Assembly: GCA_938005545.1 (NCBI GenBank)
Contig: CALKXV010000023.1
Span: 1 to 64,000 of the forward strand
From: an uncultured Paracoccaceae bacterium
GTDB taxonomy: Bacteria; Pseudomonadota; Alphaproteobacteria; Rhodobacterales; Rhodobacteraceae
Direction: 5' to 3'
Length of the DNA: 64,000 nt
A model generated the notes under the pieces. It did not search any database. It was given only the letters and a program-made list of their open reading frames with translations, and was not told the DNA's origin. A program made the position numbers and the translations under genes. Numbering within the stretch: position 1 is the first letter of the stretch; each line of letters begins with the position of its first letter. Positions 1 to 64,000 of this stretch are shown piece after piece.

Positions 1-137
1 TGAACGCGAGAAGACAAAGAGGAGGACCATGAAACTTAGGCGCTTGCAGCACGCTAAATCCGCTGCTTAACTGAAAACAGATGAGCGATAACTCAACGAA
101 GTCAAAACGCCATCTGTCTCAAACTATCTGATGACGG
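1..137 (+). mobile_element. possible end of an insertion sequence (uncertain)
   Basis: On the plus strand the first bases read as the C-terminal end of an open frame (residues NARRQRGGP, stop at 30-32), a basic tail of the kind found on some transposases. About 100 non-coding bases follow, and then the reading frame of the transglycosylase-like gene on the other strand breaks off abruptly at about position 138. A mobile element entering from outside the window and ending near 120-140 would explain both. No inverted repeat partner or target duplication can be seen because the other end lies off the window, and I could not name an IS family. Confidence 0.25.
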
Positions 138-577
138 ACACCCGTCATCCAGCCGTTGTCACCTCTTCCCATCTCAACCGTATCAAGGAATAGCGCGAGG
201 ATTTGCTCTTTGCTCAGTTGGCTTTCTAATCCCAGTGCAAAGCCAGTTTGTCGTATCTTACCGATACCCGGCCGAAATTCGTCAAAGCCTAGGCGTTTGG
301 AAACGGATTGCGAGATCGTTGTGAGACCTGCGCCCAGCGTTGATAAGTCAACGCCACGATGATCTTGGTAACCCGGGTCCTGCACCAAAATGAGTTGAAG
401 GAGCCGTTCAGCACCAAGGTCGCTCGGACCCTTCCCATCCGCGATCAGAACATTTGCATGCTCTGCAAACACTTCGGACTGACGCACTGCGTCCCAATAT
501 CCAAAGGCTCCGTAGCTGAGAGTTGCGAATACGAGGGCGAGCACCCCGACGGTTCCGATTTTAAGTGAATTCCGCAT
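119..577 (-). pseudogene. truncated glycosyltransferase-51 (peptidoglycan transglycosylase-like) protein
   Basis: The 152-residue product starts with a membrane anchor (about residues 6-28) and continues into a GT51-like domain. Recognisable pieces are VQDPGYQDHRGVD (family form ED.xF..H.GvD), LTTISQSVSKRL (family STItqQ.vK.l), GKIRQ (rKI.E) and SKEQILALFLDTVEMG (sKeeILelYLN.v.fG). GT51 enzymes polymerise lipid II glycan strands at the outer face of the inner membrane. Here the catalytic Glu of the ED motif is Gln, and the frame stops just after GDNGWMTG, where the family normally continues for tens of residues with the A..YFgk segment. The last residues (VRHQIV) look foreign. It may be a gene cut by an insertion; it could also be a divergent short homologue. 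Activity is unlikely. Confidence 0.6.
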
Positions 578-714
578 CTCAACTCCTCTAACCTGCTGCG
601 CCTACTTTCTATGGGCTTGGAACACACCTCGAGAATTACGAACGGGTGTGAAGTTTGTCAAAATGACACCACCAACCTAAAATTTGGACAGAGGCGTCAG
701 GTCATTTTATGCGA

Positions 715-1734
715 TCACAGATCAAGAAATGCGGCAATCGCCTCGATTGATGCATTGTGAACTGCGGCACGATCCCATCCTTCAGGATCGTCGCAAATCG
801 CGTCTTCGCCTTCTTCAATTAATAGCTGCGGCGCAGTCTGTGTACAAATCGGTAGAAACGAATAGTGATGCGCATTTGGGATCACGACATGCTCTACTTG
901 TGCAAGCTCGTCCACCAATCCGCTGCCTTCGCTGCGCACATCGACGGCGATCCAGGGAAAGGTATCGCCGAGCGTTATCAGTTGCACGGGAACTTCAATC
1001 TGCGCAGCGCTGTCTGGTGTTGCGGCAAAGGTAAAGCCGGGATCGACAGCCACGATGCGGCCAAAGCGGTCATCGGTCATATCGGCAGAAAACTGCGACG
1101 GCAGACGGTCGAAATCGACCCCACCACGCGCCAAAAATAAGCAGTCCTGTGCGGCCTCGCCAAAAGTCTTGCAATAGTCAGCGTAACTTTCGGCATTCAG
1201 GCGAAGGCCAGCAATGCCCATCACAGCAGCACCACCCAAAGAGAACCCAAGTGCTGCAACCCGATTTTCGTCAATCCGATCAGCAAAATTCGGATCAGCC
1301 AACACATGATCGAGTGCGGCACTCAGATCTGCAGCCCGCTCAGACAAACGCACCGTCCTTCGAGGCGAACTATCACCGGAGGTGGTCCCCGGGTGGTTCA
1401 ACACGACAACTAATGCGCCATGTTGTGCCAAACCAGACGCGAGCCAAGCCGTTCCATCGATGCTGCTGCCTGATCCGTGCGATAGAACAATCAATGGCAT
1501 TTCATCATCGGGCAAAGCTGCGCCGATGTATGCATCGACACCTTGGAAAACGGCATTGTCGCCTACGCGACCAACATAGGTCTCACGCCCGACCGGCGAC
1601 CATATAGCAGCGGCGATCGGTCCTGTGCGGTGATCAGCTTGCACATCAAAGCGGTCAAAGCCGACAGGGGTTTCAGCCAAAGCGGGCAACGCCATCGAAA
1701 GAACGGTGGCTGTCGTTAAAAGGGTGCGTTTCAT
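715..1734 (-). CDS. secreted alpha/beta hydrolase (dienelactone-hydrolase/acetylhydrolase-like)
   Basis: Predicted 339-residue periplasmic or exported serine hydrolase. The start at 1734 is preferred over an upstream in-frame ATG because it follows a good ribosome site (TTGGAGA) and opens a signal peptide (MKRTLLTTATVLSMALPALA). Motifs: SHGSG as the oxyanion-hole turn, GFSLGG as the nucleophile elbow with catalytic Ser, and a C-terminal HHYSFLP segment that can supply the catalytic His. The overall pattern (long insertion after the nucleophile, Cys pairs CKTF...CLF and CTQ...CDD) resembles the predicted dienelactone hydrolase/PAF-acetylhydrolase group. The substrate is unknown. The gene is divergent from a membrane-bound AraC-type regulator 118 bp away, which may control it. 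Confidence 0.8.
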   Translation of the reverse strand: MKRTLLTTATVLSMALPALAETPVGFDRFDVQADHRTGPIAAAIWSPVGRETYVGRVGDNAVFQGVDAYIGAALPDDEMPLIVLSHGSGSSIDGTAWLASGLAQHGALVVVLNHPGTTSGDSSPRRTVRLSERAADLSAALDHVLADPNFADRIDENRVAALGFSLGGAAVMGIAGLRLNAESYADYCKTFGEAAQDCLFLARGGVDFDRLPSQFSADMTDDRFGRIVAVDPGFTFAATPDSAAQIEVPVQLITLGDTFPWIAVDVRSEGSGLVDELAQVEHVVIPNAHHYSFLPICTQTAPQLLIEEGEDAICDDPEGWDRAAVHNASIEAIAAFLDL

Positions 1735-1852
1735 TGTGTGTCTCCAAGTGAGCTGGGAAAAGATGCTTTCATCTGCCTCGTTCATCGCTCTCCACGCGAC
1801 CTCGAACCGGTTTGAGGTCGCGCAGAACCGGATATCGGTCTAACCAACAACT

Positions 1853-2857
1853 ATGTTGACGCTTCCGATCCCTCTTGTCGTAGCCCTGATATTGGGCTTT
1901 CTGGCTGTCCGGCACGCAGTGCTGGGTGACCGGTCACTGTTGTTTTTGATGCTGATGGCCGCTTGTGCGGTGCAAGCTCTCGTCATTTCACTGTCGCAGC
2001 ACTACGGCTTGTCCCAGTTGTCCCTTGTGCAGCCTATCACTGCCGTAGTTACTCCACCGTTGGCATGGTTAACTTTTCAGTCTGCCGCCCTGCGCCGATT
2101 TGATCTCAGCCGCGATGTGATCCACGCACTCGTCCCGGCGTTCACCGCATTTTGTGCGTTCTTCGCGACTATTACTCTTGATGCCGTCCTGCCCGTCATC
2201 TTTGCGGCTTATGGCATTGCCATCCTGTTGCGCTTACGGGCCGAAGGCACCTTGCCCTTGGCAAGGTTAGACGCGGGGCCGCTGCCCGCGCGCGTCTGGA
2301 AAGCTATGGGCATTTTGCTGATCCTGTCATCGATTTCGGATGTCCTGATCGCCGTGGCACTTGGGGCAGGATATCCCGATCTGCGACCACTCATCATCAG
2401 CATCTTCACCTCATTCACGCTTCTTGGCATCGGCCTGCTAAGCCTTTCTCGCGATGCAGAGGGGAGCGATGAAAGTGAAGCCATCGACGTCGAACCCGGC
2501 CCCTCGGAAAAAGACGAAGCTATCATCACGCGCCTTGATGCATTGATGGAAAAAGACCAACCATACCTCGACCCAAATCTCACTTTGGTGCGTCTTGCGC
2601 ATCGTCTGCATGTACCGATCAAACAGCTTTCCGCCGCAATCAATATCGCCAAAGGCGAGAACGTGTCGCGATACGTCAACGGATTTCGGGTGCGCCATGC
2701 ATGTCACCTACTTAGTGCAGGAAACAGCGTAACGGATTCAATGTTGAAAAGCGGATTCAACACGAAATCGAACTTCAACCGAGAGTTCGCACGGGTGATG
2801 GGTCAATCGCCGACCGATTTATTGCGCGACGCGACACCCAAGGGCGCAGAACGGTAA
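1853..2857 (+). CDS. membrane-anchored AraC-family transcriptional regulator
   Basis: The 334-residue protein has about seven hydrophobic segments in its first 200 residues (from PIPLVVALILGFLAV to TSFTLLGIGLLSL), an acidic linker (residues about 203-225), and a C-terminal AraC double helix-turn-helix (about 228-325) with the family features LTLVRLAHRLHVPIKQLSAAIN and SGFNTKSNFNREFARVMGQSP. This architecture is known for AraC regulators that sense through a membrane domain. It is divergent from the secreted hydrolase upstream, so local control of that gene is a reasonable inference. The ATG at 1853 lies close to the intergenic start and no strong ribosome site is visible. Confidence 0.85.
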   Translation: MLTLPIPLVVALILGFLAVRHAVLGDRSLLFLMLMAACAVQALVISLSQHYGLSQLSLVQPITAVVTPPLAWLTFQSAALRRFDLSRDVIHALVPAFTAFCAFFATITLDAVLPVIFAAYGIAILLRLRAEGTLPLARLDAGPLPARVWKAMGILLILSSISDVLIAVALGAGYPDLRPLIISIFTSFTLLGIGLLSLSRDAEGSDESEAIDVEPGPSEKDEAIITRLDALMEKDQPYLDPNLTLVRLAHRLHVPIKQLSAAINIAKGENVSRYVNGFRVRHACHLLSAGNSVTDSMLKSGFNTKSNFNREFARVMGQSPTDLLRDATPKGAER

Positions 2858-3004
2858 GAACCGTTTGCAAAAATCGACAAGTTACTATCATTTTTGGCCC
2901 CTTGAAAATCTTCATCATGACTTCGCAATACTGCAATGCGGCCCGTCATTGTCGACTCCGCTGCCGTTCATCAACAAACCGATAAAATTAGCAATTGCCT
3001 CAAT

Positions 3005-3238
3005 TTATCGGTTGTAACGCCTCTTCGGAGCTTCCACTCCAAATAACAATGCTCGTTGAGTTTCCAGGGCTATGAGGCTCTTGAAAAACGCCCGCCGCCC
3101 TTGAGAAATGCCACCGTTCTGCCAACCGTCGAGCATTCGGCTAATTTCCTGATTGAGCTCATCCAGAGACATGGTAGCGGCTCTGGAAGCCGTATCTTTA
3201 CCGGCAGATGATTTTCCCATCAGTAGTGTGCTCTTCAT
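3005..3238 (-). CDS. small hypothetical protein
   Basis: A 77-residue basic protein with an unstructured N-terminus (rich in S, K, A) and a helical C-terminal part (SLDELNQEISRMLDGWQ then RRAFFKSLIALETQRALLFG). I do not recognise the family. It has no membrane segment or signal peptide. No clear ribosome site precedes the ATG at 3238, and an internal Met at residue 7 is an alternative start. It stands alone between two gaps. It could be a small regulatory protein or a spurious frame. Confidence 0.4.
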   Translation of the reverse strand: MKSTLLMGKSSAGKDTASRAATMSLDELNQEISRMLDGWQNGGISQGRRAFFKSLIALETQRALLFGVEAPKRRYNR

Positions 3239-3752
3239 GAGTGAATCGAATTAATAAAAATACGATAACTAACTCCCGCCATTTGAGCAAAGCAGACAAC
3301 CTGAACCTGTCACGGTTTAGATCAATCACCTCAATACGACATCTCAAATGTTACGAAAACTGTAACTCATCGTATCTTTTCGGTGGCAGGCTTTGCTGAT
3401 ATCGGCAAAGCTGACGTTCGTGTACAGCGCAGCATTTGGTAAAGAGGGCTCACCTTTAGTTTTCGCTGCCTGTCACACGAACGTCGGTTCAATAGTACAC
3501 AAGGTCAGCTACTCGCCCTTGCCCCAGAAAATTCAAGGGGTTGGCGACAGTCACGGAAGACCGGTTTTGGTTGAACTGCGGCAACGGCACTGCCGCGCGA
3601 GCATTCGGCCATGCGTCGAATGTCGGCTCTGATTCAAGGATCAATACAGCACCAAACGTCTTGTGTACGATTCTGAACTTGATCCACGCAGCGGCCAGAG
3701 GTGCGGCGGAAAAAGAAGCTCTGCGTTGCCAAGTGTTCTTCAGCTCATTAAC
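3239..3752. other. 514-bp stretch without a convincing gene
   Basis: All open frames here are short and lack ribosome sites or protein-like composition. Two small hairpins are visible: GCTTTGC/GCAAAGC at 3390-3411 and GCGGCA/TGCCGC at 3578-3596. The part from about 3560 to 3650, read in reverse, loosely resembles the 4960-5040 region (GATCCTTG..., then ATGGCCGA), which may point to a decayed dispersed repeat. The right end contains the ArsR promoter. Confidence 0.4.
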
Positions 3753-3768
3753 ATAACCATATGGTTAT
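3753..3768. promoter_or_regulatory. perfect 16-bp palindrome, probable ArsR operator
   Basis: ATAACCATATGGTTAT is perfectly self-complementary and contains the ATG start codon of the ArsR gene (3761). ArsR-family dimers bind short palindromes at their own promoters, and AACCATATGGTT-type sites fit the class of ArsR genes coupled to AHSA1 genes. Binding here would block initiation of the operon directly. The assignment to ArsR is inferred from position and symmetry. Confidence 0.75.
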
Positions 3769-4105
3769 TGATTCGTCTCAACTCAACAAGGTGTTCGGAG
3801 CGTTGTCTGATGAGACGCGGCGGGGCATACTTTCCCAGCTTGCGGAAGGCGAGGCTAACGTCGTCCAATTGGCGAAGCCTTATGACATGTCGCAGCCCGC
3901 TATCACCAAACACCTAAAGGTATTGGAGGCCGCCGGACTGGTTCAGCGCTGGAAGGTTGGTCGCGAAACTCGTGTACGCGCCCGAGCCGATACTGCGCAG
4001 GAAGCGGCAACTTGGATCACGTATTACTCGAAATTCTGGCAACAGCACTTCGACGTTGTTGATCAGGTCTTACGACAAAACAGGAGGAAGGAAGATGAGT
4101 GTTGA
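3761..4105 (+). CDS. ArsR-family helix-turn-helix repressor
   Basis: A 114-residue winged-helix protein. It shows the ArsR pattern VFGALSDETRRGILSQLAEGEANVVQLAKPYDMSQPAITKHLKVLEAAGLVQRWKVGRETRV, with the recognition helix around residues 42-58. No Cys pair for metal sensing (CxC) is present in the alpha3 helix, so it is not a classical arsenic or zinc sensor; it belongs to the group usually paired with AHSA1/SRPBCC genes. It overlaps the following AHSA1 gene by 11 bp (ATGAGTGTTGA), indicating translational coupling. The palindrome over its start suggests autorepression. Confidence 0.92.
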   Translation: MVIDSSQLNKVFGALSDETRRGILSQLAEGEANVVQLAKPYDMSQPAITKHLKVLEAAGLVQRWKVGRETRVRARADTAQEAATWITYYSKFWQQHFDVVDQVLRQNRRKEDEC

Positions 4106-4484
4106 TGTTTCATTTGAAAACGGAGTTTTGACGATCTCGCGCCGATATGATCGTCCAACGGACGAGGTATTTTCTGCCTGGGTGGAAGTCGGTAAAACGC
4201 AAGAATGGTGGGGCTGTGAGAACACAACCTGTGTGACTTCGGAGATCGAAACTGAGGTTGGCGGCAAATACGAGCATGCGATGACAATCACCGGAGTGGG
4301 CGTACATACTATCAAGGGTAAACTGACCGCGTATGAACCACCAGCACGCTTAGCCTACCAGGTGCCAGGTATGAGCGAGGGTGAAATCATGCAAGTGAAT
4401 GTCTCGTTCAAAGATCGCGATGGTCAAACGGAAGGCACGATGGACTGCATCGTTCGAACGTTTGGCCCGCTTCTTCAATGGTGA
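4095..4484 (+). CDS. AHSA1/SRPBCC-domain protein, C-terminus possibly frameshifted
   Basis: The START-like beta-grasp domain is clear in the first 110 residues: ISRRYDRPTDEVFSAWVEVGKTQEWWG, then EVGGKYEHAM and PPARLAYQV. Such proteins bind hydrophobic ligands and are commonly co-transcribed with an ArsR regulator. The ATG at 4095 follows AGGAGGAAGGAAG. The product is only 129 residues, against roughly 140-160 for the family, and the last 15 residues (TMDCIVRTFGPLLQW) do not match the expected strand. A neighbouring frame over the same bases reads ASFERLARFFNGERRAA before a stop, which looks more like a native helical end; a one-base shift near 4435-4445 is possible. Confidence 0.8.
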   Translation: MSVDVSFENGVLTISRRYDRPTDEVFSAWVEVGKTQEWWGCENTTCVTSEIETEVGGKYEHAMTITGVGVHTIKGKLTAYEPPARLAYQVPGMSEGEIMQVNVSFKDRDGQTEGTMDCIVRTFGPLLQW

Positions 4485-4552
4485 ACGTCGCGCTGCGTGA
4501 AGCTGTGTGTCACTTGGTTGATCCTGTGGATCGTCGAACAAGGGAGCAAAAA

Positions 4553-4897
4553 ATGAATCGAAAGGAAGTTTTGGCGTGTTACACGCGTGCCGTTGCTCAA
4601 CATGACGGGATCAAGATAAAGGGTGCAAAATCAACATATACGGCGATCAATGGCAATATGTTCTCTTTCGTCGATGATATCAATCGATTGTGTCTTCGCT
4701 TTTCTGAACCTCGCAAAGCCGAACTCAATGAGATGTATGGAGCAAGTGACGTTATTCAATATGGCGCAGTGATGCGAGGATACGTGGCCATTCCACCAGA
4801 GATCACTGGTGACGAATTTGTGCTTCAGGAGCTGTTCGTTGAATCATTGGGTTTTGCAAGAAGACTCAAACCTAAGGCGACAAAAAGAAAATCCTAG
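4553..4897 (+). CDS. small YjbR/TfoX-N-like or DUF1801-like protein
   Basis: A 114-residue soluble protein starting at an ATG preceded by AGGGAG (4541-4546). The middle part (NGNMFSFVDDINRLCLRFSEPRKAELNEMYGASDVIQYGAVMRGYVAIPPEI) looks like the fold shared by small MmcQ/YjbR, TfoX-N and DUF1801 proteins: a short alpha/beta domain that takes up a subject residue pattern L.LRF followed by a Tyr-Val strand. The C-terminal tail is basic (RRLKPKATKRKS). It sits 68 bp after the ArsR/AHSA1 pair, as such small proteins often do. Function unknown. Confidence 0.6.
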   Translation: MNRKEVLACYTRAVAQHDGIKIKGAKSTYTAINGNMFSFVDDINRLCLRFSEPRKAELNEMYGASDVIQYGAVMRGYVAIPPEITGDEFVLQELFVESLGFARRLKPKATKRKS

Positions 4898-5160
4898 CCC
4901 TGACACGAGAACTTTAGCCCTCAAAAGCGGTCATTGCGTCCTTCCTGATCAATGGTCGCTTCGTCCGCAACTTGATCCTTGCCGTCTGAATCCTTGCTGC
5001 GCCGTGAACGAATGGCCGATATCCACGCTGCGTCGCAACACCCAGAGCCAAGCAGATGCAGCGATTTTCCTGCTGCGGGCGCTCGCAGCGAGAAAATCCA
5101 AGGTACTAGTTAGGCTCGGAGTGGACATCTGACGGTTTTGGTCAGACAAATTCGCCCCGC
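4898..5160. repeat. possible decayed dispersed intergenic repeat
   Basis: This stretch carries AAAGCGGTCATTGCGTCC (about 4924-4941), a hairpin CTGCG/CGCAG near 5070-5090 and GAGTGGACATCTGACGG. Patterns of this sort recall degenerate repeats common between genes of Rhodobacteraceae; that is from memory and not shown by an alignment. The 3' half of the predicted small membrane protein overlaps it and may therefore be non-native sequence. Confidence 0.3.
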
Positions 5161-5392
5161 GAACGGTGCCAAGGCCGGCTGTGCCGGACAAAAACCGTTG
5201 TTCACTTTTTCCATCGTGCCTGTGGCCCTTTTTGCCGATGGCTCTCCTGACAATGGCCACCGGAAAAACAACCACTGCAACGAGCACGACTAGTATCGCA
5301 CCAAAAAAATGATGCAATTTGTTGCCAGCACGCCAAAATCCGTGCGCGAGGATCGAAACGGCCAGCAAAAAGCTCGCCGTCAAATTTTTCAT
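4949..5392 (-). CDS. putative small membrane protein, C-terminal half doubtful
   Basis: The start at 5392 is supported by a strong ribosome site (AGGAGAACCC directly before ATG). Residues 1-50 contain two hydrophobic segments (LTASFLLAVSILAHGF and HHFFGAILVVLVAVVVFPVAIV) followed by a basic turn (RRAIGKKGHRHDGK), typical of a two-helix inner-membrane protein with a cytoplasmic tail. From about residue 80 onward composition becomes unlike a protein (many S, R, W and Q) and overlaps a probable repeat, so the native stop may have been lost. Family unknown. Confidence 0.45.
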   Translation of the reverse strand: MKNLTASFLLAVSILAHGFWRAGNKLHHFFGAILVVLVAVVVFPVAIVRRAIGKKGHRHDGKSEQRFLSGTAGLGTVRGANLSDQNRQMSTPSLTSTLDFLAASARSRKIAASAWLWVLRRSVDIGHSFTAQQGFRRQGSSCGRSDH

Positions 5393-5503
5393 GGGTTCTC
5401 CTATGGGAGTTTGCTTTCCAAAAGAAGGTAACTGTTCATCCAAAGCCTGCAAAGGGCTCGAAACCACCATTACATGATTTCGTGTGAAACGGGCGCGTTT
5501 AGC

Positions 5504-6358
5504 CTAACCCAACTCAGCGGCGATCAGGTCCACCAGCTCACTTTCGCGGGTGATGTGGGCGACGTCTTCGGCTTTTAGCGTGACGCCCCAAGTGTCGGCC
5601 ATTGCGCGGTAGCGGGGTTGGCGGTGGGCGAGGGCGCGGCGATAGGCCCAGCGGACGAAGGCGTCGGGGTCGACGGTTTCGGGGGCGTTTCCGGTTTCGC
5701 CAAGATAGTCGGCCCATGCGGCTTGCAGGAAGCCGTCTTGATAGCACATGGGTTTCGGCGCTTTGTCGAAGCGGCGGGCCAGTTCTTCGGTGTGGTCTTC
5801 GCTGCCTTCGATCCAGACCATCAGAACGTTTTCTGAAAGGGCTGACAGGACGGGGTCGTTCGGGTCTTCGGGGGTGACGATCTCGCAGATGGATCCCGAA
5901 GTGTCGCAGACGAAGTTGGCGTACCCATAGATGTCGTGGGCACGGGTGACGAAATGAGCGGTGTCGAGCATGGCCGAGGTTTCGGCGGCGCGGTGTTGGC
6001 GTTGGCGGCGGAGGTATTCTTTCCACGGCACACCCCCTTTGGTGGCATCGCCTGGTTTGCCAAGGTAAGTCGACAGGGGCGACAGATCATTGAAGGTGAT
6101 GTTCGATTTCACCTGCACGCTGTCGGTCATCAGAAGTTCGCGCAACAAGGGGCTGCGCATAGCCTCGCGTTTCAGGTTATCGGAAATATAGTCGCCCATA
6201 TAGCGCGTGCCGATCCGGTAATCGACGGAATAGTGGAACCAGTCACCGGTCGCACGCAGCATGTTCGACACATGGGTTTTGCCAAGCCCGGACATCCCGA
6301 AAAGCAAGATCCTCTTTTCAGGGGCGTTGAGCCAATCTTTTGCGCACTTGTAAAGCAT
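5504..6358 (-). CDS. P-loop NTPase of unknown role
   Basis: A 284-residue soluble protein with a clear Walker A motif near the N-terminus (LLFGMSGLGKTHVS, residues about 18-31). The rest (YSVDYRIGTRYMGDYI, SPLSTYLGKPG, FVCDTSGSICEI) suggests a nucleoside/shikimate-kinase-like or adenylylsulfate-kinase-like fold, with FVCDTSG in the Walker B position. Comparable proteins are annotated simply as ATPase in Rhodobacterales. It lies 55 bp downstream of the EamA gene on the same strand. The substrate is not evident. Confidence 0.7.
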   Translation of the reverse strand: MLYKCAKDWLNAPEKRILLFGMSGLGKTHVSNMLRATGDWFHYSVDYRIGTRYMGDYISDNLKREAMRSPLLRELLMTDSVQVKSNITFNDLSPLSTYLGKPGDATKGGVPWKEYLRRQRQHRAAETSAMLDTAHFVTRAHDIYGYANFVCDTSGSICEIVTPEDPNDPVLSALSENVLMVWIEGSEDHTEELARRFDKAPKPMCYQDGFLQAAWADYLGETGNAPETVDPDAFVRWAYRRALAHRQPRYRAMADTWGVTLKAEDVAHITRESELVDLIAAELG

Positions 6359-6413
6359 TCGGGCCGTCCTTTTATCGGGGACGAGAGTTACGGGGCGTAC
6401 GTGTGTCGGTCAA

Positions 6414-7328
6414 TCAGGATGCCATGATTTTTCTCAAGGCGTGGCTCAGTCGCCCGTCTAGGACCAGAAGGCCAATCGCAAGGATGAGAAAGCCAAGGTA
6501 GGCATTGGGGGAAAGTGCTTCGGCACGAACCCAAGCGCCCAAGGCAATTGCAATGGGTGGGATCATCAGTGTGACGAGCAGGAGGTTGCCGGCACCTGCC
6601 GCCGCCAGAATGCGGTAGTACAGGATATAGGCCAGCGCGGTTGAGGCCAACGCGTAATAGGCGATGGCTGTCCAGGTTGCGGCGCTAAGGGCGAGGGGAA
6701 GCGGGCCTTCGACGATCCATGCCAGTGGTAACATCACAATGGTCGATCCGGTTAACATGCCTGCGGCGGCCACAAGGGGCGGGTGGTCTGAAAGGTGCGC
6801 GCGCGCCCAACTTCCGGCGAAGGCATAGCTGAGGGTGCCCGCGATGACCGCGATCTGAGCCAATGACCGGATGTCGAAGCTGGCAAAGTTCTGAAGCCCA
6901 ATCGCGGTTGCAACGCCGATAAACCCAAGGAACACGCCGATGGCGCGAGGCAGGGTCAGCCGTTCGCTGGGGAAGATCATAGCGGCCACGATCACGCCCC
7001 AGATGGCGGTGGCTGCATTCAGGATTGCGGTCAGGCCAACCTCGATGCTGAGTTGACCCCAGGCCATCAGTGAAAACGGGATCACGTTATTGAGGCAGCC
7101 CATGATCAGGAAGGCGCCCCAAACGCGCGGGGATGTCGGGATCGGAATGCGTTTTATCAACACAACAACCCACAGGATGATCGCGGCCCAGAGCACCCGG
7201 TGGGTGACCGATGACAGGAAGGCGATTTCGTCAAGTGCTGTGCGAATGGCAAGGAACGACCCGCCCCAGAGAAAGGCGAGCAACGTCAGGTCGATCCAAG
7301 CGCGGCCAGAGATTTGTGTGTTGGTCAT
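6414..7328 (-). CDS. EamA/DMT-family membrane transporter
   Basis: A 304-residue protein with ten hydrophobic segments in two EamA repeats (first TM WIDLTLLAFLWGGSFLAI; second half starts near SLAQIAVIAGTLSYAFAGSW). Drug/metabolite transporters of this type usually export amino acids or small metabolites across the inner membrane. The start at 7328 (MTNTQISGRAW) is chosen over an upstream ATG because the extra 17 residues (MRNFRVASATRSRYPDP) are unlike the family. A porin terminator separates it from the gene upstream, so it probably has its own promoter between 7329 and 7380. Confidence 0.88.
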   Translation of the reverse strand: MTNTQISGRAWIDLTLLAFLWGGSFLAIRTALDEIAFLSSVTHRVLWAAIILWVVVLIKRIPIPTSPRVWGAFLIMGCLNNVIPFSLMAWGQLSIEVGLTAILNAATAIWGVIVAAMIFPSERLTLPRAIGVFLGFIGVATAIGLQNFASFDIRSLAQIAVIAGTLSYAFAGSWARAHLSDHPPLVAAAGMLTGSTIVMLPLAWIVEGPLPLALSAATWTAIAYYALASTALAYILYYRILAAAGAGNLLLVTLMIPPIAIALGAWVRAEALSPNAYLGFLILAIGLLVLDGRLSHALRKIMAS

Positions 7329-7380
7329 GGGGTCGGGATAACGGGATCGGGTGGCGCTTGCGACCCGGAAGTTGCGCAAA

Positions 7381-7408
7381 GAAAAACCCCGCCGAATGGG
7401 CGGGGTTT
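7381..7408 (-). terminator. Rho-independent terminator of the FadL-type porin gene
   Basis: AAACCCCGCC at 7384-7393 pairs perfectly with GGCGGGGTTT at 7399-7408. Read on the minus strand the stem is followed by TTTTTC, as expected for an intrinsic terminator 23 bp after the porin stop codon. Confidence 0.9.
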
Positions 7409-7431
7409 AGTTATCATCGTCGAAAAGAGCT

Positions 7432-8541
7432 TTAGAAGGAGTAACCAACCCGAATGGCTGCACCAATTGCATTATTTCCGGAGAATTGTGCGCCAACGTT
7501 AGTCGTAGCGCCACCGATGTCCACATAAGACAAACCACCTGTGATCCTCATATTGTCTTTTGTGTAAACCGCACCGATGGAGGCGGAAAGGAAACCATCG
7601 GTTGGGCCAAGGTTTCCTGTTAAACTGCCAGTGGAACGCTCGTAGCCAATCGAACCAAGAACCGACCAAGTTTCGTTTAGGCGGCGGCCCAGACCGAGGT
7701 TGTATGTGACACGGTCATCTTCGAAGAAAACGAGTGGATCGCCGGTCGTCGACGGTAAAGAAGCAAAGAACGCCGGATTAATGGCGAATTCGGACCAATC
7801 AACCCAGCGCACCGAACCGAACACAAGCGTGTCTTCGGCAATGCCGGTTTGGAATTCGAGGTTTACCGATTGTGGTGTTTCGATTTCGGTAGGAATTGTC
7901 GACACAGTGGCACCACCAACAGTTTCAATGGTGTCAAGTTCATAGTCAATTGCCGAATTATACGTCAGAGCGACTCGCAAGGCGATGTCCGGCCTTTCAT
8001 AAGCCGCTCCCACAAGATAACCGAATTCCAATTCGCGGTCACCGACAGCGGTAAAACCTCCTCCGATGAATTCAAGTCCAACATTGGCTTGGATGGTTTG
8101 GGCACGAAGACCGCCGTATACGCTAATGCCATTTCCAGTGTTGTATTGTAGGATGCCGGTTAGTGCATTGCTTTCGAAATTTGCGTTGGAGCCTTCGAAC
8201 AGGTTGCCAGTGTCGGGTGTGTAAGTCACGTCAGCGCCAAAGGGCTGATCGAAGATCACGGCATAGGACCAAGTATCATTCAAATCGGCCTTATAGGCCG
8301 CACTGAAGTCCAGGAATTCGTCGCCGATGTTGCCGCTTGGGAAGGCGCCCGTTGGAACGGGCAATACGTCAGGACCGGTACCCGAAACGTCCGGACTTCC
8401 AAAGGTTGTTCCGAACTCCAAGAACCGACCTTCTTCGAACAACGTGCGAACCGATTGGTTCGCACGCTCAATACCACCCGCTGATGCGGCTCCGGCGGTG
8501 AGTGCTGCCAGTGCGCATGTGGTTCCTAAAAGTTTCAACAT
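7432..8541 (-). CDS. OmpP1/FadL/TodX-family outer-membrane protein
   Basis: A 369-residue beta-barrel protein. The start at 8541 follows GGGAGGGG and opens a signal peptide (MLKLLGTTCALAALTAGAASA). The mature part is rich in alternating aromatic/polar strands and ends in VGYSF, a C-terminal Phe typical of BAM-assembled outer-membrane proteins. FadL-family members let long-chain fatty acids or other hydrophobic compounds diffuse laterally through the outer membrane. The N-terminal GGIERANQSVRTLFEEGRFLEFG and the DDRVTYNLGLGRRLNETWSVLGSIGYER region match the family. Single gene with its own terminator; an inverted repeat lies about 90 bp upstream. Confidence 0.85.
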   Translation of the reverse strand: MLKLLGTTCALAALTAGAASAGGIERANQSVRTLFEEGRFLEFGTTFGSPDVSGTGPDVLPVPTGAFPSGNIGDEFLDFSAAYKADLNDTWSYAVIFDQPFGADVTYTPDTGNLFEGSNANFESNALTGILQYNTGNGISVYGGLRAQTIQANVGLEFIGGGFTAVGDRELEFGYLVGAAYERPDIALRVALTYNSAIDYELDTIETVGGATVSTIPTEIETPQSVNLEFQTGIAEDTLVFGSVRWVDWSEFAINPAFFASLPSTTGDPLVFFEDDRVTYNLGLGRRLNETWSVLGSIGYERSTGSLTGNLGPTDGFLSASIGAVYTKDNMRITGGLSYVDIGGATTNVGAQFSGNNAIGAAIRVGYSF

Positions 8542-8627
8542 GTCCCCTCCCAAAAGGTTGTTGCGTGGTGTTTTGACGCATGGGGGGCGCGGCAGTCAAT
8601 TCTTGACGACACGTAAGATATGATTTT

Positions 8628-8653
8628 GTAACGTAGCGTCATAAATACGTTAC
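8628..8653. promoter_or_regulatory. 8-bp inverted repeat with 10-bp spacer upstream of the porin gene
   Basis: GTAACGTA (8628-8635) and TACGTTAC (8646-8653) are exact reverse complements. The right arm overlaps the stop codon of the upstream EamA gene. No T-run follows in either direction, so an operator for the porin promoter is as likely as a weak transcript-end hairpin. Confidence 0.45.
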
Positions 8654-9528
8654 GGTTTGTGAGTGGCTCGGGTTTCGCTGAGAAGGTTGGCGTAGTTTCC
8701 CGCAAAAATTAGCCCGGCACCGATGAAAACCCATATATTTATGGGTTCTGCGTAAAACATGGCACCGATGATGGCGATGGCCGGAAGGCGCAGGAAATCC
8801 ATCGGGGTGACCACGATGGATGGGGCAACTGCCAGAGCGTTGGTTAAACATGTGTGAGCGAGAAGGCCTGCGCAGCCAATCAGAGCGACCCAAGGCCATG
8901 CGCGCGCCGAGGGCCAGGTGATGTGTCCGTCCCATCCCGTTGCGATCAGGCCCATGACGGCTTGCATGACGGTCAGCCAGAACAGAACGCCAAGAACGGT
9001 TTCGGTTCGGGTCAGCAGTTTCGTGGTGACAATAGAGCAGGCGAAACAGATCGCCGAGGTGGCGGCCAAGGCGAGGCCGAGGGCATCGCCACCCACACCG
9101 GGGCGCGCAACGAGGAGGGCGCCCACAAAACCAAGGGTCACGGCGAGCATGCGCGGTCGGGTCAGATTTTCGCCAGCAAAGAGCAGCGCAAAGATCACGA
9201 CCCAGATGGGCGTGGTAAATTCCAGCGCAAAGACCTGAGCGAGGGTGATTAGAGGAAGGGCGGAGAACCAGAGGTTCTGTCCGATGAAATGCGCCAAGTT
9301 GCGCAGCCCGTGAAGAGGCAAGCGATCAAATCGCACGTCATGGATTTTACCGGTCGCAAATCCGACAATCAGAATAATAGCCAGCCCGATGAACGAGCGG
9401 TACATCATCAGTTCGAAGCTGCTGAGTTCGTCGAGAATCGCGCGGCCTGCAACGGCCATCGCCGAGAAGCTGACGATGGCTCCGGTCATCCAAAGAGCGG
9501 CCAGAAGTGGCCGGGAGGTGTCTGTCAT
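8650..9528 (-). CDS. EamA/DMT-family transporter
   Basis: A 292-residue protein with ten predicted membrane segments in two EamA units (start MTDTSRPLLAALWMTGAIVSFSAM; second unit from GVGGDALGLALAATSAICFACS). It resembles the group with the motif YRSFIGLAII. Its ATG overlaps the stop of the YdcF gene (ATGA, 9525-9528), so the two are translated from one message. The longer upstream in-frame start is rejected because it would add 34 non-family residues inside the YdcF gene. It is a different paralogue from the EamA gene at 6414. Substrate unknown. Confidence 0.87.
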   Translation of the reverse strand: MTDTSRPLLAALWMTGAIVSFSAMAVAGRAILDELSSFELMMYRSFIGLAIILIVGFATGKIHDVRFDRLPLHGLRNLAHFIGQNLWFSALPLITLAQVFALEFTTPIWVVIFALLFAGENLTRPRMLAVTLGFVGALLVARPGVGGDALGLALAATSAICFACSIVTTKLLTRTETVLGVLFWLTVMQAVMGLIATGWDGHITWPSARAWPWVALIGCAGLLAHTCLTNALAVAPSIVVTPMDFLRLPAIAIIGAMFYAEPINIWVFIGAGLIFAGNYANLLSETRATHKP

Positions 9529-10157
9529 TCGAGGTACTTCAGATAGTCCTCGCGGGGGACATTTCCGGCCATAGCAGCGCTGGCGGCACCGGCCCGCAGA
9601 ACGTTCAAAGGCCACTTTATGGCTTCCCACAACAGACTTCGGGTCACGGCAAAGGGGGCGTCGGGGTCGGCTGCGTGATTGATCACGTTGCTAAACCCAG
9701 CCCAGCGGAACGACGCATGGGCGCGCAGCAAGTGATAGCGATGGGTGACGACAATGATCGGCGCGCTTTTGTCGAGCCGGTCGAAATCAGCGCTGAACAG
9801 GGCATTTTGCAGGGTCGAGTGCGATTGGTTTTCAACGAGAATGGCATCGGGAGCGATGCCTGCGGCCAGTGCCACGTCGCGCATGGCTTCGGCCACTGGG
9901 GGTGTGCCGCCGCCGGTTACAACCAAAAGAGTGGCCGCGCCGGATTGGTGCAGGGCCAATGCCGCGTCCAGCCGTTCTTGTGTTTCGCCGCCAAGGCCTG
10001 TGCCGTCTTTACCTGCGCTTCCGGCAAGCACCACAATGGCCGCGCCTGTTGGTGCGTCTTCGGGCGCTTCGTAAAGCGCGACGTAAAGTGCGGTTCCGAT
10101 CAATGCGCCCCAGACAGCAAGAACGCAGATCGCCAAAATCCAGCGAATTAATGTCAT
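9525..10157 (-). CDS. YdcF-family (DUF218) membrane-anchored protein
   Basis: A 210-residue protein with an N-terminal membrane segment (IRWILAICVLAVWGALIGTALYVAL) and a DUF218 domain: AIVVLAGSAG, ERLDAALALHQSGAATLLVVTGGG, LVENQSHSTLQNALFSADF, IIVVTHRYHLLRAHASFRWAGF. The acidic and basic residues that line the nucleotide-like pocket of this family are present (E in VENQS, H and R in THRYHL). DUF218 proteins such as SanA and ElyC act near the cell envelope, some in envelope carrier-lipid homeostasis. It is the first gene of a two-gene operon with the EamA transporter. Confidence 0.88.
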   Translation of the reverse strand: MTLIRWILAICVLAVWGALIGTALYVALYEAPEDAPTGAAIVVLAGSAGKDGTGLGGETQERLDAALALHQSGAATLLVVTGGGTPPVAEAMRDVALAAGIAPDAILVENQSHSTLQNALFSADFDRLDKSAPIIVVTHRYHLLRAHASFRWAGFSNVINHAADPDAPFAVTRSLLWEAIKWPLNVLRAGAASAAMAGNVPREDYLKYLE

Positions 10158-10394
10158 TGTCAGAGCCCCGCTCCTGAAATTTGTTGAATGAGGGATAGGG
10201 GATAGCGGGGAAGGCTGCGAGTGAATTTGACGTCGGTAGGTAAAATATTGCTGAGGCGTGGCGAATGCGTGCCGCAGATCTATTTGGTTGGGTTGGTGTT
10301 GGGGTCACGGGCGCGCACATTCAAGTGAAACCGGGCTGCGTCACGAATCTGAACCGAGTAGAACGTCTGGGTAGAGTGAATTGAGGTCTCTTTC
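10158..10394. other. divergent promoter region, no gene seen
   Basis: This gap separates the minus-strand YdcF/EamA operon from the plus-strand DUF3179 gene and should hold both promoters. I see no coding frame with a ribosome site and no clear palindrome. Confidence 0.4.
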
Positions 10395-11753
10395 GTGTCC
10401 AAGCTGAATGCGCGCATCTGTGTGGTTGTATTGGCGGCAATGCTGACAGCGCTGCCCGGCTATGCCAAGGATGATGTGCTGGGTTTGAGCAAAGCTCTTT
10501 TAATCGGAACGCCAGCCGAGCGGGACGCGGCATCTGAGAGTTTCATCGCACGGGGCAGGCCCGACGCAATCCCGTCATTGGTGCTTTTGATGCGGATCGG
10601 CGGGGCGCATGTGGCGACAAGGCGGGCACTTGCCGCTTTGACCGGGGAAGACCTAGCCACGTGGCGCGATGCGATGCACTATCAGGAAGCGCACCCGGAA
10701 ATCGTTCCGCACCCAAGCTATTATGATCTGAAGCTTTGGTACTGGGGTGGGATTGATCCGGGGTTTTTGTCGTTCTTTGACGATCCATCCGACACAGAGG
10801 TGTCGCGCATCCGATTTGAAGAGATCACTTGGGGCGGTGCCCGTGCCGACGGCATTCCACCGCTTGACGCGCCAGACTTGGTTCCGGCCAAAGAGGCGAC
10901 ATACCTTTTGGACACGGATCTTGTTTTTGGGGTCGAGATCAACGGCGACGCGCGGGCTTATCCGCTTCGGATTATGGGATGGCACGAGATGCTGAACGAT
11001 GTAATCGGCGGCGTCCCGGTGGCACTTGCCTATTGCACATTGTGTGGGGCGGGCATTTTGTTCGAAACCCAGCTTGAGGATCGCGACGCGCCGTTTATCT
11101 TTGGATCTTCTGGGCTGCTTTATCGATCCAATAAGCTGATGTTTGATCGTGAAACCAAGAGCCTATGGAACCAGTTCACCGGCGAGCCCGTATCAGGTGC
11201 GTTGGCCCATTCGGGAATTGCGTTGAAGATCCGGCCATCCACAATCACGTCATGGGCCAATTGGCGGCGCCAACATCCAGATACTTTGGCGTTGTCATTG
11301 GATACCGGCCATTTCCGCAACTACGATTCTGGTGTGGTCTATCGCGATTATTTCGCATCGCCCGATCTGATGTTTCCGACACTCGCTGATCAGAGCCGTC
11401 TTTTGCAAAAGGATCAGGTGTACGGCATTCGTACTGCGGGCGGGGCCAAGGCTTGGCCGCTTGACGCCTTTACCGATGGTGCCGTGATCAACGATCGGGT
11501 CGGATTTTCGAATGTTGTATTGATCGGAGATGCGGTGACGCAAACTGTTCGTGCCTATGATCGGGGAGACTATAGATTTTCAGGAGGCGCAAATGCTCTA
11601 AGCGATCCCAGTGGTGTTTGGCGCGTGACAGAAGCGGCTTTGACAGGGCCAACGGGTCAAAAACTGCCACGAATTGCCGGTCATGTTTCCTATTGGTTCG
11701 CGTGGGACGGATACCTGGGTGCGGAAAGTGAGCTTTATGACGCGTCAGAATAG
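10395..11753 (+). CDS. exported DUF3179-domain protein
   Basis: A 452-residue exported protein beginning at a GTG with GAGGT 7 bp upstream, and carrying a signal peptide (SKLNARICVVVLAAMLTALPGYA). Family features are VFGVEINGDARAYPLRIMGWHEMLND, VALAYCTLCGAGILFE, SGLLYRSNKLMFDRETKSLWNQFTGEP and a late VVLIGD...RAYDRGDYRF. The CTLC Cys pair could bind metal or form a disulfide. The biochemical role of DUF3179 proteins is unknown; they are frequent in marine bacteria. The 3' end overlaps the convergent XRE gene by 19 bp. Confidence 0.88.
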   Translation: MSKLNARICVVVLAAMLTALPGYAKDDVLGLSKALLIGTPAERDAASESFIARGRPDAIPSLVLLMRIGGAHVATRRALAALTGEDLATWRDAMHYQEAHPEIVPHPSYYDLKLWYWGGIDPGFLSFFDDPSDTEVSRIRFEEITWGGARADGIPPLDAPDLVPAKEATYLLDTDLVFGVEINGDARAYPLRIMGWHEMLNDVIGGVPVALAYCTLCGAGILFETQLEDRDAPFIFGSSGLLYRSNKLMFDRETKSLWNQFTGEPVSGALAHSGIALKIRPSTITSWANWRRQHPDTLALSLDTGHFRNYDSGVVYRDYFASPDLMFPTLADQSRLLQKDQVYGIRTAGGAKAWPLDAFTDGAVINDRVGFSNVVLIGDAVTQTVRAYDRGDYRFSGGANALSDPSGVWRVTEAALTGPTGQKLPRIAGHVSYWFAWDGYLGAESELYDASE

Positions 11754-11983
11754 GAAGCAACCAACCCATCGAAAAACCTGCCAACCTCGACATCGAGAAC
11801 CTGGCTCAATTGCCAAAGTTCGTCGGGCTTCATGCGTTTTTCACCCGTTTCGTATTGCTGAATTTGTGCAAGTGGAATGCCGGATTTTGCTGAAAGCTGT
11901 CCTTGGTTCAGGTTTTGCTGGCCCCTCAAGACGGATAATCTTTGGCCGACATGGATATCGAAGTTTAGTGGTTCCAGTGACAT
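11735..11983 (-). CDS. XRE-family helix-turn-helix protein
   Basis: An 82-residue DNA-binding protein (start at 11983, MSLEPLNFDIHVGQRL). It consists of one Cro/C1-type HTH: RLSVLRGQQNLNQGQLSAKSGIPLAQIQQYETGEKRMKPDELWQLSQVL, followed by a short DVEVGRFFDGL tail usual in small alphaproteobacterial XRE regulators. An in-frame ATG at 12103 would add 40 non-conserved residues and is rejected. Convergent and overlapping with the DUF3179 gene, and divergent from the LysR-type gene 197 bp away. Confidence 0.82.
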   Translation of the reverse strand: MSLEPLNFDIHVGQRLSVLRGQQNLNQGQLSAKSGIPLAQIQQYETGEKRMKPDELWQLSQVLDVEVGRFFDGLVASYSDAS

Positions 11984-12180
11984 ATTTTGATCAGTTCGTT
12001 TTTGAAATTGAATATCTGCAAATTGAAGTACCCAAGAGCGACTCTGCTTTAAGTGGATATGCCAAACTGATGAGGGTTTGAAAATTCCTAACTTATCGAT
12101 CACTAAGGGTGCATTTATTTACCAATAATGGATGAAAAATCACCCGTTCGTCTTTTGTAAAAAGCGAGGACACTTCACAG

Positions 12181-13062
12181 ATGGGCAAAGTGCGAAACGA
12201 AACCATGATTTCGTTGGATATGCTTCGGGCGTTCGACAATCTTGCGCGAACCTTGAACCTTACAGAAACTGCCGAAGCGCTTGGTCTCACACGTCAAACC
12301 GTCAGACGGCAAATTTCGGATTTGGAGATTGTCAAAAAAGGCGAGTTGTTTCGGTTGAGCAAGCACGCTTATTCGCTGACACCCCTTGGAACGTCTTCGC
12401 TGGCGGGCGCACGGTCGATGCTGCGGCAGGCCGAGGCTTGGTCGAACACATTGACGTCCGACACCGGAAGCTCGCTCCATCTGGAATATGCCAAATCCAC
12501 CGATGGTGCGGGGCAAACTTATATTTCGCAACAACACCCGATCAGTGCAATCTCGCGGTTTGGCGGCAGGATTATGAAACAGACGTTGGCCGCTTGGGGC
12601 GCGGCGTCGGCCCAGATTGAAACGGCGTCGATGTTGGACGTTCGGCCTTATCTTGTTCTTTATCGGCGTGGTGCCGAAGGTTGGATCTGCGTCGAGGTTG
12701 GCGAAAAGTCGGCCTATGCAAAGTGGTTTGGGTGGACGTGGTCCAAAAGTGCGGTTGGCCGTCTTTCGGGCGACGACAATGCCGGCGAAGATTTTAACCG
12801 CGTTATCGCCGGAGCGTACGAGCGCATTTACGGCGAAGGCGGCATTCGGCTGGATCACCTTTTTGCCTTTCTGCCCCGTGAAGAAAGCGATCAAGCGGTG
12901 CCGGTTACGTTTCAAAGACTTTTGATGGGGTGCGAATTCCCCGATGGAACACCAGCGCTTGCGGTTCTTGTCATCATTACCCGAAACGTAGAGATTTTAG
13001 GCATGGACGCAGACGATGAAAGTCTGGTCACAGATTCACTGATTGCAGAATTCGACGGCTAA
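12181..13062 (+). CDS. protein with LysR-type HTH and an unusual C-terminal domain
   Basis: A 293-residue protein whose first 70 residues form a LysR winged helix (LDMLRAFDNLARTLNLTETAEALGLTRQTVRRQISDLEIVKKGELF...YSLTPLG). The remaining 220 residues do not show the two alpha/beta lobes of a LysR co-inducer domain: they are rich in Trp and Tyr (YLVLYRRGAEGWICVEVGEKSAYAKWFGWTWSKSAVGR) and end in an acidic tail. This suggests a different sensory domain, perhaps PAS-like. GAGGA lies 11 bp before the ATG. It precedes an unknown protein, an MFS transporter and ggt on the same strand and may regulate them. Confidence 0.75.
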   Translation: MGKVRNETMISLDMLRAFDNLARTLNLTETAEALGLTRQTVRRQISDLEIVKKGELFRLSKHAYSLTPLGTSSLAGARSMLRQAEAWSNTLTSDTGSSLHLEYAKSTDGAGQTYISQQHPISAISRFGGRIMKQTLAAWGAASAQIETASMLDVRPYLVLYRRGAEGWICVEVGEKSAYAKWFGWTWSKSAVGRLSGDDNAGEDFNRVIAGAYERIYGEGGIRLDHLFAFLPREESDQAVPVTFQRLLMGCEFPDGTPALAVLVIITRNVEILGMDADDESLVTDSLIAEFDG

Positions 13063-13151
13063 CCACAAAAAAATGCATGAAATACAAGCAGAGGCCGTGT
13101 CGGGCTGGTAGATTCATCCTACGATTGTCAAATACGAGAGGAGTGTCTGCG

Positions 13152-13907
13152 ATGACGGCCGTAAACTTATATGCTATGATCATAAATATTTCAAATATAG
13201 TCAAAGAGTTAGAGCTCGCCGGAATGAGGTTGGAGATTGGCGATGACTTTCCTGCCTATCGACGCCTGAGGAGTACGCAAAGCGAGCGAACCCCTGTATT
13301 TCCAATGTTCGACGCGGCAAGTTCGTTTGTTGATTCGTCTAACGGGTTTTGGGTGTGTGGTTTCGGCGAAGATGGTGAGCTTCTTCACACGCAAGCCGTG
13401 AGGATGTTGGATTTGGGCGACGCCACATTGGGCCAGCATCTGCGGGACCATCGGCACAAATATATTACCCCGAATTCAACGCCGGATGTTGATCGAACGT
13501 TCTTTTCGGACCTGCCGGTGTTGAATCGGATATCGGGGCGCGTTTGCTATCACGGAGAATTCTGGTTGCGAGGCGGAAAAGGCGGGCTTCGCAGTCAGGG
13601 GTTTACCGCATTGCTGTCGCGTATTGTGTTCGAGCTGACGCTTAAGCTCTGGTCGCCGGACTATGTTTTTGGCTTGGTGCCAATGCCGCTTGCCGCAAAG
13701 GGAATACCCGTCCGCTATGGGTATTCGCATTGCGAAATTGGAGCATGGCACGGGCCGGACCGAGAGGTCACGTCTGAAGAGACTTTGGTGTGGATGAGCC
13801 GTGAAGATATTCAGCAGTTCTTGGAATCTGTGCCGGGGTCATTGTCTGAAGAGCGAACGTTACCAAGTCGCCATGAACTGATGAAAAACATGTCGATTGT
13901 CGCGTAA
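13152..13907 (+). CDS. conserved-looking protein of unknown function, possibly GNAT-like
   Basis: A 251-residue soluble protein; the ATG at 13152 follows AGGAG at 13137-13141, which rules out the earlier in-frame start. The N-terminal part contains an acidic/aromatic segment (FPMFDAASSFVDSSNGFWVCGFGEDGELLHTQAVRML). The C-terminal part (GEFWLRGGKGGLRSQGFTALLSRIVFELTLKLWSPDYVFGLVP...GYSHCEIGAWHG) has the strand-helix-strand rhythm of an N-acyltransferase, but no canonical acetyl-CoA motif. It lies between the LysR-type gene and the MFS gene on the same strand. I cannot assign a function. Confidence 0.65.
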   Translation: MTAVNLYAMIINISNIVKELELAGMRLEIGDDFPAYRRLRSTQSERTPVFPMFDAASSFVDSSNGFWVCGFGEDGELLHTQAVRMLDLGDATLGQHLRDHRHKYITPNSTPDVDRTFFSDLPVLNRISGRVCYHGEFWLRGGKGGLRSQGFTALLSRIVFELTLKLWSPDYVFGLVPMPLAAKGIPVRYGYSHCEIGAWHGPDREVTSEETLVWMSREDIQQFLESVPGSLSEERTLPSRHELMKNMSIVA

Positions 13908-13967
13908 TACATCCATTGGTCCGGCATACAATTTGTATTCCGGGCCATGGGTTAACTGGGGTTGGAT

Positions 13968-15146
13968 ATGACGGTTATAGATAAAGACATTGGATTTATT
14001 GCTAAAGACCTTTTCGCAGTTTCAGGAATAATTTTGGCAAGCATTGCGTTCGTAATGGAGCTTACGCTTCTGCCGCTTGTTCTTTCTGACATTCAATTTG
14101 ATCTGAATTTGGATATCCACCAATTGTCGTGGGTTTTTAATACTTACGCCGTTGCCGTGGCGGTTGCAGTTCTTTTAACTGGGGTCTTGGGTGACCGGAT
14201 CAACAAGCGCGGGTTGTTTTTCTGTGGCGTGTTGTTGTTTATATTCGGCTCCATTCTGTCGGCTATATCCGAAAGCTTTTGGTATATGGTTCTTGCACGC
14301 GCGGTTCAGGGCGTTGGTGGCGGGTTATTTTCGCCACTTGTCCCTATCTTCCTGGCGCGCGCTTTCCATGAAAATCCGGGGAAAATACTGATAATTTGGG
14401 GCGGTTTGGCGGGTGTCGTCGCAACGACAATGCCACTGTTCGGCGGTGCTTTGGTGTCACTGTTCGGGTGGCGTGCAATCTTTGTTTTCTTCGCAGGCGT
14501 CGCTCTGATGTCGATCCTGCTTTCGATTGTATTTTCGCAGATTAGAAGTGTCGAACGTACGGTGTATTCGCTGAGTTACCGCAAGATATTGGAAATGAAG
14601 AACGTTTGGTTTCTGATGCTATATATTTTCTTCACATATGGTTGTGTTTCATACTTTTTGTTTTTCTTTCCGGTTATGCTTTCTAACTTGGGATCGACGC
14701 CGCAATATATTGCGATACTTTTGGCTGTTATGTGGTTTTCATTTTCGCTAACAAGTTTTCTGTTACGCGATCAGATCGATAAGCCGATTTTGAAGCAAGT
14801 TTTGTTTGTTGCGCCGGTTCTTTTTGCTTTGGGTTATTTGGTAGGCGTTACTTTCCCCGACAGCACGATCGCGGTCCTTTTCGCGGCGTTCTTGATGGGA
14901 ATTGGTTTCGCGTGCTGTAATGCCCCGTCAACGCATTTATTGTTGAAATTGGCACCCAAAGAGCTTCATGCATTTTCTGCAAGTTTGGATATCGTTTTTG
15001 CACGATTGGGGGGCGTGGCTGCGGTTGCGTTTTTCTCGGGCGTTACACCATTCACAGCGGGAATTTGTGCGACGGTCATGGCTGGATTGGCGGTTTGGTC
15101 GTGCCGAATGTGTTTCGTATCCACCAAAAGAGCGAATGTGTCTTAA
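13968..15146 (+). CDS. MFS transporter (12-TM, DHA-like)
   Basis: A 392-residue inner-membrane protein with about twelve hydrophobic segments. It shows the MFS loop motif (LTGVLGDRINKRGLFFCGV, between TM2 and TM3) and the multidrug-type sequence ARAVQGVGGGLFSPLVPIF in TM4. The ATG at 13968 is preferred to an in-frame TTG two codons earlier. Base composition is clearly richer in A/T than its neighbours, and so is that of the two preceding genes, which suggests that 12-15 kb was acquired. It is followed after 90 bp by ggt, so the pair could move and cleave gamma-glutamyl compounds; this is speculation. Confidence 0.85.
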   Translation: MTVIDKDIGFIAKDLFAVSGIILASIAFVMELTLLPLVLSDIQFDLNLDIHQLSWVFNTYAVAVAVAVLLTGVLGDRINKRGLFFCGVLLFIFGSILSAISESFWYMVLARAVQGVGGGLFSPLVPIFLARAFHENPGKILIIWGGLAGVVATTMPLFGGALVSLFGWRAIFVFFAGVALMSILLSIVFSQIRSVERTVYSLSYRKILEMKNVWFLMLYIFFTYGCVSYFLFFFPVMLSNLGSTPQYIAILLAVMWFSFSLTSFLLRDQIDKPILKQVLFVAPVLFALGYLVGVTFPDSTIAVLFAAFLMGIGFACCNAPSTHLLLKLAPKELHAFSASLDIVFARLGGVAAVAFFSGVTPFTAGICATVMAGLAVWSCRMCFVSTKRANVS

Positions 15147-15236
15147 GCGGCCACCAGATTTCAAAGTGGAAGACATTCCGTCATAGCCGTGCCAAGCTCG
15201 CGAAATGCTATGACCATATCCAAAGGAGAATGTATC

Positions 15237-17039
15237 GTGAAACATCAGATGTCCCTTTTGGCAGTATGCGTTGGCCTTGCCATATCAGCGCCAGCCCAAG
15301 CTCAAAACGCGGCTGACGCCGTCGCCCCGGAGGCGGACAGTGAACTTGGAACAACATTTCCAAATCTTTCCGACGCAGGACGCGCGGCCTTGGCCAAAAA
15401 GCGCGCGGGCGAACCGGTTGTTGCAGACGATTGGATGATTGCGGCGGCTAATCCCCTGGCGGTGGACGCCGGGGCCGATGTTTTGCGCGCGGGCGGCACG
15501 GCAGCGGACGCCATGGTGGCGGTGCAATCTGTTCTTGGGCTGGTCGAGCCGCAATCCTCGGGTCTTGGGGGCGGCGCATTTCTGGTTTGGTTTGATGCCG
15601 AAAGCGGAGAGTTGACGACATTGGACGGGCGCGAAACAGCGCCGATGGCCGTAACGCCAACAGTGTTCCAAGATGAGAACGGCGAGCCGCTGAAATTCTT
15701 CGATGCCGTGGTTGGCGGGCTTTCGGTTGGCGTACCGGGAACACCGAGACTGATGGAAGAGGCTCACCGCAGATGGGGGCGCGCGAATTGGGGTGGCCTT
15801 TTCGATGCGGCTATTTCTTATGCGGATCAAGGGTTTGTGGTCTCCGAACGGATGGCGGGATCGATTGAACGGGATGCGGAACGTTTGGGCCGTTTTGGGC
15901 CAACAGCGGCGTATTTTGTGCCGAATGGTGTGCCGCTCGCTGCGGGGACCACCATCACCAATGAAGATTACGCCGATGTATTGCGCCAGATGGCAGCACA
16001 TGGCGCGGAGGTTATTTACGAAGGGCCAATTGCAGAAGACATCGTGAGTACGGTTCGGAACGCCCAAGGGAACCCGGGGTTGATGGCGATGGACGATCTT
16101 GCCGCGTATCGCGTGATCGAACGGCCCGCCGTGTGTGCCGAATATCGACGAGCGGACGTCTGTGGCATGGGCCCGCCGTCATCGGGTGCTTTGACGGTCG
16201 GGCAAATTCTGGGAATGGCGGAACGATTCGACCTGGCATCCTTGGGTGCGGGTAACGTGGAAAGTTGGCGCATTATTGGCGACGCCTCGCGATTGGCTTT
16301 TGCGGACCGCGGGCGTTACATGGCCGACAGTGACTTTGTTCCGATGCCGACCAAGGGTTTGGTTGATCCGGCATATCTGTCTGGACGCGCCGAGTTTATC
16401 GAGTTCGGGAGCAGGGCGCTGGAAACGGTTTCGCCCGGCAGGCCTGCCTGGGATCATGCGATGCTTTGGGCTGATGATCAGTCCATCGAACTTCCGTCGA
16501 CCAGTCACATCTCAATCGTCGATGCCTATGGAAACGCGCTTTCTATGACGACCACGATTGAAAACGGTTTTGGCAGTCGTTTGTTTGTGCGCGGGTTTCT
16601 TTTGAACAATGAGCTGACCGATTTCAGTTTCCGAACCCATGTCGATGGCGTGCCAATTGCCAATCGCATCGAACCCGGAAAACGTCCGCGGTCTTCCATG
16701 GCTCCGACGATTGTGATGCAAGATGGCAAGCCGATCCTTGTGATTGGCAGCCCCGGCGGCAGTCGGATTATTGGCTATGTGGCCCAAGCGATTATTGCGC
16801 ACTTGGATTGGGGGATGGATGTGCAGGAGGCAGTTTCCATGCCGCATCTGGTCAACCGGTTTGGCACCTATGACGTGGAAGAAGGCACAACGGCCGAAGA
16901 CCAAAGCGCTGCTTTGACCAGATTGGGGTACGAGGTGAACGCGCGCGGTCTGAATTCTGGTTTGCACGCAATTTCCGTTGGAAATCAGCTTTCTGGCGGT
17001 GCTGATCCGCGTCGGGAAGGGATTGCCTTGGGCGAATAA
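15237..17039 (+). CDS. ggt: gamma-glutamyltransferase
   Basis: A 600-residue periplasmic Ntn-hydrolase precursor starting at GTG 15237 (AAAGGAGA 7 bp upstream) with signal peptide KHQMSLLAVCVGLAISAPAQA. It transfers or hydrolyses gamma-glutamyl groups, for example from glutathione. The large subunit carries ANPLAVDAGADVLRAGGTAADA and GLGGGAF...LDGRETAP. The small subunit begins at Thr422 within STSHISIVD, the autoprocessing nucleophile; the usual TTH is TSH here. PRSSMAPTIV and GSPGGSRI form the binding pocket. A terminator follows 25 bp after the stop. Identification is secure; the physiological substrate is not known. Confidence 0.95.
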   Translation: MKHQMSLLAVCVGLAISAPAQAQNAADAVAPEADSELGTTFPNLSDAGRAALAKKRAGEPVVADDWMIAAANPLAVDAGADVLRAGGTAADAMVAVQSVLGLVEPQSSGLGGGAFLVWFDAESGELTTLDGRETAPMAVTPTVFQDENGEPLKFFDAVVGGLSVGVPGTPRLMEEAHRRWGRANWGGLFDAAISYADQGFVVSERMAGSIERDAERLGRFGPTAAYFVPNGVPLAAGTTITNEDYADVLRQMAAHGAEVIYEGPIAEDIVSTVRNAQGNPGLMAMDDLAAYRVIERPAVCAEYRRADVCGMGPPSSGALTVGQILGMAERFDLASLGAGNVESWRIIGDASRLAFADRGRYMADSDFVPMPTKGLVDPAYLSGRAEFIEFGSRALETVSPGRPAWDHAMLWADDQSIELPSTSHISIVDAYGNALSMTTTIENGFGSRLFVRGFLLNNELTDFSFRTHVDGVPIANRIEPGKRPRSSMAPTIVMQDGKPILVIGSPGGSRIIGYVAQAIIAHLDWGMDVQEAVSMPHLVNRFGTYDVEEGTTAEDQSAALTRLGYEVNARGLNSGLHAISVGNQLSGGADPRREGIALGE

Positions 17040-17064
17040 TAACACCTTCGGAATACCAATAAAA

Positions 17065-17097
17065 AAGGACGCCAACTTTCGTTGACGTCCTTGTTTT
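17065..17097. terminator. bidirectional terminator between ggt and the PstS-OmpA gene
   Basis: AAGGACGCCAAC (17065-17076) pairs with GTTGACGTCCTT (17081-17092) with one mismatch and a TTTC loop. The plus strand continues GTTTTAGG and the minus strand continues with a T-run (complement of AATAAAA), so it can serve both convergent genes. Confidence 0.88.
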
Positions 17098-17133
17098 AGG
17101 AGCGTGACGCAGGTGTCAGCGTCGCCGCTTTTC

Positions 17134-18732
17134 TTAGGTCGCGGAGTCGTTGGAAATCCATACTTCAACACGACGGTTGATTGCCTTACCACGATCAGAG
17201 GCGTTACAAGCAGACGGTGCAACTTCGCCGAAGCCAGACGCCCGCATTTCGATCTGGTTCAGACGACCAGCCGCAGCTTGACGAACTTCTTCCAGTACAG
17301 AACCGGCGCGGCCAAGCGACAAGCGGCGATTTGCTTCGAAGGTGCCAACGCTGTCTGTAAATCCGACAAAGGTTACTTTCGTTCCCTGTGGTGCGGTTTC
17401 CAGATAGTCGATCAGGCGCTTCAGATCGAGACGGCCACGTTCATCCAACTTGGCTGAACCTGTGCGGAAGCGGAACGTTGTGGACAACCGGTCGTTATCG
17501 GCCATCTCTTCGATCATTTCGCGTACAACGCCGCTTTCGAAGCCAGCATCATAGGCAGCTGCTGCGTTTGTCAAAGCAACGTAGCGATCGTCGTTTTCGT
17601 CTTGACCACGGCGTAGGATACCAAGATCGATGAAGCCCGACTTTCCGATAACGCCGTCAGCAGCAGGGGAAACCACGAAGTCCAAGAAAGATTGGGCCGC
17701 GTCGTCCAGATTGTCTGCCCGGTTGTAAAGATACATCCGACGGTTCAGAGCGTATTCTTCGGTTTTTGCCGAGAAGGCATCAGGCTTGGATGCAATGCCA
17801 CATTCGTTCACAACGGTCACCGGCTTGGCACCGCGCTGGAATGCATACCCAACGTAACCGATGGCATTGCGGTCTAGGTAGACAACGTTGGATGCTGTCT
17901 GGTCATCGCTTGCAATGCCTTGCGGAACAAAGTTGGGCCTTTCTTCTGCATAGAGGTAGTTCATGAAGAAATTATAGCCGCTCGAGTTGTCATTCTGTGC
18001 AATCACGTTGATCGGACGGTTTGGACCACCAACTTGCTGCCAGTTCGAGATATTGCCCGAGAAAATGCCGCGAAGCTGTTCGATCGTCAATTCACTCACA
18101 TCGTTCGAAGGATGTGTGATGACAACCATGCTGTCGATCGCAACGATGTGTTCTTGATTGGGGCTGACCATGTTGCCAGCGCCTTCGGCACGCAGAGCGC
18201 GCGCCTCGTCTTTCGTGATCCGACGCGAAGACATTCCGACTTTGGCAGAACCGCCAAGCAGGGCCGAGAACGCATCGTCGTCGGATGTGGCCGACACAAG
18301 GTACGATCCGATTTCGTCACCGAAGCCACCGTCGCCGATGAGCGTCGCAACTGTTTGGCCGGCTGCGGTGTTGATCAGCTCGGCGTCTGCGTCCAAGGTG
18401 GCCGCAAAGCCGCTCATCAATAGTGGCATCATACCAAGACCGATGGTGTCCGAACCCGCGATGGCGACATCGACTTCAACATCATCCAACTGAGGGCAGG
18501 CAGCACCTTCGCAACGCACGCGGCTTGCGCTGATACGCAGATCGCCCAGGGCGGTACGAATAACATAGTTGTCGTCTTTGAATTCAACAAAGTCACCGAC
18601 GAGGTTCACTGTTCCGTCTGCTGATTTCAGTGTTACCTGGTCTGCAATGGCTGCTGTTGAGACCATAAGCCCCGATGCCAGCGCAACGCAGGTCGCTGAT
18701 GTTTTAAGTTTGTTGAGCAGTCGTGTGTTCAC
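17134..18732 (-). CDS. PstS-like substrate-binding domain fused to OmpA peptidoglycan-binding domain
   Basis: A 532-residue exported protein starting at GTG 18732 (AGGAG 8 bp upstream). After a signal region (TSATCVALASGLMVSTAAIAD) comes an SH3-like/RcsF-type small module (ADGTVNLVGDFVEFKDDNYVIRTALGDLRI), a PstS-type phosphate-binding fold (about residues 100-370: IAGSDTIG, FSGNISNWQQVGGPNRPINVI, NDNSSGYNFFMNYLY, RNAIGYVGYAF) and a C-terminal OmpA domain (FRFRTGSAKLDERGRLDLKRL, VTFVGFTDSVGTFEANRRLSLGRA, GFGEVAPSACN...NRRVEVWI). It could bind a small anion or ligand while tethered to the cell wall. No Pst transporter genes are nearby. It points toward the kinase cluster and may be its periplasmic sensor. 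Confidence 0.88.
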   Translation of the reverse strand: MNTRLLNKLKTSATCVALASGLMVSTAAIADQVTLKSADGTVNLVGDFVEFKDDNYVIRTALGDLRISASRVRCEGAACPQLDDVEVDVAIAGSDTIGLGMMPLLMSGFAATLDADAELINTAAGQTVATLIGDGGFGDEIGSYLVSATSDDDAFSALLGGSAKVGMSSRRITKDEARALRAEGAGNMVSPNQEHIVAIDSMVVITHPSNDVSELTIEQLRGIFSGNISNWQQVGGPNRPINVIAQNDNSSGYNFFMNYLYAEERPNFVPQGIASDDQTASNVVYLDRNAIGYVGYAFQRGAKPVTVVNECGIASKPDAFSAKTEEYALNRRMYLYNRADNLDDAAQSFLDFVVSPAADGVIGKSGFIDLGILRRGQDENDDRYVALTNAAAAYDAGFESGVVREMIEEMADNDRLSTTFRFRTGSAKLDERGRLDLKRLIDYLETAPQGTKVTFVGFTDSVGTFEANRRLSLGRAGSVLEEVRQAAAGRLNQIEMRASGFGEVAPSACNASDRGKAINRRVEVWISNDSAT

Positions 18733-19129
18733 GGGTTCATCTCCTAGATTTCGCGAACTGTTGGACACAACGATCAAAACTGATGAAGCGATTGAACTTC
18801 GATTTGATAGGTGCGCGCCCATAGCCCGTCTCTGATTTCCTGTTGGAAACAAAGCGTGTAAATTGGTACAAATTGTGGTGAAATCTGGTTATTAATTAAA
18901 AATTGTGCGAAACTGAACGAATTATTGAAAGTTGGGCTTAAAATATGTAAGTACTTGATATTGTTTGGATAAAAATAGGAATTTGGACGGCGGTTCGGGT
19001 TTGATTGCGGCTAAGGTGCGACTGTGTTGGTTAAGAATGTGGGCGCGGCTGCGTCATTTGTCCTGTGAACAATCTGGCGAAACACACCCACATGCGAGAC
19101 ATCATTGACTGATCCAACCGCAAGGACGT
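18733..19129. other. 397-bp gap, A/T-rich, between PstS-OmpA and kinase 1
   Basis: Between two minus-strand genes. The part from 18850 to 18990 is strongly A/T-rich (for example GGTTATTAATTAAAAATTG) and probably holds the PstS-OmpA promoter, giving an untranslated leader of up to about 150 bases. No protein-like frame and no consensus -35/-10 pair was identified. Confidence 0.4.
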
Positions 19130-21214
19130 TCAGGAATCTGCGTTAAATTCCATCGTGGCGAGCCACATTTCACCGTTGCGATCCACCGCAAAGCTGAACT
19201 GTGTGGTTCCGCTTTCGATTGCGGTTTCAAGAGCTTCGACAAGGGCTTCTTTGGTGTCGATCATGGCATTGTTCGGCATCATCGCAACAACGGTGTCACC
19301 GGCCTGTAAGACCGATTGATCTTGGCCGACCCCATTTGTTGCAACTGTTTTCCACTGATCGTCTTCCATTGTGGTTTGGAAGGTCATCCCGTTCGAAAGT
19401 ATGGTTTCCTGAAACGTCGGCAGTGTGATTTTCAGGTCCGATTTTTCGCCGGTTTCGGGTGTCTCAATGCCAAGCGTGACTTGAATGGGTTCGCCAACAG
19501 CGAAATTTGGGGTCCCTGTGATGATTTGGCGGGCGTCGCCGATGCTGTCGATTGGGGTGCCGTTGACGGACAAGATACGCAAACCGGGTTGCAAATGGTC
19601 TGCGACAGCACCTTCAACTGAAGCGATCACGGTCGGATCTGCGAATTGAGGAGTCACGTCGAAGTCAACTGTACCTTTGGACGAGATAGGGGCAACGTCT
19701 TGGGCTTCCACCAAAGCAGGGGCAGGGCTGCGGGGGGCCAGCGTTGGACTGGACGCCACAGATTGTTCAGGTGCAACCGCAGCCACCGGTTGAACCGCGG
19801 AATCGCTGGACGACGGTGCATCGATTGCGGCATTTGAGTCCGGGTTGGGAACAAAAACCGGTTGGGTACGGGCCGACTTCTCGAATAGTGCGACGTTTGC
19901 AATCGCATCGGATTTTGGCGCAGCGGATTCGGGTTCCGCTGAGGCAGGCGCAGGTGCCGGTGTAATGGTAGGTACCGCCGCAACAGCAATTTTTGCTGTT
20001 TCTTTGTCGTCGCCGCCAGACATCATGAATATTCCAACACCGAACATGGCCAACAATGCCGCAGTTGCAACGCCAACGTACAACCCGTTGCCGGGACCCT
20101 TTTTTACGGTGGCAGCAATCGAGGCTGCATCCTCCAGGAAAGTGCTTTCAGGGAAAACGGATTGTCTGCGTGACTGACGCTTCGCCGAATGGGAGAGTTG
20201 ATCAGTGTCGAGAGTGGAAGGCTCATCAAATTGCTGTTCGATACTTCCATTGTCGATAGCCAAAGTGGGCCGGGAAACCGCGTTCGAGTCGACAGTCATG
20301 GTGATCATGCTGCGCCACTCAGCGGCACTTTGAAACCGGTTCTTCGGAAAAACATTCAAAGCGTGGTCGATGGCGTCAAGGAACGTATCTGAATACCCGG
20401 TTACCTGTCCTTTGATCGGAACGTAAGGATCATCCTCGCCACCGGCGATGGCCGACAAGCGCGTCTGCGCATTTTTCGGCAATTCTTTAGTCATCACGTG
20501 ATAGAGCGATGCCGCGAATGAATACAGATCGCTGGATGGATATTGCTGGGCGTCTGCGACATAGAATTCCTGAGGCGAATATCCGTCCTTTACAGTTCGC
20601 ACTGCGCCGATGTAACGCGAGTCGGTTGTTTTGATGTCGCGAGCGGCACCAAAGTCGATAAGGACAGGTTCATCGTTTTCGCCAAGCAAGATGTTGTCGG
20701 GGGCAATGTCACAGTGGATGATGCCTTCGCGGTGAATGAAGTCAATCGCATCCAACAGTTTGACAACCATCTTCTCAAGCACTTCGGGCTCGATGAAGTC
20801 AGAGCTTTCGATGATTTCAAGAAGATCGTTCCCTTCAACGAAATCCATTGCGAAATAGGCCGTGTCGTTGTCTTCAAAGACCTGATGAACACTTACGATA
20901 TTCGGGTGCGACAGCCGAGCGATGCTGCGGGCTTCGGCAATAAAAAGATCGACAATGGTACGGAACGTTTGGGCTTGGGTGCGCGAGCGAACTCGAACTG
21001 TCGAATTGCTACGGCTACAGATAGCTTCGGGAAAGCACTCTTTGATGACAACCCGCCGGTGCAGACTGTCCTTGGCCAGGTAGGTTATCCCAAAGCCGCC
21101 GTTGTTCAAAAACTGCTCAATGACGTACTGGTCGCGCAGCAAAGTCGCGCCGGGCTTCAGTTCGTCGTTAAACTCGTCGTCGGGTGTGTCTTGCGTTTCC
21201 AGTTTTGAACTCAT
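19130..21214 (-). CDS. transmembrane Ser/Thr protein kinase with periplasmic PDZ-like tail (kinase 1, non-RD)
   Basis: A 694-residue Hanks-type kinase. Kinase domain about residues 29-310: glycine loop NNGGFGITYLAKD (38-49), ATP lysine K58 (VVIKECF), C-helix E94, catalytic loop HCDIAPDNILL (167-177) with Cys in place of the Arg of HRD, and DFGAAR (187-192). Then comes a linker, one membrane segment (about 378-399), a Pro/Ala-rich spacer and two PDZ-like repeats (about 525-600 and 608-690; first contains LQPGLRILSVNGTPIDSIGDARQII). So the kinase is cytoplasmic and the tail periplasmic. Closely related to the kinase at 22518. It is transcribed away from the rest of the cluster. Targets unknown; the FHA protein is a candidate. 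Confidence 0.93.
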   Translation of the reverse strand: MSSKLETQDTPDDEFNDELKPGATLLRDQYVIEQFLNNGGFGITYLAKDSLHRRVVIKECFPEAICSRSNSTVRVRSRTQAQTFRTIVDLFIAEARSIARLSHPNIVSVHQVFEDNDTAYFAMDFVEGNDLLEIIESSDFIEPEVLEKMVVKLLDAIDFIHREGIIHCDIAPDNILLGENDEPVLIDFGAARDIKTTDSRYIGAVRTVKDGYSPQEFYVADAQQYPSSDLYSFAASLYHVMTKELPKNAQTRLSAIAGGEDDPYVPIKGQVTGYSDTFLDAIDHALNVFPKNRFQSAAEWRSMITMTVDSNAVSRPTLAIDNGSIEQQFDEPSTLDTDQLSHSAKRQSRRQSVFPESTFLEDAASIAATVKKGPGNGLYVGVATAALLAMFGVGIFMMSGGDDKETAKIAVAAVPTITPAPAPASAEPESAAPKSDAIANVALFEKSARTQPVFVPNPDSNAAIDAPSSSDSAVQPVAAVAPEQSVASSPTLAPRSPAPALVEAQDVAPISSKGTVDFDVTPQFADPTVIASVEGAVADHLQPGLRILSVNGTPIDSIGDARQIITGTPNFAVGEPIQVTLGIETPETGEKSDLKITLPTFQETILSNGMTFQTTMEDDQWKTVATNGVGQDQSVLQAGDTVVAMMPNNAMIDTKEALVEALETAIESGTTQFSFAVDRNGEMWLATMEFNADS

Positions 21215-21508
21215 CGTTGAACCACTAAATAATGACCGCGCTGTGCGGATGGATTTGTTTTATTTCAAGAGTAGGAATCGCATTTGATTGTGGCGAATGT
21301 GAGGAAATGTAATTAAATTTTCTGTATTTATGACAAGTCGCTAACGGGGCGTTTCAAGTAAGGTGACGAGGCTCTGGAAGAGCAGGGCGCATTCGCTTCA
21401 CGTCCTCGGGTATTTACCCCGTCTGGGAAACACTCTGTTCATCGCGCAAAACGCGCTTTGTGTTCAAATTGTGTTATAAATCCTTAGTTGGTTGAAGGCG
21501 TGTGTAGA
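21215..21508. other. divergent promoter region between kinase 1 and a periplasmic protein
   Basis: 294 bp with A/T-rich sequence next to kinase 1 (TGTAATTAAATTTTCTGTATTTATGACA) and no coding frame. It should hold promoters for both directions. No palindrome of note was seen. Confidence 0.4.
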
Positions 21509-22072
21509 ATGTTAAAGATTGCTTTTGGTACGGTGCTTGCTTTGGCGGCAGCAAACGCAGCGGTTGCTCAGGATATTGTAACCTGGAAAGAGAACATCCA
21601 AGGCTGGCGGATCGTCGTGGATCGAACGATCGAAGACTCCTGTTTCATCATATCCGAGTTCGAAGACGATGTGCTGCTTCGTTTCCAATTCAACGTGTCA
21701 CAGCAGAATGTTCAGTTCATTGTTGCCAGTCTTCTTTGGGATACTTTGGAGACAGGAGAGGAGTACGATCTGGACGTGACCTTCGGTGAATTTGACACAT
21801 GGTCTGGCGTCGCGACGGGGCATCGGTGGAATGACATATTGCCCAGTCTCGTATTGTCGGTTCCGGTCGAGGATCGGCAGGCCTCTGAATTCATAAAGGA
21901 ATTCACAGAGAAGAGGTCGGTACGAATTGCGCACAATGGATCAGAGATCGCCCATCTTGCATTGTCAGGAACCAACGAAGCCGTGGCGTCGATGTTGGAT
22001 TGCCAAGCGTCGATGTCTCAGGTGAACCACTCAACAGACCCCGATAGCAACCAGTTCGCTGATCCGACCTAG
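21509..22072 (+). CDS. small exported protein of unknown function
   Basis: A 187-residue protein with a signal peptide (MLKIAFGTVLALAAANAAVA) cut before QDIVTWKE. GAAGG lies 11 bp upstream of the ATG at 21509. The mature domain has a beta-rich pattern with repeated acidic/aromatic strands (WRIVVDRTIEDSCFIISEFEDDVLLRFQF) and one Cys pair (CFI...DCQ), suggesting a disulfide-bonded periplasmic domain. It lies between the two kinases and ends 445 bp before kinase 2. I do not recognise the family; it could be a ligand or partner for the PDZ tails, but only the location suggests this. Confidence 0.65.
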   Translation: MLKIAFGTVLALAAANAAVAQDIVTWKENIQGWRIVVDRTIEDSCFIISEFEDDVLLRFQFNVSQQNVQFIVASLLWDTLETGEEYDLDVTFGEFDTWSGVATGHRWNDILPSLVLSVPVEDRQASEFIKEFTEKRSVRIAHNGSEIAHLALSGTNEAVASMLDCQASMSQVNHSTDPDSNQFADPT

Positions 22073-22517
22073 CTGATTAGAACTTCGTAAGCCGCCTAGC
22101 GGTCCAAGAAGGTGGGTGCGGTCGGTTAGCGGACGTCGTCCATTTTCTACACTTTGGATCGCAAGGTGTGTGCCAGTCTATATAGTCGAGGCCGGGCGAC
22201 GCCATGCAAACGTCATGCCCGGCGGTTCTGGCTTTACGTCCATGAACGTTTTTAGCCTGTGCTGTAGCATGGGTTGGGATAAATACACCGAAAACCGGAA
22301 GAGATGTGCCCAAGTTCGGGCCAAAAATCGTATCTAATCCGTGAACAATGGCTTCAGAAATCTGCGGATCAATTCCAAATTCGGGAAATTCTTTGTCAGG
22401 AATACGGCGAAACGCCACACATTCTTCCATGGTTCAACAATGATTAACCTTAAAAGCGACTAATTTTCCCGCGAGATAGCTAGGGAAAGAGTGCGAAACG
22501 TTTGTGAGGTTGGGGCA
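22073..22517. other. 445-bp gap before kinase 2, possible gene remnant
   Basis: A minus-strand frame (22077-22430, 117 residues, beginning MEECVAFRRIPDKEFPEFG) has a protein-like first third but a degenerate rest (IDWHTPCDPKCRKWTTSANRP), with no ribosome site; it may be a remnant of a gene or repeat. A GCCGGGC/GCCCGGC hairpin lies near 22191-22221. The kinase-2 promoter should lie at the right end, in the A/T-rich part around 22440-22480. Confidence 0.35.
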
Positions 22518-24947
22518 ATGAGCCTTCAAGAAGCAGGTTTAGCGACGGACGAAGAAGTCTTTGTCGACGAATTGAAGCCGGGCACGGAATTGATGCATGG
22601 ACAGTACACCATCGAGGGGTTCCTCGCGGCTGGTGGCTTTGGCATTACCTATCTTGCCAGGGACAGCTTGAACCGTCGGATGGTGATCAAGGAATGTTTC
22701 CCGGGTAGCTTATGCCGCCGGCGGAATTGTTCGGTCACGCCGCGTTCGCGTGCGCATCAGAACGAACTGAAGTCGATTGTGCGACTGTTCTCGCAAGAAG
22801 CGATGAGCCTTGCAAAGGCAAATCACCCGAACATCGTGGGTGTTCATCAGGTTTTTGAAGAGAACAACACCGCGTATATGGCGCTTGATTTCGTTCAGGG
22901 CAGGGATCTTCTGGAAATCCTGGAAGACGATCCTGAAACGCTGGAACCGGCACTTGTCGAGGGATACCTGACGAAGGTGCTCGACGCGATCAAACATATC
23001 CATCAGCTTGGAATTCTTCACCGCGACATCTCACCTGATAATATCATTATCAACGAGCAGAACGAGCCGATCCTTATCGACTTTGGTGCGGCGCGTGAAA
23101 GCGAGAATGAAAAAGCAACACGGATGTTGTCTGCGCTACGCGTTGTGAAAGACGGGTATTCGCCACAGGAATTCTATATTGCAGGAAGCGATCAGACGCC
23201 GTCTTGCGATCTCTATTCTTTGGCTGCCAGTTTTTACCACCTGATCACCAAGGAGTTGCCGCCCGACAGCCAATGGCGTTTGTCAGCTTGTGCCGCAGGC
23301 GATGACGACCCTTACGTTTCCTTGGGCGAAAAGACGGACGCATATTCCACGAATTTCGTGACCGCGTTGGACAAGGCGATTGCGATCCTTCCACGGGACC
23401 GGATGCAAAACGCAGAAGAGTGGATCGCTCATATGACGAGCGCTGCGCCGGTTGTGTCGGAAATCACGTCGAGCCGTGCGGACTTTGTTGCGGCCACAGG
23501 TAAAAAACCGTTCCTGCCGATTTTGTTGGCAACGACGGCCCTGGCGGCTGCCGCAGGTGTTGGCTTCTTGTTTATTTCCTCGGGTGACCCAATCGCATCG
23601 CCGGAAACGGAAGCGGGCGGTGAAGTCGACGTTTCGGTTGGTAGTAACGCTTCGGCGGCTGAACCAACCCCGGCGGTTGTTCCGGTTGTTCCCGCTCCGG
23701 TGGCTGAAACCGCTTCGGCGGCTCCGGCCCCTGCGGTAATTCCGGCACCTCCGGCTGCTTCGAATGTAGAAGAAACCCCGACGCCGGTTGAAACCATTGC
23801 CGTGGTTCCAGCAATACCAACCGAGCCTGTCGAGATCGCGCCAGTCGCGCCGGTTCAAACGACCGAAGCTCCGACGGATCCAACTCCGGCACCTGTTGAA
23901 GCGGTTCGCGATGGGCCGCCCGTGGTGATTGCCGCGATTAGACCCGTGCCAAATCCGGTCAATACGACGACCGAGGCTGGAATTGTTGAAATCTCAGGGC
24001 CAGATTTTACGGGTTTGGCGACGAATGTTGCCGCTCTGAGCCCTCCAGAAGCTGGGGACGCCGTCAACTTTACGGCTCCATCGGTTTTGCTGGGGTTGCC
24101 CGAACAGTCGCGTGGTTTGCAAGTTTTGGAAAGTGCAGCTTTGGCGCTTCAAGATACGAACCCGACCATTGATACGGTTGCCCCGGCGGCATTAATACTG
24201 GCCTCACCAGCTGCCGATCAATCGCTGGGCCAAGCTGAAGCAGAGGCCGAAGGCACCGGCGTCGGCGTTGATTTCTTTGTCGCAATGGCAGCAAAGCAAC
24301 CTGAGTTGGTGACGGCACCTTCGACCCGTTCGACCGCTGCAACCACGCTGGCGCGCGTTGCGCCCGTGCAAAATGTTGAAGTCGCCGATAACGCCGCAGT
24401 TCAAACGCGCGTCGTTCCTTATCTGCCGTTCTCGCTGTCGTTGCTAGAGCCGGGCTTGATCGTCTCTGTAACTGATGGCGCGCCAGACTGGCTTGCCGAT
24501 GCGCGTATCGTTTCGGTCAACGGTCAACCGATCACGACGAATGATCAGATCACCACAAGCCTGCAAGCGGCTGCGGCCACCGAAAACGCAGGCACCTTTA
24601 ATGTGTCCTTGGGCATTGATGCCGGTGTTGACGGTGCCGTTTCGGAACGGACGCTGGCTTTAGCGACAGAGCTTCATACGGACCTTCAAAATGGGTTGAG
24701 CTTTGTGTCACGTCAGACTGGTTCCGTCTGGACGACCCAAGTGTCGTCGATACCAAACGCATCAAACTTCCAGGTCGGGGACACGATCATGTCGTATATC
24801 CTGACTTGGGAAAATGTAGATGGCCCATCTTCAATGAAAACTATTCTAGATCGGGAGCTGGCAAACGGAACGTCCAATTTCAGCTTTGCGGTCAACCGCG
24901 GCAGTGAGATTTGGATCGCGGACTTTGATCTTGCCTCGGCCAATTGA
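22518..24947 (+). CDS. transmembrane Ser/Thr protein kinase with periplasmic PDZ-like tail (kinase 2, RD type)
   Basis: An 809-residue paralogue of kinase 1 with intact motifs: AAGGFGITYLARD, K58 (MVIKECF), HRDISPDN (168-175) and DFGAAR (188-193). One membrane segment lies at about 332-354 (PILLATTALAAAAGVGFLFI). A long Pro/Ala/Glu-rich periplasmic spacer (about 360-630) is followed by PDZ-like modules (DARIVSVNGQPITTNDQITTSLQ) and a tail matching kinase 1 (ANGTSNFSFAVNRGSEIWIADF). The ATG at 22518 gives an N-terminus matching kinase 1; a GTG at 22491 with AGGGAAAGA is the alternative. First gene of a run with FHA, PP2C and dynamin-like genes spaced 35 bp or less. In T6SS clusters such kinases phosphorylate FHA proteins. 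Confidence 0.93.
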   Translation: MSLQEAGLATDEEVFVDELKPGTELMHGQYTIEGFLAAGGFGITYLARDSLNRRMVIKECFPGSLCRRRNCSVTPRSRAHQNELKSIVRLFSQEAMSLAKANHPNIVGVHQVFEENNTAYMALDFVQGRDLLEILEDDPETLEPALVEGYLTKVLDAIKHIHQLGILHRDISPDNIIINEQNEPILIDFGAARESENEKATRMLSALRVVKDGYSPQEFYIAGSDQTPSCDLYSLAASFYHLITKELPPDSQWRLSACAAGDDDPYVSLGEKTDAYSTNFVTALDKAIAILPRDRMQNAEEWIAHMTSAAPVVSEITSSRADFVAATGKKPFLPILLATTALAAAAGVGFLFISSGDPIASPETEAGGEVDVSVGSNASAAEPTPAVVPVVPAPVAETASAAPAPAVIPAPPAASNVEETPTPVETIAVVPAIPTEPVEIAPVAPVQTTEAPTDPTPAPVEAVRDGPPVVIAAIRPVPNPVNTTTEAGIVEISGPDFTGLATNVAALSPPEAGDAVNFTAPSVLLGLPEQSRGLQVLESAALALQDTNPTIDTVAPAALILASPAADQSLGQAEAEAEGTGVGVDFFVAMAAKQPELVTAPSTRSTAATTLARVAPVQNVEVADNAAVQTRVVPYLPFSLSLLEPGLIVSVTDGAPDWLADARIVSVNGQPITTNDQITTSLQAAAATENAGTFNVSLGIDAGVDGAVSERTLALATELHTDLQNGLSFVSRQTGSVWTTQVSSIPNASNFQVGDTIMSYILTWENVDGPSSMKTILDRELANGTSNFSFAVNRGSEIWIADFDLASAN

Positions 24948-24982
24948 GCAAGACGCATTTAGGTTAAGTGAGGAGAGAGCAA

Positions 24983-25627
24983 GTGTTCTTTTTTAAAAAG
25001 AAAAAAATGTCCAGGAAATTTGACGAACCTTTGGTTCTTGATCCTGGCGAGACGCCCCAGGCGGATATCACCGATAAGGCGCCGGCTGAACCCGAAGCGA
25101 CTGCGGTGGATCCTCTTCTGCGTAAACGCCGTCGTACACCGAACGCCAACAAAACCCGCTTGATGGGATTTGACACATCGGATGGTCGCGTCGTCGACCT
25201 GTTCGGCGAAGATAAAACATCGACCGAAATCAACCGCATTCAATACCCGGTTGCTTTGGTCATGGTCACAAAAGGCCCCGGCCTTGGCGAATGTTTTGCC
25301 ATCAAGTCGGGCATGTCGCAGATTGGTCGTGGCGAAGATCAGGCGATCCAGCTTGACTTCGGAGATCAGGCGATCTCGCGAGAGAACCACGCCGCAATCG
25401 TTTATGATCCAAAGGAACACAGCTTCCTTCTTGGACATGGCGGCAAATCGAACATCGTACGTTTAAATGGTAAGCCTGTGGTTAGCACCAGCGACCTTAA
25501 AAACGGAGATGAGGTCGAAATCGGTGAGACACAATTGCGCTTTGTCGCAATCTGCTCGGCCGACTTTAACTGGGACATTGCTGAAACCGAGGAAGGAACC
25601 GACGACGATGATGTGGAAATTGCCTGA
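24983..25627 (+). CDS. FHA-domain protein
   Basis: A 214-residue cytoplasmic protein starting at GTG 24983, with AGGAGAG 5 bp upstream. The C-terminal FHA domain (about residues 91-190) binds phosphothreonine peptides: family residues MSQIGRGEDQAI, ISRENHAAIVYD (Ser132, His136) and NGKPVVSTSDLKNGDEVEIG. The N-terminal half is acidic and disordered, with a basic Thr motif (RKRRRTPNANKTRLMGF, residues 48-63) that could be the kinase target site, as in known FHA adaptors such as GarA. Ends in an acidic tail. It overlaps the PP2C gene by 20 bp, which couples the reader and the eraser. Confidence 0.93.
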   Translation: MFFFKKKKMSRKFDEPLVLDPGETPQADITDKAPAEPEATAVDPLLRKRRRTPNANKTRLMGFDTSDGRVVDLFGEDKTSTEINRIQYPVALVMVTKGPGLGECFAIKSGMSQIGRGEDQAIQLDFGDQAISRENHAAIVYDPKEHSFLLGHGGKSNIVRLNGKPVVSTSDLKNGDEVEIGETQLRFVAICSADFNWDIAETEEGTDDDDVEIA

Positions 25628-26567
25628 ACCCCGCTTCGACGTAGCATCTGCCCTCGATAGAGGAGGGCGCGACTACCAAGAAGACTCGCTGGTCTCTGAC
25701 TTTGCCGTCGGTGATGACATGGGAATTGTCGTGCTTGCCGATGGTATGGGCGGACATTCCGCTGGTGATGTCGCAAGCAAAACCGTTGTGACCGAAGTTT
25801 ACAGTGAGCTGAAATTCCACAGCGATTTGTTCTTTGATAGCACGGATCATTTGTCCAAACTGATGTTGAATGCGATCACGAACGCCAATGATTGCGTGCG
25901 CGAGGCGATGGTGGAAAACCCAGAGTCGCGCGGCATGGGATCGACAATCGTTGCCGCTGTTATGGCTGGAAACCAGATGTACTGGAGCTCGGTTGGTGAC
26001 AGCCCGCTGTATCATTACCGCGCTGGCACCATGAAGCAGGTGAACGAAGATCATTCGATGGCACCGCAAATTGACGCCATGGTTGCCGCCGGTGCGTTAA
26101 AACCTGAAGAAGCAGCGACGCACCCTGATCGCAACAGCCTGACGGCTGCGGTGGCAGGCGGAAAGATTGCCCGGATGGACAATCGCGGCGTGGCACTTGA
26201 GCTGAAAGCCGGCGACATTGTCGTTGTATCCAGCGACGGACTTCAGTTTCTGACGCATAAAGCGATCACGAAGATCATTGCCCGCAATCGTCGAAAACCA
26301 AGTGCCGATATTGCCAACGCGCTTTTGCAGGCGGTCAAAGGACTTGATGATCCGGATCAGGACAACATTTCGTTTTCGGTTATCAAAGTACGTCACGAAA
26401 AGCCTGTGGTTCGCCCGCAGCGTCGCGGGAACGTGACTGAAATCGATTTCAATTCGACGCGATTGGCGGACGAAACCGTTCTTGATGAGATTGAGGTCAA
26501 AAGCGAAGTCGAAGACGATCAGAAATCTGCGTCTCCGGCCTTCGTGCATACTGCAACCAGTGGTTAG
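25608..26567 (+). CDS. PP2C-family Ser/Thr protein phosphatase
   Basis: A 319-residue metal-dependent phosphatase. PPM motifs: GGRDYQEDS (Glu25, Asp26), VLADGMGGHSAGDVAS (Asp45-Gly46), GMGSTIVAAV, WSSVGDSPLYHY, VVVSSDGLQFLT and the late DPDQDNISF. The Asp residues that bind Mn2+/Mg2+ are present, so it should be active. The catalytic domain ends at about residue 250; a 65-residue tail (KVRHEKPVVRPQRRGNVTEIDF) is probably disordered. ATG codons at 25608 and 25611 are both possible. By position it should reverse phosphorylation by the upstream kinase, including that of the FHA protein. Confidence 0.94.
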   Translation: MMWKLPEPRFDVASALDRGGRDYQEDSLVSDFAVGDDMGIVVLADGMGGHSAGDVASKTVVTEVYSELKFHSDLFFDSTDHLSKLMLNAITNANDCVREAMVENPESRGMGSTIVAAVMAGNQMYWSSVGDSPLYHYRAGTMKQVNEDHSMAPQIDAMVAAGALKPEEAATHPDRNSLTAAVAGGKIARMDNRGVALELKAGDIVVVSSDGLQFLTHKAITKIIARNRRKPSADIANALLQAVKGLDDPDQDNISFSVIKVRHEKPVVRPQRRGNVTEIDFNSTRLADETVLDEIEVKSEVEDDQKSASPAFVHTATSG

Positions 26568-26573
26568 TAAAAA

Positions 26574-27740
26574 ATGTCAGACGACAATGGTGTTAATGAA
26601 ACTACGCTTCGATTGAGGCACTTGATCGAGACGGCCGATCTGTCCCGTACAGATGGTTTTCTTGCTGAACGGTGTCTTCGTCGCCTCGAGCATCCGTTGC
26701 GCGTTACTGTATTTGGTACTGACCCTAGCCACGCGGTTTCGCTGGTCAATCTAATGCTTGGAAAGGCCATCGTTCCGCCAACGATTACGCGTGCGCGCAT
26801 TCAGTTTTTGCACAGCGAAATTGACTATGCGCGCATGCAGTTTCGCGACGGCTCGCAACAGCGGACCGAGGGTTCGGATTTCGCCAGATTGTTTGACGAC
26901 GCGCCGTCAAAAGTTCGCATCTGCACCGATCTGCCGGTATTGAAAAAACTGTCTATTCTGATTGCGGCCGAGGCAAACCCGAAGTCGCTTTGTTCGGATG
27001 TGGAAAAAACCCTGCCAGCTGCCGACATTACACTTTGGGCGGGCGCTGCATTGCATCCCCCCATGGACGAAGTCTGGCAAAGCGTTCCGGATCGGCTCCG
27101 TGATCACAGCTATCTGGTGCTTTCACCTGAGATGGAAAGCGAAACCTGGACTGAACTTGCTGACGAATTTGCAGGTGTGATCCGGGTCGATCCAATTCGA
27201 GCGCAAGACGCAAAATCAGGTTCGGGCGGTGTCGACAAGGCGGCTTTCAAGGACTCAGGCGGCTTGGACGTTGTAAAAACGATCAAACATGAAATCGATG
27301 TTCTAATTCAATCCGCAATGGACGCGAGCGAGGTTTTGTTGCTGCGCTATGCCGATCAGCTAGACGCGAATGAAGATGCACCTTCGGGTGAACCGGTTGA
27401 AGCTGCTGAATCAGTTCAAGATGGGTCGGCCGCATTGCCCGAAGAAGAGTCCGCACAAGTGGTATCGATCAAGGCACAACCCCGCGCGGTTATGCCAGAG
27501 CCCGCGCCATCAGAGCCGAAGCGGCATCCGGTTATCTCGGTGCCGCTTGGAAAGCTTGCATCAAGATCACGACTGATGAACCAAGCCGATCCGGACGGAG
27601 GCCCGAAGATCACACAGCGCACAGTTTCCCTGGCGCTGAAGAACATGCCAAAAAATACGTCGCGACCAACATCAAGGGTGCGGACACGGTCACGCCCCAG
27701 TCGGGCCACCGCGACGCCGTGGTCGTTGGGGCTTGATTGA
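26574..27740 (+). CDS. dynamin-like GTPase-derived protein with degenerate P-loop
   Basis: A 388-residue protein that starts 6 bp after the PP2C stop and relies on coupling (no ribosome site). Residues 41-80 (LRVTVFGTDPSHAVSLVNLMLGKAIVPPTITRARIQF) align well with the G1 region of bacterial dynamin/GTPase proteins (VavFGEFSAGKSSLINALLG..vLPtG..PtTa), but the G-K-S of the P-loop is H-A-V. G3 (DLPG) and G4 (NKxD) also look lost: ADITLWAGAALHPPMDEVW and YLVLSPEM. It probably no longer hydrolyses GTP and may be a scaffold. The C-terminal third is acidic, Pro-rich and disordered (residues about 270-330), then basic. I would call it a pseudo-GTPase; the assignment by alignment from memory needs structure prediction. 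Confidence 0.65.
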   Translation: MSDDNGVNETTLRLRHLIETADLSRTDGFLAERCLRRLEHPLRVTVFGTDPSHAVSLVNLMLGKAIVPPTITRARIQFLHSEIDYARMQFRDGSQQRTEGSDFARLFDDAPSKVRICTDLPVLKKLSILIAAEANPKSLCSDVEKTLPAADITLWAGAALHPPMDEVWQSVPDRLRDHSYLVLSPEMESETWTELADEFAGVIRVDPIRAQDAKSGSGGVDKAAFKDSGGLDVVKTIKHEIDVLIQSAMDASEVLLLRYADQLDANEDAPSGEPVEAAESVQDGSAALPEEESAQVVSIKAQPRAVMPEPAPSEPKRHPVISVPLGKLASRSRLMNQADPDGGPKITQRTVSLALKNMPKNTSRPTSRVRTRSRPSRATATPWSLGLD

Positions 27741-27990
27741 CGGCAACGAAATGAGCGGATTTGGCGGATTTATTCGGTTTGGTTCGGTCAAGTATTTTGA
27801 CGATGATCCGGTTCATTTATGGATCTGTCCAAAAACAAATATCGGCCATTGTCGTAGCATTGTTACGCCTTAATTCCTGTTATTCTGCGACACAGATCTT
27901 TCCGAGTTTTTATGGTTATGGATTCCGCAATCAAGCACGCCACAGTGTAATGCGTATCGATACTCTGCTGGCGATAAAAACGAGGCTAAT
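27741..27990. other. 250-bp gap with promoter for the PilJ-type pair
   Basis: No coding frame with a ribosome site is seen. The gap ends the four-gene kinase operon and should hold a promoter for the following exported protein; A/T-rich sequence (TTATTCTGCGACACAG) lies near 27880. No terminator hairpin was found after the GTPase-like gene. Confidence 0.35.
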
Positions 27991-29487
27991 ATGAATAAAT
28001 CAATCAGAAATCTCACCCGTTTTCCGGTAACCAATCCGTGGCGGGCGGGTTTGTCAGCTCAAGAAAAACGTGAAAAGACGAATGTTCGCGGCATGCTTGG
28101 AAAAGTGCTTGCCGCAACCATATGTTTGTCAGCTCTGGCAGTTCCATCTCTCGCACCCGCCGCGGATGGCTATGCCGGCGGCAAGGCACGCGTGAACAAA
28201 TCGGCTGGGTTGCGTGCCCAAACGGAATTTTTGGCGTCGTCGTCGTGCCGTCTTGATGCGGGAATTGATGCGGCTGCCGCGCGTGCTGATCTTATCAAGG
28301 CACGGAAAACGTTTGAGAATGTTCTAAGTGGCCTAGAGCATGGCGATCCCATGCTTGGTATCCCGACCGCCGAAAGCAGGCCGAAAAGCCTGGTTGCCTT
28401 GAAGGAAGTGAGTGGTGTGCTTGCGTCGATGAACAGCGCGCTTGATAATCTGGCTTCTGGTTTCGGAAAGCCCGGTGATGCAAATTCAGTTGAGGTCGTT
28501 CGGGCATCTTTGCGCGACAAAACCTTTGTTCTGGCATCAGAAATTTCGGGGCAATATTCTGATCCGGACGAATTGTTGCAGAGTGATGCCATCACATTGG
28601 ATTTCGCGGGTCGCCAGTTGGGCCTTGCGCATCGAATTGCAAGGACGGCATGCCAATTGTATAGGAATCCCAATGATCACGATGCGCGCGATGAATTGAA
28701 AGAAACGGTCGCGCTTCTCGAAAATTCGTTGGATGCTTTGCAAAATGGGTATCCCGCAGCCGCTATCAGCGCGCCACCAACCGATGCTGTCAGAGAAAGC
28801 CTGAATGCCGCCTATTTGCATTGGTCGGAAGCGCGACCATTGTACAATGAAATGATTGCCGGCGCGAAACCAAGCGAAGACGACGTCATGAAAGCTGCCG
28901 ACTTTGCGGTTTCGTTTGGCAAAGAGATGAACAATGCGATCACTCTTTATCTAATCGCAAGCCCCGGCCAGGATGGAGTTTATCGTGTTCCTCTTGAGGA
29001 GTACGCGCGAACACAACTGTCCAAGTGGCTGAAAAATGAGGAGCTGCTTGCGGCACTTCGTGCGCAGAATGTTGCGAATGCGGGTATCACCGAAGATCAG
29101 GTCATCGCCCTTGATCTAGACTGGCGCGCGCAGAAAGGCGAAGGCGGCGGCGAGCTAACAGAACGCCTGATGTCTCATCCTGTTTCGGTATGGTTGAAGG
29201 ACAAACAAGACGCGACGACCGGTTTTGTCACCGAGGTCTTTGTGATGGACAACAAGGGTCTGAACGTTGCCCAAAGCGAAATTACTTCGGACTACTGGCA
29301 GGGCGACGAAGCTAAGTGGCAGCAGACTTACTTGGCTGGCCCAAATGCGCTTCATATCAGTGAAGTCGAGTTTGATGACAGCACCGGTTACTATCAATCT
29401 CAGGCGTCCATGACGATCATTGACCCGACCACAAATGAACCCATCGGTGCCATAACGTTTGGCATCAATGTCCAAAGCTTAATGTAG
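27991..29487 (+). CDS. exported protein with tandem PilJ-type sensor domains and a cache-like C-terminal domain
   Basis: A 498-residue protein starting at ATG 27991 (GAGG 5 bp upstream) with a cleavable N-terminal segment (about residues 35-57, MLGKVLAATICLSALAVPSLAPA). Two helical repeats resemble the PilJ N-terminal domain (type IV pili methyl-accepting transducer family): RVNKSAGLRAQTEFLASSSC and SEISGQYSDPDELLQSDAITLDFAGRQLGLAHRIA. The C-terminal 110 residues form a cache-like fold: FVTEVFVMDNKGLNVAQSEITSDYWQGDEAKWQ and PTTNEPIGAITFGINVQSLM. There is no cytoplasmic signalling domain, so it must pass information through a partner or act as a binding protein. Sensors of this kind usually detect anions or oxyanions; the ligand is unknown. 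Confidence 0.8.
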   Translation: MNKSIRNLTRFPVTNPWRAGLSAQEKREKTNVRGMLGKVLAATICLSALAVPSLAPAADGYAGGKARVNKSAGLRAQTEFLASSSCRLDAGIDAAAARADLIKARKTFENVLSGLEHGDPMLGIPTAESRPKSLVALKEVSGVLASMNSALDNLASGFGKPGDANSVEVVRASLRDKTFVLASEISGQYSDPDELLQSDAITLDFAGRQLGLAHRIARTACQLYRNPNDHDARDELKETVALLENSLDALQNGYPAAAISAPPTDAVRESLNAAYLHWSEARPLYNEMIAGAKPSEDDVMKAADFAVSFGKEMNNAITLYLIASPGQDGVYRVPLEEYARTQLSKWLKNEELLAALRAQNVANAGITEDQVIALDLDWRAQKGEGGGELTERLMSHPVSVWLKDKQDATTGFVTEVFVMDNKGLNVAQSEITSDYWQGDEAKWQQTYLAGPNALHISEVEFDDSTGYYQSQASMTIIDPTTNEPIGAITFGINVQSLM

Positions 29488-29883
29488 CCCATCATGCAAA
29501 CCTGGCTGGCTGCCCGTTCCGGGTGGCCAGCCAAGGCAAACCAAACTACAGAATCTGGTGTGTTGAAAATCGCTCCTGAAAGAGCGACGCGAGCAGCAAC
29601 AAGGATTTTGTCACGGTTTTGCCAGAATCAGACCGAGGCAATACATTGGTCGTCGCGGCGCGGCTGAGAGATTTCTGCCAACGAACCAAGCCTATCGCGC
29701 CATTTCAAGCCCCGTTTCAGTAATTTGGTTCGCACAGACTCACGTTTGGCTGTGCCCGAAGTCGGAGTGCGGGGGCCAATTCCTTCCATTTTTCTGTCCA
29801 AATTTAATCAATTTACCAATTTAGAACGTCGATGTGCGGTGAGCTACGGTTGGTTCACCCTTTTTAACGAGTGGAGCAGATCT
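29488..29883. other. 396-bp gap with a GC-rich hairpin
   Basis: TGGCTGGC...CCC at 29503-29515 pairs with GGG...GCCAGCCA at 29521-29533 just after the first PilJ-type gene, probably a transcript-end hairpin without a T-run. A shorter hairpin GCACAG/CTGTGC lies at about 29732-29755. An upstream in-frame start for the next gene (29725) is present but adds no signal-peptide-like sequence. The region was checked for a tRNA (none found). Confidence 0.45.
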
Positions 29884-30795
29884 ATGCATCGAACGACCAA
29901 CTTCTCTTTTCCTAAATTCAGCACTGGGGTTGCGGCAATTCTATGCGTTTCGATGCTTGGTCTCGCTCCGGTATCGTTAAGCGCTGCACAAGGTGCTGAT
30001 GGCGGAAACGAACGCATAAACTTTTCAGGTAAGCTTCGCATGCTTTCGCAGCGGGTTGCCGCATCTGCCTGCAACTATAATGCAGGCGTTGCGAAGGAAG
30101 ACAGTCTTGCTGTGTTGTCCGGTGCACAAACTGAATTCAACAAAATCACGAGAGCCCTAGAGCATGGCGACGCGGAATTGCGCATGAATGGCGCTGAAAC
30201 ACGCCGCAAGACGCTCCATGCGCTGGAAAACCTGCATGGCGAATGGGACACCATTGACGCCGCGGTCGATAACATTGTTGGTGGCAACGACGTCCAACAG
30301 AATGTTGGCGTGATATCAGAACACAATATGGCGTTGCTGTCGCAAGCCAAGCTGTTGGTAAGCGAGATTTCAGGGCAGTATTCGAACCCCATCGAGATGG
30401 TTCAAGCCGACGCCCTGTTGATCGACTTTGCGGGCCGTCAGCGGATGTTGACCCAGAAGATGTCAAAGGAAAGTTGTGAGGCATGGAGCGGGGACGCAGC
30501 CGCGTCCGAAGCCCTTGCCGGCACTATGAACATGTACGAAGCGTCGCTGGCAGCGCTTCTCGGCGGTATGGCGGCAGCAGGCATCAGACCCCCCCCGACC
30601 GAAGAAATTCGCAGCAGTCTGGACGACATTTGGTCGGATTGGTCAGAGCTGAAGCCCGAACTTGAAAATGCAGTTGCCAATGTTCCTGCATCACCTGAAC
30701 ACCGCTCCGACGTGTTTACAAAGCTTAATGTCATGTTGGTTGAGATGAACGAGGTCGTTGGATTGTACACCAAGTTCGTGAAATCCGCACGTTGA
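29884..30795 (+). CDS. exported PilJ-type sensor-domain protein
   Basis: A 303-residue exported protein; the ATG at 29884 follows GTGGAGCAGATCT and opens a signal peptide (MHRTTNFSFPKFSTGVAAILCVSMLGLAPVSLSAAQ). It has two PilJ-type helical repeats and no membrane or cytoplasmic part. The second repeat (SEISGQYSNPIEMVQADALLIDFAGRQRMLTQKMSKESC) is nearly the same as in the preceding gene, showing recent common origin, but the cache-like domain is absent. FSGKLRMLSQRVA and DFAGRQRMLTQKM are the two family signatures. The pair probably forms a periplasmic sensing unit next to the kinase cluster. Function unknown. Confidence 0.8.
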   Translation: MHRTTNFSFPKFSTGVAAILCVSMLGLAPVSLSAAQGADGGNERINFSGKLRMLSQRVAASACNYNAGVAKEDSLAVLSGAQTEFNKITRALEHGDAELRMNGAETRRKTLHALENLHGEWDTIDAAVDNIVGGNDVQQNVGVISEHNMALLSQAKLLVSEISGQYSNPIEMVQADALLIDFAGRQRMLTQKMSKESCEAWSGDAAASEALAGTMNMYEASLAALLGGMAAAGIRPPPTEEIRSSLDDIWSDWSELKPELENAVANVPASPEHRSDVFTKLNVMLVEMNEVVGLYTKFVKSAR

Positions 30796-30822
30796 GATCG
30801 GGTCAAAGTACCGCTAAATGAG

Positions 30823-30867
30823 ATGGCTGCCCTCCCCAGAGTTTCTGGTGGGGCAGCCCATTTCGTT
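30823..30867 (+). terminator. strong hairpin terminator after the PilJ-type gene
   Basis: ATGGCTGCCCTCCCCAG (30823-30839) pairs with CTGGTGGGGCAGCCCAT (30844-30861) apart from small bulges, with loop AGTTT and a T-rich tail (TTTCGTTT). It lies 27 bp after the stop codon. Confidence 0.8.
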
Positions 30868-31126
30868 TGCGCAGAACGCCCAAATTGGCAGCATGGCGAG
30901 CCTCAATTCGCCAGTTTTTCCACCCTAACAAACATGTCAAAACGCGTGATGTGCCGGTCAAGGGAAACGGGGCAATCGGCGGTTTCGATGAAAAATTGGG
31001 CGGTAGATTCTCAAGAATGATAGATTCGTATGTGCTTTTGATGGTATAGCATTTGCGACACTTCGTGGAATCCTTCACGTTAGCGCCACAGAGAAAACGA
31101 ATCTGTGATTTCTTGGGAGGATAAAC
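30868..31126. other. promoter and leader region of the polyol operon
   Basis: No gene is seen. The last 15 bp contain GGGAGGATAAAC, a strong ribosome site for smoE. The region 31010-31070 is A/T-rich and likely contains the promoter; the AraC-type regulator encoded inside the operon would be expected to bind here. Confidence 0.45.
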
Positions 31127-32419
31127 ATGAAATCTCTACGTAACACGGCTCTCGGCCTGTCGCTTGTCGTTGCAAGTGCGCCGTTTGCGATGGCTGACGG
31201 CCACGCAAAAGAACTGACAATCGCGATCGTGAACAACGGTCACATGATCAACATGCAAAAAGTTGCCGAAGCCTACACTGAAGAGACCGGTGTTAAGCTG
31301 AACTGGGTTTCGCTGGAAGAAGGCGTTTTGCGCGAGCAGGTCACGTCCGACACAGCAACCGGTGGTGGTCAGTACGACATCATCAACATCGGCATGCAGG
31401 AAGCTCCTATCTGGGGTGCTGCTGGCTGGATCGAACCACTTGAGTTCGGCGCTGACTATGACGTTGAAGACATTCTGCCTGCGATGCGCGCTGGTCTGTC
31501 CCACGAGGGCACACTTTATGCGGCACCGTTCTATGGTGAATCGTCGATGGTCATGTACCGCAAAGACCTGATGGACGCTGCTGGCGTTTCCATTGCTGAC
31601 AACGACAGCTGGGAAAATGTGAAAGCGGCTGCCGCTGCAATCCACGACCCAGACAACGGCGTTTACGGTGCTTGCTTGCGCGGTAAGCCAGGCTGGGGCG
31701 ACAACGGTGCGTTCATCACAACCGTTGCAAACTCCTTCGGCGCGTCGTGGTTCGACAAAGACTATAAGCCACAGCTTGATTCCCCTGAATGGAATGCAGC
31801 CGTGAACTTCTACGTTGATTTCCTGGGCACATATGGTCCTCCAGGTTCGGAAGGCAACTCGTTCAACGAGATCCTTGCGCTTTACAACGAAGGCAAGTGT
31901 GGCCTGTGGATCGACGCTACAATCGCCGCTTCTTTCTTGGAAGTAGACGGTGTTGCATACGCTCAGTCGCCTAACGCTGGTAACCCAGTTGGCGCGAACT
32001 GGTTGTGGGCATGGGCCATGGCTGTTCCTGCTGGAACACCCAACGCTGAAGAAGCAAAAGCCTTCATCGAATGGGCGACGTCGAAAGACTACGTTCAGGC
32101 CGTTGGTAACCACCCTGACTTTGGCTGGGGTTCTGTCCCAACAGGTCAGCGTGCGTCGACATATGCGCTTCCTGAGTTCCAGGCCGTTGCAAAATTCGCA
32201 GCCGCTGAAATGGCAGCGATCGATAGTGCTGCTCCAGAAGCCACAGACCTGAAGCCATACGTTGGTGTTCAGTTTGTTGCGATCCCTGAGTTCCCAGAGA
32301 TCGGCAGCGCATTTGGTCAGGAAATGGCAGCCGCTCTTTCCGGTGCCAAGTCGGTTGAAGACGCTCTGGCAGCAGCGCAAGCCGCAGCCGTCGCTATCAT
32401 GGACGAAGCTGGCTACTAA
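31127..32419 (+). CDS. smoE: polyol (sorbitol/mannitol) ABC transporter substrate-binding protein
   Basis: A 430-residue family-1 extracellular binding protein with signal peptide MKSLRNTALGLSLVVASAPFAMA. Features: ELTIAIVNNGHMINMQKVAEAYTEETGVKLNWV (N-lobe start), QYDIINIGMQEAPIWGAAGWIEPL and NEGKCGLWIDATIAASFLE (hinge). It captures hexitols in the periplasm for the permease pair encoded just after. Codon use is strongly biased (GCT, GGT, AAC), consistent with very high expression. Its operon matches the smoEFG-smoS-mtlK-smoK set of Rhodobacter, which supports the name. A GC-rich hairpin follows directly. Confidence 0.92.
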   Translation: MKSLRNTALGLSLVVASAPFAMADGHAKELTIAIVNNGHMINMQKVAEAYTEETGVKLNWVSLEEGVLREQVTSDTATGGGQYDIINIGMQEAPIWGAAGWIEPLEFGADYDVEDILPAMRAGLSHEGTLYAAPFYGESSMVMYRKDLMDAAGVSIADNDSWENVKAAAAAIHDPDNGVYGACLRGKPGWGDNGAFITTVANSFGASWFDKDYKPQLDSPEWNAAVNFYVDFLGTYGPPGSEGNSFNEILALYNEGKCGLWIDATIAASFLEVDGVAYAQSPNAGNPVGANWLWAWAMAVPAGTPNAEEAKAFIEWATSKDYVQAVGNHPDFGWGSVPTGQRASTYALPEFQAVAKFAAAEMAAIDSAAPEATDLKPYVGVQFVAIPEFPEIGSAFGQEMAAALSGAKSVEDALAAAQAAAVAIMDEAGY

Positions 32420-32442
32420 GCTTCGCCCAACACGACAAGACG

Positions 32443-32464
32443 GCCCGGCGGCTTGCCGCCGGGC
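32443..32464 (+). promoter_or_regulatory. perfect stem-loop between smoE and smoF
   Basis: GCCCGGCGG (32443-32451), loop CTTG, CCGCCGGGC (32456-32464). No T-run follows, so it is probably not a full terminator. Such intercistronic hairpins after binding-protein genes protect the upstream mRNA or reduce read-through, making the binding protein more abundant than the permease. Confidence 0.8.
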
Positions 32465-32591
32465 TGATCCATCCCCCGATCTTTCCGATTGTCTGGCTTG
32501 AGTGCACCTATGCGATGCGTCCGCCCGACAAGCGACCAATTGCAGCTACGTACCGCCAGAAAAACAACTGCTTCGCAAGGGTTCCAGAGCC

Positions 32592-33530
32592 ATGTCCGAT
32601 CGTTCGATACCACGCCTACTCCAAACGCCGGCGGTTATCCTTTTGTTGTTCTGGATGCTGGTTCCGCTGAGCATGACGCTTTTCTTTTCGTTCATCCGCT
32701 ATGTGCTGAACAGCACGCGTCGCCCCGAATGGACGTCACCAAGTTTGGAAAACTGGCGGGGCTTCGGAAACTATGAATATGTATTGAATAACAAGGATTT
32801 CTGGTTCGCAATCCAGAATTCGGTCTTTATCGTTACCAGCATTCTAATCATCACCGTTATCTTTGGCCTAGCGATTGCAGTGCTGATCAACCGCTCATTC
32901 CCCGGTCGCGGCATTGTACGTGTCCTGCTGATTTCGCCCTTCTTTGTGATGCCCGCAGTGAACGCGGTTTTGTGGATCAACATGATCCTTGATCCGGTTT
33001 TGGGTCTGAACGGCGTCGCCGTCGGTGGCATCAACAACATTGTCGACGGGTTGCGCGATTTCCCGGTGCTTGGCGCATTCTTTTCGCTGTGGCCAGAATT
33101 TGAACCGATCTCTTTCCGCGCCACACAAACCTCGGCTTACGCGGTCATCATGATGGTGTCTTGGCAATGGACGCCCTTTGCGGTTTTGATCTTTATGACC
33201 TCGCTTCAGTCCGAAGATGAGTCACAAAAAGAAGCGGCGACGCTTGATGGCGCAAGCCCCTGGTCGCAGTTTATCAATCTTACGGTTCCGCATCTGGCCC
33301 GTCCGATTGCGATTGTGGTCATGATCCAGTCGATCTTTCATCTGTCGCTTTATGCGGAAATTGAGATTGTAAGCCGCGGCAACGGGAACAAGAACCTGCC
33401 GTATCTCATCGGTGAGTTTTCTTCGAACAACATTGGCGCCGCAAGTGCGACCGGCATTTTCGCAGTCATCCTGGCCAACATCATCGCGATCTTCTTGTTG
33501 CGCATGGTTGGCAAAAGCTTGATGGATTAG
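32592..33530 (+). CDS. smoF: polyol ABC transporter permease (first)
   Basis: A 312-residue inner-membrane protein with six hydrophobic segments, starting at ATG 32592 (an upstream in-frame ATG would add non-hydrophobic residues). The MalF-type EAA loop is EAATLDGASPWSQFINLTVPHLARP, which contacts the ATPase SmoK. It forms the membrane channel with SmoG. It ends in GKSLMD, 11 bp before smoG, within the operon. Confidence 0.92.
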   Translation: MSDRSIPRLLQTPAVILLLFWMLVPLSMTLFFSFIRYVLNSTRRPEWTSPSLENWRGFGNYEYVLNNKDFWFAIQNSVFIVTSILIITVIFGLAIAVLINRSFPGRGIVRVLLISPFFVMPAVNAVLWINMILDPVLGLNGVAVGGINNIVDGLRDFPVLGAFFSLWPEFEPISFRATQTSAYAVIMMVSWQWTPFAVLIFMTSLQSEDESQKEAATLDGASPWSQFINLTVPHLARPIAIVVMIQSIFHLSLYAEIEIVSRGNGNKNLPYLIGEFSSNNIGAASATGIFAVILANIIAIFLLRMVGKSLMD

Positions 33531-33541
33531 GGAGCAGATTG

Positions 33542-34378
33542 ATGGCAGCCGTTACCGAACGTTCAAGACTAAGCGACTTTATGTGGCCCGCCCTTGCGTG
33601 GATCGTCGCGTTGGTCTTTTTCTTCCCGATCTTCTGGTTGGTTTTCACCAGCTTTAAGACCGATGCCGATGCCGTGAAGCCTGAACACCTGTTCTTCTTT
33701 ACGCCGACGTTGGAAAACTACACCAACATGACCGAGAACTATGATTACTGGCGTTTCGCCACGAATTCGGTGATCACCTCGACCTTCGCCACTTTGTTCG
33801 CGCTGGCTGTTGGCGTGCCGTGCGCCTATGCCATGGCCTTCAACCCCAGCAAGCACACCAAAGATATCCTGATGTGGATGCTGTCGACTAAAATGCTGCC
33901 CGCGGCGGCTGTGCTATACCCTATGACGTTTCTGACAAAGAACTTCCTGGGAATTTTTGACACACATTTCCTGGTGATTTTGGTGTTATGTCTGATCAAC
34001 CTGCCGATCGCGATCTGGATGCTGTTCACCTACTTCAAGGAAATCCCGAAAGAAATCATCGAAGCCTCCAAGATGGACGGCGTCACCACATGGGGCGAAA
34101 TCAAGGATATCCTGATCCCGCTGGCGTGGGGTGGCGTTGCTTCGACCGCGCTTTTGACATTCATCTTCTGCTGGAACGAAGCTTATTGGACAGTGCGCCT
34201 GACCACGGTTGATGCCGCGACTTTGTCAAAGCTGATCGAAGGCAACCGCGCGCCCGAGGGGCTTTTCTTTGGTCGTCTGGCTGCCGTATCCACTGCCGCA
34301 GTTGGCCCAATCGTCGTTCTGGGCTGGTTCTGTCAAAAGCAGTTGGTGCAAGGCCTGACATTCGGTGCGGTGAAGTAA
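33542..34378 (+). CDS. smoG: polyol ABC transporter permease (second)
   Basis: A 278-residue protein of the MalG type with six hydrophobic segments. ATG 33542 is preferred to the TTG one codon earlier (GGGAG at 33529-33533). The EAA loop is EASKMDGVTTWGEIKDILIPLAWGG, the binding point for SmoK. The C-terminal end (FCQKQLVQGLTFGAVK) matches the family. The stop codon TAA overlaps the ATG of smoS by one base (TAATG), so the two are translationally coupled. Confidence 0.92.
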   Translation: MAAVTERSRLSDFMWPALAWIVALVFFFPIFWLVFTSFKTDADAVKPEHLFFFTPTLENYTNMTENYDYWRFATNSVITSTFATLFALAVGVPCAYAMAFNPSKHTKDILMWMLSTKMLPAAAVLYPMTFLTKNFLGIFDTHFLVILVLCLINLPIAIWMLFTYFKEIPKEIIEASKMDGVTTWGEIKDILIPLAWGGVASTALLTFIFCWNEAYWTVRLTTVDAATLSKLIEGNRAPEGLFFGRLAAVSTAAVGPIVVLGWFCQKQLVQGLTFGAVK

Positions 34379-35142
34379 TGACACTTGATGCGGCTCCCAC
34401 AGATTTGAGCGGACGGGTGGCGTTTGTCACGGGTGCCGCAGGTGGCATCGGGGCAAGTGCTGTTGAGCATTTTGCCGCTTTGGGCGCAAAAGTTTATGCA
34501 ACTGATGTGGCTGAAAAATTTGATGGCCCCGCAACCTATCGCGCTTTTGAAATGCTGGACGATGCCAGCCTGTCTGCCTGTCTGGATTGGATCGGCGAGA
34601 TTGAGCCCGACATTCTGTTCAACAACGCTGCCCTGTTCGATATGGGCAGCATTCTGGAGGCGGGTGATCTGGCGCAATTGGATCGGTTGTTCGGCGTCAA
34701 TGTCCGGGCGTTTTACGCGATCATGCAGGCAGCGTCGAAATCTATGGTGTCCGTGGGCAAGGCCGGTTCAATCATCAATATGGCCAGCCAAGCCGGTCAC
34801 CGTGGGGAAGCACTTGTCGCACATTATTGTGCCACGAAGGCTGCGGTGATCAGTTATACTCAGTCAGCTGCTTTGGCGCTGGCACCTCACAAAATCCGCG
34901 TGAATGCAATCAGTCCCGGCGTGATTGACACCCCTATGTGGAAAACCGTCGACGGGCTTTTTGCCAAGTTCGAGGGCAAAGAGCCGGGCCAGAAGAAACG
35001 CGAAGTCGGCGCGGCGGTTCCTTTGGGGTACATGGGCGCGCCATCCGATATTGCGCGTGCCGCTGTTTTCCTAGCCTCCGACCAATCCGCCTATATGACG
35101 GCTCAAACTATTGGGGTCGATGGCGGGAACGTGTTGAGGTAA
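34378..35142 (+). CDS. smoS: SDR-family polyol (sorbitol/L-iditol) dehydrogenase
   Basis: A 254-residue cytoplasmic short-chain dehydrogenase that should oxidise D-sorbitol to D-fructose (and galactitol-type substrates) with NAD+. Motifs: TGAAGGIG (residues 18-25) for cofactor, NNAAL in the core, NMASQAG (Ser) and YCATK (Tyr/Lys) for catalysis, and the PGVIDTPMW loop. Membership of the polyol operon, between the permease and regulator genes, supports this over other SDR roles. A gap of 5 bp separates it from the AraC gene. Confidence 0.88.
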   Translation: MTLDAAPTDLSGRVAFVTGAAGGIGASAVEHFAALGAKVYATDVAEKFDGPATYRAFEMLDDASLSACLDWIGEIEPDILFNNAALFDMGSILEAGDLAQLDRLFGVNVRAFYAIMQAASKSMVSVGKAGSIINMASQAGHRGEALVAHYCATKAAVISYTQSAALALAPHKIRVNAISPGVIDTPMWKTVDGLFAKFEGKEPGQKKREVGAAVPLGYMGAPSDIARAAVFLASDQSAYMTAQTIGVDGGNVLR

Positions 35143-35147
35143 CGCGC

Positions 35148-36041
35148 ATGTCGATTATTGAACCTGAAATCGAAATGGTGGATCGCAGCGCCCGGTCTAT
35201 CCGCTATCTGGAACACGGATGGCCGACCGAGCTGTGTCGTTGGCATGCCCACGAGGAATACGAACTGCACTTGGTTGTTGAAACCCGCGGTAAAGCCTTT
35301 GTCGGTGATTACATCGGTGATTTCAAAGCTGGCGATTTGTTCATGACGGGGCCGAACTTGCCTCATAATTGGATCACGGATCAAGTCTGGTCGGAACCTG
35401 TCGAAACCCGCGACATGCTGGTTCAGTTCAGCCACGAAAGTGTTGAAAAACTTGCCGAGGGTTTTCCTGAGTTTGCGCAGGTTCTTCAGCTGTTGCAGCT
35501 TGCTCAAAGCGGCATCTTCTTCGAAGGGTTCAATCCGACTTTCGCGCGTGGGCACATGGAAGCCATTCGCGACAACAAAGGCGCCGAACGCATTCTGGCC
35601 TTCGTGCGGTTTTTGGTGCGTTTGAACGAACATGCGGAAAAGAAAACGCTTTCGGTCGCAAAACTTATCCATCCCAAAGGTGGAAGCAAGCAGGCCCGGA
35701 TTGCGCTGGTCGTGGACCACATCACCAAGAACTTCAAAGAACAGTTTTCTGTCGCCCAAGCAGCCGAAATGGCGAATATGACCGAGATTACGTTTAGCCG
35801 AAACTTCCAGTCGGTCACCGGCCACGGGTTTGTCGAATTTTTGAACCGAATTCGCATCGGGCAGGCCTGTGGCATGCTTTATGCCTCGGACGACCAGATC
35901 ATTTTGATTGCGCCGAAAGTCGGGTTCAAAAACCTGGCCAATTTCAACCGTCATTTCCAAAAGATCAAAGGAATGACGCCGTCCGAATATCGCGAAATCG
36001 CGCGTAAGGATCTTGCACCGCAAACGGAGACGGTGACATGA
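35148..36041 (+). CDS. AraC-family regulator of the polyol operon
   Basis: A 297-residue regulator with an N-terminal cupin sensor domain (about residues 20-110; WHAHEEYELHLVVETRGKAFVGDYIGDFKAGDLFMTGPNLPHNW) and a C-terminal AraC double HTH (about 190-290; QFSVAQAAEMANMTEITFSRNFQSVTG and VGFKNLANFNRHFQKIKGMTPSEYRE). The start at 35148 is chosen because the earlier frame runs inside smoS. It overlaps mtlK by 4 bp (ATGA). As it lies inside the operon it should be produced only when the operon is on, giving positive feedback by the polyol. Confidence 0.92.
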   Translation: MSIIEPEIEMVDRSARSIRYLEHGWPTELCRWHAHEEYELHLVVETRGKAFVGDYIGDFKAGDLFMTGPNLPHNWITDQVWSEPVETRDMLVQFSHESVEKLAEGFPEFAQVLQLLQLAQSGIFFEGFNPTFARGHMEAIRDNKGAERILAFVRFLVRLNEHAEKKTLSVAKLIHPKGGSKQARIALVVDHITKNFKEQFSVAQAAEMANMTEITFSRNFQSVTGHGFVEFLNRIRIGQACGMLYASDDQIILIAPKVGFKNLANFNRHFQKIKGMTPSEYREIARKDLAPQTETVT

Positions 36042-37459
36042 ACCGCACGACGCATTCCCCAATATTCGCAACACGTTACGACAGATCAGCGTGCCAATTG
36101 GGCGTTGTCCATTTGGGCTTTGGTGCGTTTCACCGGGCGCATCAGGCTGTTTACTTTGACGATTATATGCATGCGACCGGTGATCTGAACTGGGGCATTG
36201 CAGCGGTCAATCTGCGCAGCTCGGAAGCGCAGCATTTTAAGACGGCCGCCGAAGACATTGAACGCCACGACGGTTACTTCCTGAAGTCCTATTCCGCTGA
36301 TGGCCACGTCGAACTTCGCCGCGTTCGGTCCCATGTGCATTTCGCCGACTGGAGCCTTGCGCGCGAGGAAACAGAGGCGGTTCTGGCGAAATCATCCGTT
36401 CATCTGGTTACGGTTACAGTGACCGAAAGCGGATATTACACGGACCCGAACGGCGATCTGAACCTCGCGGACGTAACCATTATGTCTGAGGTTGCTGGCG
36501 GCGAAAGCGAAAGCGTTTATGGCTATCTGCGGGCTGCACTTTCGGCACGCGTTGCGGCGACAGGCGCACCGCTCACGATTGCCTGTTGTGATAACATCCG
36601 ACAGAACGGGAAAATGCTGCACCGAAATTTGCTGGCCTATCTCAAGGCCTGCGGTGATCAAAGCCTTGCGCATTGGGTCGAGGCGAACGTTGCATTCCCA
36701 TGTTCTATGGTTGATCGGATCACACCGCGCAGCCCGGCTGGTTTAAGCGATGAACTTTCAGCGCTCATTGGCAAATCCGTGACCTCGCCGATCATGGCCG
36801 AAGATTTCATCCAATGGGTTCTTCAGGACAAAGCGGCGGGCTTGATGCCGAAACTGGCCAAAGCCAATGTCACGGTGACGCCTGATGTTGATCCTTACGA
36901 AGAAACCAAGATCAGGGTTTTAAACGGCGGTCACACGGCGCTAGCCTATATGGCAGCCCTGGAAGGCCTTGAGACATTCGATGCCGCCATGCGCGTGCCG
37001 GATCTAAACGCCCACTTTCAAGCGTTTGAAACAAAAGAAGTTCTGCCAGCGATCACAATTGATTTACCGTTCTCGAAAGATGAGTACCTGGCGGATATTG
37101 CGCGCCGATTTGGCAATGCCGCGATTGGCGATACGGTTGCGCGCATCTGTGCGGACGGCATGGCGAAGTTTCCGATCTTCATTCGCCCGACTTTGGAAGG
37201 GTGTTTTGCGCAAGGCATCGTTCCGATCTATTCCATCAAATCTATCGCGAGCTGGTATGTGTTTGCCCGCCACGTTGCGTCGGGTAGGATCCCATTTGAA
37301 TATGTAGAACCAAGTTGGGACGATCTGAGCGCGATGTTGGGCAACGACAGCTTTGTCACCAGCCCACAGCTTTGGGGTGACATCCCTGACACCTATCCTG
37401 AATTCGCCGATGCGTTGCGGCGCCAAATAACTGAATTGGAGGCAAAATGGCCGGTCTGA
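36038..37459 (+). CDS. mtlK: mannitol 2-dehydrogenase
   Basis: A 473-residue polyol-specific long-chain dehydrogenase that converts D-mannitol to D-fructose with NAD+. N-terminal Rossmann motif [18 protein letters not shown]; catalytic segment [16 protein letters not shown] holds the Lys, Asn and His of the family active site. The length agrees with the ~480 usual for the mannitol dehydrogenase family. It overlaps both neighbours (AraC by 4 bp, smoK by 13 bp). Within the operon it gives the same product, fructose, as SmoS. Confidence 0.93.
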
Positions 37460-38478
37460 CACTGCGCGATGTGCGCAAAAGCTATGGGGCCACGCAAGTC
37501 ATGCATGGCGTTGACCTGGACATTGAAGACGGCGAATTCGTTGTTTTTGTTGGGCCTTCAGGATGTGGCAAGTCAACCTTGCTGCGGATGATTGCGGGTC
37601 TTGAAGAAATCTCCGGCGGCACCGTTGCGATTGGTGATGTGGAAGTAAACGAAGTAGCCGCGTCGAAACGCGGTGTGGCCATGGTGTTCCAAACCTATGC
37701 GCTTTATCCGCATATGACAGTTTACAAAAATATGGCGTTTGGTCTGAAACAGGCGAAAACCGACCCCAAGGAAATTGATCGTCGGGTGAAAGACGCGGCC
37801 GAAATCCTTCAAATTACCGACTATCTGGATCGCAGTCCGCGGAACTTGTCTGGTGGTCAGCGCCAGCGTGTTGCCATCGGTCGCGCCATTGTTCGCGACC
37901 CGAAAGTCTTCCTGTTCGACGAACCTTTGTCCAACCTTGACGCTGCGCTGCGTGTTCAAACCCGTCTTGAGATTGCCCGACTTCACGAACGCCTTGAAAC
38001 GACAATGATCTATGTGACCCACGATCAAGTCGAGGCGATGACGCTTGCCGATAAAATCGTGGTTTTGCGCGATGGCCGGATCGAACAAGTCGGGTCGCCG
38101 ATTGATCTTTATGAGCAGCCAGCGAATTCGTTCGTTGCGCAGTTCATCGGCAGTCCCAAGATGAATTTCTTTGCGATAAGCGATTTGGCAAGTGGCGCAT
38201 CCACCAATTTAGGCCGCGAGCTTGGTTCGGACGAACACGTTGGGCTTCGCCCGGAGCATCTTGTCCCGACCGATGGTTCTGCCGTTGTGGAAGGTAAGAT
38301 GGAATTGGTCGAAAACCTTGGTGAATACGCCTTGGTGCACCTGACCACCGAAACCGGTGTCGAGTTCATTGCCAAGACGGAAAAGCCGCCTTCAGTTGCG
38401 AAAGGGTCGACGATTGGGTTCAGCATCAAGCCCGAACTGGCGCATTTCTTTGACAAATCTTCCGGCGCGCGGAAATAG
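37447..38478 (+). CDS. smoK: polyol ABC transporter ATP-binding protein
   Basis: A 343-residue MalK-type ATPase: Walker [10 protein letters not shown] (36-44), Q-loop [11 protein letters not shown], signature LSGGQRQ, Walker B VFLFDEP and switch [12 protein letters not shown]. The C-terminal region (about 240-340, GLRPEHL) is the TOBE domain that contacts regulators and substrates. It energises SmoF/SmoG. Last gene of the operon, followed by a terminator 31 bp later. Confidence 0.95.
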
Positions 38479-38509
38479 GCTTTTGCCCGCCTAGAGCGGT
38501 GAATTGATG

Positions 38510-38541
38510 AACGGCCCGGCTTGTGTTTGGGCCGTTTTTCT
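38510..38541 (+). terminator. Rho-independent terminator of the polyol operon
   Basis: AACGGCCC (38510-38517) pairs with GGGCCGTT (38529-38536) and is followed by TTTTC. It lies between smoK and the convergent dctM gene. Confidence 0.9.
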
Positions 38542-38550
38542 TTGGTGGCC

Positions 38551-39867
38551 TTACAGCAGGCTTTGCGGAAGCCAGTTTGCAAGGCTCGGGAAGACCACCA
38601 CAAGGATCGCAACGATCAGGATCATGATCCAATAGGGAATTGCGCCTTTGAAGATCATTCCAAGTGTTACCGTCGGATCGGGCACGGCGGCTTTCACGGT
38701 GAATATCAAAAGGCCAAAGGGTGGCGTCAAAAGCCCGGCTTCGATGACAAGAATTCCGAAGATCGCAAAGGCCAATTCGTCGATCCCTATCGTTGCCGCG
38801 ATGGGGGCAAAAATCGGAACCGTCAAAAGGATGATCGACGTTGAATCGATGAACATGCCGAGGATAAGCCAGATCATGAATAGCATCATCATAATGACGA
38901 TGGGGCTTTCGCTGATCGAGAAGATGCTGCCGTTTATGACAGAAATTGCGCCACCCATGGCCAGAAAACGCGAATACATCGACGCCGTGATCAACAGGAT
39001 CATAATAGGGGCCGTGGTTTTGCCAGCGCGATAAATCGCATCCAACAGTTCCTTGCGGTGCATTCCTTTGATCAGCCCAACAAGCAAGGCACCGATGGCG
39101 CCGAACCCTGCCGCTTCGGTGGGTGTCAGGAACCCGCCCCAAATGCCGCCGATGACAAGCAAGATCAAACCGATGATCGACAGGCCGCTGATCAGTTCGG
39201 ATCGTCTTTGTGCGGCGGGCACGTGTTGAAATGCATCGGGCGCGCAAGCGGGGGCAATGTCGGGGTTCAACTTTGCGGTGATCACACAGTAGCCGATGAA
39301 GAACGCCGACAGCAGCAAACCTGGAAGCAGGCCTGCGATGAATAAGGCCCCAATCGAGATTTCGGTAAGGACTGCCCATATGATCATCAGTATTGACGGG
39401 GGTATGAGCATGCCCAAACAGGCGCTTCCCGCGACGACGCCAAGGGCATAGCTTTTTTTGTACCCAAGCGCTACCATCTCGGGGTAGGCCAGACGCGAGA
39501 ACGTTGCAGCTGAGGCAATAGAGACGCCGGTGATTGCGGCAAAGATCGAATTGCCCGATACAGTCGCGACAGCCAAACATCCCGGAAGCCTCAAAAAGGC
39601 GCGGTTGCAGATCGTATAGATGTCTTTTGCAGCACCTGATCGGCTGATGAATTCGCCCATCAAAACGAACAATGGGATGACGATGAAAATGTCTTTTCGC
39701 AGAGCTTCGTATGCCGTTCCCGATAGGACAGACAAGGCGATGTCTGCACTGCCAAGCATCAGATAAACCCCAAAGGCGCTGGCAACACCCAAGGCGACAG
39801 CCACGTGAACGCCAAGGAAAACCAGTGCCATCAGGACGGCCAGAAAGCTGAAGATTAGGGTCGTCAT
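38551..39867 (-). CDS. TRAP transporter large permease DctM (first system)
   Basis: A 438-residue inner-membrane protein with about twelve membrane segments, the ion-coupled translocation subunit of a TRAP transporter. Family segments: IPLFVLMGEFISRSG, ATVSGNSIFAAITGVSIASAATFSRLAYPEM and GMLIPPSILMIIWAVLTEISIG. The longer frame covering the same strand (38426-40024) is a different reading frame and is not a gene. dctQ is 36 bp upstream. The DctM of the second system (63169) is a close paralogue. Confidence 0.95.
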   Translation of the reverse strand: MTTLIFSFLAVLMALVFLGVHVAVALGVASAFGVYLMLGSADIALSVLSGTAYEALRKDIFIVIPLFVLMGEFISRSGAAKDIYTICNRAFLRLPGCLAVATVSGNSIFAAITGVSIASAATFSRLAYPEMVALGYKKSYALGVVAGSACLGMLIPPSILMIIWAVLTEISIGALFIAGLLPGLLLSAFFIGYCVITAKLNPDIAPACAPDAFQHVPAAQRRSELISGLSIIGLILLVIGGIWGGFLTPTEAAGFGAIGALLVGLIKGMHRKELLDAIYRAGKTTAPIMILLITASMYSRFLAMGGAISVINGSIFSISESPIVIMMMLFMIWLILGMFIDSTSIILLTVPIFAPIAATIGIDELAFAIFGILVIEAGLLTPPFGLLIFTVKAAVPDPTVTLGMIFKGAIPYWIMILIVAILVVVFPSLANWLPQSLL

Positions 39868-39903
39868 CGAGTGCTCCGGTCGGGCAGGTTTCGGGCGGGG
39901 AGA

Positions 39904-40413
39904 TTAGTGATGGGTCAGCGCTTCGTCGGTGCCAAGTTGACCGCGCCAATCCGCGACCATCATCGACAGGTATGCGAAGGCAGCGAAGGTCGCCGTGACG
40001 ACCAACAAAAAACGGATCGGCCAAGTGTAGATGCGCAGTGATCCTTCGCCTTCATATTCGTTCAGTCGCATGGCTTCGATGGCTTCGGGGAAGGACGCGT
40101 ATCCGATAGCAGCGAACAAAAGGAACCCGAGCGCATAAGCAAGCGTTCTGAGGATCCGCTGAGCGAAGGGGGGAAGCGCGTCGGTCAAGAGCGTGGTGCG
40201 CAGCATTGAGCCGGAGTAGATCGCGAGCGGGATCTGAAGGAAGGTCACCAGGATCACCGAATTTTGCAGGATTTCCTTGGTACCGGGCAGGGGGGCCAGA
40301 AACAGAACTCGGCCAAACACATCCACCAGAATGACGATTGCCAGAATAAAAACCCAGATCGACGACAGGATATGGATCACACGAGCGACCGCGACGGTAT
40401 ATCCAAACTTCAT
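39904..40413 (-). CDS. TRAP transporter small permease DctQ (first system)
   Basis: A 169-residue protein with four hydrophobic segments; the start at 40413 follows GAGGTTTCTG. GTKEILQNSVILVTFLQIPLAIYSGSMLRTTLLTD matches the family. It pairs with DctM. The protein is related along its whole length to the DctQ at 62664 (shared GTKEI, NSVM...F.QI, GEGSLRI/GEGALRV). A palindrome lies 67 bp upstream. Confidence 0.92.
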   Translation of the reverse strand: MKFGYTVAVARVIHILSSIWVFILAIVILVDVFGRVLFLAPLPGTKEILQNSVILVTFLQIPLAIYSGSMLRTTLLTDALPPFAQRILRTLAYALGFLLFAAIGYASFPEAIEAMRLNEYEGEGSLRIYTWPIRFLLVVTATFAAFAYLSMMVADWRGQLGTDEALTHH

Positions 40414-40480
40414 CAGAAACCTCAATTGATGGCAATTTTCTTGATACGTTAAGACGAGAGTCCTGCGCGCGCAATAAATC

Positions 40481-40498
40481 ATTTATCAGCTGATAAAT
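40481..40498. promoter_or_regulatory. perfect 18-bp palindrome in the TRAP divergent promoter
   Basis: ATTTATCAGCTGATAAAT is exactly self-complementary and lies midway between the divergent dctQM and dctP start codons. A dimeric repressor (GntR/FadR- or IclR-type) is the likely binder, coordinating both halves of the transporter. No regulator gene is adjacent, so the cognate protein must be encoded elsewhere. The GntR sites at 59117 and 59259 are different. Confidence 0.7.
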
Positions 40499-40592
40499 CT
40501 TCACTAGGGTTGGATCGACGGAGGGCGCGGCGTGGGCCGAAGGTTTCTCCTGATACGACAAGAACAGGGCAAAATGCCCATTGGGAGGAACC

Positions 40593-41666
40593 ATGAAGCT
40601 TCGTTTTAGCCACTGTGCGATTCCAGCGATCGCCGCACTTTTAGCATCGGCACTGCCAGCTGCCGCAGATACATTCACCTTGCGCATCGGCTCGGGGCAT
40701 CCGAAAGGGCCAGCGCCTTATGTGACGACCATGTCGGATTTCTTTGCCGTCGAAGTGTCGCGACGTGTGGAGGAGGAAACTGACCACAAGGTGGAATTCA
40801 TCGAAGCCTATGGCGGGTCTATTGCCGGTGTCGCGGATACGCTTGAATCCGTTCAACAGGGCATTCTGGACATCGGCGGATTCTGCATTTGCTTTGAACC
40901 GTCAAAGATGTTCCTGCACAACTTTCCGTATTATCTGGCGTTCGGACCACAAAATTCATCCGATGCCATCGCGGCTGCCCGAACGGTCTATGATGAGAAC
41001 CCATGGCTGAAAGAGGTGATGACCGAAGAGTATGGCCAAAGGTTCCTGGGTCTTGGTGTTTGGGATAACTATCACCTTGGCACAAAAGACGAATGGGACA
41101 CCGTTGCTGACCTGAAAGGCATTAAGATCGGCGGGGCGGGCCCGAACCTGCCATGGCTGGAATATGTGGACGCGATCCCTGTGCAATCGACTTTGCCCGA
41201 AGGGTATCTGGCGCTAAAGACCGGCGTTTACACCGGTTGGTTGATGGTTCCGTCAGCTTACAACGGCTTTAAGTTCTATGAACCTGCGCCCTATTACACG
41301 TTGATCGGGTTCGGTGCGATGCCAGTTATCATGCTGACCGCAAACGAGAAAAAGCTAGAATCACTGCCAGAAGATGTACGCAACATTATTCTTGAAGTGG
41401 GTGCAGAATGGGAAGAAGGCAACGGCGCCAAGATGGACGCGGTGCAAGCCTTTGGTCTTGCCAAGCTGGAAGAAAACGGCGCGATTATTAAGTCGCTTCC
41501 CGAGGAAGTTCGGGCAGAATGGGCCGAAAGCCTGGTGGATTTCCCAAAGCAACAGACCGCCGAGGCCGAAAAGCGTGGGATGCCGGGTAAGGCGATCATG
41601 CAGTCTTACATCGACGCGTCAAAAGCGGTTGGTCACAAATGGCCGGTTGAATATTCGCTCGAATAG
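40593..41666 (+). CDS. TRAP transporter substrate-binding protein DctP (first system)
   Basis: A 357-residue periplasmic protein; ATG 40593 with GGGAGGA and signal peptide MKLRFSHCAIPAIAALLASALPAAA. Family-like stretches: FTLRIGSGHPKGPAPYV, GILDIGGFCICFEPSKMFLHNFPYYL (C-lobe pocket with two Cys) and KFYEPAPYYTLIGFGAMP. The expected ligand-binding Arg is not obvious (the family position lies in GGAGPNLPWLEYV), as in TRAP proteins for unusual ligands. The last residues (GHKWPVEYSLE) match the end of the paralogue at 61540 (GYEWPVRYEIK). Substrate unknown. Divergent from dctQM. Confidence 0.9.
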   Translation: MKLRFSHCAIPAIAALLASALPAAADTFTLRIGSGHPKGPAPYVTTMSDFFAVEVSRRVEEETDHKVEFIEAYGGSIAGVADTLESVQQGILDIGGFCICFEPSKMFLHNFPYYLAFGPQNSSDAIAAARTVYDENPWLKEVMTEEYGQRFLGLGVWDNYHLGTKDEWDTVADLKGIKIGGAGPNLPWLEYVDAIPVQSTLPEGYLALKTGVYTGWLMVPSAYNGFKFYEPAPYYTLIGFGAMPVIMLTANEKKLESLPEDVRNIILEVGAEWEEGNGAKMDAVQAFGLAKLEENGAIIKSLPEEVRAEWAESLVDFPKQQTAEAEKRGMPGKAIMQSYIDASKAVGHKWPVEYSLE

Positions 41667-41675
41667 AACATTTCT

Positions 41676-41702
41676 GGGCGGCTCGGTGCCTTCCGGGCCG
41701 CC
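41676..41702 (+). terminator. hairpin after the first dctP gene
   Basis: GGGCGGCTCGG (41676-41686) pairs with CCGGGCCGCC (41693-41702) with a bulge and a short loop. The T-run is poor (TTGT), so it acts either as a weak terminator or as mRNA protection. Confidence 0.6.
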
Positions 41703-41825
41703 TTGTACTCAGGAAAGTTGATAGCGCACCGCAACTTTTGTTATTTCTGGTCATAGCCTGTCTGCACTTACCGTTATGCAGCAGAGTTCGTACGTCCGAA
41801 CCTGCATTTCGCTTTGGGAGGCTTG

Positions 41826-42755
41826 ATGAGGCTTGGTATTCTCCGGCATTCGGATCTTTCGGTTTGCAGTGATCCAGACCGGATTCGGGATGAGCTTTTG
41901 CTTGCGGATGAATTGGGATTTCAGCTCGCATATTTCCCCAACTTCGCACCTGAGAATGTAGAGGGGTTCCAATCTTTAGCCGATGGACAGGTTGCGATTG
42001 GGTTGGACGCGCATGCTTTTGGTGCGCATTCCCCAAGAAAGCTGGAAACCTTAATTCGAGATGTGAATGACCAGTTTGGCGGCAGGCTCGTTCTTGGCGT
42101 TCAGATGTGCTGTGGCAAGGTGTCGACCAAATGCAGGGTCGCGGCGCAGATTTTTGAGACGCTATTTTCAAGCGGTTCACCGCGTGAAGAGAGTTTTGCC
42201 GCATCGCACTTTCCCATGAAGCCACCGTGCCCAGACGTCATCGGATTGCCGGCGAAAGGAACCAGCGAAGAAGTCGCGCTGGCGGCGGCGCGTGGCTATT
42301 TGCCCTTCACTGCATGTTGGTTGGCCCAAGGCGACGTGGCGTACCATTGGCCCGCCATCGTCGAAGGCGCAACATCAGCCCATCGAAGGGCGTGCTCGTC
42401 AACTTGGAATGTGGCGCGCATGATCGTGGTGCATGATGATCCTACGAAGATTGACGCCTATGTGTTTGGGTCCGATAGCCCGATCCGCGCCTATTTTTCC
42501 CAATTGGTGAAACGCGGTGTTCTTGGGCCTGACGTTGACGCACATCTTAATCGTTTGGTGATCGCCGGAACCAGCGATCAGGTCGCAGAAAGTATTCAGT
42601 TATTGCAGGATAACGTCGGCGAAATCGGAACGCTTCACATGGTAGTTCCGAAGGGTTCCGATCCTGAAATGACACGAAAAACAATGGTTTGCCTTGCCGG
42701 ATTCGGCATGCCAATGGTTCGACAAGGTGCTTACGAGAATTTGGAGAGAACATGA
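41826..42755 (+). CDS. luciferase-like (LLM) flavin-dependent monooxygenase
   Basis: A 309-residue protein starting at ATG 41826 (TGGGAGGC). The beginning (MRLGILRHSDLSVCSDPDRIRDELLLADELGFQLAYFPNF) shows the bacterial luciferase TIM-barrel N-terminus, and the C-terminal LVIAGTSDQVAESIQLLQDNVGEIGTLHMVVP matches the family loop before the phosphate site of FMN. Such enzymes use FMNH2 and O2 to oxidise aldehydes, sulfonates, nitrilotriacetate-like or aromatic compounds. It overlaps the next hydrolase gene by 4 bp (ATGA), so the two products probably act consecutively on a compound taken up by the neighbouring TRAP system. Confidence 0.8.
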   Translation: MRLGILRHSDLSVCSDPDRIRDELLLADELGFQLAYFPNFAPENVEGFQSLADGQVAIGLDAHAFGAHSPRKLETLIRDVNDQFGGRLVLGVQMCCGKVSTKCRVAAQIFETLFSSGSPREESFAASHFPMKPPCPDVIGLPAKGTSEEVALAAARGYLPFTACWLAQGDVAYHWPAIVEGATSAHRRACSSTWNVARMIVVHDDPTKIDAYVFGSDSPIRAYFSQLVKRGVLGPDVDAHLNRLVIAGTSDQVAESIQLLQDNVGEIGTLHMVVPKGSDPEMTRKTMVCLAGFGMPMVRQGAYENLERT

Positions 42756-43537
42756 GCGAATATAAACTTTACCATCGTGCAACGGGCCAGTCAGAAGGTC
42801 CGACGCTTTTGTTGCTCAACTCGCTTGGCACAACCACCGAAATGTGGGCCCCGCAGCGCGAATTGCTGGAACGTTTTTTTCGCGTCATTCAGATGGATAC
42901 GCGTGGTCACGGGCAAAGCCCAACTCCGCCCGCGCCGTATAGCTTTGATGATCTGGTTGCAGATGCCTTCGGGGTTCTGGATCGAAACGGTGCTCAGACG
43001 GCAAGCGTTATGGGGTGTTCGCTTGGCAGTATGACGGCGCTTGGGATGGGGATAAAGGCACCCGAACGCATAGACCGTATCATCTGTACCGCTGCGCGTG
43101 CCGATGCACCGCCGCAGTTCAAGCAAAGTTGGTATGATCGTCTTGAGATTTTGGACGAAAAGGGCATCGTGGGGCTATGGCCAGGTTCACTTGGCAACTG
43201 GCTGACACCCGCATTTCGCGACACAAACCCCGATACGATCGCCAAAATGGAATCCGAGTTCCTGAAAACAACACCAGAAGGTTATCGCGGTTGCGCGATG
43301 GCGTTGAAGGATCTGGACTATCTGAAAGACCTTGGTGATCTCGACGTGCCAACCTTGTTTGTTGCTGGTTCCGAAGACAAAGGGGCCGCACCCGAGACCA
43401 TGCGTGCGATGGCGGCCGCAGCTAAAGACGGAGCGTTTGTTCTTATCCCGGATGCTGGTCACATCATCAACGTCAACGCGCCCGAAGCGTTTTCGGTCGC
43501 GGTCATGGACTTTCTTGGAATGACCGAAGCGCCTTAG
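42752..43537 (+). CDS. alpha/beta hydrolase, 3-oxoadipate enol-lactonase-like
   Basis: A 261-residue cytoplasmic hydrolase. Motifs: LLLNSLGTTTEMW (oxyanion region), MDTRGHGQSPTPP, VMGCSLGSMTALGM (nucleophile Ser in GCSLGS), VAGSEDKG (catalytic Asp region) and PDAGHIIN (catalytic His). The pattern is that of PcaD-type enol-lactonases, but also of other ester/C-C hydrolases; without an aromatic ring pathway next to it the exact substrate is open. Coupled to the LLM monooxygenase gene. Confidence 0.85.
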   Translation: MSEYKLYHRATGQSEGPTLLLLNSLGTTTEMWAPQRELLERFFRVIQMDTRGHGQSPTPPAPYSFDDLVADAFGVLDRNGAQTASVMGCSLGSMTALGMGIKAPERIDRIICTAARADAPPQFKQSWYDRLEILDEKGIVGLWPGSLGNWLTPAFRDTNPDTIAKMESEFLKTTPEGYRGCAMALKDLDYLKDLGDLDVPTLFVAGSEDKGAAPETMRAMAAAAKDGAFVLIPDAGHIINVNAPEAFSVAVMDFLGMTEAP

Positions 43538-43546
43538 GCCTGTGTT

Positions 43547-44197
43547 TCAATCCGATCCACGCAGCGAGCTGTAGTCTATCATGACGTTGTCACGATAGGC
43601 TCGTCGGGATGCCAGTGTTTCATAATACCGCTCGATGTTCGGGTGGGACCTGTGCGGAATGTCCATTGTGTAATAACGAAAAAGGCAGGACCCGATTGGG
43701 ATGTCGCCCAGACCTAGCTTTGCGCCGGAAATGAAATCGTGGCCTTCCAATGTCTGGTCGAAAAGGTTGAGCGTTGCGGAAAACGCATCAAGTATCTTGG
43801 TTTTGCGTTCAGGGTCACGTTGGCTCGGCGGCAGGCGAACAACCTGATAAAACAATGCGATGAAATTCGCATATGCGTTGTTCTGGAACCACTCCACCCA
43901 CATGTCGGCTTGGGCGCCTTCCGCGATATTCTTGGTCCCCAGCGTTTCCGGGGTCCCATATGCGCCGACCAAATATCGGCAAATTGCATTGGATTCCCAT
44001 AAGGTTACCGCGCCGTCGACCAGGGTCGGAACTCGCCTGTTGGGATTGAGTGCGATGTAATTCGGGTCATCGAGCCCCCCGAATTCGCCACCGGCGTCAA
44101 TTCGTTGACAAGTTAATCCAAGTTCCGCGATCACCCATGCGACTTTCTGCACATTGACGGATGTCGCACGACCCCACAGTTTGATAGTCTGATCCAT
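43547..44197 (-). CDS. glutathione S-transferase
   Basis: A 216-residue protein with GST N-terminal thioredoxin fold (KLWGRATSVNVQKVAWVIAELGLTCQRID, PNRRVPTLVDGAVTLWESNAICRYL) and helical C-terminal domain (GHDFISGAKLGLGDIPIGSCLFRYY, NIERYYETLASRRAYRDNVM). The Ser in RATSVN near the N-terminus is a possible catalytic residue (beta/theta-like). It conjugates glutathione to electrophiles or isomerises substrates. Convergent with the LLM-hydrolase pair (9 bp) and divergent from the TetR gene. Confidence 0.92.
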   Translation of the reverse strand: MDQTIKLWGRATSVNVQKVAWVIAELGLTCQRIDAGGEFGGLDDPNYIALNPNRRVPTLVDGAVTLWESNAICRYLVGAYGTPETLGTKNIAEGAQADMWVEWFQNNAYANFIALFYQVVRLPPSQRDPERKTKILDAFSATLNLFDQTLEGHDFISGAKLGLGDIPIGSCLFRYYTMDIPHRSHPNIERYYETLASRRAYRDNVMIDYSSLRGSD

Positions 44198-44305
44198 GCG
44201 GTTTGTTTGTCCCTGAACTATCGAATTTACACGTAAGCCCTGCTACCTTGGATCATACTGGAATTCGCCCATGTGTTGGCACCCTAAAAGAAACGAAGCA
44301 ATATT

Positions 44306-45037
44306 GTGACTGACATTTCGGATCAGGAAAAACAGTTTTCCTTGCAGACCTGGCTTAAAAACCCATCAGAAGTTGACGGGGCGAAAAAGATGCGCGGTGC
44401 ATCCGAAAAGCGCGCGCGCGACATTGTTGCGGCAGCGGCTGAACACTTTTCAGAAGTGGGGTTCGCGGGCAGCACACGCGAGATTGCCAAACGCGTTGGG
44501 GTGACACAGCCTTTGCTCTATCGGTATTTCCCGACGAAAGACGATTTGATCGAAGCGGTTTATCGCACCATCTACCTTGAACGTTGGAATCCATCATGGG
44601 ACAACATATTGAAAGATCGCAATCGTTCCACGAGAGATCGATTTTTTGCGTTCTACTGTCAGTATACAGAAGTTGTGTTTGAGCCGATTTCGTTGCGTTT
44701 GTCTTATTATGCTGGCTTGAGGAACACTGGCATCAATCAATGGTACAATCACCTGATCGAAGAACTGATCCTTAAGCGGCTCGTTCGCGAACATCGGGTC
44801 GAGCTTGGGTTTGCCGACGAAGCCTATGTCAGCCCAACCGAGCTTGAACCCGCCTGGCAAATCCATGGTGGTTTGATGCATTTTGGATGGCGCAAATATG
44901 TGTTGCAGCTTCGTGTTGCACCGAATGTCGACCGGGTGATTTCGGACAATCTTGATATGTATTTCGCAGTGGCTGAGAAAGCCTATGCCAAGGCGTTGAT
45001 TAGCACCGAACCTGATATGAGCCATGATCAGAACTGA
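44306..45037 (+). CDS. TetR-family transcriptional regulator
   Basis: A 243-residue regulator. HTH about residues 35-82: RARDIVAAAAEHFSEVGFAGSTREIAKRVGVTQPLLYRYFPTKDDLIEAVY. The start is GTG at 44306 with only a weak ribosome site; an N-terminal extension of about 28 residues precedes the HTH. The C-terminal ligand domain is divergent. It probably controls the divergent GST gene or the downstream peroxiredoxin-like gene, as TetR sites lie typically in such gaps; I could not find a palindrome in the 108-bp intergenic stretch. Confidence 0.88.
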   Translation: MTDISDQEKQFSLQTWLKNPSEVDGAKKMRGASEKRARDIVAAAAEHFSEVGFAGSTREIAKRVGVTQPLLYRYFPTKDDLIEAVYRTIYLERWNPSWDNILKDRNRSTRDRFFAFYCQYTEVVFEPISLRLSYYAGLRNTGINQWYNHLIEELILKRLVREHRVELGFADEAYVSPTELEPAWQIHGGLMHFGWRKYVLQLRVAPNVDRVISDNLDMYFAVAEKAYAKALISTEPDMSHDQN

Positions 45038-45155
45038 TTTTGTGTCGGTGACTGGCGTTGCTAGGATGCCATAAGACTTGGGAAGTTCTTTGGCGGGTTT
45101 CACGTCGGAAAGTTCCATAAGGCACAGAAAATAAATCAAAAAAGGACAATTGAAG

Positions 45156-45680
45156 ATGAGCCAGAAACTGATGCCGGATACCAGGGCCCCAGCGCTGAAG
45201 CTTCCACTCGTCGGGGGCGGCACCTTTGATCTTGCGGCCGAGACACCGGAGAATTTTACGATGGTCCTGTTTTATCGCGGTCACCATTGCCCGGTTTGCA
45301 AAGGCTATCTTGGTGGGCTGGTCAACTTGCTGGGCGACTTCGAAAAGTCTGGGTTTTCCGTCGTTGCGGCATCGATGAACGATGAAGCCCTGGCAACGCA
45401 ATCAGTCAACGAATGGGAGCTTGGAGATTTGCGCGTTGCCTACGGGGTTACGATGGAAGATGCCAAGTCTTGGGGGCTTTGGGTGTCAAAAGCCTTTAAA
45501 GATGTGGAAGCGGATTTCTTTACAGAACCGGGTCTCTTTTGGATCAAGCCGGATAGGTCGCTTTACCTCGTCGATATTTCAAACATGCCGTGGGCGCGCC
45601 CGGACTTGCGAAATTTGTTGAGTAAGGTGCCATACGCTTTGGAAAATAAATACCCGGCACGTGGAACTTTTCCGGTCTAG
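45156..45680 (+). CDS. AhpC/TSA-type peroxiredoxin-like protein
   Basis: A 174-residue thioredoxin-fold protein starting at ATG 45156 (AAGGAC 8 bp upstream). FYRGHHCPVCKGYLGGL carries a CxxC pair at the position of the peroxidatic Cys (Prx family: F..P.C..E). The typical TxxC of a Prx is replaced by HHCPVC, as in the redoxin-domain subgroup. It may reduce peroxides or act as a thiol-disulfide reductase. No partner reductase is adjacent. Confidence 0.78.
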   Translation: MSQKLMPDTRAPALKLPLVGGGTFDLAAETPENFTMVLFYRGHHCPVCKGYLGGLVNLLGDFEKSGFSVVAASMNDEALATQSVNEWELGDLRVAYGVTMEDAKSWGLWVSKAFKDVEADFFTEPGLFWIKPDRSLYLVDISNMPWARPDLRNLLSKVPYALENKYPARGTFPV

Positions 45681-45695
45681 TGGGTTCGGCGTTCT

Positions 45696-46625
45696 TTACA
45701 TTAAAACGATCAGCCAGAACCAAATCGACACAACAGATGCGGCCGTCGCCACAAGAACGGAGGCGGCAGCAACCCGCCGCGCAGCACCGTACATATTGGC
45801 AAAAATGAAGGTGTTGATGCCAGGTGCCATAGAGGCGGTCAGAACAGCGGACCGAATAGCGTCTTGATCTAAATCCCACGCCATTCCCGTTCCGAAAACA
45901 ATCGCGGGATGAATAAAAAGAGATATCGCACAGACCATCAGGATGGCCTTTACATCGCCCTCGGGGCGATACCTAAACAAAACGCCGCCCAATCCAAACA
46001 ATGCCGCAGGCAACGCAGCATCGGCGAGCAAATCGATACTGCTGGAGAACGAGCCCGGCAATGGTGCGTTCGTGATATTGACGATTAAGCCGAGCCCAAT
46101 TCCGATCACGAATGGGTTGCGAAACATCGCGACAAGAACGTTCTTTGATTTCTGAGTAAAGCTTGAGGATCTGATTTGAGCGAATTCCATTGCGGTTACG
46201 CCGATCAAGTACAAAATCGGGACGTGAACCGCGATTATCGCGTAATTTCCTGCAAGTGCCGCTGTTCCATAAGCTCGTTCAGTAATTGGCAAGCCAAGAA
46301 GGATTGTGTTGGAGAAAAACCCGCAAAAGGCAATCGCCACAGAGTCACTTGGGTTTCGTTTGAAGAGTTTTCGCGCGCCCGTGTAAGCGATTGAAAAGCT
46401 TGCAAAAGCACCGAAGTAATATGTGCCGAGAAGGGGAAGCCTCAGGGTTCCTCCAATGTCGATTTCGGACATGGCGCGGAAAAGCAGGCAAGGGATTGCA
46501 AAGTTTTGGGTGAATTTTACAAGCCCGTCAACGGCATTTTCGCTGAACAAGCCGCGCCAACTAACGACATACCCGAAGCCAGTAACTACGAATACGGGTA
46601 GAATGATATCGAAAAGCGCTTGCAT
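45696..46625 (-). CDS. AEC-family transporter (auxin efflux carrier type)
   Basis: A 309-residue protein with ten hydrophobic segments in two five-TM halves (DIILPVFVVTGFGYVVSWRG; second half GLGLIVNITNAPLPGSFSSSIDLL). Family-typical PALLFGLGGVLFRY and PGINTFIFANMYGA are present (the latter contains the discontinuous-helix NPA-like turn). AEC proteins transport malonate, malate or other organic acids in bacteria. Convergent with the peroxiredoxin-like gene (15 bp). It lies 19 bp downstream of the dehydrogenase gene on the same strand, so a transported acid might be its substrate. Confidence 0.88.
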   Translation of the reverse strand: MQALFDIILPVFVVTGFGYVVSWRGLFSENAVDGLVKFTQNFAIPCLLFRAMSEIDIGGTLRLPLLGTYYFGAFASFSIAYTGARKLFKRNPSDSVAIAFCGFFSNTILLGLPITERAYGTAALAGNYAIIAVHVPILYLIGVTAMEFAQIRSSSFTQKSKNVLVAMFRNPFVIGIGLGLIVNITNAPLPGSFSSSIDLLADAALPAALFGLGGVLFRYRPEGDVKAILMVCAISLFIHPAIVFGTGMAWDLDQDAIRSAVLTASMAPGINTFIFANMYGAARRVAAASVLVATAASVVSIWFWLIVLM

Positions 46626-46644
46626 GCTCGATTAGGATCCAAAC

Positions 46645-47508
46645 CTATTTCAATTTATCTAATTCCGGGTACAGACGTGTAAAATCCTGATCCGCCATTC
46701 CGGCATCAATGGCCGCTTGAATCCAAGCCAATGTCTGGTGACCTATGCGCATTGGACTGCCCAGCTCTTCGGATAAAGCCACGGCCATGCCAACGTCTTT
46801 TCGAAGATTAAAAATGCGCGAGCGCCCGTCCCATGTTTCGGAGAGAATGTGATCCGGGAAGCGCCGTTCAGAAATGAAACTTCGGGCGTTGCCCGCGTTG
46901 AAGACCTTTATCATGTCAGCAAGGTCAATCCCGGCGGCTTCCGCCAACCGTCCGGCTTCCGAACAGGCCAGGAAATTCGTGTGGGTGATAAGGTTGTGGA
47001 CGACTTTCATGGTGTGACCAGCGCCCGATGGTCCAAGATGGATCAACTCACCTGCGCAGGCTTCCAGAACAGATCGTGACTTTTCCAAAACGTCTGTGTC
47101 GCCACCAATCATCAAGGTCATCGTTCCTTCGTCGGCACCTTTCGCGCCACCGCCGGTCATTCCTGCATCCATGTAAGGCACACCGGACTTTGCGGCGCGT
47201 GCCGCCAACTCTTTGGTGTAAACAGGATCCGAGGTGGTAAAGTCCCAAAGGATCAATTCGGCATTTGAATTTTCGAGCATAGGATCAAGGATTTCATCAA
47301 TTTGTTCTGACCCAGGCACCACAAATATCACAACATCTGCTTTCGCTGCCATTTCGGATGGCGAAAGGATTTGTGCAATGTCCGAAAAGCGATCACGCGC
47401 CGTTTGTGCCAAATCCCAAGCCAGTAATGTATGACCTGCTTTCGCAATATTTCTTGCGATGCCTTGGCCCATGTTACCCAAGCCAACAACGCCAACCTTT
47501 TTCGTCAT
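46645..47508 (-). CDS. 3-hydroxyisobutyrate dehydrogenase-family NAD(P) oxidoreductase
   Basis: A 287-residue beta-hydroxyacid dehydrogenase starting at ATG 47508 (GGAACTGAAA). Rossmann fold KVGVVGLGNMGQGIARNIAKAG (N-terminus), substrate motif DAGMTGGGAKGADEGTMTLMIGG and catalytic-Lys helix GAGHTMKVVHNLIT. It oxidises a 3-hydroxyacid or reduces a tartronate semialdehyde-type aldehyde. Transcribed with the AEC carrier. Exact substrate unknown. Confidence 0.92.
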   Translation of the reverse strand: MTKKVGVVGLGNMGQGIARNIAKAGHTLLAWDLAQTARDRFSDIAQILSPSEMAAKADVVIFVVPGSEQIDEILDPMLENSNAELILWDFTTSDPVYTKELAARAAKSGVPYMDAGMTGGGAKGADEGTMTLMIGGDTDVLEKSRSVLEACAGELIHLGPSGAGHTMKVVHNLITHTNFLACSEAGRLAEAAGIDLADMIKVFNAGNARSFISERRFPDHILSETWDGRSRIFNLRKDVGMAVALSEELGSPMRIGHQTLAWIQAAIDAGMADQDFTRLYPELDKLK

Positions 47509-47750
47509 TTTCAGTTCCAATCTGTAAGTCCATCTCCCGCAATCTTTAACCATTCGGTACGCCACTCAGTTTGATCCGCTCATTCTGCCAGAAATGCCGG
47601 AATTTCACTTGAAAAATAGGCGTTTTACCCTGCCGCAAGGTTGCGAGAATTCCCCGTTTAAAGTAGTCTAGAGCTAAGTCGTGGGTTTATCCAGAACCAC
47701 ATGATGCGCCCTTTTTTACGGGCGCAAATATGGCCGCGAGGGAGGTCTAA

Positions 47751-48467
47751 ATGTTCGAAAAAATGCCCCATATCAAGGAAGAAATTTATATCGGCTTTTT
47801 AGACCGAACGATCGATATTCATTGGAATTACCATGCGCTTTTGATGGTTGGGATTTGGTTGGTTTTGGTGCCGGTTTGTATAATGATTATACGGTTTGGT
47901 AAGCCTCGCCCGACCGAATTTGGATTGCGCCGCCAAGTTCACATCAAGCACAAAGAATGGTGGTGGTTCAGCACGCATAAATACGGTTTATCGCTGGCTG
48001 TTTTTCTGTCGTTGGGCGGCGTGGCGGTAGCCTTGGCCGCGAGCGGGGGATTCAGCGGATCCGTCCATGCGATCCTTGGGAGCCTGACCGTAATTTTGGC
48101 CGTTGTTCAAGTCACGGCCGGAATGCTGCGCGGAACCCATGGCGGAAAATACTACAACAGAGCGAACCCCGATGATCCTTCAACTTGGCAGGGTGATCAT
48201 TATAGCCGCACAACGCGCCGCCGGATTTTTGAGGCGTATCACAAGACCGGTGGTTACTTCACGTTGTTCTGTGCGATTGGGGCCATCGGATCGGGGCTGA
48301 TGCAGTATCCGATGCCGGTCCTGGCCAAGATCGTGTTTATTCTACCGTTCTTCTATCTTGCTTTCTGGGTGATCATGGAATTCTTTGAGCGGAGTTACGA
48401 CGGCTATCGCGCCGTTCACGGCTATGGAAAAGAACATCCCTACAACAAAGAACGCGAATTCCTGTGA
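47751..48467 (+). CDS. cytochrome b561-like membrane protein
   Basis: A 238-residue protein with about five hydrophobic segments. It shows the eukaryote-type cytochrome b561 (DUF/DOMON-associated) pattern: HWNYHALLMVGIW, WFSTHKYGLSLAVFLSLGG, SVHAILGSLTVILAVVQVTAGMLRG and AYHKTGGYFTLFC with conserved His residues (HWNYHAL, THKY, VHAI, YHKT) for two haems. It could carry electrons across the membrane to a ferric or ascorbate-like acceptor. It is followed by the hydroxyacid dehydrogenase gene after 34 bp. Confidence 0.78.
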   Translation: MFEKMPHIKEEIYIGFLDRTIDIHWNYHALLMVGIWLVLVPVCIMIIRFGKPRPTEFGLRRQVHIKHKEWWWFSTHKYGLSLAVFLSLGGVAVALAASGGFSGSVHAILGSLTVILAVVQVTAGMLRGTHGGKYYNRANPDDPSTWQGDHYSRTTRRRIFEAYHKTGGYFTLFCAIGAIGSGLMQYPMPVLAKIVFILPFFYLAFWVIMEFFERSYDGYRAVHGYGKEHPYNKEREFL

Positions 48468-48501
48468 ATAGGGGCGTGCGATTTACGAGGAGAGCCTGAA
48501 A

Positions 48502-49440
48502 GTGGCAGACGTTCTAATCAGCGAATTTATGGACCAAGGCGTTGCTGAAGGTCTTATCAACGAATTCGACGTCCATTGGGATCCGGATCTTTGGAGCAAG
48601 CGAGACGAATTGAAAAAGGAAATTGCGAGTGCGCTGGCAATCGTGGTGCGCAATGGAACCCAAGTGAACGAAGATCTTTTGGATGCTGCGCCAAACCTGA
48701 AGGTTGTTGCGCGGATGGGTGTGGGATTGGACACCATTGACGTCGAAGCCTGCAATGCGCGCGGTATTGAGGTTTGTCCGTCCATTGGAGCGAATGCCGT
48801 CTCGGTCGCGGAATATGTGATCGCGTCGGCCATGATCCTGCTGCGGGGCCCTGCCTATTTCGCGACCGCCGACGTTGCGGCGGGGGCGTGGGATCGACCG
48901 AAATTCGCTGGCGCGACCGAGATTTCTGGTCGAACTATGGGTATCGTTGGCTTTGGGTCAATCGGTCAAGTGGTTGGAGCCAAAGCACGCGGTATGGGGA
49001 TGGATGTGATCGCCTACGACGCGATGATGCCCGACGATCACGCGGCTTGGAACGATGCGCGGCGGGTGGCATTAGATGACTTGGTTGCCGAGGCTGATGT
49101 GATTTCGCTGCATTGCCCCAAACTGCCCGAAACCATTGATCTGATTGACGAACGTCAGTTTAAGTGGATGAAATCGGATGCGGTTTTGGTGAACTCTGCC
49201 CGTGGTGGCATCGTGAATGAGGCCGATTGCGCCAAAGCTTTGCGATCCGGTCAGATCGCAGGTGCCGCATTGGATACACTAGATGTCGAACCGATAACGC
49301 CGGAGGTTGGCGCGTTGTTTCAAGGTATCGAGAATCTGATCCTGACGCCCCATGTTGCCGGTGTAACGAAAGAATCCAACCGCCGTATTGCCGAAGTGGC
49401 TGCCGAAAATGTTCGGCGTGTGATGGGTGCCACCAAGTAG
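48502..49440 (+). CDS. D-isomer 2-hydroxyacid dehydrogenase-family protein
   Basis: A 312-residue NAD-dependent dehydrogenase (GTG start at 48502, GAGGAGAG upstream). Motifs: MGIVGFGSIGQVVGAKARGMGMDVIAYD (nucleotide fold), LVNSARGGIVNE (Arg), DTLDVEP (Glu) and TPHVAG (His), the full catalytic set of the family. The arrangement with ARMGVGLDTID resembles the C-terminal-binding-protein-like subgroup. It may act on phosphoglycerate- or hydroxypyruvate-like substrates. Convergent with the MBL protein gene; a weak hairpin lies between (49445-49479). Confidence 0.92.
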   Translation: MADVLISEFMDQGVAEGLINEFDVHWDPDLWSKRDELKKEIASALAIVVRNGTQVNEDLLDAAPNLKVVARMGVGLDTIDVEACNARGIEVCPSIGANAVSVAEYVIASAMILLRGPAYFATADVAAGAWDRPKFAGATEISGRTMGIVGFGSIGQVVGAKARGMGMDVIAYDAMMPDDHAAWNDARRVALDDLVAEADVISLHCPKLPETIDLIDERQFKWMKSDAVLVNSARGGIVNEADCAKALRSGQIAGAALDTLDVEPITPEVGALFQGIENLILTPHVAGVTKESNRRIAEVAAENVRRVMGATK

Positions 49441-49481
49441 ATTTCTGGCAACGACAATTCGGTCGTCGTCGCCAGATTTCG

Positions 49482-50531
49482 TTACTTGGTGATGCGATAT
49501 GTGGCCATGTCGGTGCCGACTGTTACGCCACCGCTAAAACCACCTTCACGCACCGCGCCGACGTAATCGGTTTTGCTCAACCCGCCTCCGTCGATCGGAT
49601 ACGGGACTTGGCGGGCTGCACCCATAGGCGGGATCAGGTGGGTTAGCATCAGGTGCCCGACGCCTGCGCGATCAGACAGGCTTCCCAGATCCGTGGCCGT
49701 GCTTTGCCGGAAGTAAATCGGGGGCGGAAATCCAGTTGAGCCGTCCGGGCCCATCACCGGGTGAATAACCGAATGCACCAGAATGTCGGCATTTTTGCTG
49801 AGGGTTTCAACCTGATCAGAAGTCGACGTCGCGCGCGGTGGTTTGCGTGCGTCATTTCCCGCATCCCCGCCGATCACGACACTACCGGCAGGCGTGTCGA
49901 CACGGTACGATGCGTGGCCAGGAACATGGGTGGATCGGACCGCTGAGACTGTTACGTCGTCCTTTTGCCAAACAACTTGCGGGTCATTCGTTGGATCAAA
50001 CGTCACGGCATTCATCAGATCGGCAGGCCCGCCTGCAAGTCGTTTTGGGTTTTCAACCAACCGCTGTGCCATTTCGCCGGAGGAGATCAGAGCGTCGCCA
50101 ATCGAACCGACAAAATTGGCGCAACTCAAGATGTGACCCGCCGGTGATTTCGCATCATTGCTGCAAACGACGTCCAGCTTGGGTCCGGCAGAATTAAAGT
50201 GCCAGCGCAATTGCGCCATGTCGATCAGGCCTTCGGAGTGATCGGAATGGATATGCGTAAAGAACACCGCATTTAAGCGGCCAACGGGAACGCGCGCTTT
50301 GGAAAGTTGCTGTGTGGTTCCGCGCCCTGCATCGAATTGCAACAACACATCGCTGCATCCGTTTTCTGTGTCACCGAACCGCACCAAAGTTCCGGCCCCC
50401 GCTTGTCCCATGAACACCGGCGGTCCACCTTGCGTTCCGGTCAGCGTGACCTCAAGGCATTGTTCGGCGAATGCCGGGGCCGCCATCGTGACAAGTGTCG
50501 TCGTCGCCAATGTTGCGAATAGCTTTTTCAT
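49482..50531 (-). CDS. secreted metallo-beta-lactamase-fold hydrolase
   Basis: A 349-residue exported protein with signal peptide MKKLFATLATTTLVTMAAPAFA. Metal motif THIHSDHSEG (HxHxDH), further ligand His in HVPGHASYRV, Asp in IGGDAG and His in THLIPP, the full zinc set of the MBL fold. Resembles the arylsulfatase/ribonuclease-Z-like group with GTGGP start (GTQGGPPVFMGQAGAGTLV). It acts outside the cytoplasm. Last gene of the GntR-led operon, so it may process the same compound before uptake. Confidence 0.88.
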   Translation of the reverse strand: MKKLFATLATTTLVTMAAPAFAEQCLEVTLTGTQGGPPVFMGQAGAGTLVRFGDTENGCSDVLLQFDAGRGTTQQLSKARVPVGRLNAVFFTHIHSDHSEGLIDMAQLRWHFNSAGPKLDVVCSNDAKSPAGHILSCANFVGSIGDALISSGEMAQRLVENPKRLAGGPADLMNAVTFDPTNDPQVVWQKDDVTVSAVRSTHVPGHASYRVDTPAGSVVIGGDAGNDARKPPRATSTSDQVETLSKNADILVHSVIHPVMGPDGSTGFPPPIYFRQSTATDLGSLSDRAGVGHLMLTHLIPPMGAARQVPYPIDGGGLSKTDYVGAVREGGFSGGVTVGTDMATYRITK

Positions 50532-50585
50532 GTCTCTCTCCCTGTCGGTTGTGACGCAACATTTTGCGCGACGCTCCGGTTAAAC

Positions 50586-51839
50586 TTAGCCTGTGTATTC
50601 AAGAATATAGAGGCCTGCGTTGTAGTCAGACACATATGCCAAACCGTCTTTCGATACCCAGATATCGCAGGACTGGATCACTTTGGTTCGGTTTGGACGG
50701 CGGTCCATCATCCGCGCGGGTTCTGGGGGAACAAAAGCGGCGACCTCTTTCGGTTGGTATTCGTTCGAGATGTCGTAAACCCTTACGCCCGCATTTTGTT
50801 GTGTGGCAAAGATCAACTGATCGCTGACCATGCTGTCGGGTCGGTTTTCGTGGATGTTGTGCGGGCCGAAATGTGCGCCCTTGTTGACGTAATTCGCTTC
50901 GCTGGGGATTGGTACGGTGGATATGCTGACTGGATTGGACGGTTCGCGGATGTCAAACAACCAGATGTGTTTGATGCCGTCGGCGCAATTGTCCAAGACA
51001 GCTTCGTCGGCGACGACCAAAAGATTGCGGTCGGGCAGGGGCAGTGCATTGTGCGTTCCGCCGCCAAAAGGCGGGGACCAATTTCGGTGCGTGATCAGCT
51101 CGGGTTTGGTCCGATCTTTGACATCCATAATGACAAGCCCGCCATCACGCCACGCACCATAGGCCGTGTCGCCATGAACGATGGCGTGGTGCAGACCGGC
51201 ACGCGCCTGATCTTCCGAAAGTTCCTCACCCGCAGCAGCGTTCATGCCCGGCAGCCAATACCGCCCTGCTTCTTTAGGGTGTGTCGCGTCGGCCATATCG
51301 ATGGTGACAAAGATGTAGTCGGTGAACCCATCAAGCAAAACCGAAGCATAGGCCCAGCGTCCGCCGACGTACCAAAGCCGGTGCACGCCGCCGCCTTCGA
51401 CATCCATAAAGCCGATTTTTCTGGGTTCTGCCGGGTTCGAGATATCGTAAACCGACATGCCCGCTGTCCAGTTTCGATCTTCCGATGTGGTGTCAGCCGT
51501 GCCGACTTTCTTTCCCAGTTTGCCTTTATAGTATTCTTCTTCGTTCTGGAATTCCTCTGCCGCGAACATATTCTTGGCGTTGATCACCAACAGCAGATCT
51601 TCGTGACTTTGCAGATGGATGTTCCATGTGTTGGGCGGGGCCGGAACATAGGCCACCGGTTTGGGATCACGTGGGTCGGTGCAATCTACAACGCTGAACC
51701 CGTCGGAAAACATATGCCCAATAAATGCATGGTTCTTGTTGACCATAACTTGGACGCCGTCTGGTCGCCCGCCCTGATCGGAGTAGCCGAGCAATTTCAT
51801 ATTATTCACGTAATCTGGCGTCGGCAGGTCTTGTGTCAT
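50586..51839 (-). CDS. LVIVD-repeat beta-propeller protein
   Basis: A 417-residue protein without a signal peptide. Repeated strand motifs FSVVDCTDPRDPKPVAYV, MSVYDISNPAEPRKIGFM, LVIMDVKDRTKPELI, IWLFDIREPSNPVSI and VRVYDISNEYQPKEVAAF are LVIVD repeats, giving a beta-propeller of about seven blades. In the middle: GLHHAIVHGDTAYGAWRDGG and HNALPLPDRNLLVVADE with His residues that could coordinate metal. Function of this type is unknown; similar proteins occur beside oxidative pathway genes. It is 24 bp downstream of the DctP-like gene and 54 bp upstream of the MBL gene. Confidence 0.85.
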   Translation of the reverse strand: MTQDLPTPDYVNNMKLLGYSDQGGRPDGVQVMVNKNHAFIGHMFSDGFSVVDCTDPRDPKPVAYVPAPPNTWNIHLQSHEDLLLVINAKNMFAAEEFQNEEEYYKGKLGKKVGTADTTSEDRNWTAGMSVYDISNPAEPRKIGFMDVEGGGVHRLWYVGGRWAYASVLLDGFTDYIFVTIDMADATHPKEAGRYWLPGMNAAAGEELSEDQARAGLHHAIVHGDTAYGAWRDGGLVIMDVKDRTKPELITHRNWSPPFGGGTHNALPLPDRNLLVVADEAVLDNCADGIKHIWLFDIREPSNPVSISTVPIPSEANYVNKGAHFGPHNIHENRPDSMVSDQLIFATQQNAGVRVYDISNEYQPKEVAAFVPPEPARMMDRRPNRTKVIQSCDIWVSKDGLAYVSDYNAGLYILEYTG

Positions 51840-51863
51840 TCTGGCATCTCCGATTGCTCTGCG

Positions 51864-52790
51864 TCAGGCTGCGCCGAGTTCTTTGTCAAACAGCGCGCGC
51901 AATTCCGGTGCGAATTGGCTTCTTGTTGTTTCCACTTCTTCGCGGGTTGCATCTGCAAAAGCCGACCGCGTGGCGTCATCGAGTTCGGTAATCTCGACGC
52001 CTTGGGCTCGAAGTTCGGCGCTGCAAATTGCATCGTCATCTTCGGCAAATTGACGCTGGGCTTTGGCTGCCCGATCAACGGCACGTTGAACCCCGGCACG
52101 AAGTTCGGGGTCAAGTGTGTTCAGGCGATTGGCGTTGAACAGAACCAAGGCCACGCCCAACAGGTGCCGCGTCATCAGGATATAACGGTGGGTTTCGTGA
52201 AGTTTAAAATTAAGGATATTCGTTAAAGGGTTTTCTTGGGCATCAACTGTTCCAATCCTGACCGCCTCGGGAAGATCGCGTACATCTATGGCGGCCGGAA
52301 CAAAACCTAAAGCAAGGAAGACACGTTTGTGATCTTCATTCGCCAAAGTGCGCAGTTTCTGTCCCGCGCAATCAGCAACAGTTTTGATCGGTGTCGCGCT
52401 TGAGATATGACGCAGCCCGTTGTCCCAATAGCCCAACACCTCGTAACCCGTGGCCGCCGCAACTTCTTGGCGCAACCGATCACCGAGTATGCCATCCAAC
52501 AGGGCGTAGGCGCGGCGGCGATCCGGAACGACGAAATGCTGATCAAAAAGCCCAAGTTCGGGCACACGTTTGGCCAGATAGCTGGACGAGAAATAGCACC
52601 CGTCTAATTCGCCACTTTCGGTCATCGACAGCAAGTCCGCCGCCTTGTGACCACGTGCAACAATATTTTCATCAAAGGAAAGCGTCACCGCACCGCCTGT
52701 TTCTTCGGCTATGGCGTCAACCAAGACACGACTGCCGCGGGTGTGGACAGATTTGTCGCCCTGATAACCGCCAAATTTGAATTCAATCAT
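51864..52790 (-). CDS. DctP-like TRAP substrate-binding protein without a signal peptide
   Basis: A 308-residue protein with the complete DctP fold from the first residues (MIEFKFGGYQGDKSVHTRGSRVLVDAIAEETGGAVTLSF), then AADLLSMTESGELDGCYFSSSYLAKRVPELGLFD, LRTLANEDHKRVFLALGFVPAAIDVRDLPEAVRIGTVDAQENPL (the Arg and ligand loop). Its ATG overlaps the stop of the upstream Gfo/Idh gene (52787-52790), so there is no room for a signal peptide. It should stay in the cytoplasm. No DctQ or DctM lies beside it: the neighbouring transporter is TTT-type. It might act as an intracellular ligand carrier or sensor, or represent domain recruitment. Confidence 0.85.
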   Translation of the reverse strand: MIEFKFGGYQGDKSVHTRGSRVLVDAIAEETGGAVTLSFDENIVARGHKAADLLSMTESGELDGCYFSSSYLAKRVPELGLFDQHFVVPDRRRAYALLDGILGDRLRQEVAAATGYEVLGYWDNGLRHISSATPIKTVADCAGQKLRTLANEDHKRVFLALGFVPAAIDVRDLPEAVRIGTVDAQENPLTNILNFKLHETHRYILMTRHLLGVALVLFNANRLNTLDPELRAGVQRAVDRAAKAQRQFAEDDDAICSAELRAQGVEITELDDATRSAFADATREEVETTRSQFAPELRALFDKELGAA

Positions 52791-53911
52791 GTGAGTTCAT
52801 CCATCAGTTCGCCCGGATCAGGTGGCAAGGAAACGGGTTGGCCACGCTTGGCCGAAAGATCCATTGCCATGGTCATCAAGAGATTGCGATGGCCGTCCGC
52901 TGCTGTTGCATGTGGCGTGTTGGCACCTGTGTAAAGCCGTTGGTACCAGGAATTTGTTTCCTCGCGCATTGGTCCCCAAAGCTGACCTGCATGCAAATCG
53001 CCCGGTGGATAGCTGGTCAGAAATTCCACATGGCGCGGGGGCGCTGTGTAGCCTTCTGGCGCATAACCGGCACCTTGCACGACGTTGGTGGCCATCACCA
53101 AATCACGGTGCGTGTCTTCGATGTCGATGACACCTTCTGACCCGACAATGCCAATTTCGATCCCGTACACTGCACCGGGCCAAACCTCAGGCAGGGCCCA
53201 GGAAATGTTCATCGAAAACACGGTGCCATCGTCCATTGTGAAAATACCAAGTGTCGAATCCTTGGTGCCCCACGCGCCCAACACTTTGTCGGTTGACTGT
53301 GCATAGACGCTAACAGGTTTCTTCCCCTCCATCAGCCATAGCGACATATCAAGGCTATGGGTGCCCGAGACGACCATAGGGGTCAACGTCGCCCGGTCTT
53401 GGGTGCGTTGAACGGTGGCAATGGGCACCATCTTGTTCATGAAGGCGCGGGTCACCACAGTGTGGACTTCGCCGATCTGGCCTGTGATCAGCCGTTCTTT
53501 CACAGCCAGAAACCGGCGACGGAAACGGTTGGTGTATCCAATGACGGCATCCAACCCGGCTTTTTCGATGGCCGATAGTATTTGTGCGGATTGTCTGGCG
53601 TCCGTTGCCAGCGGCTTTTCAATGAAAAGCGAATGGCCCATTTTGACGGCCAGCATCGTCGGATCGAAATGAAAGTTCTCATCGGTCGCAATGATGGTGG
53701 CAGTGACTTCCGGGCGACGCAGCAATTCGGTGTAATCGGTGGTGAAAAAGTCGGCCTGAATGTCGTCGGCAAGACTTTGGCCAATGTCGGACTTCAGATC
53801 GCACAGTCCGATCCAACCAATACCGGGATATGCCCGCGCGATTTCCGCCCGAATACGCCCAATTGTTCCACACCCCACGATGGCGAGACCGATTTCCTTA
53901 CGATCCTGCAT
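52787..53911 (-). CDS. Gfo/Idh/MocA-family oxidoreductase
   Basis: A 374-residue NAD(P)-dependent dehydrogenase. Nucleotide fold AIVGCGTIGRIRAEIARAYPGIGWIGLCD, the family signature EKPLATDARQ (catalytic Lys of EKP) and C-terminal sheet domain (GTHSLDMSLWLMEGKKPVSVYAQ, with the catalytic-site HxxD motif HSLD). Such enzymes oxidise or reduce sugars, inositols or related compounds. It overlaps tctA by 14 bp and the DctP-like gene by 4 bp. Substrate unknown; it is presumably one imported by the Tct system. Confidence 0.92.
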   Translation of the reverse strand: MQDRKEIGLAIVGCGTIGRIRAEIARAYPGIGWIGLCDLKSDIGQSLADDIQADFFTTDYTELLRRPEVTATIIATDENFHFDPTMLAVKMGHSLFIEKPLATDARQSAQILSAIEKAGLDAVIGYTNRFRRRFLAVKERLITGQIGEVHTVVTRAFMNKMVPIATVQRTQDRATLTPMVVSGTHSLDMSLWLMEGKKPVSVYAQSTDKVLGAWGTKDSTLGIFTMDDGTVFSMNISWALPEVWPGAVYGIEIGIVGSEGVIDIEDTHRDLVMATNVVQGAGYAPEGYTAPPRHVEFLTSYPPGDLHAGQLWGPMREETNSWYQRLYTGANTPHATAADGHRNLLMTMAMDLSAKRGQPVSLPPDPGELMDELT

Positions 53912-55403
53912 GGCTTACCCCCTGTTCTGTTTTTCTTGCACTTCTGGCCACCCGAAGCACGCCTTCGATGACCACGAAAAGAACGGCCAGCATCAAAAAA
54001 GTTCCGATCCATTGTGACAGAACGAACCCCAGAGATTTGTCCTCGAAGATCAACAGCGACCGGCGAAAATTCTCATCTGCAAGCGGGGCAAGAATGACAC
54101 CCAGCACGACCGGGGCCACCGGAAATTTGAAGACCGAGAACATCCAACCGACAACGCCGGCGGCGAACATAATCCAAACGTCGAAGATCGAAAGCTTCAC
54201 TGCATAGGCCCCGATTACGCAGACCGGCAGGATCAAGGGCATCAGAATACCTCGCGGCAGGCTGAAAAGTTTCACACAAGGCCCGATCAAGGCAAATGCG
54301 GCTATGTACATCAGGATATTTGCGACGATCAACGCCGCATAGATGAAGTAAATCAGGCCGGGATGATCCAACTCAATCGTAGGTCCGACGACCACATTCT
54401 TCAATGTCAGGGCGGCCAGCAAAGCCGCCGCCGCCGCGTTGCCCGGAATGCCAAGGGCCAAGGTCGGCAACATCGAACCGCCAATGTTGGCGTTGTTTGC
54501 CGTTTCAGCGCAGACCAATGCCTGATAACTGCCCTTGCCCCATTTTTCCCGCTCGTGCGGTTTCGCGCGTCTGCGCCCGATGTCATAGGCAAGGAAAGAT
54601 GCAACATTCGCGCCCGCGCCGGGGATCGCACCGATGAATGTTCCCAAAATGCCGGACCGTACGGCGGCAGGGGAATATTTGGCCAACAAACGCAAGGGCG
54701 GAAAGACGCGGCCCACTTTCGATGGGATCGTTGGCATATCTTTTGCAGGCAAGGTGCGCAGGATTTCGGCCAATCCGAACAATCCGATCAACACTGCAAC
54801 ATAGGAAATCCCATCAAACAGCGCGAAGGTTCCGAAGGTAAAACGCGGCACGGCGTGTATGGAATCAAGCCCCACGAAAGCCACCAGCATACCAAGCCAT
54901 CCTGCGATCCAGCCCTTTAGCGGCATCGATCCGGCCGCCATTGTGCCCGCAACCATAATACCGATGACAGCCAGCCAGAACATTTCCCACGACCTGAAAT
55001 TCAATGCGAAAGTAAGGATTAGCGGGATGAACAATACAAGCAGGATGATCCCAATTCCGCCGCCGATGAAGCTTGACGCAATCGCCATACCAAGCGCTTG
55101 GCCACCTTCGCCCTTTTGGGCCAGTTGATGCCCTTCGATCATCGTCGGCACTGCATCGGGCGTGCCGGGGATGTTGATCAGAACAGCCGAGATCGCGCCA
55201 CCGAACACACTGCCGGTATAAACACCCAGCATGAATGAAATCGCGACGTCTTGGTTCATGCCCGCCGACAAGCCAATCAAAAGCCCCATGGCCATCGTGG
55301 TCGACAGGCCGGGCAGGGCGCCCCAAATGATGCCCAGGCAAACGCCCGCAAAGGTCATCAACAGCAAAGACGGGGTCAATGCCAGAAGAAGACCGTCGAT
55401 CAT
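53898..55403 (-). CDS. tctA: tripartite tricarboxylate transporter large permease TctA
   Basis: A 501-residue inner-membrane protein with about twelve membrane segments. Family-specific sequences are GLSTTMAMGLLIGLSAGM, GSVFGGAISAVLINIPGTPDAVPTMIEGHQLAQKGEGGQAL and GTFIGAIPGAGANVASFLAYDIGRR. It forms the ion-coupled channel with TctB and takes substrate from TctC. The stop of tctB abuts its ATG (TAG|ATG). The symbol is generic for the family; tricarboxylate is not proven as the substrate. Confidence 0.95.
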   Translation of the reverse strand: MIDGLLLALTPSLLLMTFAGVCLGIIWGALPGLSTTMAMGLLIGLSAGMNQDVAISFMLGVYTGSVFGGAISAVLINIPGTPDAVPTMIEGHQLAQKGEGGQALGMAIASSFIGGGIGIILLVLFIPLILTFALNFRSWEMFWLAVIGIMVAGTMAAGSMPLKGWIAGWLGMLVAFVGLDSIHAVPRFTFGTFALFDGISYVAVLIGLFGLAEILRTLPAKDMPTIPSKVGRVFPPLRLLAKYSPAAVRSGILGTFIGAIPGAGANVASFLAYDIGRRRAKPHEREKWGKGSYQALVCAETANNANIGGSMLPTLALGIPGNAAAAALLAALTLKNVVVGPTIELDHPGLIYFIYAALIVANILMYIAAFALIGPCVKLFSLPRGILMPLILPVCVIGAYAVKLSIFDVWIMFAAGVVGWMFSVFKFPVAPVVLGVILAPLADENFRRSLLIFEDKSLGFVLSQWIGTFLMLAVLFVVIEGVLRVARSARKTEQGVSHAGS

Positions 55404-55970
55404 CTAAAAGCTCCCCGGCAGGGGGATGCGAAACACCAGTTGGAACACCAGTGACAAGATGAGCGTCCATGTGATCGATACGGCAGCCGTGATCCAAATC
55501 GGGCCGCGCCAGCTCAGATGAATGATTGAGGTGAGCGTGAGGATCGTTGCTGGTTCAAAGGCCGTGAGTTTCAGGTTTGTTCCAAAGACATTGAAATTCT
55601 GCTGAAACGCCAACAATTGGAGCGCGGCAATATAGATGGCGACCGCAATCGCCAACAACAACGAACGTAAATCCGTTGACGTGTCGCGGTCGTCGAAAAG
55701 CGGCAATTGAACACCGGCCTTGCGTCTGGTTAGGGCGGCAGCACCAAGACCCAATGCCATCAGCATCAAAGATGCTGCCACGATAAACGGCAAAAGCCCC
55801 GGCGCAGTATGAAGCGCGCCGGGCATCGGTAACCTGAAAGCGGCGACCATGACGGCAATCGAAATCGCGATCAGCAAGGCCGATGCAACAAGATCAAGCG
55901 TGGGCGATGCATAGCCAGACCCGGCCTCTTCACCCTCAAAGGTCACTTCAGGTTGTTTGGTATTTGACAT
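55404..55970 (-). CDS. tctB: tripartite tricarboxylate transporter small permease TctB
   Basis: A 188-residue protein with about four hydrophobic segments (DLVASALLIAISIAVMVAAF, GLLPFIVAASLMLMALGLGAAAL, LLLAIAVAIYIAALQLLAF, PIWITAAVSITWTLILSLVFQLVF), matching TctB length and topology. PGLLPFIV is a family feature. It is encoded between tctC and tctA, as usual. Confidence 0.9.
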   Translation of the reverse strand: MSNTKQPEVTFEGEEAGSGYASPTLDLVASALLIAISIAVMVAAFRLPMPGALHTAPGLLPFIVAASLMLMALGLGAAALTRRKAGVQLPLFDDRDTSTDLRSLLLAIAVAIYIAALQLLAFQQNFNVFGTNLKLTAFEPATILTLTSIIHLSWRGPIWITAAVSITWTLILSLVFQLVFRIPLPGSF

Positions 55971-55987
55971 GTACGTGTTCAGTAAGG

Positions 55988-56018
55988 TGCCAGAGCCCGC
56001 GCGAAACAGACTCTGGCA
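55988..56018 (-). promoter_or_regulatory. stem-loop between tctC and tctB
   Basis: TGCCAGAG (55988-55995) pairs perfectly with CTCTGGCA (56011-56018). It follows the binding-protein gene in the transcript and lacks a T-run, so partial attenuation or mRNA protection is likely, giving excess TctC. Confidence 0.6.
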
Positions 56019-56024
56019 ATTGCA

Positions 56025-57140
56025 TTAAGTGCCTGAATCAATCGGAGGCGCCACATAGCCTTCCGGCGGCCACCAACCGTCAAAATCAGCCGGGGCTGGT
56101 AAGCCCAAGTCCGCGGCAGTTTTCACTTCGGCCCCTATCTGATCTTGGAACTTGTTGAAGATGTCGGCTGTGATCGCTTCCATCAGCGCACCCTCGCGGT
56201 CCGCTTCCTCGCCGATCTTCACATCCGATATGAAGAACTTGGAGTTTAGCATTTCAAGGAACCCGTCAGAGTTTGCAGCCAGCACGAAGGCATCTGCGAT
56301 TTCCTGAAGCACCTCTGGCGGTAAATCCCGTTTGACCATAAAATTGTACGTCGCGCCAACCGGCAAACCTTTAGCCGCCGGGATTGCAGTGCCAAGCGTG
56401 GGCAACACAGTGCCATCGTCAAGCTTGATATCTTCGCCGGAGGTTTGCAGAAGGTTGCGCAATTCGCCCGCACGGATCAGGTCGATGTGCTCGTGCAAAC
56501 CGCCCCCTGCGATATCGGTTTCACCTTGCAGACCGGCAAGCGTTGCCGGTTTTCCGCCTTTGTAGGGAACGTATTTCAGTTCAACTTCCGCAGCATTGGC
56601 AATAATCAAAGCCAGCTCGTGCCAAACGCCGCCCGTCCCGGATGTCGAGATCGACACCGAACCTGGGTTCGCTTTAGCCGCGGCGATCACATCATCAATC
56701 GTCTGGAAGGGGCTGTCTTTGCGCACCGACCATGACGCCGAAGCAGCCCCAGCTTTGAACGGTAACCAATCTTTCCACGGCGTGAAATCGGCATGGCCCA
56801 TGACCCGAACAAAGCGATTGTAGTTCGCACCACCCAGCACAGTGTACCCATCCGACGGAGAGGCACCCACGAATTGCGTTGCAACGCCGCCGACGGCTCC
56901 GGGTTTGTTCAGAACGTTGATGGTCCAACCTTTGGCGGCTGCCATCTCCTCGGCGAGCTTGCGCATGATCGTATCCGTGCCGCCACCGGCTGAATACATC
57001 ACGACGATATTGATTGGCCGTTCAGGATAGGATTGAGCGAATGCCGCAGTTGGCATCGTGATCTGAAGTCCTGCAAATCCCGCAGCAGCGCCCCCTATAA
57101 AGCGTCTGCGGTTCGGTCCTTTTTCCTTTATGTCGGACAT
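56025..57140 (-). CDS. tctC: tripartite tricarboxylate transporter substrate-binding protein TctC
   Basis: A 371-residue periplasmic protein with a twin-arginine type signal (NRRRFIGGAAAGFAGLQITMPTAAFA), unusual for TctC proteins, which often use Sec signals. Mature part: YPERPINIVVMYSAGGGTDTIMRKLAEEM (family start with the GG.D motif) and ISTSGTGGVWHELALIIANAAEVELKYVPYKGG, the ligand-binding region. A Tat signal suggests the protein folds, perhaps with a ligand, before export. It binds an organic acid for TctAB. Upstream is the AhpD-like gene at 35 bp. Confidence 0.92.
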   Translation of the reverse strand: MSDIKEKGPNRRRFIGGAAAGFAGLQITMPTAAFAQSYPERPINIVVMYSAGGGTDTIMRKLAEEMAAAKGWTINVLNKPGAVGGVATQFVGASPSDGYTVLGGANYNRFVRVMGHADFTPWKDWLPFKAGAASASWSVRKDSPFQTIDDVIAAAKANPGSVSISTSGTGGVWHELALIIANAAEVELKYVPYKGGKPATLAGLQGETDIAGGGLHEHIDLIRAGELRNLLQTSGEDIKLDDGTVLPTLGTAIPAAKGLPVGATYNFMVKRDLPPEVLQEIADAFVLAANSDGFLEMLNSKFFISDVKIGEEADREGALMEAITADIFNKFQDQIGAEVKTAADLGLPAPADFDGWWPPEGYVAPPIDSGT

Positions 57141-57175
57141 GTTCTTCCTCCCAGGTTTTTCGATCTCTGTTGAGA

Positions 57176-57769
57176 TCAGCTTTGGCCCCAGCTTGTTTCC
57201 TCAGGCCCTTTGTAATTCTTGGAATTGGTGAAGGCGGTGACGCTGCCTTCGATGTCGGTTTCCATCAGCGCGTTCCAGCGATTGTTAAACCCGAAAAGCG
57301 CAATAACGGCCCCGATTTCAACGACTTGCTCGGGCGAAAAGTGACAACGAAGCTCGGCCATATCTTCGGCGCTGGCAAAGGACGGGCACTGCCCGCCGGT
57401 TACGGCCACGCGCAAGGCGGCACGTTCGGCATCCGAAAAGATCGGGTTGGTTTCAAACTCCCACAAGGCTTCCAGCTTGTCTTCGGGAACACCATTGTCG
57501 GCGCCGTTCTTGAACGTATGGGCCGAGCAATACTGGCACCCGTTCGCAAGGCTCGTGACATGGGCCACCATCCACCGCAAAGGCGCGTCAACGGTTCCGT
57601 CCGAGCGAACAACCGCGCGGATCAATCCCAGAACGGCTTTTGCAATTTCCGGACGATGCGACAGCGTCAACATGGAGTTCGCAACAAAGCCTGTGGCCGA
57701 GGCCAGCCACTCGATATCTGCCTTCGCATCTTCTGATGCGGTCAGGTCAACGGGTGGAATATGTGGCAT
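57176..57769 (-). CDS. carboxymuconolactone decarboxylase/AhpD-like protein
   Basis: A 197-residue helical protein starting at ATG 57769 (GGAGAGGCC). The active site CQYCSAHT fits the AhpD signature CxxCxxxH, found in alkylhydroperoxidase and carboxymuconolactone decarboxylase-like proteins: two Cys for disulfide chemistry and one His. The N-terminus (DIEWLASATGFVANSMLTLSHRP) matches the peroxidase-related subgroup. It may handle peroxides produced by the pathway or act as a decarboxylase; the Cys pair argues for peroxidase-like chemistry. In the GntR-led operon. Confidence 0.85.
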   Translation of the reverse strand: MPHIPPVDLTASEDAKADIEWLASATGFVANSMLTLSHRPEIAKAVLGLIRAVVRSDGTVDAPLRWMVAHVTSLANGCQYCSAHTFKNGADNGVPEDKLEALWEFETNPIFSDAERAALRVAVTGGQCPSFASAEDMAELRCHFSPEQVVEIGAVIALFGFNNRWNALMETDIEGSVTAFTNSKNYKGPEETSWGQS

Positions 57770-57792
57770 GGCCTCTCCAATCAGTTGGTGGC

Positions 57793-58428
57793 TTATGGCA
57801 TGGGTATGTCTGTGACGTACTTTGGCACGTTGTACCCACTTTGCACGGCGGGCCGTTCCGCAATGCGAAGATACCAATCGCGAACGTTTGGGAATTCGCT
57901 CAGATCAATTTGCTGCCAGTCAAAACGCGATGTCCAAGGCCATGTGGCCATATCGGTGATCGAATATTCGCCGCGCCCGCTTCCCGCCATATAGTCGCGC
58001 CCTTCAAGCCGGCGATCCAGAACGCCGTAAAGTCGCCGGGCTTCTTTCGAGTAACGTTCTTCGGCGTATTCCGACTTGCCCGGATTGTACTTCACGAAGT
58101 GATGAACCTGACCCAGCATCGGGCCAATACCGCCCATCTGCCACATCAGCCACTCGATGGCGGCCCAACGATCATCTTTGGGCAGAAACCGATCATATTT
58201 TTCGGCGAGATAGAGCATGATGGCACCGGTTTCCATCATCTGGACGCCGGTGTCGTGATCAACGATTGCCGGGATGCGGTTGTTGGGGGCGATCTTCAGA
58301 AAATCGGGCGCAAATTGCTCGTCCTTCGAAATATCGATGGCGTGCACATTGTATTCGACGCCAAGCTCTTCAAGCATGATTGAGACTTTGCGCCCGTTTG
58401 GGGTGGTCCAAGTATAGAGATCGATCAC
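57793..58428 (-). CDS. glutathione S-transferase (Nu-class/YghU-like)
   Basis: A 211-residue protein with thioredoxin-fold N-terminus (MIDLYTWTTPNGRKVSIMLEELGVEYNVHAIDIS, PNNRIPAIVDHDTG, METGAIMLYLAEKY) and helical C-terminal domain (GRDYMAGSGRGEYSITDMATWPW). WTTPNGRKVSIMLEE is the signature of the YfcG/YghU-type GSTs, which have disulfide-bond reductase activity toward organic hydroperoxides. First structural gene after the GntR regulator, 3 bp away. Confidence 0.92.
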   Translation of the reverse strand: MIDLYTWTTPNGRKVSIMLEELGVEYNVHAIDISKDEQFAPDFLKIAPNNRIPAIVDHDTGVQMMETGAIMLYLAEKYDRFLPKDDRWAAIEWLMWQMGGIGPMLGQVHHFVKYNPGKSEYAEERYSKEARRLYGVLDRRLEGRDYMAGSGRGEYSITDMATWPWTSRFDWQQIDLSEFPNVRDWYLRIAERPAVQSGYNVPKYVTDIPMP

Positions 58429-58431
58429 GTT

Positions 58432-59118
58432 TCAGTCGTCCTTTAAAAGTGTCGCGCGGACAGATTTCAGATGGTTGCGCATGGCTGCGTGAGCCGCCAG
58501 ACGGTCGCGGCTTTCAAGCGCCGCTATGATTTCTTCGTGTTCTGCGAAAGAATGGTAATCAGCCGGTGGGCCGTCCTCCGGAAGCTCCAGCCGCGCCCAA
58601 ACAACCGACACCCGAACCGCGTTCGTGATACGATGCAGTTCCGCCAGCAAAGGGTTGCCCGAAGCCACTGCAATCAACTCGTGAAGGCGGGCATCAAGTC
58701 GTTCGTATTCTGGCCAATTGGTAGCGGCGCGCATACCGTCGGCTAAGTTTCGTGCTTCGGTCAAATGGCGCGGGGCGGCGTGGATGGCGGCGTGGCCAGC
58801 CAGTTCGGGTTCAAGCGAAAGCCGCGCCATCATGGCCGCATGGGGGCTCGTGATTTCCGCAAGCCGCCTAACCAGTGGCTCGTTACTTTTGTCCGCAGCC
58901 GAAGGTGTTCGAAGAAAAGTGCCGCGCCCAACATGGCGCTCGACGATGCCTTCTGCCTCCAGCGTTGTCATTGCCTTGCGAAGTTCACCGCGAGAAATTC
59001 CAATCCGTTCGCACAAATCCCGTTCAGGTGGCAAACGATCACCGGGCGCGGCACCAGAATTGGCGAGCCAACTCGCCAATGCGTCGCGTGATGCCGTTGT
59101 CGCCCCATGGAAGTTCAT
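58432..59118 (-). CDS. GntR-family regulator (FadR/FCD type)
   Basis: A 228-residue regulator. N-terminal winged HTH (residues about 10-70: LASWLANSGAAPGDRLPPERDLCERIGISRGELRKAMTTLEAEGIVERHVGRGTFL) and C-terminal FCD helical domain (DARLHELIAVASGNPLLAELHRI, EHEEIIAALESRDRLAAHAAMRNHL) with Asp and His residues for metal-assisted ligand binding. It controls, by inference, its own ten-gene operon and the divergent alcohol dehydrogenase/TRAP operon: near-identical palindromes lie over its start codon and before the divergent start. Ligand is probably the transported acid. Confidence 0.93.
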   Translation of the reverse strand: MNFHGATTASRDALASWLANSGAAPGDRLPPERDLCERIGISRGELRKAMTTLEAEGIVERHVGRGTFLRTPSAADKSNEPLVRRLAEITSPHAAMMARLSLEPELAGHAAIHAAPRHLTEARNLADGMRAATNWPEYERLDARLHELIAVASGNPLLAELHRITNAVRVSVVWARLELPEDGPPADYHSFAEHEEIIAALESRDRLAAHAAMRNHLKSVRATLLKDD

Positions 59119-59130
59119 TGGTTAACCATT
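59117..59130. promoter_or_regulatory. candidate GntR operator 1
   Basis: ATTGGTTAACCATT contains the perfect palindrome TGGTTAACCA and touches the GntR start codon (59116-59118). It fits the general FadR-type operator (GTN2AC core with A/T flanks). Binding should block the regulator's own transcription or translation start. Confidence 0.7.
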
Positions 59131-59258
59131 AAGATTTAGTCTGATGTCTAGCAAGAGAGGACTCGGTTTGTGAAGTCAACTGATTAATTGTGTTTACGCG
59201 CCCAAAATGGCAGGTTACGCTTTCCAAGGCGATGCAGGATTGGTCTGTATTTTCCAGC

Positions 59259-59272
59259 ATTGATTAACCAAT
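59259..59272. promoter_or_regulatory. candidate GntR operator 2
   Basis: ATTGATTAACCAAT repeats operator 1 with two or three changes (TGATTAACCA versus TGGTTAACCA). It lies 38 bp upstream of the alcohol dehydrogenase start codon. A related half (TGATTAATTG) lies at about 59179. Occurrence of the same sequence at both ends of a 191-bp divergent gap strongly suggests a common regulator. Confidence 0.7.
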
Positions 59273-59309
59273 ATGACGATGCCAGTCCGATAGAAAGGGG
59301 GAGGTCAGT

Positions 59310-60476
59310 TTGACGGAACGCAATGCCCAAGGTGTGAAATACGCTGACATGATGCCCGTGCCTGACAAAATGAAGGCTTGGGTGTTAGGTGATCCTGACG
59401 AACTGAAGCTGATCGACAAGGATGTTCCTGTGCCCGGTCGCGCCGAAGCATTGGTGCGCATCGATGCAGTTGCAATATGTGCCACGGATCTGGAAATCAT
59501 CAGCTATGGCACCCCCGCAATGTTCGAAGGCGGTCCACCCTTCAACAAGAATTTTACGCCGGGCCACGAATACATGGGCACAATCGCGGCCCTTGGGCCG
59601 GGGGTCGATGAATTCGAAATCGGCGACCGTGTCACGGTCGAAATCCACGCCGGATGTGGCCAGTGCAAGCGGTGCCGGGCCGGCATGTACACGTCGTGTC
59701 ATAACTACGGGTTGAACTATGGCGACCGCGACAAAGGCCATCGGGCCAACGGGTTCACAACGAATGGCGGCTTTGCGGAATACGCGATTAACAACATCAA
59801 CACGATGATCAAAGTTCCCGATACGATGTCGGATGCCGAAGCAACGCTTGTCGTGACGGCCGGAACCTCGATGTACGGGCTGACTGAACTTGGCGGGTTG
59901 GTCGCTGGTGAAAGCGTTGTGGTGATCGGCCCCGGGCCAATCGGGCTATTGGCGGTGGCGGTTGCAAAATCACTCGGGGCCAGCCCGGTGGTGTTGGTGG
60001 GCACACGCGAAAACCGCAACAAGATCGGGTTGGAGCTTGGCGCGGACGTGGTTATTGATGCGCGATCCGAAGATGCGCTGGCGCGGGTCAAGGAATTGAC
60101 GGGCAAAGGCGCGGATTATGTCGTTGATTGTGCGGGAACCGAAGCCACTGTTAATCAGGCGGTTCACATGACCAACCGGGGCGGCAAGGTCTGTCTGGCA
60201 GCCTTTCCGAAGAAGCCCGTGGAATTTGATCTTGGCTATCTGGCCGTCAACAACATCTATCTTTATGGCATTCGCGGTGAAGGCAGATCGGCCACTCACC
60301 GGGCGATGGCCTTCATGGCCGACAAGCGATTTGATGCTACAAAAGTTCACACTCACACCTTTCCGATGAGCGATCTTCCAGAGGCTTTGCGCTATGCGCG
60401 CGAACGGATCGACGACGCCATCAAAGTTGTGGTTTCCATGAAAGACAGTGCCGCCAAATCGGCGGCCGCAGAGTAA
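59310..60476 (+). CDS. zinc-dependent alcohol dehydrogenase family protein
   Basis: A 388-residue medium-chain dehydrogenase starting at TTG 59310 with a very strong ribosome site (GGGGAGG at 59297-59304). Zinc and cofactor motifs: catalytic Cys in ICATDLE, GHEYMGTIAALGPGV, structural zinc loop CGQCKRCRAGMYTSC, and Rossmann GPGPIGLLAVAVAKSLGA. It oxidises an alcohol or polyol with NAD(P)+. The long loop YGLNYGDRDKGHRANG is unusual. It leads the operon containing the DapA-family gene and second TRAP system. Substrate not known. Confidence 0.93.
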   Translation: MTERNAQGVKYADMMPVPDKMKAWVLGDPDELKLIDKDVPVPGRAEALVRIDAVAICATDLEIISYGTPAMFEGGPPFNKNFTPGHEYMGTIAALGPGVDEFEIGDRVTVEIHAGCGQCKRCRAGMYTSCHNYGLNYGDRDKGHRANGFTTNGGFAEYAINNINTMIKVPDTMSDAEATLVVTAGTSMYGLTELGGLVAGESVVVIGPGPIGLLAVAVAKSLGASPVVLVGTRENRNKIGLELGADVVIDARSEDALARVKELTGKGADYVVDCAGTEATVNQAVHMTNRGGKVCLAAFPKKPVEFDLGYLAVNNIYLYGIRGEGRSATHRAMAFMADKRFDATKVHTHTFPMSDLPEALRYARERIDDAIKVVVSMKDSAAKSAAAE

Positions 60477-60484
60477 GGCAAAAC

Positions 60485-61402
60485 ATGACGAAAGCAATCA
60501 GAGGAATTTATGCGGCTGCGGTGTCTCCGTTTCAGGAAGACGGCTCGCTCGATACAGCGAAGCTTGTGGCCTATTGCAAATACCTGACGACCGAAGGTGG
60601 TTGCGATGGTGTGGCACCGACGGGCACGACGGGTGAGGGGAATTCAATTTCTTTCCGTCAGAAGATGCAACTTGCCGGTGCTTTCGCTGACGCTGGATTT
60701 GATCCGTCGCGCGCAATTTTCGGCACCGGTGCCTGTGCCACGCAAGACGCAATTGATCTGTCGAAGGCCGCTTTGGATGCTGGCTTTCCAAATGTTCTGG
60801 TCTTGCCGCCGTTTTACTACAAGAACCCAAGCGACGAAGGGATTTATCGTTATTTTGCACAACTGATTGAAGCGATCGGCGACGATCGTCTGCGGGTTTA
60901 TCTCTATCACTTCCCGCAAATGTCGATGACACCAATTCCGGTTGATGTTGCCGTGCGCCTAAAGAAAGACTTTGGCCCCATTGTTGCGGGATTGAAAGAT
61001 TCAAGCGGTGACATGTCGCAAGCCTTGGCATTTGCCGATGCAACCGGCGGCGTCAAAGCTGATTTTGATGTTTATCCGTCCAGCGAAGCATTCCTGTTCG
61101 AAGGATTGGCCAAAGGATGTGCCGGGATTATTTCGGGATCAACCAACGCATTCGCCAATAAAGTGAAAGCCGCATTGGTCGTTGAAGGTGCCGCACGAGA
61201 TACCGCGTTTGAAGCTGTGAAAGAAGTGCGCGCCATGGCGTCCAAATACCCATTGATGGCGGCCATGAAACAAATGGAAGCATGGCGCAGCGGCGACGAC
61301 ACCTGGACGCGCATGGCACCGCCACTGGTTCCCTTAAGCGCAGAACAACAAGCCAATCTAAAAGCAGATGTTGCGGGTTTGAAAGCTCCGGCACCGGCAT
61401 AG
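60485..61402 (+). CDS. dihydrodipicolinate synthase (DapA)-family lyase
   Basis: A 305-residue TIM-barrel aldolase/dehydratase 8 bp after the dehydrogenase gene. Schiff-base Lys in IVAGLKDSSGD, catalytic Tyr in VYLYHFPQ (usual YN.P is YHFP), and PTGTTGEGNSIS, the family GT.GE motif, for carboxylate binding. The operon and the replacement of the usual biosynthetic residues suggest a catabolic member (N-acetylneuraminate lyase- or keto-deoxy-sugar-acid aldolase-like) producing pyruvate, instead of lysine biosynthesis. Substrate unknown. Confidence 0.9.
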   Translation: MTKAIRGIYAAAVSPFQEDGSLDTAKLVAYCKYLTTEGGCDGVAPTGTTGEGNSISFRQKMQLAGAFADAGFDPSRAIFGTGACATQDAIDLSKAALDAGFPNVLVLPPFYYKNPSDEGIYRYFAQLIEAIGDDRLRVYLYHFPQMSMTPIPVDVAVRLKKDFGPIVAGLKDSSGDMSQALAFADATGGVKADFDVYPSSEAFLFEGLAKGCAGIISGSTNAFANKVKAALVVEGAARDTAFEAVKEVRAMASKYPLMAAMKQMEAWRSGDDTWTRMAPPLVPLSAEQQANLKADVAGLKAPAPA

Positions 61403-61539
61403 CAACAGTTTCAGAGGCAAAACCTAGGCAAGGAGTTAGGTCGAGGAAAGCAGAAAGACACGCGACTACATCCGGGTCGATGCCACGGAAGACAGGCACG
61501 CCAAAATCGGATCAGAAATCATATCTATGGGAGGAAATG

Positions 61540-62601
61540 ATGAACAAGTTTTTCAAAACCGGTGCCGTGGCACTCACCGCTGCAAGCATCAGCTCGGCGG
61601 CAATAGCCGAGGATATCACCCTCAGAATTGGGTCCGGTCACCCGCCGGGCGTCGTCTATGCGGGGCTGATGATCGACTACTTTCAAAAAGAACTGAAAGA
61701 ACGCGTCGAAGCACGGACCGATCATACCGTGAACTTTGTCGAAGGATATTCAGGCTCGATCGTCAAGGTCACCGAAGTTCTGGAAGGCGTTCAGGACGGC
61801 ATCCTTGATATTGGCGGTTTCTGCTATTGCTTTGAGCCTTCGAACCTGCCCTTGCATGCGTTTCAGGTGATGATGCCTTTTGGAACAATGGACCCGGAAA
61901 AGTCTTTGAAGATCGCGCAAGAAGTCTATGAAGAAGTTCCGTATCTCTCTGATATCTTTGAAGAAAAATTCAACCAAGTCCTTCTTAGCCGGATCGCTGA
62001 TGGCGGTTATAACCTTGGGACATCTTTCGCTTGGGACGATCTCTCTGATCTGCAAGGCCAGAAGATCGCAGGTGCGGGTCTAAACCTGAACTGGCTCAAA
62101 CTGGCAGGCGTCTCAGAAGTACAATCGTCGCTGGCGACGGCCTATACCGAGATGAAAACCAACGTTTACGAAGGCTGGATCATGTTCCCGTCTGCTTGGG
62201 TGAACCTGAAACTTTATGAACCCGGCCCGTTCTATACGCTGATCGGTTTTGGTTCGATGACCTGGCATGGGCTGACGATCAACCAAGACACCTACAATGA
62301 ATTGCCGGACGACTTTAAAGAAATCCTGCACGAAGTCGCAGCCGATTACGAACAGCAAACCGGCATCGTCAATGCGGTTGAATACGACCGGTTGGTCGAC
62401 GATCTGCGCGGCAAGATCACCGTGACTGAGATCGATCCAAGTGTTCGCAAGGAATGGGCCGAGTCTTTGGCTGAATGGCCGCAGTCTTTGGTCGATGACC
62501 TTGAAGCACAGGGCTTGCCTGCCAAGCAGGTCTTAAACCTCGTGCTCGAACGTGCGGAAGCCAACGGCTATGAGTGGCCGGTTCGCTACGAAATCAAGTA
62601 A
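61540..62601 (+). CDS. TRAP transporter substrate-binding protein DctP (second system)
   Basis: A 353-residue periplasmic protein. ATG codons at 61537 and 61540 are both in frame; the second gives correct spacing from GGGAGGA. Signal peptide MNKFFKTGAVALTAASISSAAIA. It is a clear paralogue of the DctP at 40593: shared LRIGSGHP, GILDIGGFCYCFEPSNLPLHAF, FYTLIGFGSM and EWAESLAEWPQSL. Both keep the CxC pair in the pocket region. The pathway enzymes just upstream (alcohol dehydrogenase, DapA-type lyase) suggest uptake of their substrate. Confidence 0.92.
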   Translation: MNKFFKTGAVALTAASISSAAIAEDITLRIGSGHPPGVVYAGLMIDYFQKELKERVEARTDHTVNFVEGYSGSIVKVTEVLEGVQDGILDIGGFCYCFEPSNLPLHAFQVMMPFGTMDPEKSLKIAQEVYEEVPYLSDIFEEKFNQVLLSRIADGGYNLGTSFAWDDLSDLQGQKIAGAGLNLNWLKLAGVSEVQSSLATAYTEMKTNVYEGWIMFPSAWVNLKLYEPGPFYTLIGFGSMTWHGLTINQDTYNELPDDFKEILHEVAADYEQQTGIVNAVEYDRLVDDLRGKITVTEIDPSVRKEWAESLAEWPQSLVDDLEAQGLPAKQVLNLVLERAEANGYEWPVRYEIK

Positions 62602-62607
62602 GCGAAC

Positions 62608-62636
62608 GCGCTCCGCTGCCAATCGCGGCGGAGCGC
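62608..62636 (+). promoter_or_regulatory. perfect stem-loop between the second dctP and dctQ
   Basis: GCGCTCCGC (62608-62616) pairs with GCGGAGCGC (62628-62636). It is intercistronic and without T-run, resembling the smoE-smoF hairpin in position. Confidence 0.7.
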
Positions 62637-62663
62637 AACTGTTCCCGAAAATTGAGGCGCAAG

Positions 62664-63164
62664 ATGGCATTGGTCCGACTGAGCGACCGGCTCACCAAAC
62701 TTTTGATGATACTGGGCGCGATCTGGGCGTTCTTCCTATGCTTTTTCATTCTGGCTGACATCATCACACGCGCCTTGAATATGCCAATCTCGGGCACAAA
62801 AGAAATCGTCGCGAATTCGGTCGTCATGATCGTTTTTTTACAAATCGGTTTTGCCATTCGAAGCAATTCAATGTTGCGCGCAGATTTTCTGGTCACGGCA
62901 CTACCAAAGCCTTTGCAAAAGGCACTTTTGATTTTCGCTCTGGTTCTTGGTGCCTTGTTGTTTTTCTTTTTGTTGAAGGCCGGAATTAAACCCGCCGTTC
63001 GATCCTTCGTGAATGGGGAGTTCGACGGCGAGGGCGCGCTTCGGGTCCCTGTCTGGCCAACCCGTTGGATGATCATTTTTGGGGCGGGGCTTGCGGGTAT
63101 CAATTACACCTTGTTGTCCATCGTCGAGATTTTCGATCTTCGCGTCGAACAGATGGATCTGTAA
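62664..63164 (+). CDS. TRAP transporter small permease DctQ (second system)
   Basis: A 166-residue protein starting at ATG 62664 (GAGGCGCAAG upstream). Four hydrophobic segments; GTKEIVANSVVMIVFLQIGFAIRSNSMLRADFLV matches the family. It resembles DctQ at 39904-40413 (shared GTKEI and GEGALRVPVWPTRW versus GEGSLRIYTWPIRF). The stop lies 4 bp before the dctM start. Confidence 0.93.
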   Translation: MALVRLSDRLTKLLMILGAIWAFFLCFFILADIITRALNMPISGTKEIVANSVVMIVFLQIGFAIRSNSMLRADFLVTALPKPLQKALLIFALVLGALLFFFLLKAGIKPAVRSFVNGEFDGEGALRVPVWPTRWMIIFGAGLAGINYTLLSIVEIFDLRVEQMDL

Positions 63165-63168
63165 CGCG

Positions 63169-64000
63169 ATGTTCGACTTTGGAACCGCCGGGTTAATCAT
63201 TGTCCTTTTGCTGGGCCTCGTTCTTTTGGGTGTCCATGTTGCTGTGGCCTTGGGTGTCACCAGCGCTGTGGGCATCTATATGGTCACCGGCAAAATGCGC
63301 ATTGTCGAGGCGACACTTGCTTCAACCTCTGCCGAGGCACTCAGGGATTTCACCTTCGCAGTGATCCCTTTGTTCATGTTGATGGGCGAATTTATCGGGC
63401 GATCCGGGGCGATAACCGACATATATGTTGCGATAAACCGGGGTTTGAAAAAAATCCCCGCGCGTCTCGCCATCGCGACTGTACTTGGCAATACAGTTTT
63501 CTCTTTCGTCACGGGCGTTTCTATCGCGTCAGCCGCCGCCTTCAGCCGGATTGCGTACCCGGAAATGAAAGCGCACGGCTATGATCGCGGCTTTTCGCTG
63601 GGTGCAATTGCCGGGTCGTCGTGTCTTGGAATGTTGATACCGCCGTCTGTCTTGATGATCGTTTGGGGCATCCTGACCGAACAATCCATCGGGCGGTTGT
63701 TCCTTGCCGGTGTTCTTCCCGGCATGCTTCTGGCCACGCTTTTTGTCCTGTACATCGTTATTCGTGCATTGATGAAACCCGAACTTGTGGGCGAGGGTGC
63801 GGCGCGAATTGACCACGAAAACGTGCGCGTCGAAGATGGGTTCGACAGCTCGCTGGTTGAATTGAAAACCGGGCCGTTTCTGGTGTCGACGTTCGGGGTC
63901 TTCGGCATCGTCGGCGCTGTTCTCGGTGGAATTTGGTTTGGCGTTTTCACACCGACGGAAGGCGCCGGTGCGGGTGCTGCACTTGCTTTGATCCTTGCCG
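63169..64000 (+). CDS. TRAP transporter large permease DctM, partial (runs off the window)
   Basis: ATG at 63169, 4 bp after the dctQ stop (TAACGCGATG). The 277 residues visible remain open to the window edge. MFDFGTAGLIIVLLLGLVLLGVHVAVALG opens the first membrane segment; AVIPLFMLMGEFIGRSG, ATVLGNTVFSFVTGVSIASAAAFSRIAYPEM and GMLIPPSVLMIVWGILTEQSIG are DctM family segments and match the paralogue at 38551-39867. Complete proteins have about 430 residues, so about 150 residues lie outside. It forms the main channel of the second TRAP system. Confidence 0.93.
   Translation, partial: MFDFGTAGLIIVLLLGLVLLGVHVAVALGVTSAVGIYMVTGKMRIVEATLASTSAEALRDFTFAVIPLFMLMGEFIGRSGAITDIYVAINRGLKKIPARLAIATVLGNTVFSFVTGVSIASAAAFSRIAYPEMKAHGYDRGFSLGAIAGSSCLGMLIPPSVLMIVWGILTEQSIGRLFLAGVLPGMLLATLFVLYIVIRALMKPELVGEGAARIDHENVRVEDGFDSSLVELKTGPFLVSTFGVFGIVGAVLGGIWFGVFTPTEGAGAGAALALILA

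Follow-up and report, generated by a model that had tools for sequence, protein, structure and literature searches.

Among the described relatives of the protein considered here, the closest are the DctP-type substrate-binding proteins (SBPs) of TRAP transporters (PF03480 / NF037995). In one of them, SiaP, Arg127, Arg147, Glu186, Asn187 and His209 take part in carboxylate binding and closure, and Asn10 is a ligand contact (PMC4089482); the role of Arg147 is also treated elsewhere (PMC4646407). SBP-fold proteins that work in the cytosol with another function are known (PMC9602780), as are enzymes derived from SBPs (PMC7683729).

The protein encoded at positions 51864-52790 of the window (the whole 64,000-nucleotide stretch of DNA that was analysed) resembles the DctP-type TRAP SBPs (SiaP, 4nq8, 4p47) in its entire fold, in the Arg147 clamp and in the hinge network Arg127-Glu186-His209, but it differs from them in having neither a signal peptide nor DctQM, in carrying Tyr9, His16, Tyr66, Asp169 and His201, and in containing more Cys. 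With AmiC it would share an SBP fold placed in the cytosol and a role other than transport (PMC9602780), although AmiC belongs to another SBP family and pairs with the antiterminator AmiR, whereas the window protein adjoins a Gfo/Idh oxidoreductase. Cyclohexadienyl dehydratase and other SBP-derived enzymes provide a precedent for the conversion of a binding protein into a catalyst (PMC7683729); that lineage, however, arose from amino-acid SBPs, and catalysis by the window protein is putative. The operon and transporter class are those of TctC/Bug proteins of TTT systems, but here TctC is encoded separately and has a leader of its own. The genes of the region, in the order in which they lie on the minus strand, are as follows.

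58432..59118, minus strand: GntR/FCD regulator, heading the operon (PF07729, PF00392)
57793..58428, minus strand: glutathione S-transferase-like protein (PF02798, 2.7e-13)
57176..57877, minus strand: CMD/AhpD-like protein, kept upstream of TctC (PF02627, 2e-11); the listed ORF exceeds its conserved part
56025..57140, minus strand: TctC, the periplasmic binding protein of the operon (PF03401, 2e-26)
55404..55970, minus strand: TctB, small TTT membrane subunit (PF07331, 4e-08)
53898..55403, minus strand: TctA, large TTT transporter membrane subunit (PF01970, 4.3e-130)
52787..53911, minus strand: Gfo/Idh/MocA oxidoreductase (PF01408, 6.2e-15), overlapping the DctP ATG by 4 bases
51864..52790, minus strand: leaderless DctP-family protein of 308 amino acids (PF03480, 1.1e-54)
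50586..51839, minus strand: LVIVD beta-propeller protein without leader (PF08309, 5.9e-12)
49482-50531, minus strand: protein with a metallo-beta-lactamase fold, a clear signal peptide and a weak likeness to GntH/RNase Z far under the cut-offs

From TctB to the LVIVD gene, neighbours overlap or are separated by short gaps. The TctC N-terminus carries a Tat-like leader, NRRRFIGG...AFA-Q, as judged from the N-terminal sequence and hydropathy. The LVIVD gene begins 24 bases 3' of DctP and occupies the same position in the nearest relatives; where near relatives have it after leaderless DctP, its product shows about 90% conservation. The nearest solved structure to the Gfo/Idh protein is DgpA (7.7e-28); assignment of a substrate from Gfo similarity (DgpA, inositol 2-dehydrogenase, PmdC, 4,5-dihydroxyphthalate dehydrogenase) was too diffuse and was dropped.

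A preliminary description had placed a DctP-like protein without signal peptide at these coordinates, next to Gfo/Idh and TTT genes, with the fold starting at the very N-terminus and the ATG overlapping the previous stop, and each of these points held. In a domain search, PF03480 spanned residues 7-287 (E 1.1e-54), and the protein also scored above the cut-off of NCBIfam TRAP_S1 (NF037995) and below that of TIGR00787. Its AlphaFold model shows a complete TRAP binding-protein fold (mean pLDDT 93.9), to which 4p47 gave the top TM-score (0.93) among the PDB matches listed. The DNA at the DctP start reads ...TGATGGATGAACTCACATGATT, so that the DctP ATG and the Gfo/Idh TGA overlap as ATGA. The first in-frame stop 5' of this ATG is a TGA only two codons before it, and the window protein therefore has no leader in the same frame. 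An upstream frameshift concealing a leader had been proposed as a check; the DNA 5' of DctP encodes the C-terminal part of Gfo, which is well conserved and aligns along its entire length in relatives, and such a frameshift is therefore very unlikely. A leader concealed in another frame was likewise rejected, as Gfo coding reaches the overlap and DctP is still leaderless in two loci (L035 and L036) where a gap separates it from Gfo. Leaderless DctPs are under strong purifying selection (pN about 0.06-0.11 vs pS 0.36-0.77), and a pseudogene reading was rejected because of the low dN/dS. No export signal of the kind found in a DctP transporter part was detected in the window protein by in-frame stops and hydropathy, on which all leader calls were based. 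Nor is it of the TctC type (PF03401 plus leader), PF03480 being its sole domain match.

The absence of a leader extends to the homologues. A scan of genome contigs yielded 27 relatives with 60-87% identity, from Rhodobacterales, Rhizobiales-type families, Geminicoccaceae, Granulosicoccaceae and one Chromatiales MAG. All 26 for which the N-terminus was available were leaderless: nothing precedes their first strand, and they show the motif (G/A)GYQGxxSVH(T/S)R; close homologues with a leader encoded upstream in the same frame were looked for and none was found. Whole-genome searches widened the set to 68 proteins, every one leaderless. When scored against a profile built from the close set, all proteins at or above 203 bits were leaderless and all at or below 143 bits were of the leadered kind, with hydrophobic leaders upstream (one of these, L091, is cut by the contig end, its leader itself being unseen). 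In an 87-row tree a branch supported at 100/99 separated the 68 leaderless proteins from 19 leadered DctPs, and the same split was recovered in a second tree in which nearer leadered outgroups and SiaP were added and the longest leadered rows removed. The simplest reading is that the leader was lost once in this DctP branch, the trees leaving the position of the root unproved. The branch comprises several subclades; Roseibium album and Phaeobacter marinintestinus are among its named carriers. In one alphaproteobacterial order up to three leaderless paralogues occur per genome (21 of 24 genomes), and elsewhere it is rare: 7 of 298 sampled genomes of the family carry it, and at E 1e-40 the window's own genome was the single carrier among 399 sampled from the phylum. 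Plasmid matches had 29-39% identity, and the two that were examined were leadered DctPs with DctQM. A literature search, largely without subscription papers, did not find the branch described.

The genome of the window encodes 16 DctPs. The other 15 all have a DctM match within 2.3 kb, whereas for the window protein there is no DctM nearer than about 10 kb, those belonging to other DctPs, and no DctQM membrane partner lies nearby. On either side of the region lies an ordinary TRAP system (38551-41666 and 61282-64000); since both come with leadered DctPs of their own, we discarded the idea of a local TRAP partner. Leadered control stretches contained DctM in 20/20 and a close Gfo in 0/20. One leaderless DctP, which belongs to the GGYGP subclade, directly follows the genes of a TAXI-type SBP and a fused DctM (L117, 5308-9385); this adjoining TAXI-TRAP system has its own leadered binding protein.

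Of the 26 relatives with DNA 5' of the leaderless DctP, 23 have TctA and Gfo/Idh ahead of it within about 1.3 kb, and these 23 loci span Alpha- and Gammaproteobacteria; in one further relative (L041) the pair was about 8 kb away, and in the remaining two (L021, L024) neither TctA nor Gfo was found near DctP in the stretch examined. In the 298 family genomes a close Gfo was present in 7, a leaderless DctP in 7 and both in 6 (p about 5e-11, hypergeometric, relatedness not corrected for). One exception, G593, has a leaderless DctP without a close Gfo; the other, G398, has a close Gfo without DctP and a fragmented TctA. The latter genome holds a decayed copy of the operon (L158, 7792-9418), in which TctA is in three fragments, DctP is gone and Gfo/Idh is intact (87% identity). 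Distant subclades have catabolic neighbours: VOC, acyl-CoA-dehydrogenase-like, amidohydrolase, HIBADH, FMN-dependent dehydrogenase (FMN_dh), GMC oxidoreductase, Ldh_2 and a ThDP enzyme. A conserved protein of ~245 amino acids with no Pfam match stands beside leaderless DctPs of two other subclades (L054, 7905-8642; L118, 8974-9807). In Roseibium and others (L025-L026, L028-L032) a second, different TTT set follows 3' of the leaderless DctP, its TctA having about 31% identity to the first TctA and about 61% to that of L053.

For the ligand site we numbered residues by a SiaP sequence identical, letter for letter, to PDB 2cex. R127, R147, E186, N187 and H209 of SiaP recur under identical numbering in the window protein, with 93-100% conservation across the branch (n=68), R147 being present in 68/68. 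In addition, the branch has residues of its own: Y9, Y66 and Gly47 are at 100% and at 0% in the near leadered set, H16 (97%), H201 (96%) and Tyr71 (96%) are absent from that set, and D169 (94%) is rare among leadered DctPs. Y9 aligns with SiaP Asn10. Leaderless protein bodies contain on average 3.4 Cys, compared with 0.7 in leadered DctPs, as expected of a reducing compartment.

The preliminary description had also suggested that this binding protein is cytoplasmic and does something other than transport. This reading is supported, at the level of sequence, because the homologues lack a leader, DctM/DctQ are missing, the operon has a leadered TctC, Cys content is high and Gfo/Idh is linked. 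The safest statement is that the leaderless branch would be cytosolic and no transport component, and a cytosolic location is very probable. The ligand is likely a carboxylate, and a role on an intracellular carboxylate is favoured because the clamp is intact, new ionisable residues are conserved and the setting is catabolic. Our explanation as a whole, which we judge somewhat better than even, is that a single loss of the signal peptide turned a periplasmic TRAP binding protein into a cytosolic one, which serves in carboxylate catabolism. TctC would bind an organic acid outside the cell and TctAB would import it; inside, the leaderless DctP would clamp the acid or its product through Arg127/Arg147/Asn187 and Venus-flytrap closure, beside the Gfo/Idh dehydrogenase. 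Taken jointly, a site that is catalytic (of lyase, isomerase or hydratase type) or that presents substrate to Gfo/Idh is the reading we consider probable, whereas an enzyme, taken alone, is slightly less likely than not; the candidate catalytic residues would be Tyr9, His16, Tyr66, Asp169 and His201. On the other hand, the branch-specific residues could mark a new ligand rather than catalysis, and no one reaction obviously fits all the leaderless subclades, whose gene settings differ. The role that we rank first is that of an enzyme or of a partner presenting substrate to Gfo/Idh, and second that of an AmiC-like sensor.

Such a cytosolic sensor would bind the imported acid and control the operon, for example via GntR/FCD or another partner. 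The intact clamp and hinge network, the regulator heading the operon and the AmiC-AmiR precedent (PMC9602780) are consistent with it. Still, a sensor is unlikely: the conserved neighbour is Gfo/Idh and not the regulator, and GntR/FCD proteins usually bind their effectors themselves. Slightly less likely again is a passive role as store or chaperone, in which the protein would buffer a reactive intermediate and pass it to enzymes with no catalysis of its own: it would suit a complete binding site for which no reaction was identified, but the several ionisable residues newly fixed over deep divergence may exceed what binding needs. The SBP fold and the transporter operon could also point to a second SBP for TctAB, one that leaves the cytosol through a pathway so far unrecognised or with a partner that carries it; this is highly improbable given a leader in 0/68, the leadered TctC already present, the high Cys content and the pairing of DctP-type SBPs with DctQM, not TctAB. 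Finally, a leaderless SBP is unusual enough to raise a wrong start, a concealed frameshift or a decaying gene, which no computed result favours and which the in-frame stop two codons before the ATG, the identical leaderless start in relatives from other orders and another class, and the strong purifying selection reduce to a negligible chance.

Returning to a cytosolic protein of carboxylate catabolism, we tentatively propose that the branch is an undescribed enzyme family of single origin from TRAP SBPs, acting with Gfo/Idh dehydrogenases on carboxylates imported by TTT systems. Since SBPs are annotated from the domain only, the leaderless branch is counted among transport proteins, and domain models file it as TRAP transporter substrate-binding protein. 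If it is cytosolic, these annotations would be wrong and counts of TRAP transporters inflated, and the branch would offer a new, testable case of an SBP turned enzyme or sensor, in which binding-site residues are intact and near outgroups are at hand for comparison. It would further indicate that the Alpha- and Gammaproteobacteria concerned, of which many are marine, have a carboxylate pathway yet to be characterised.
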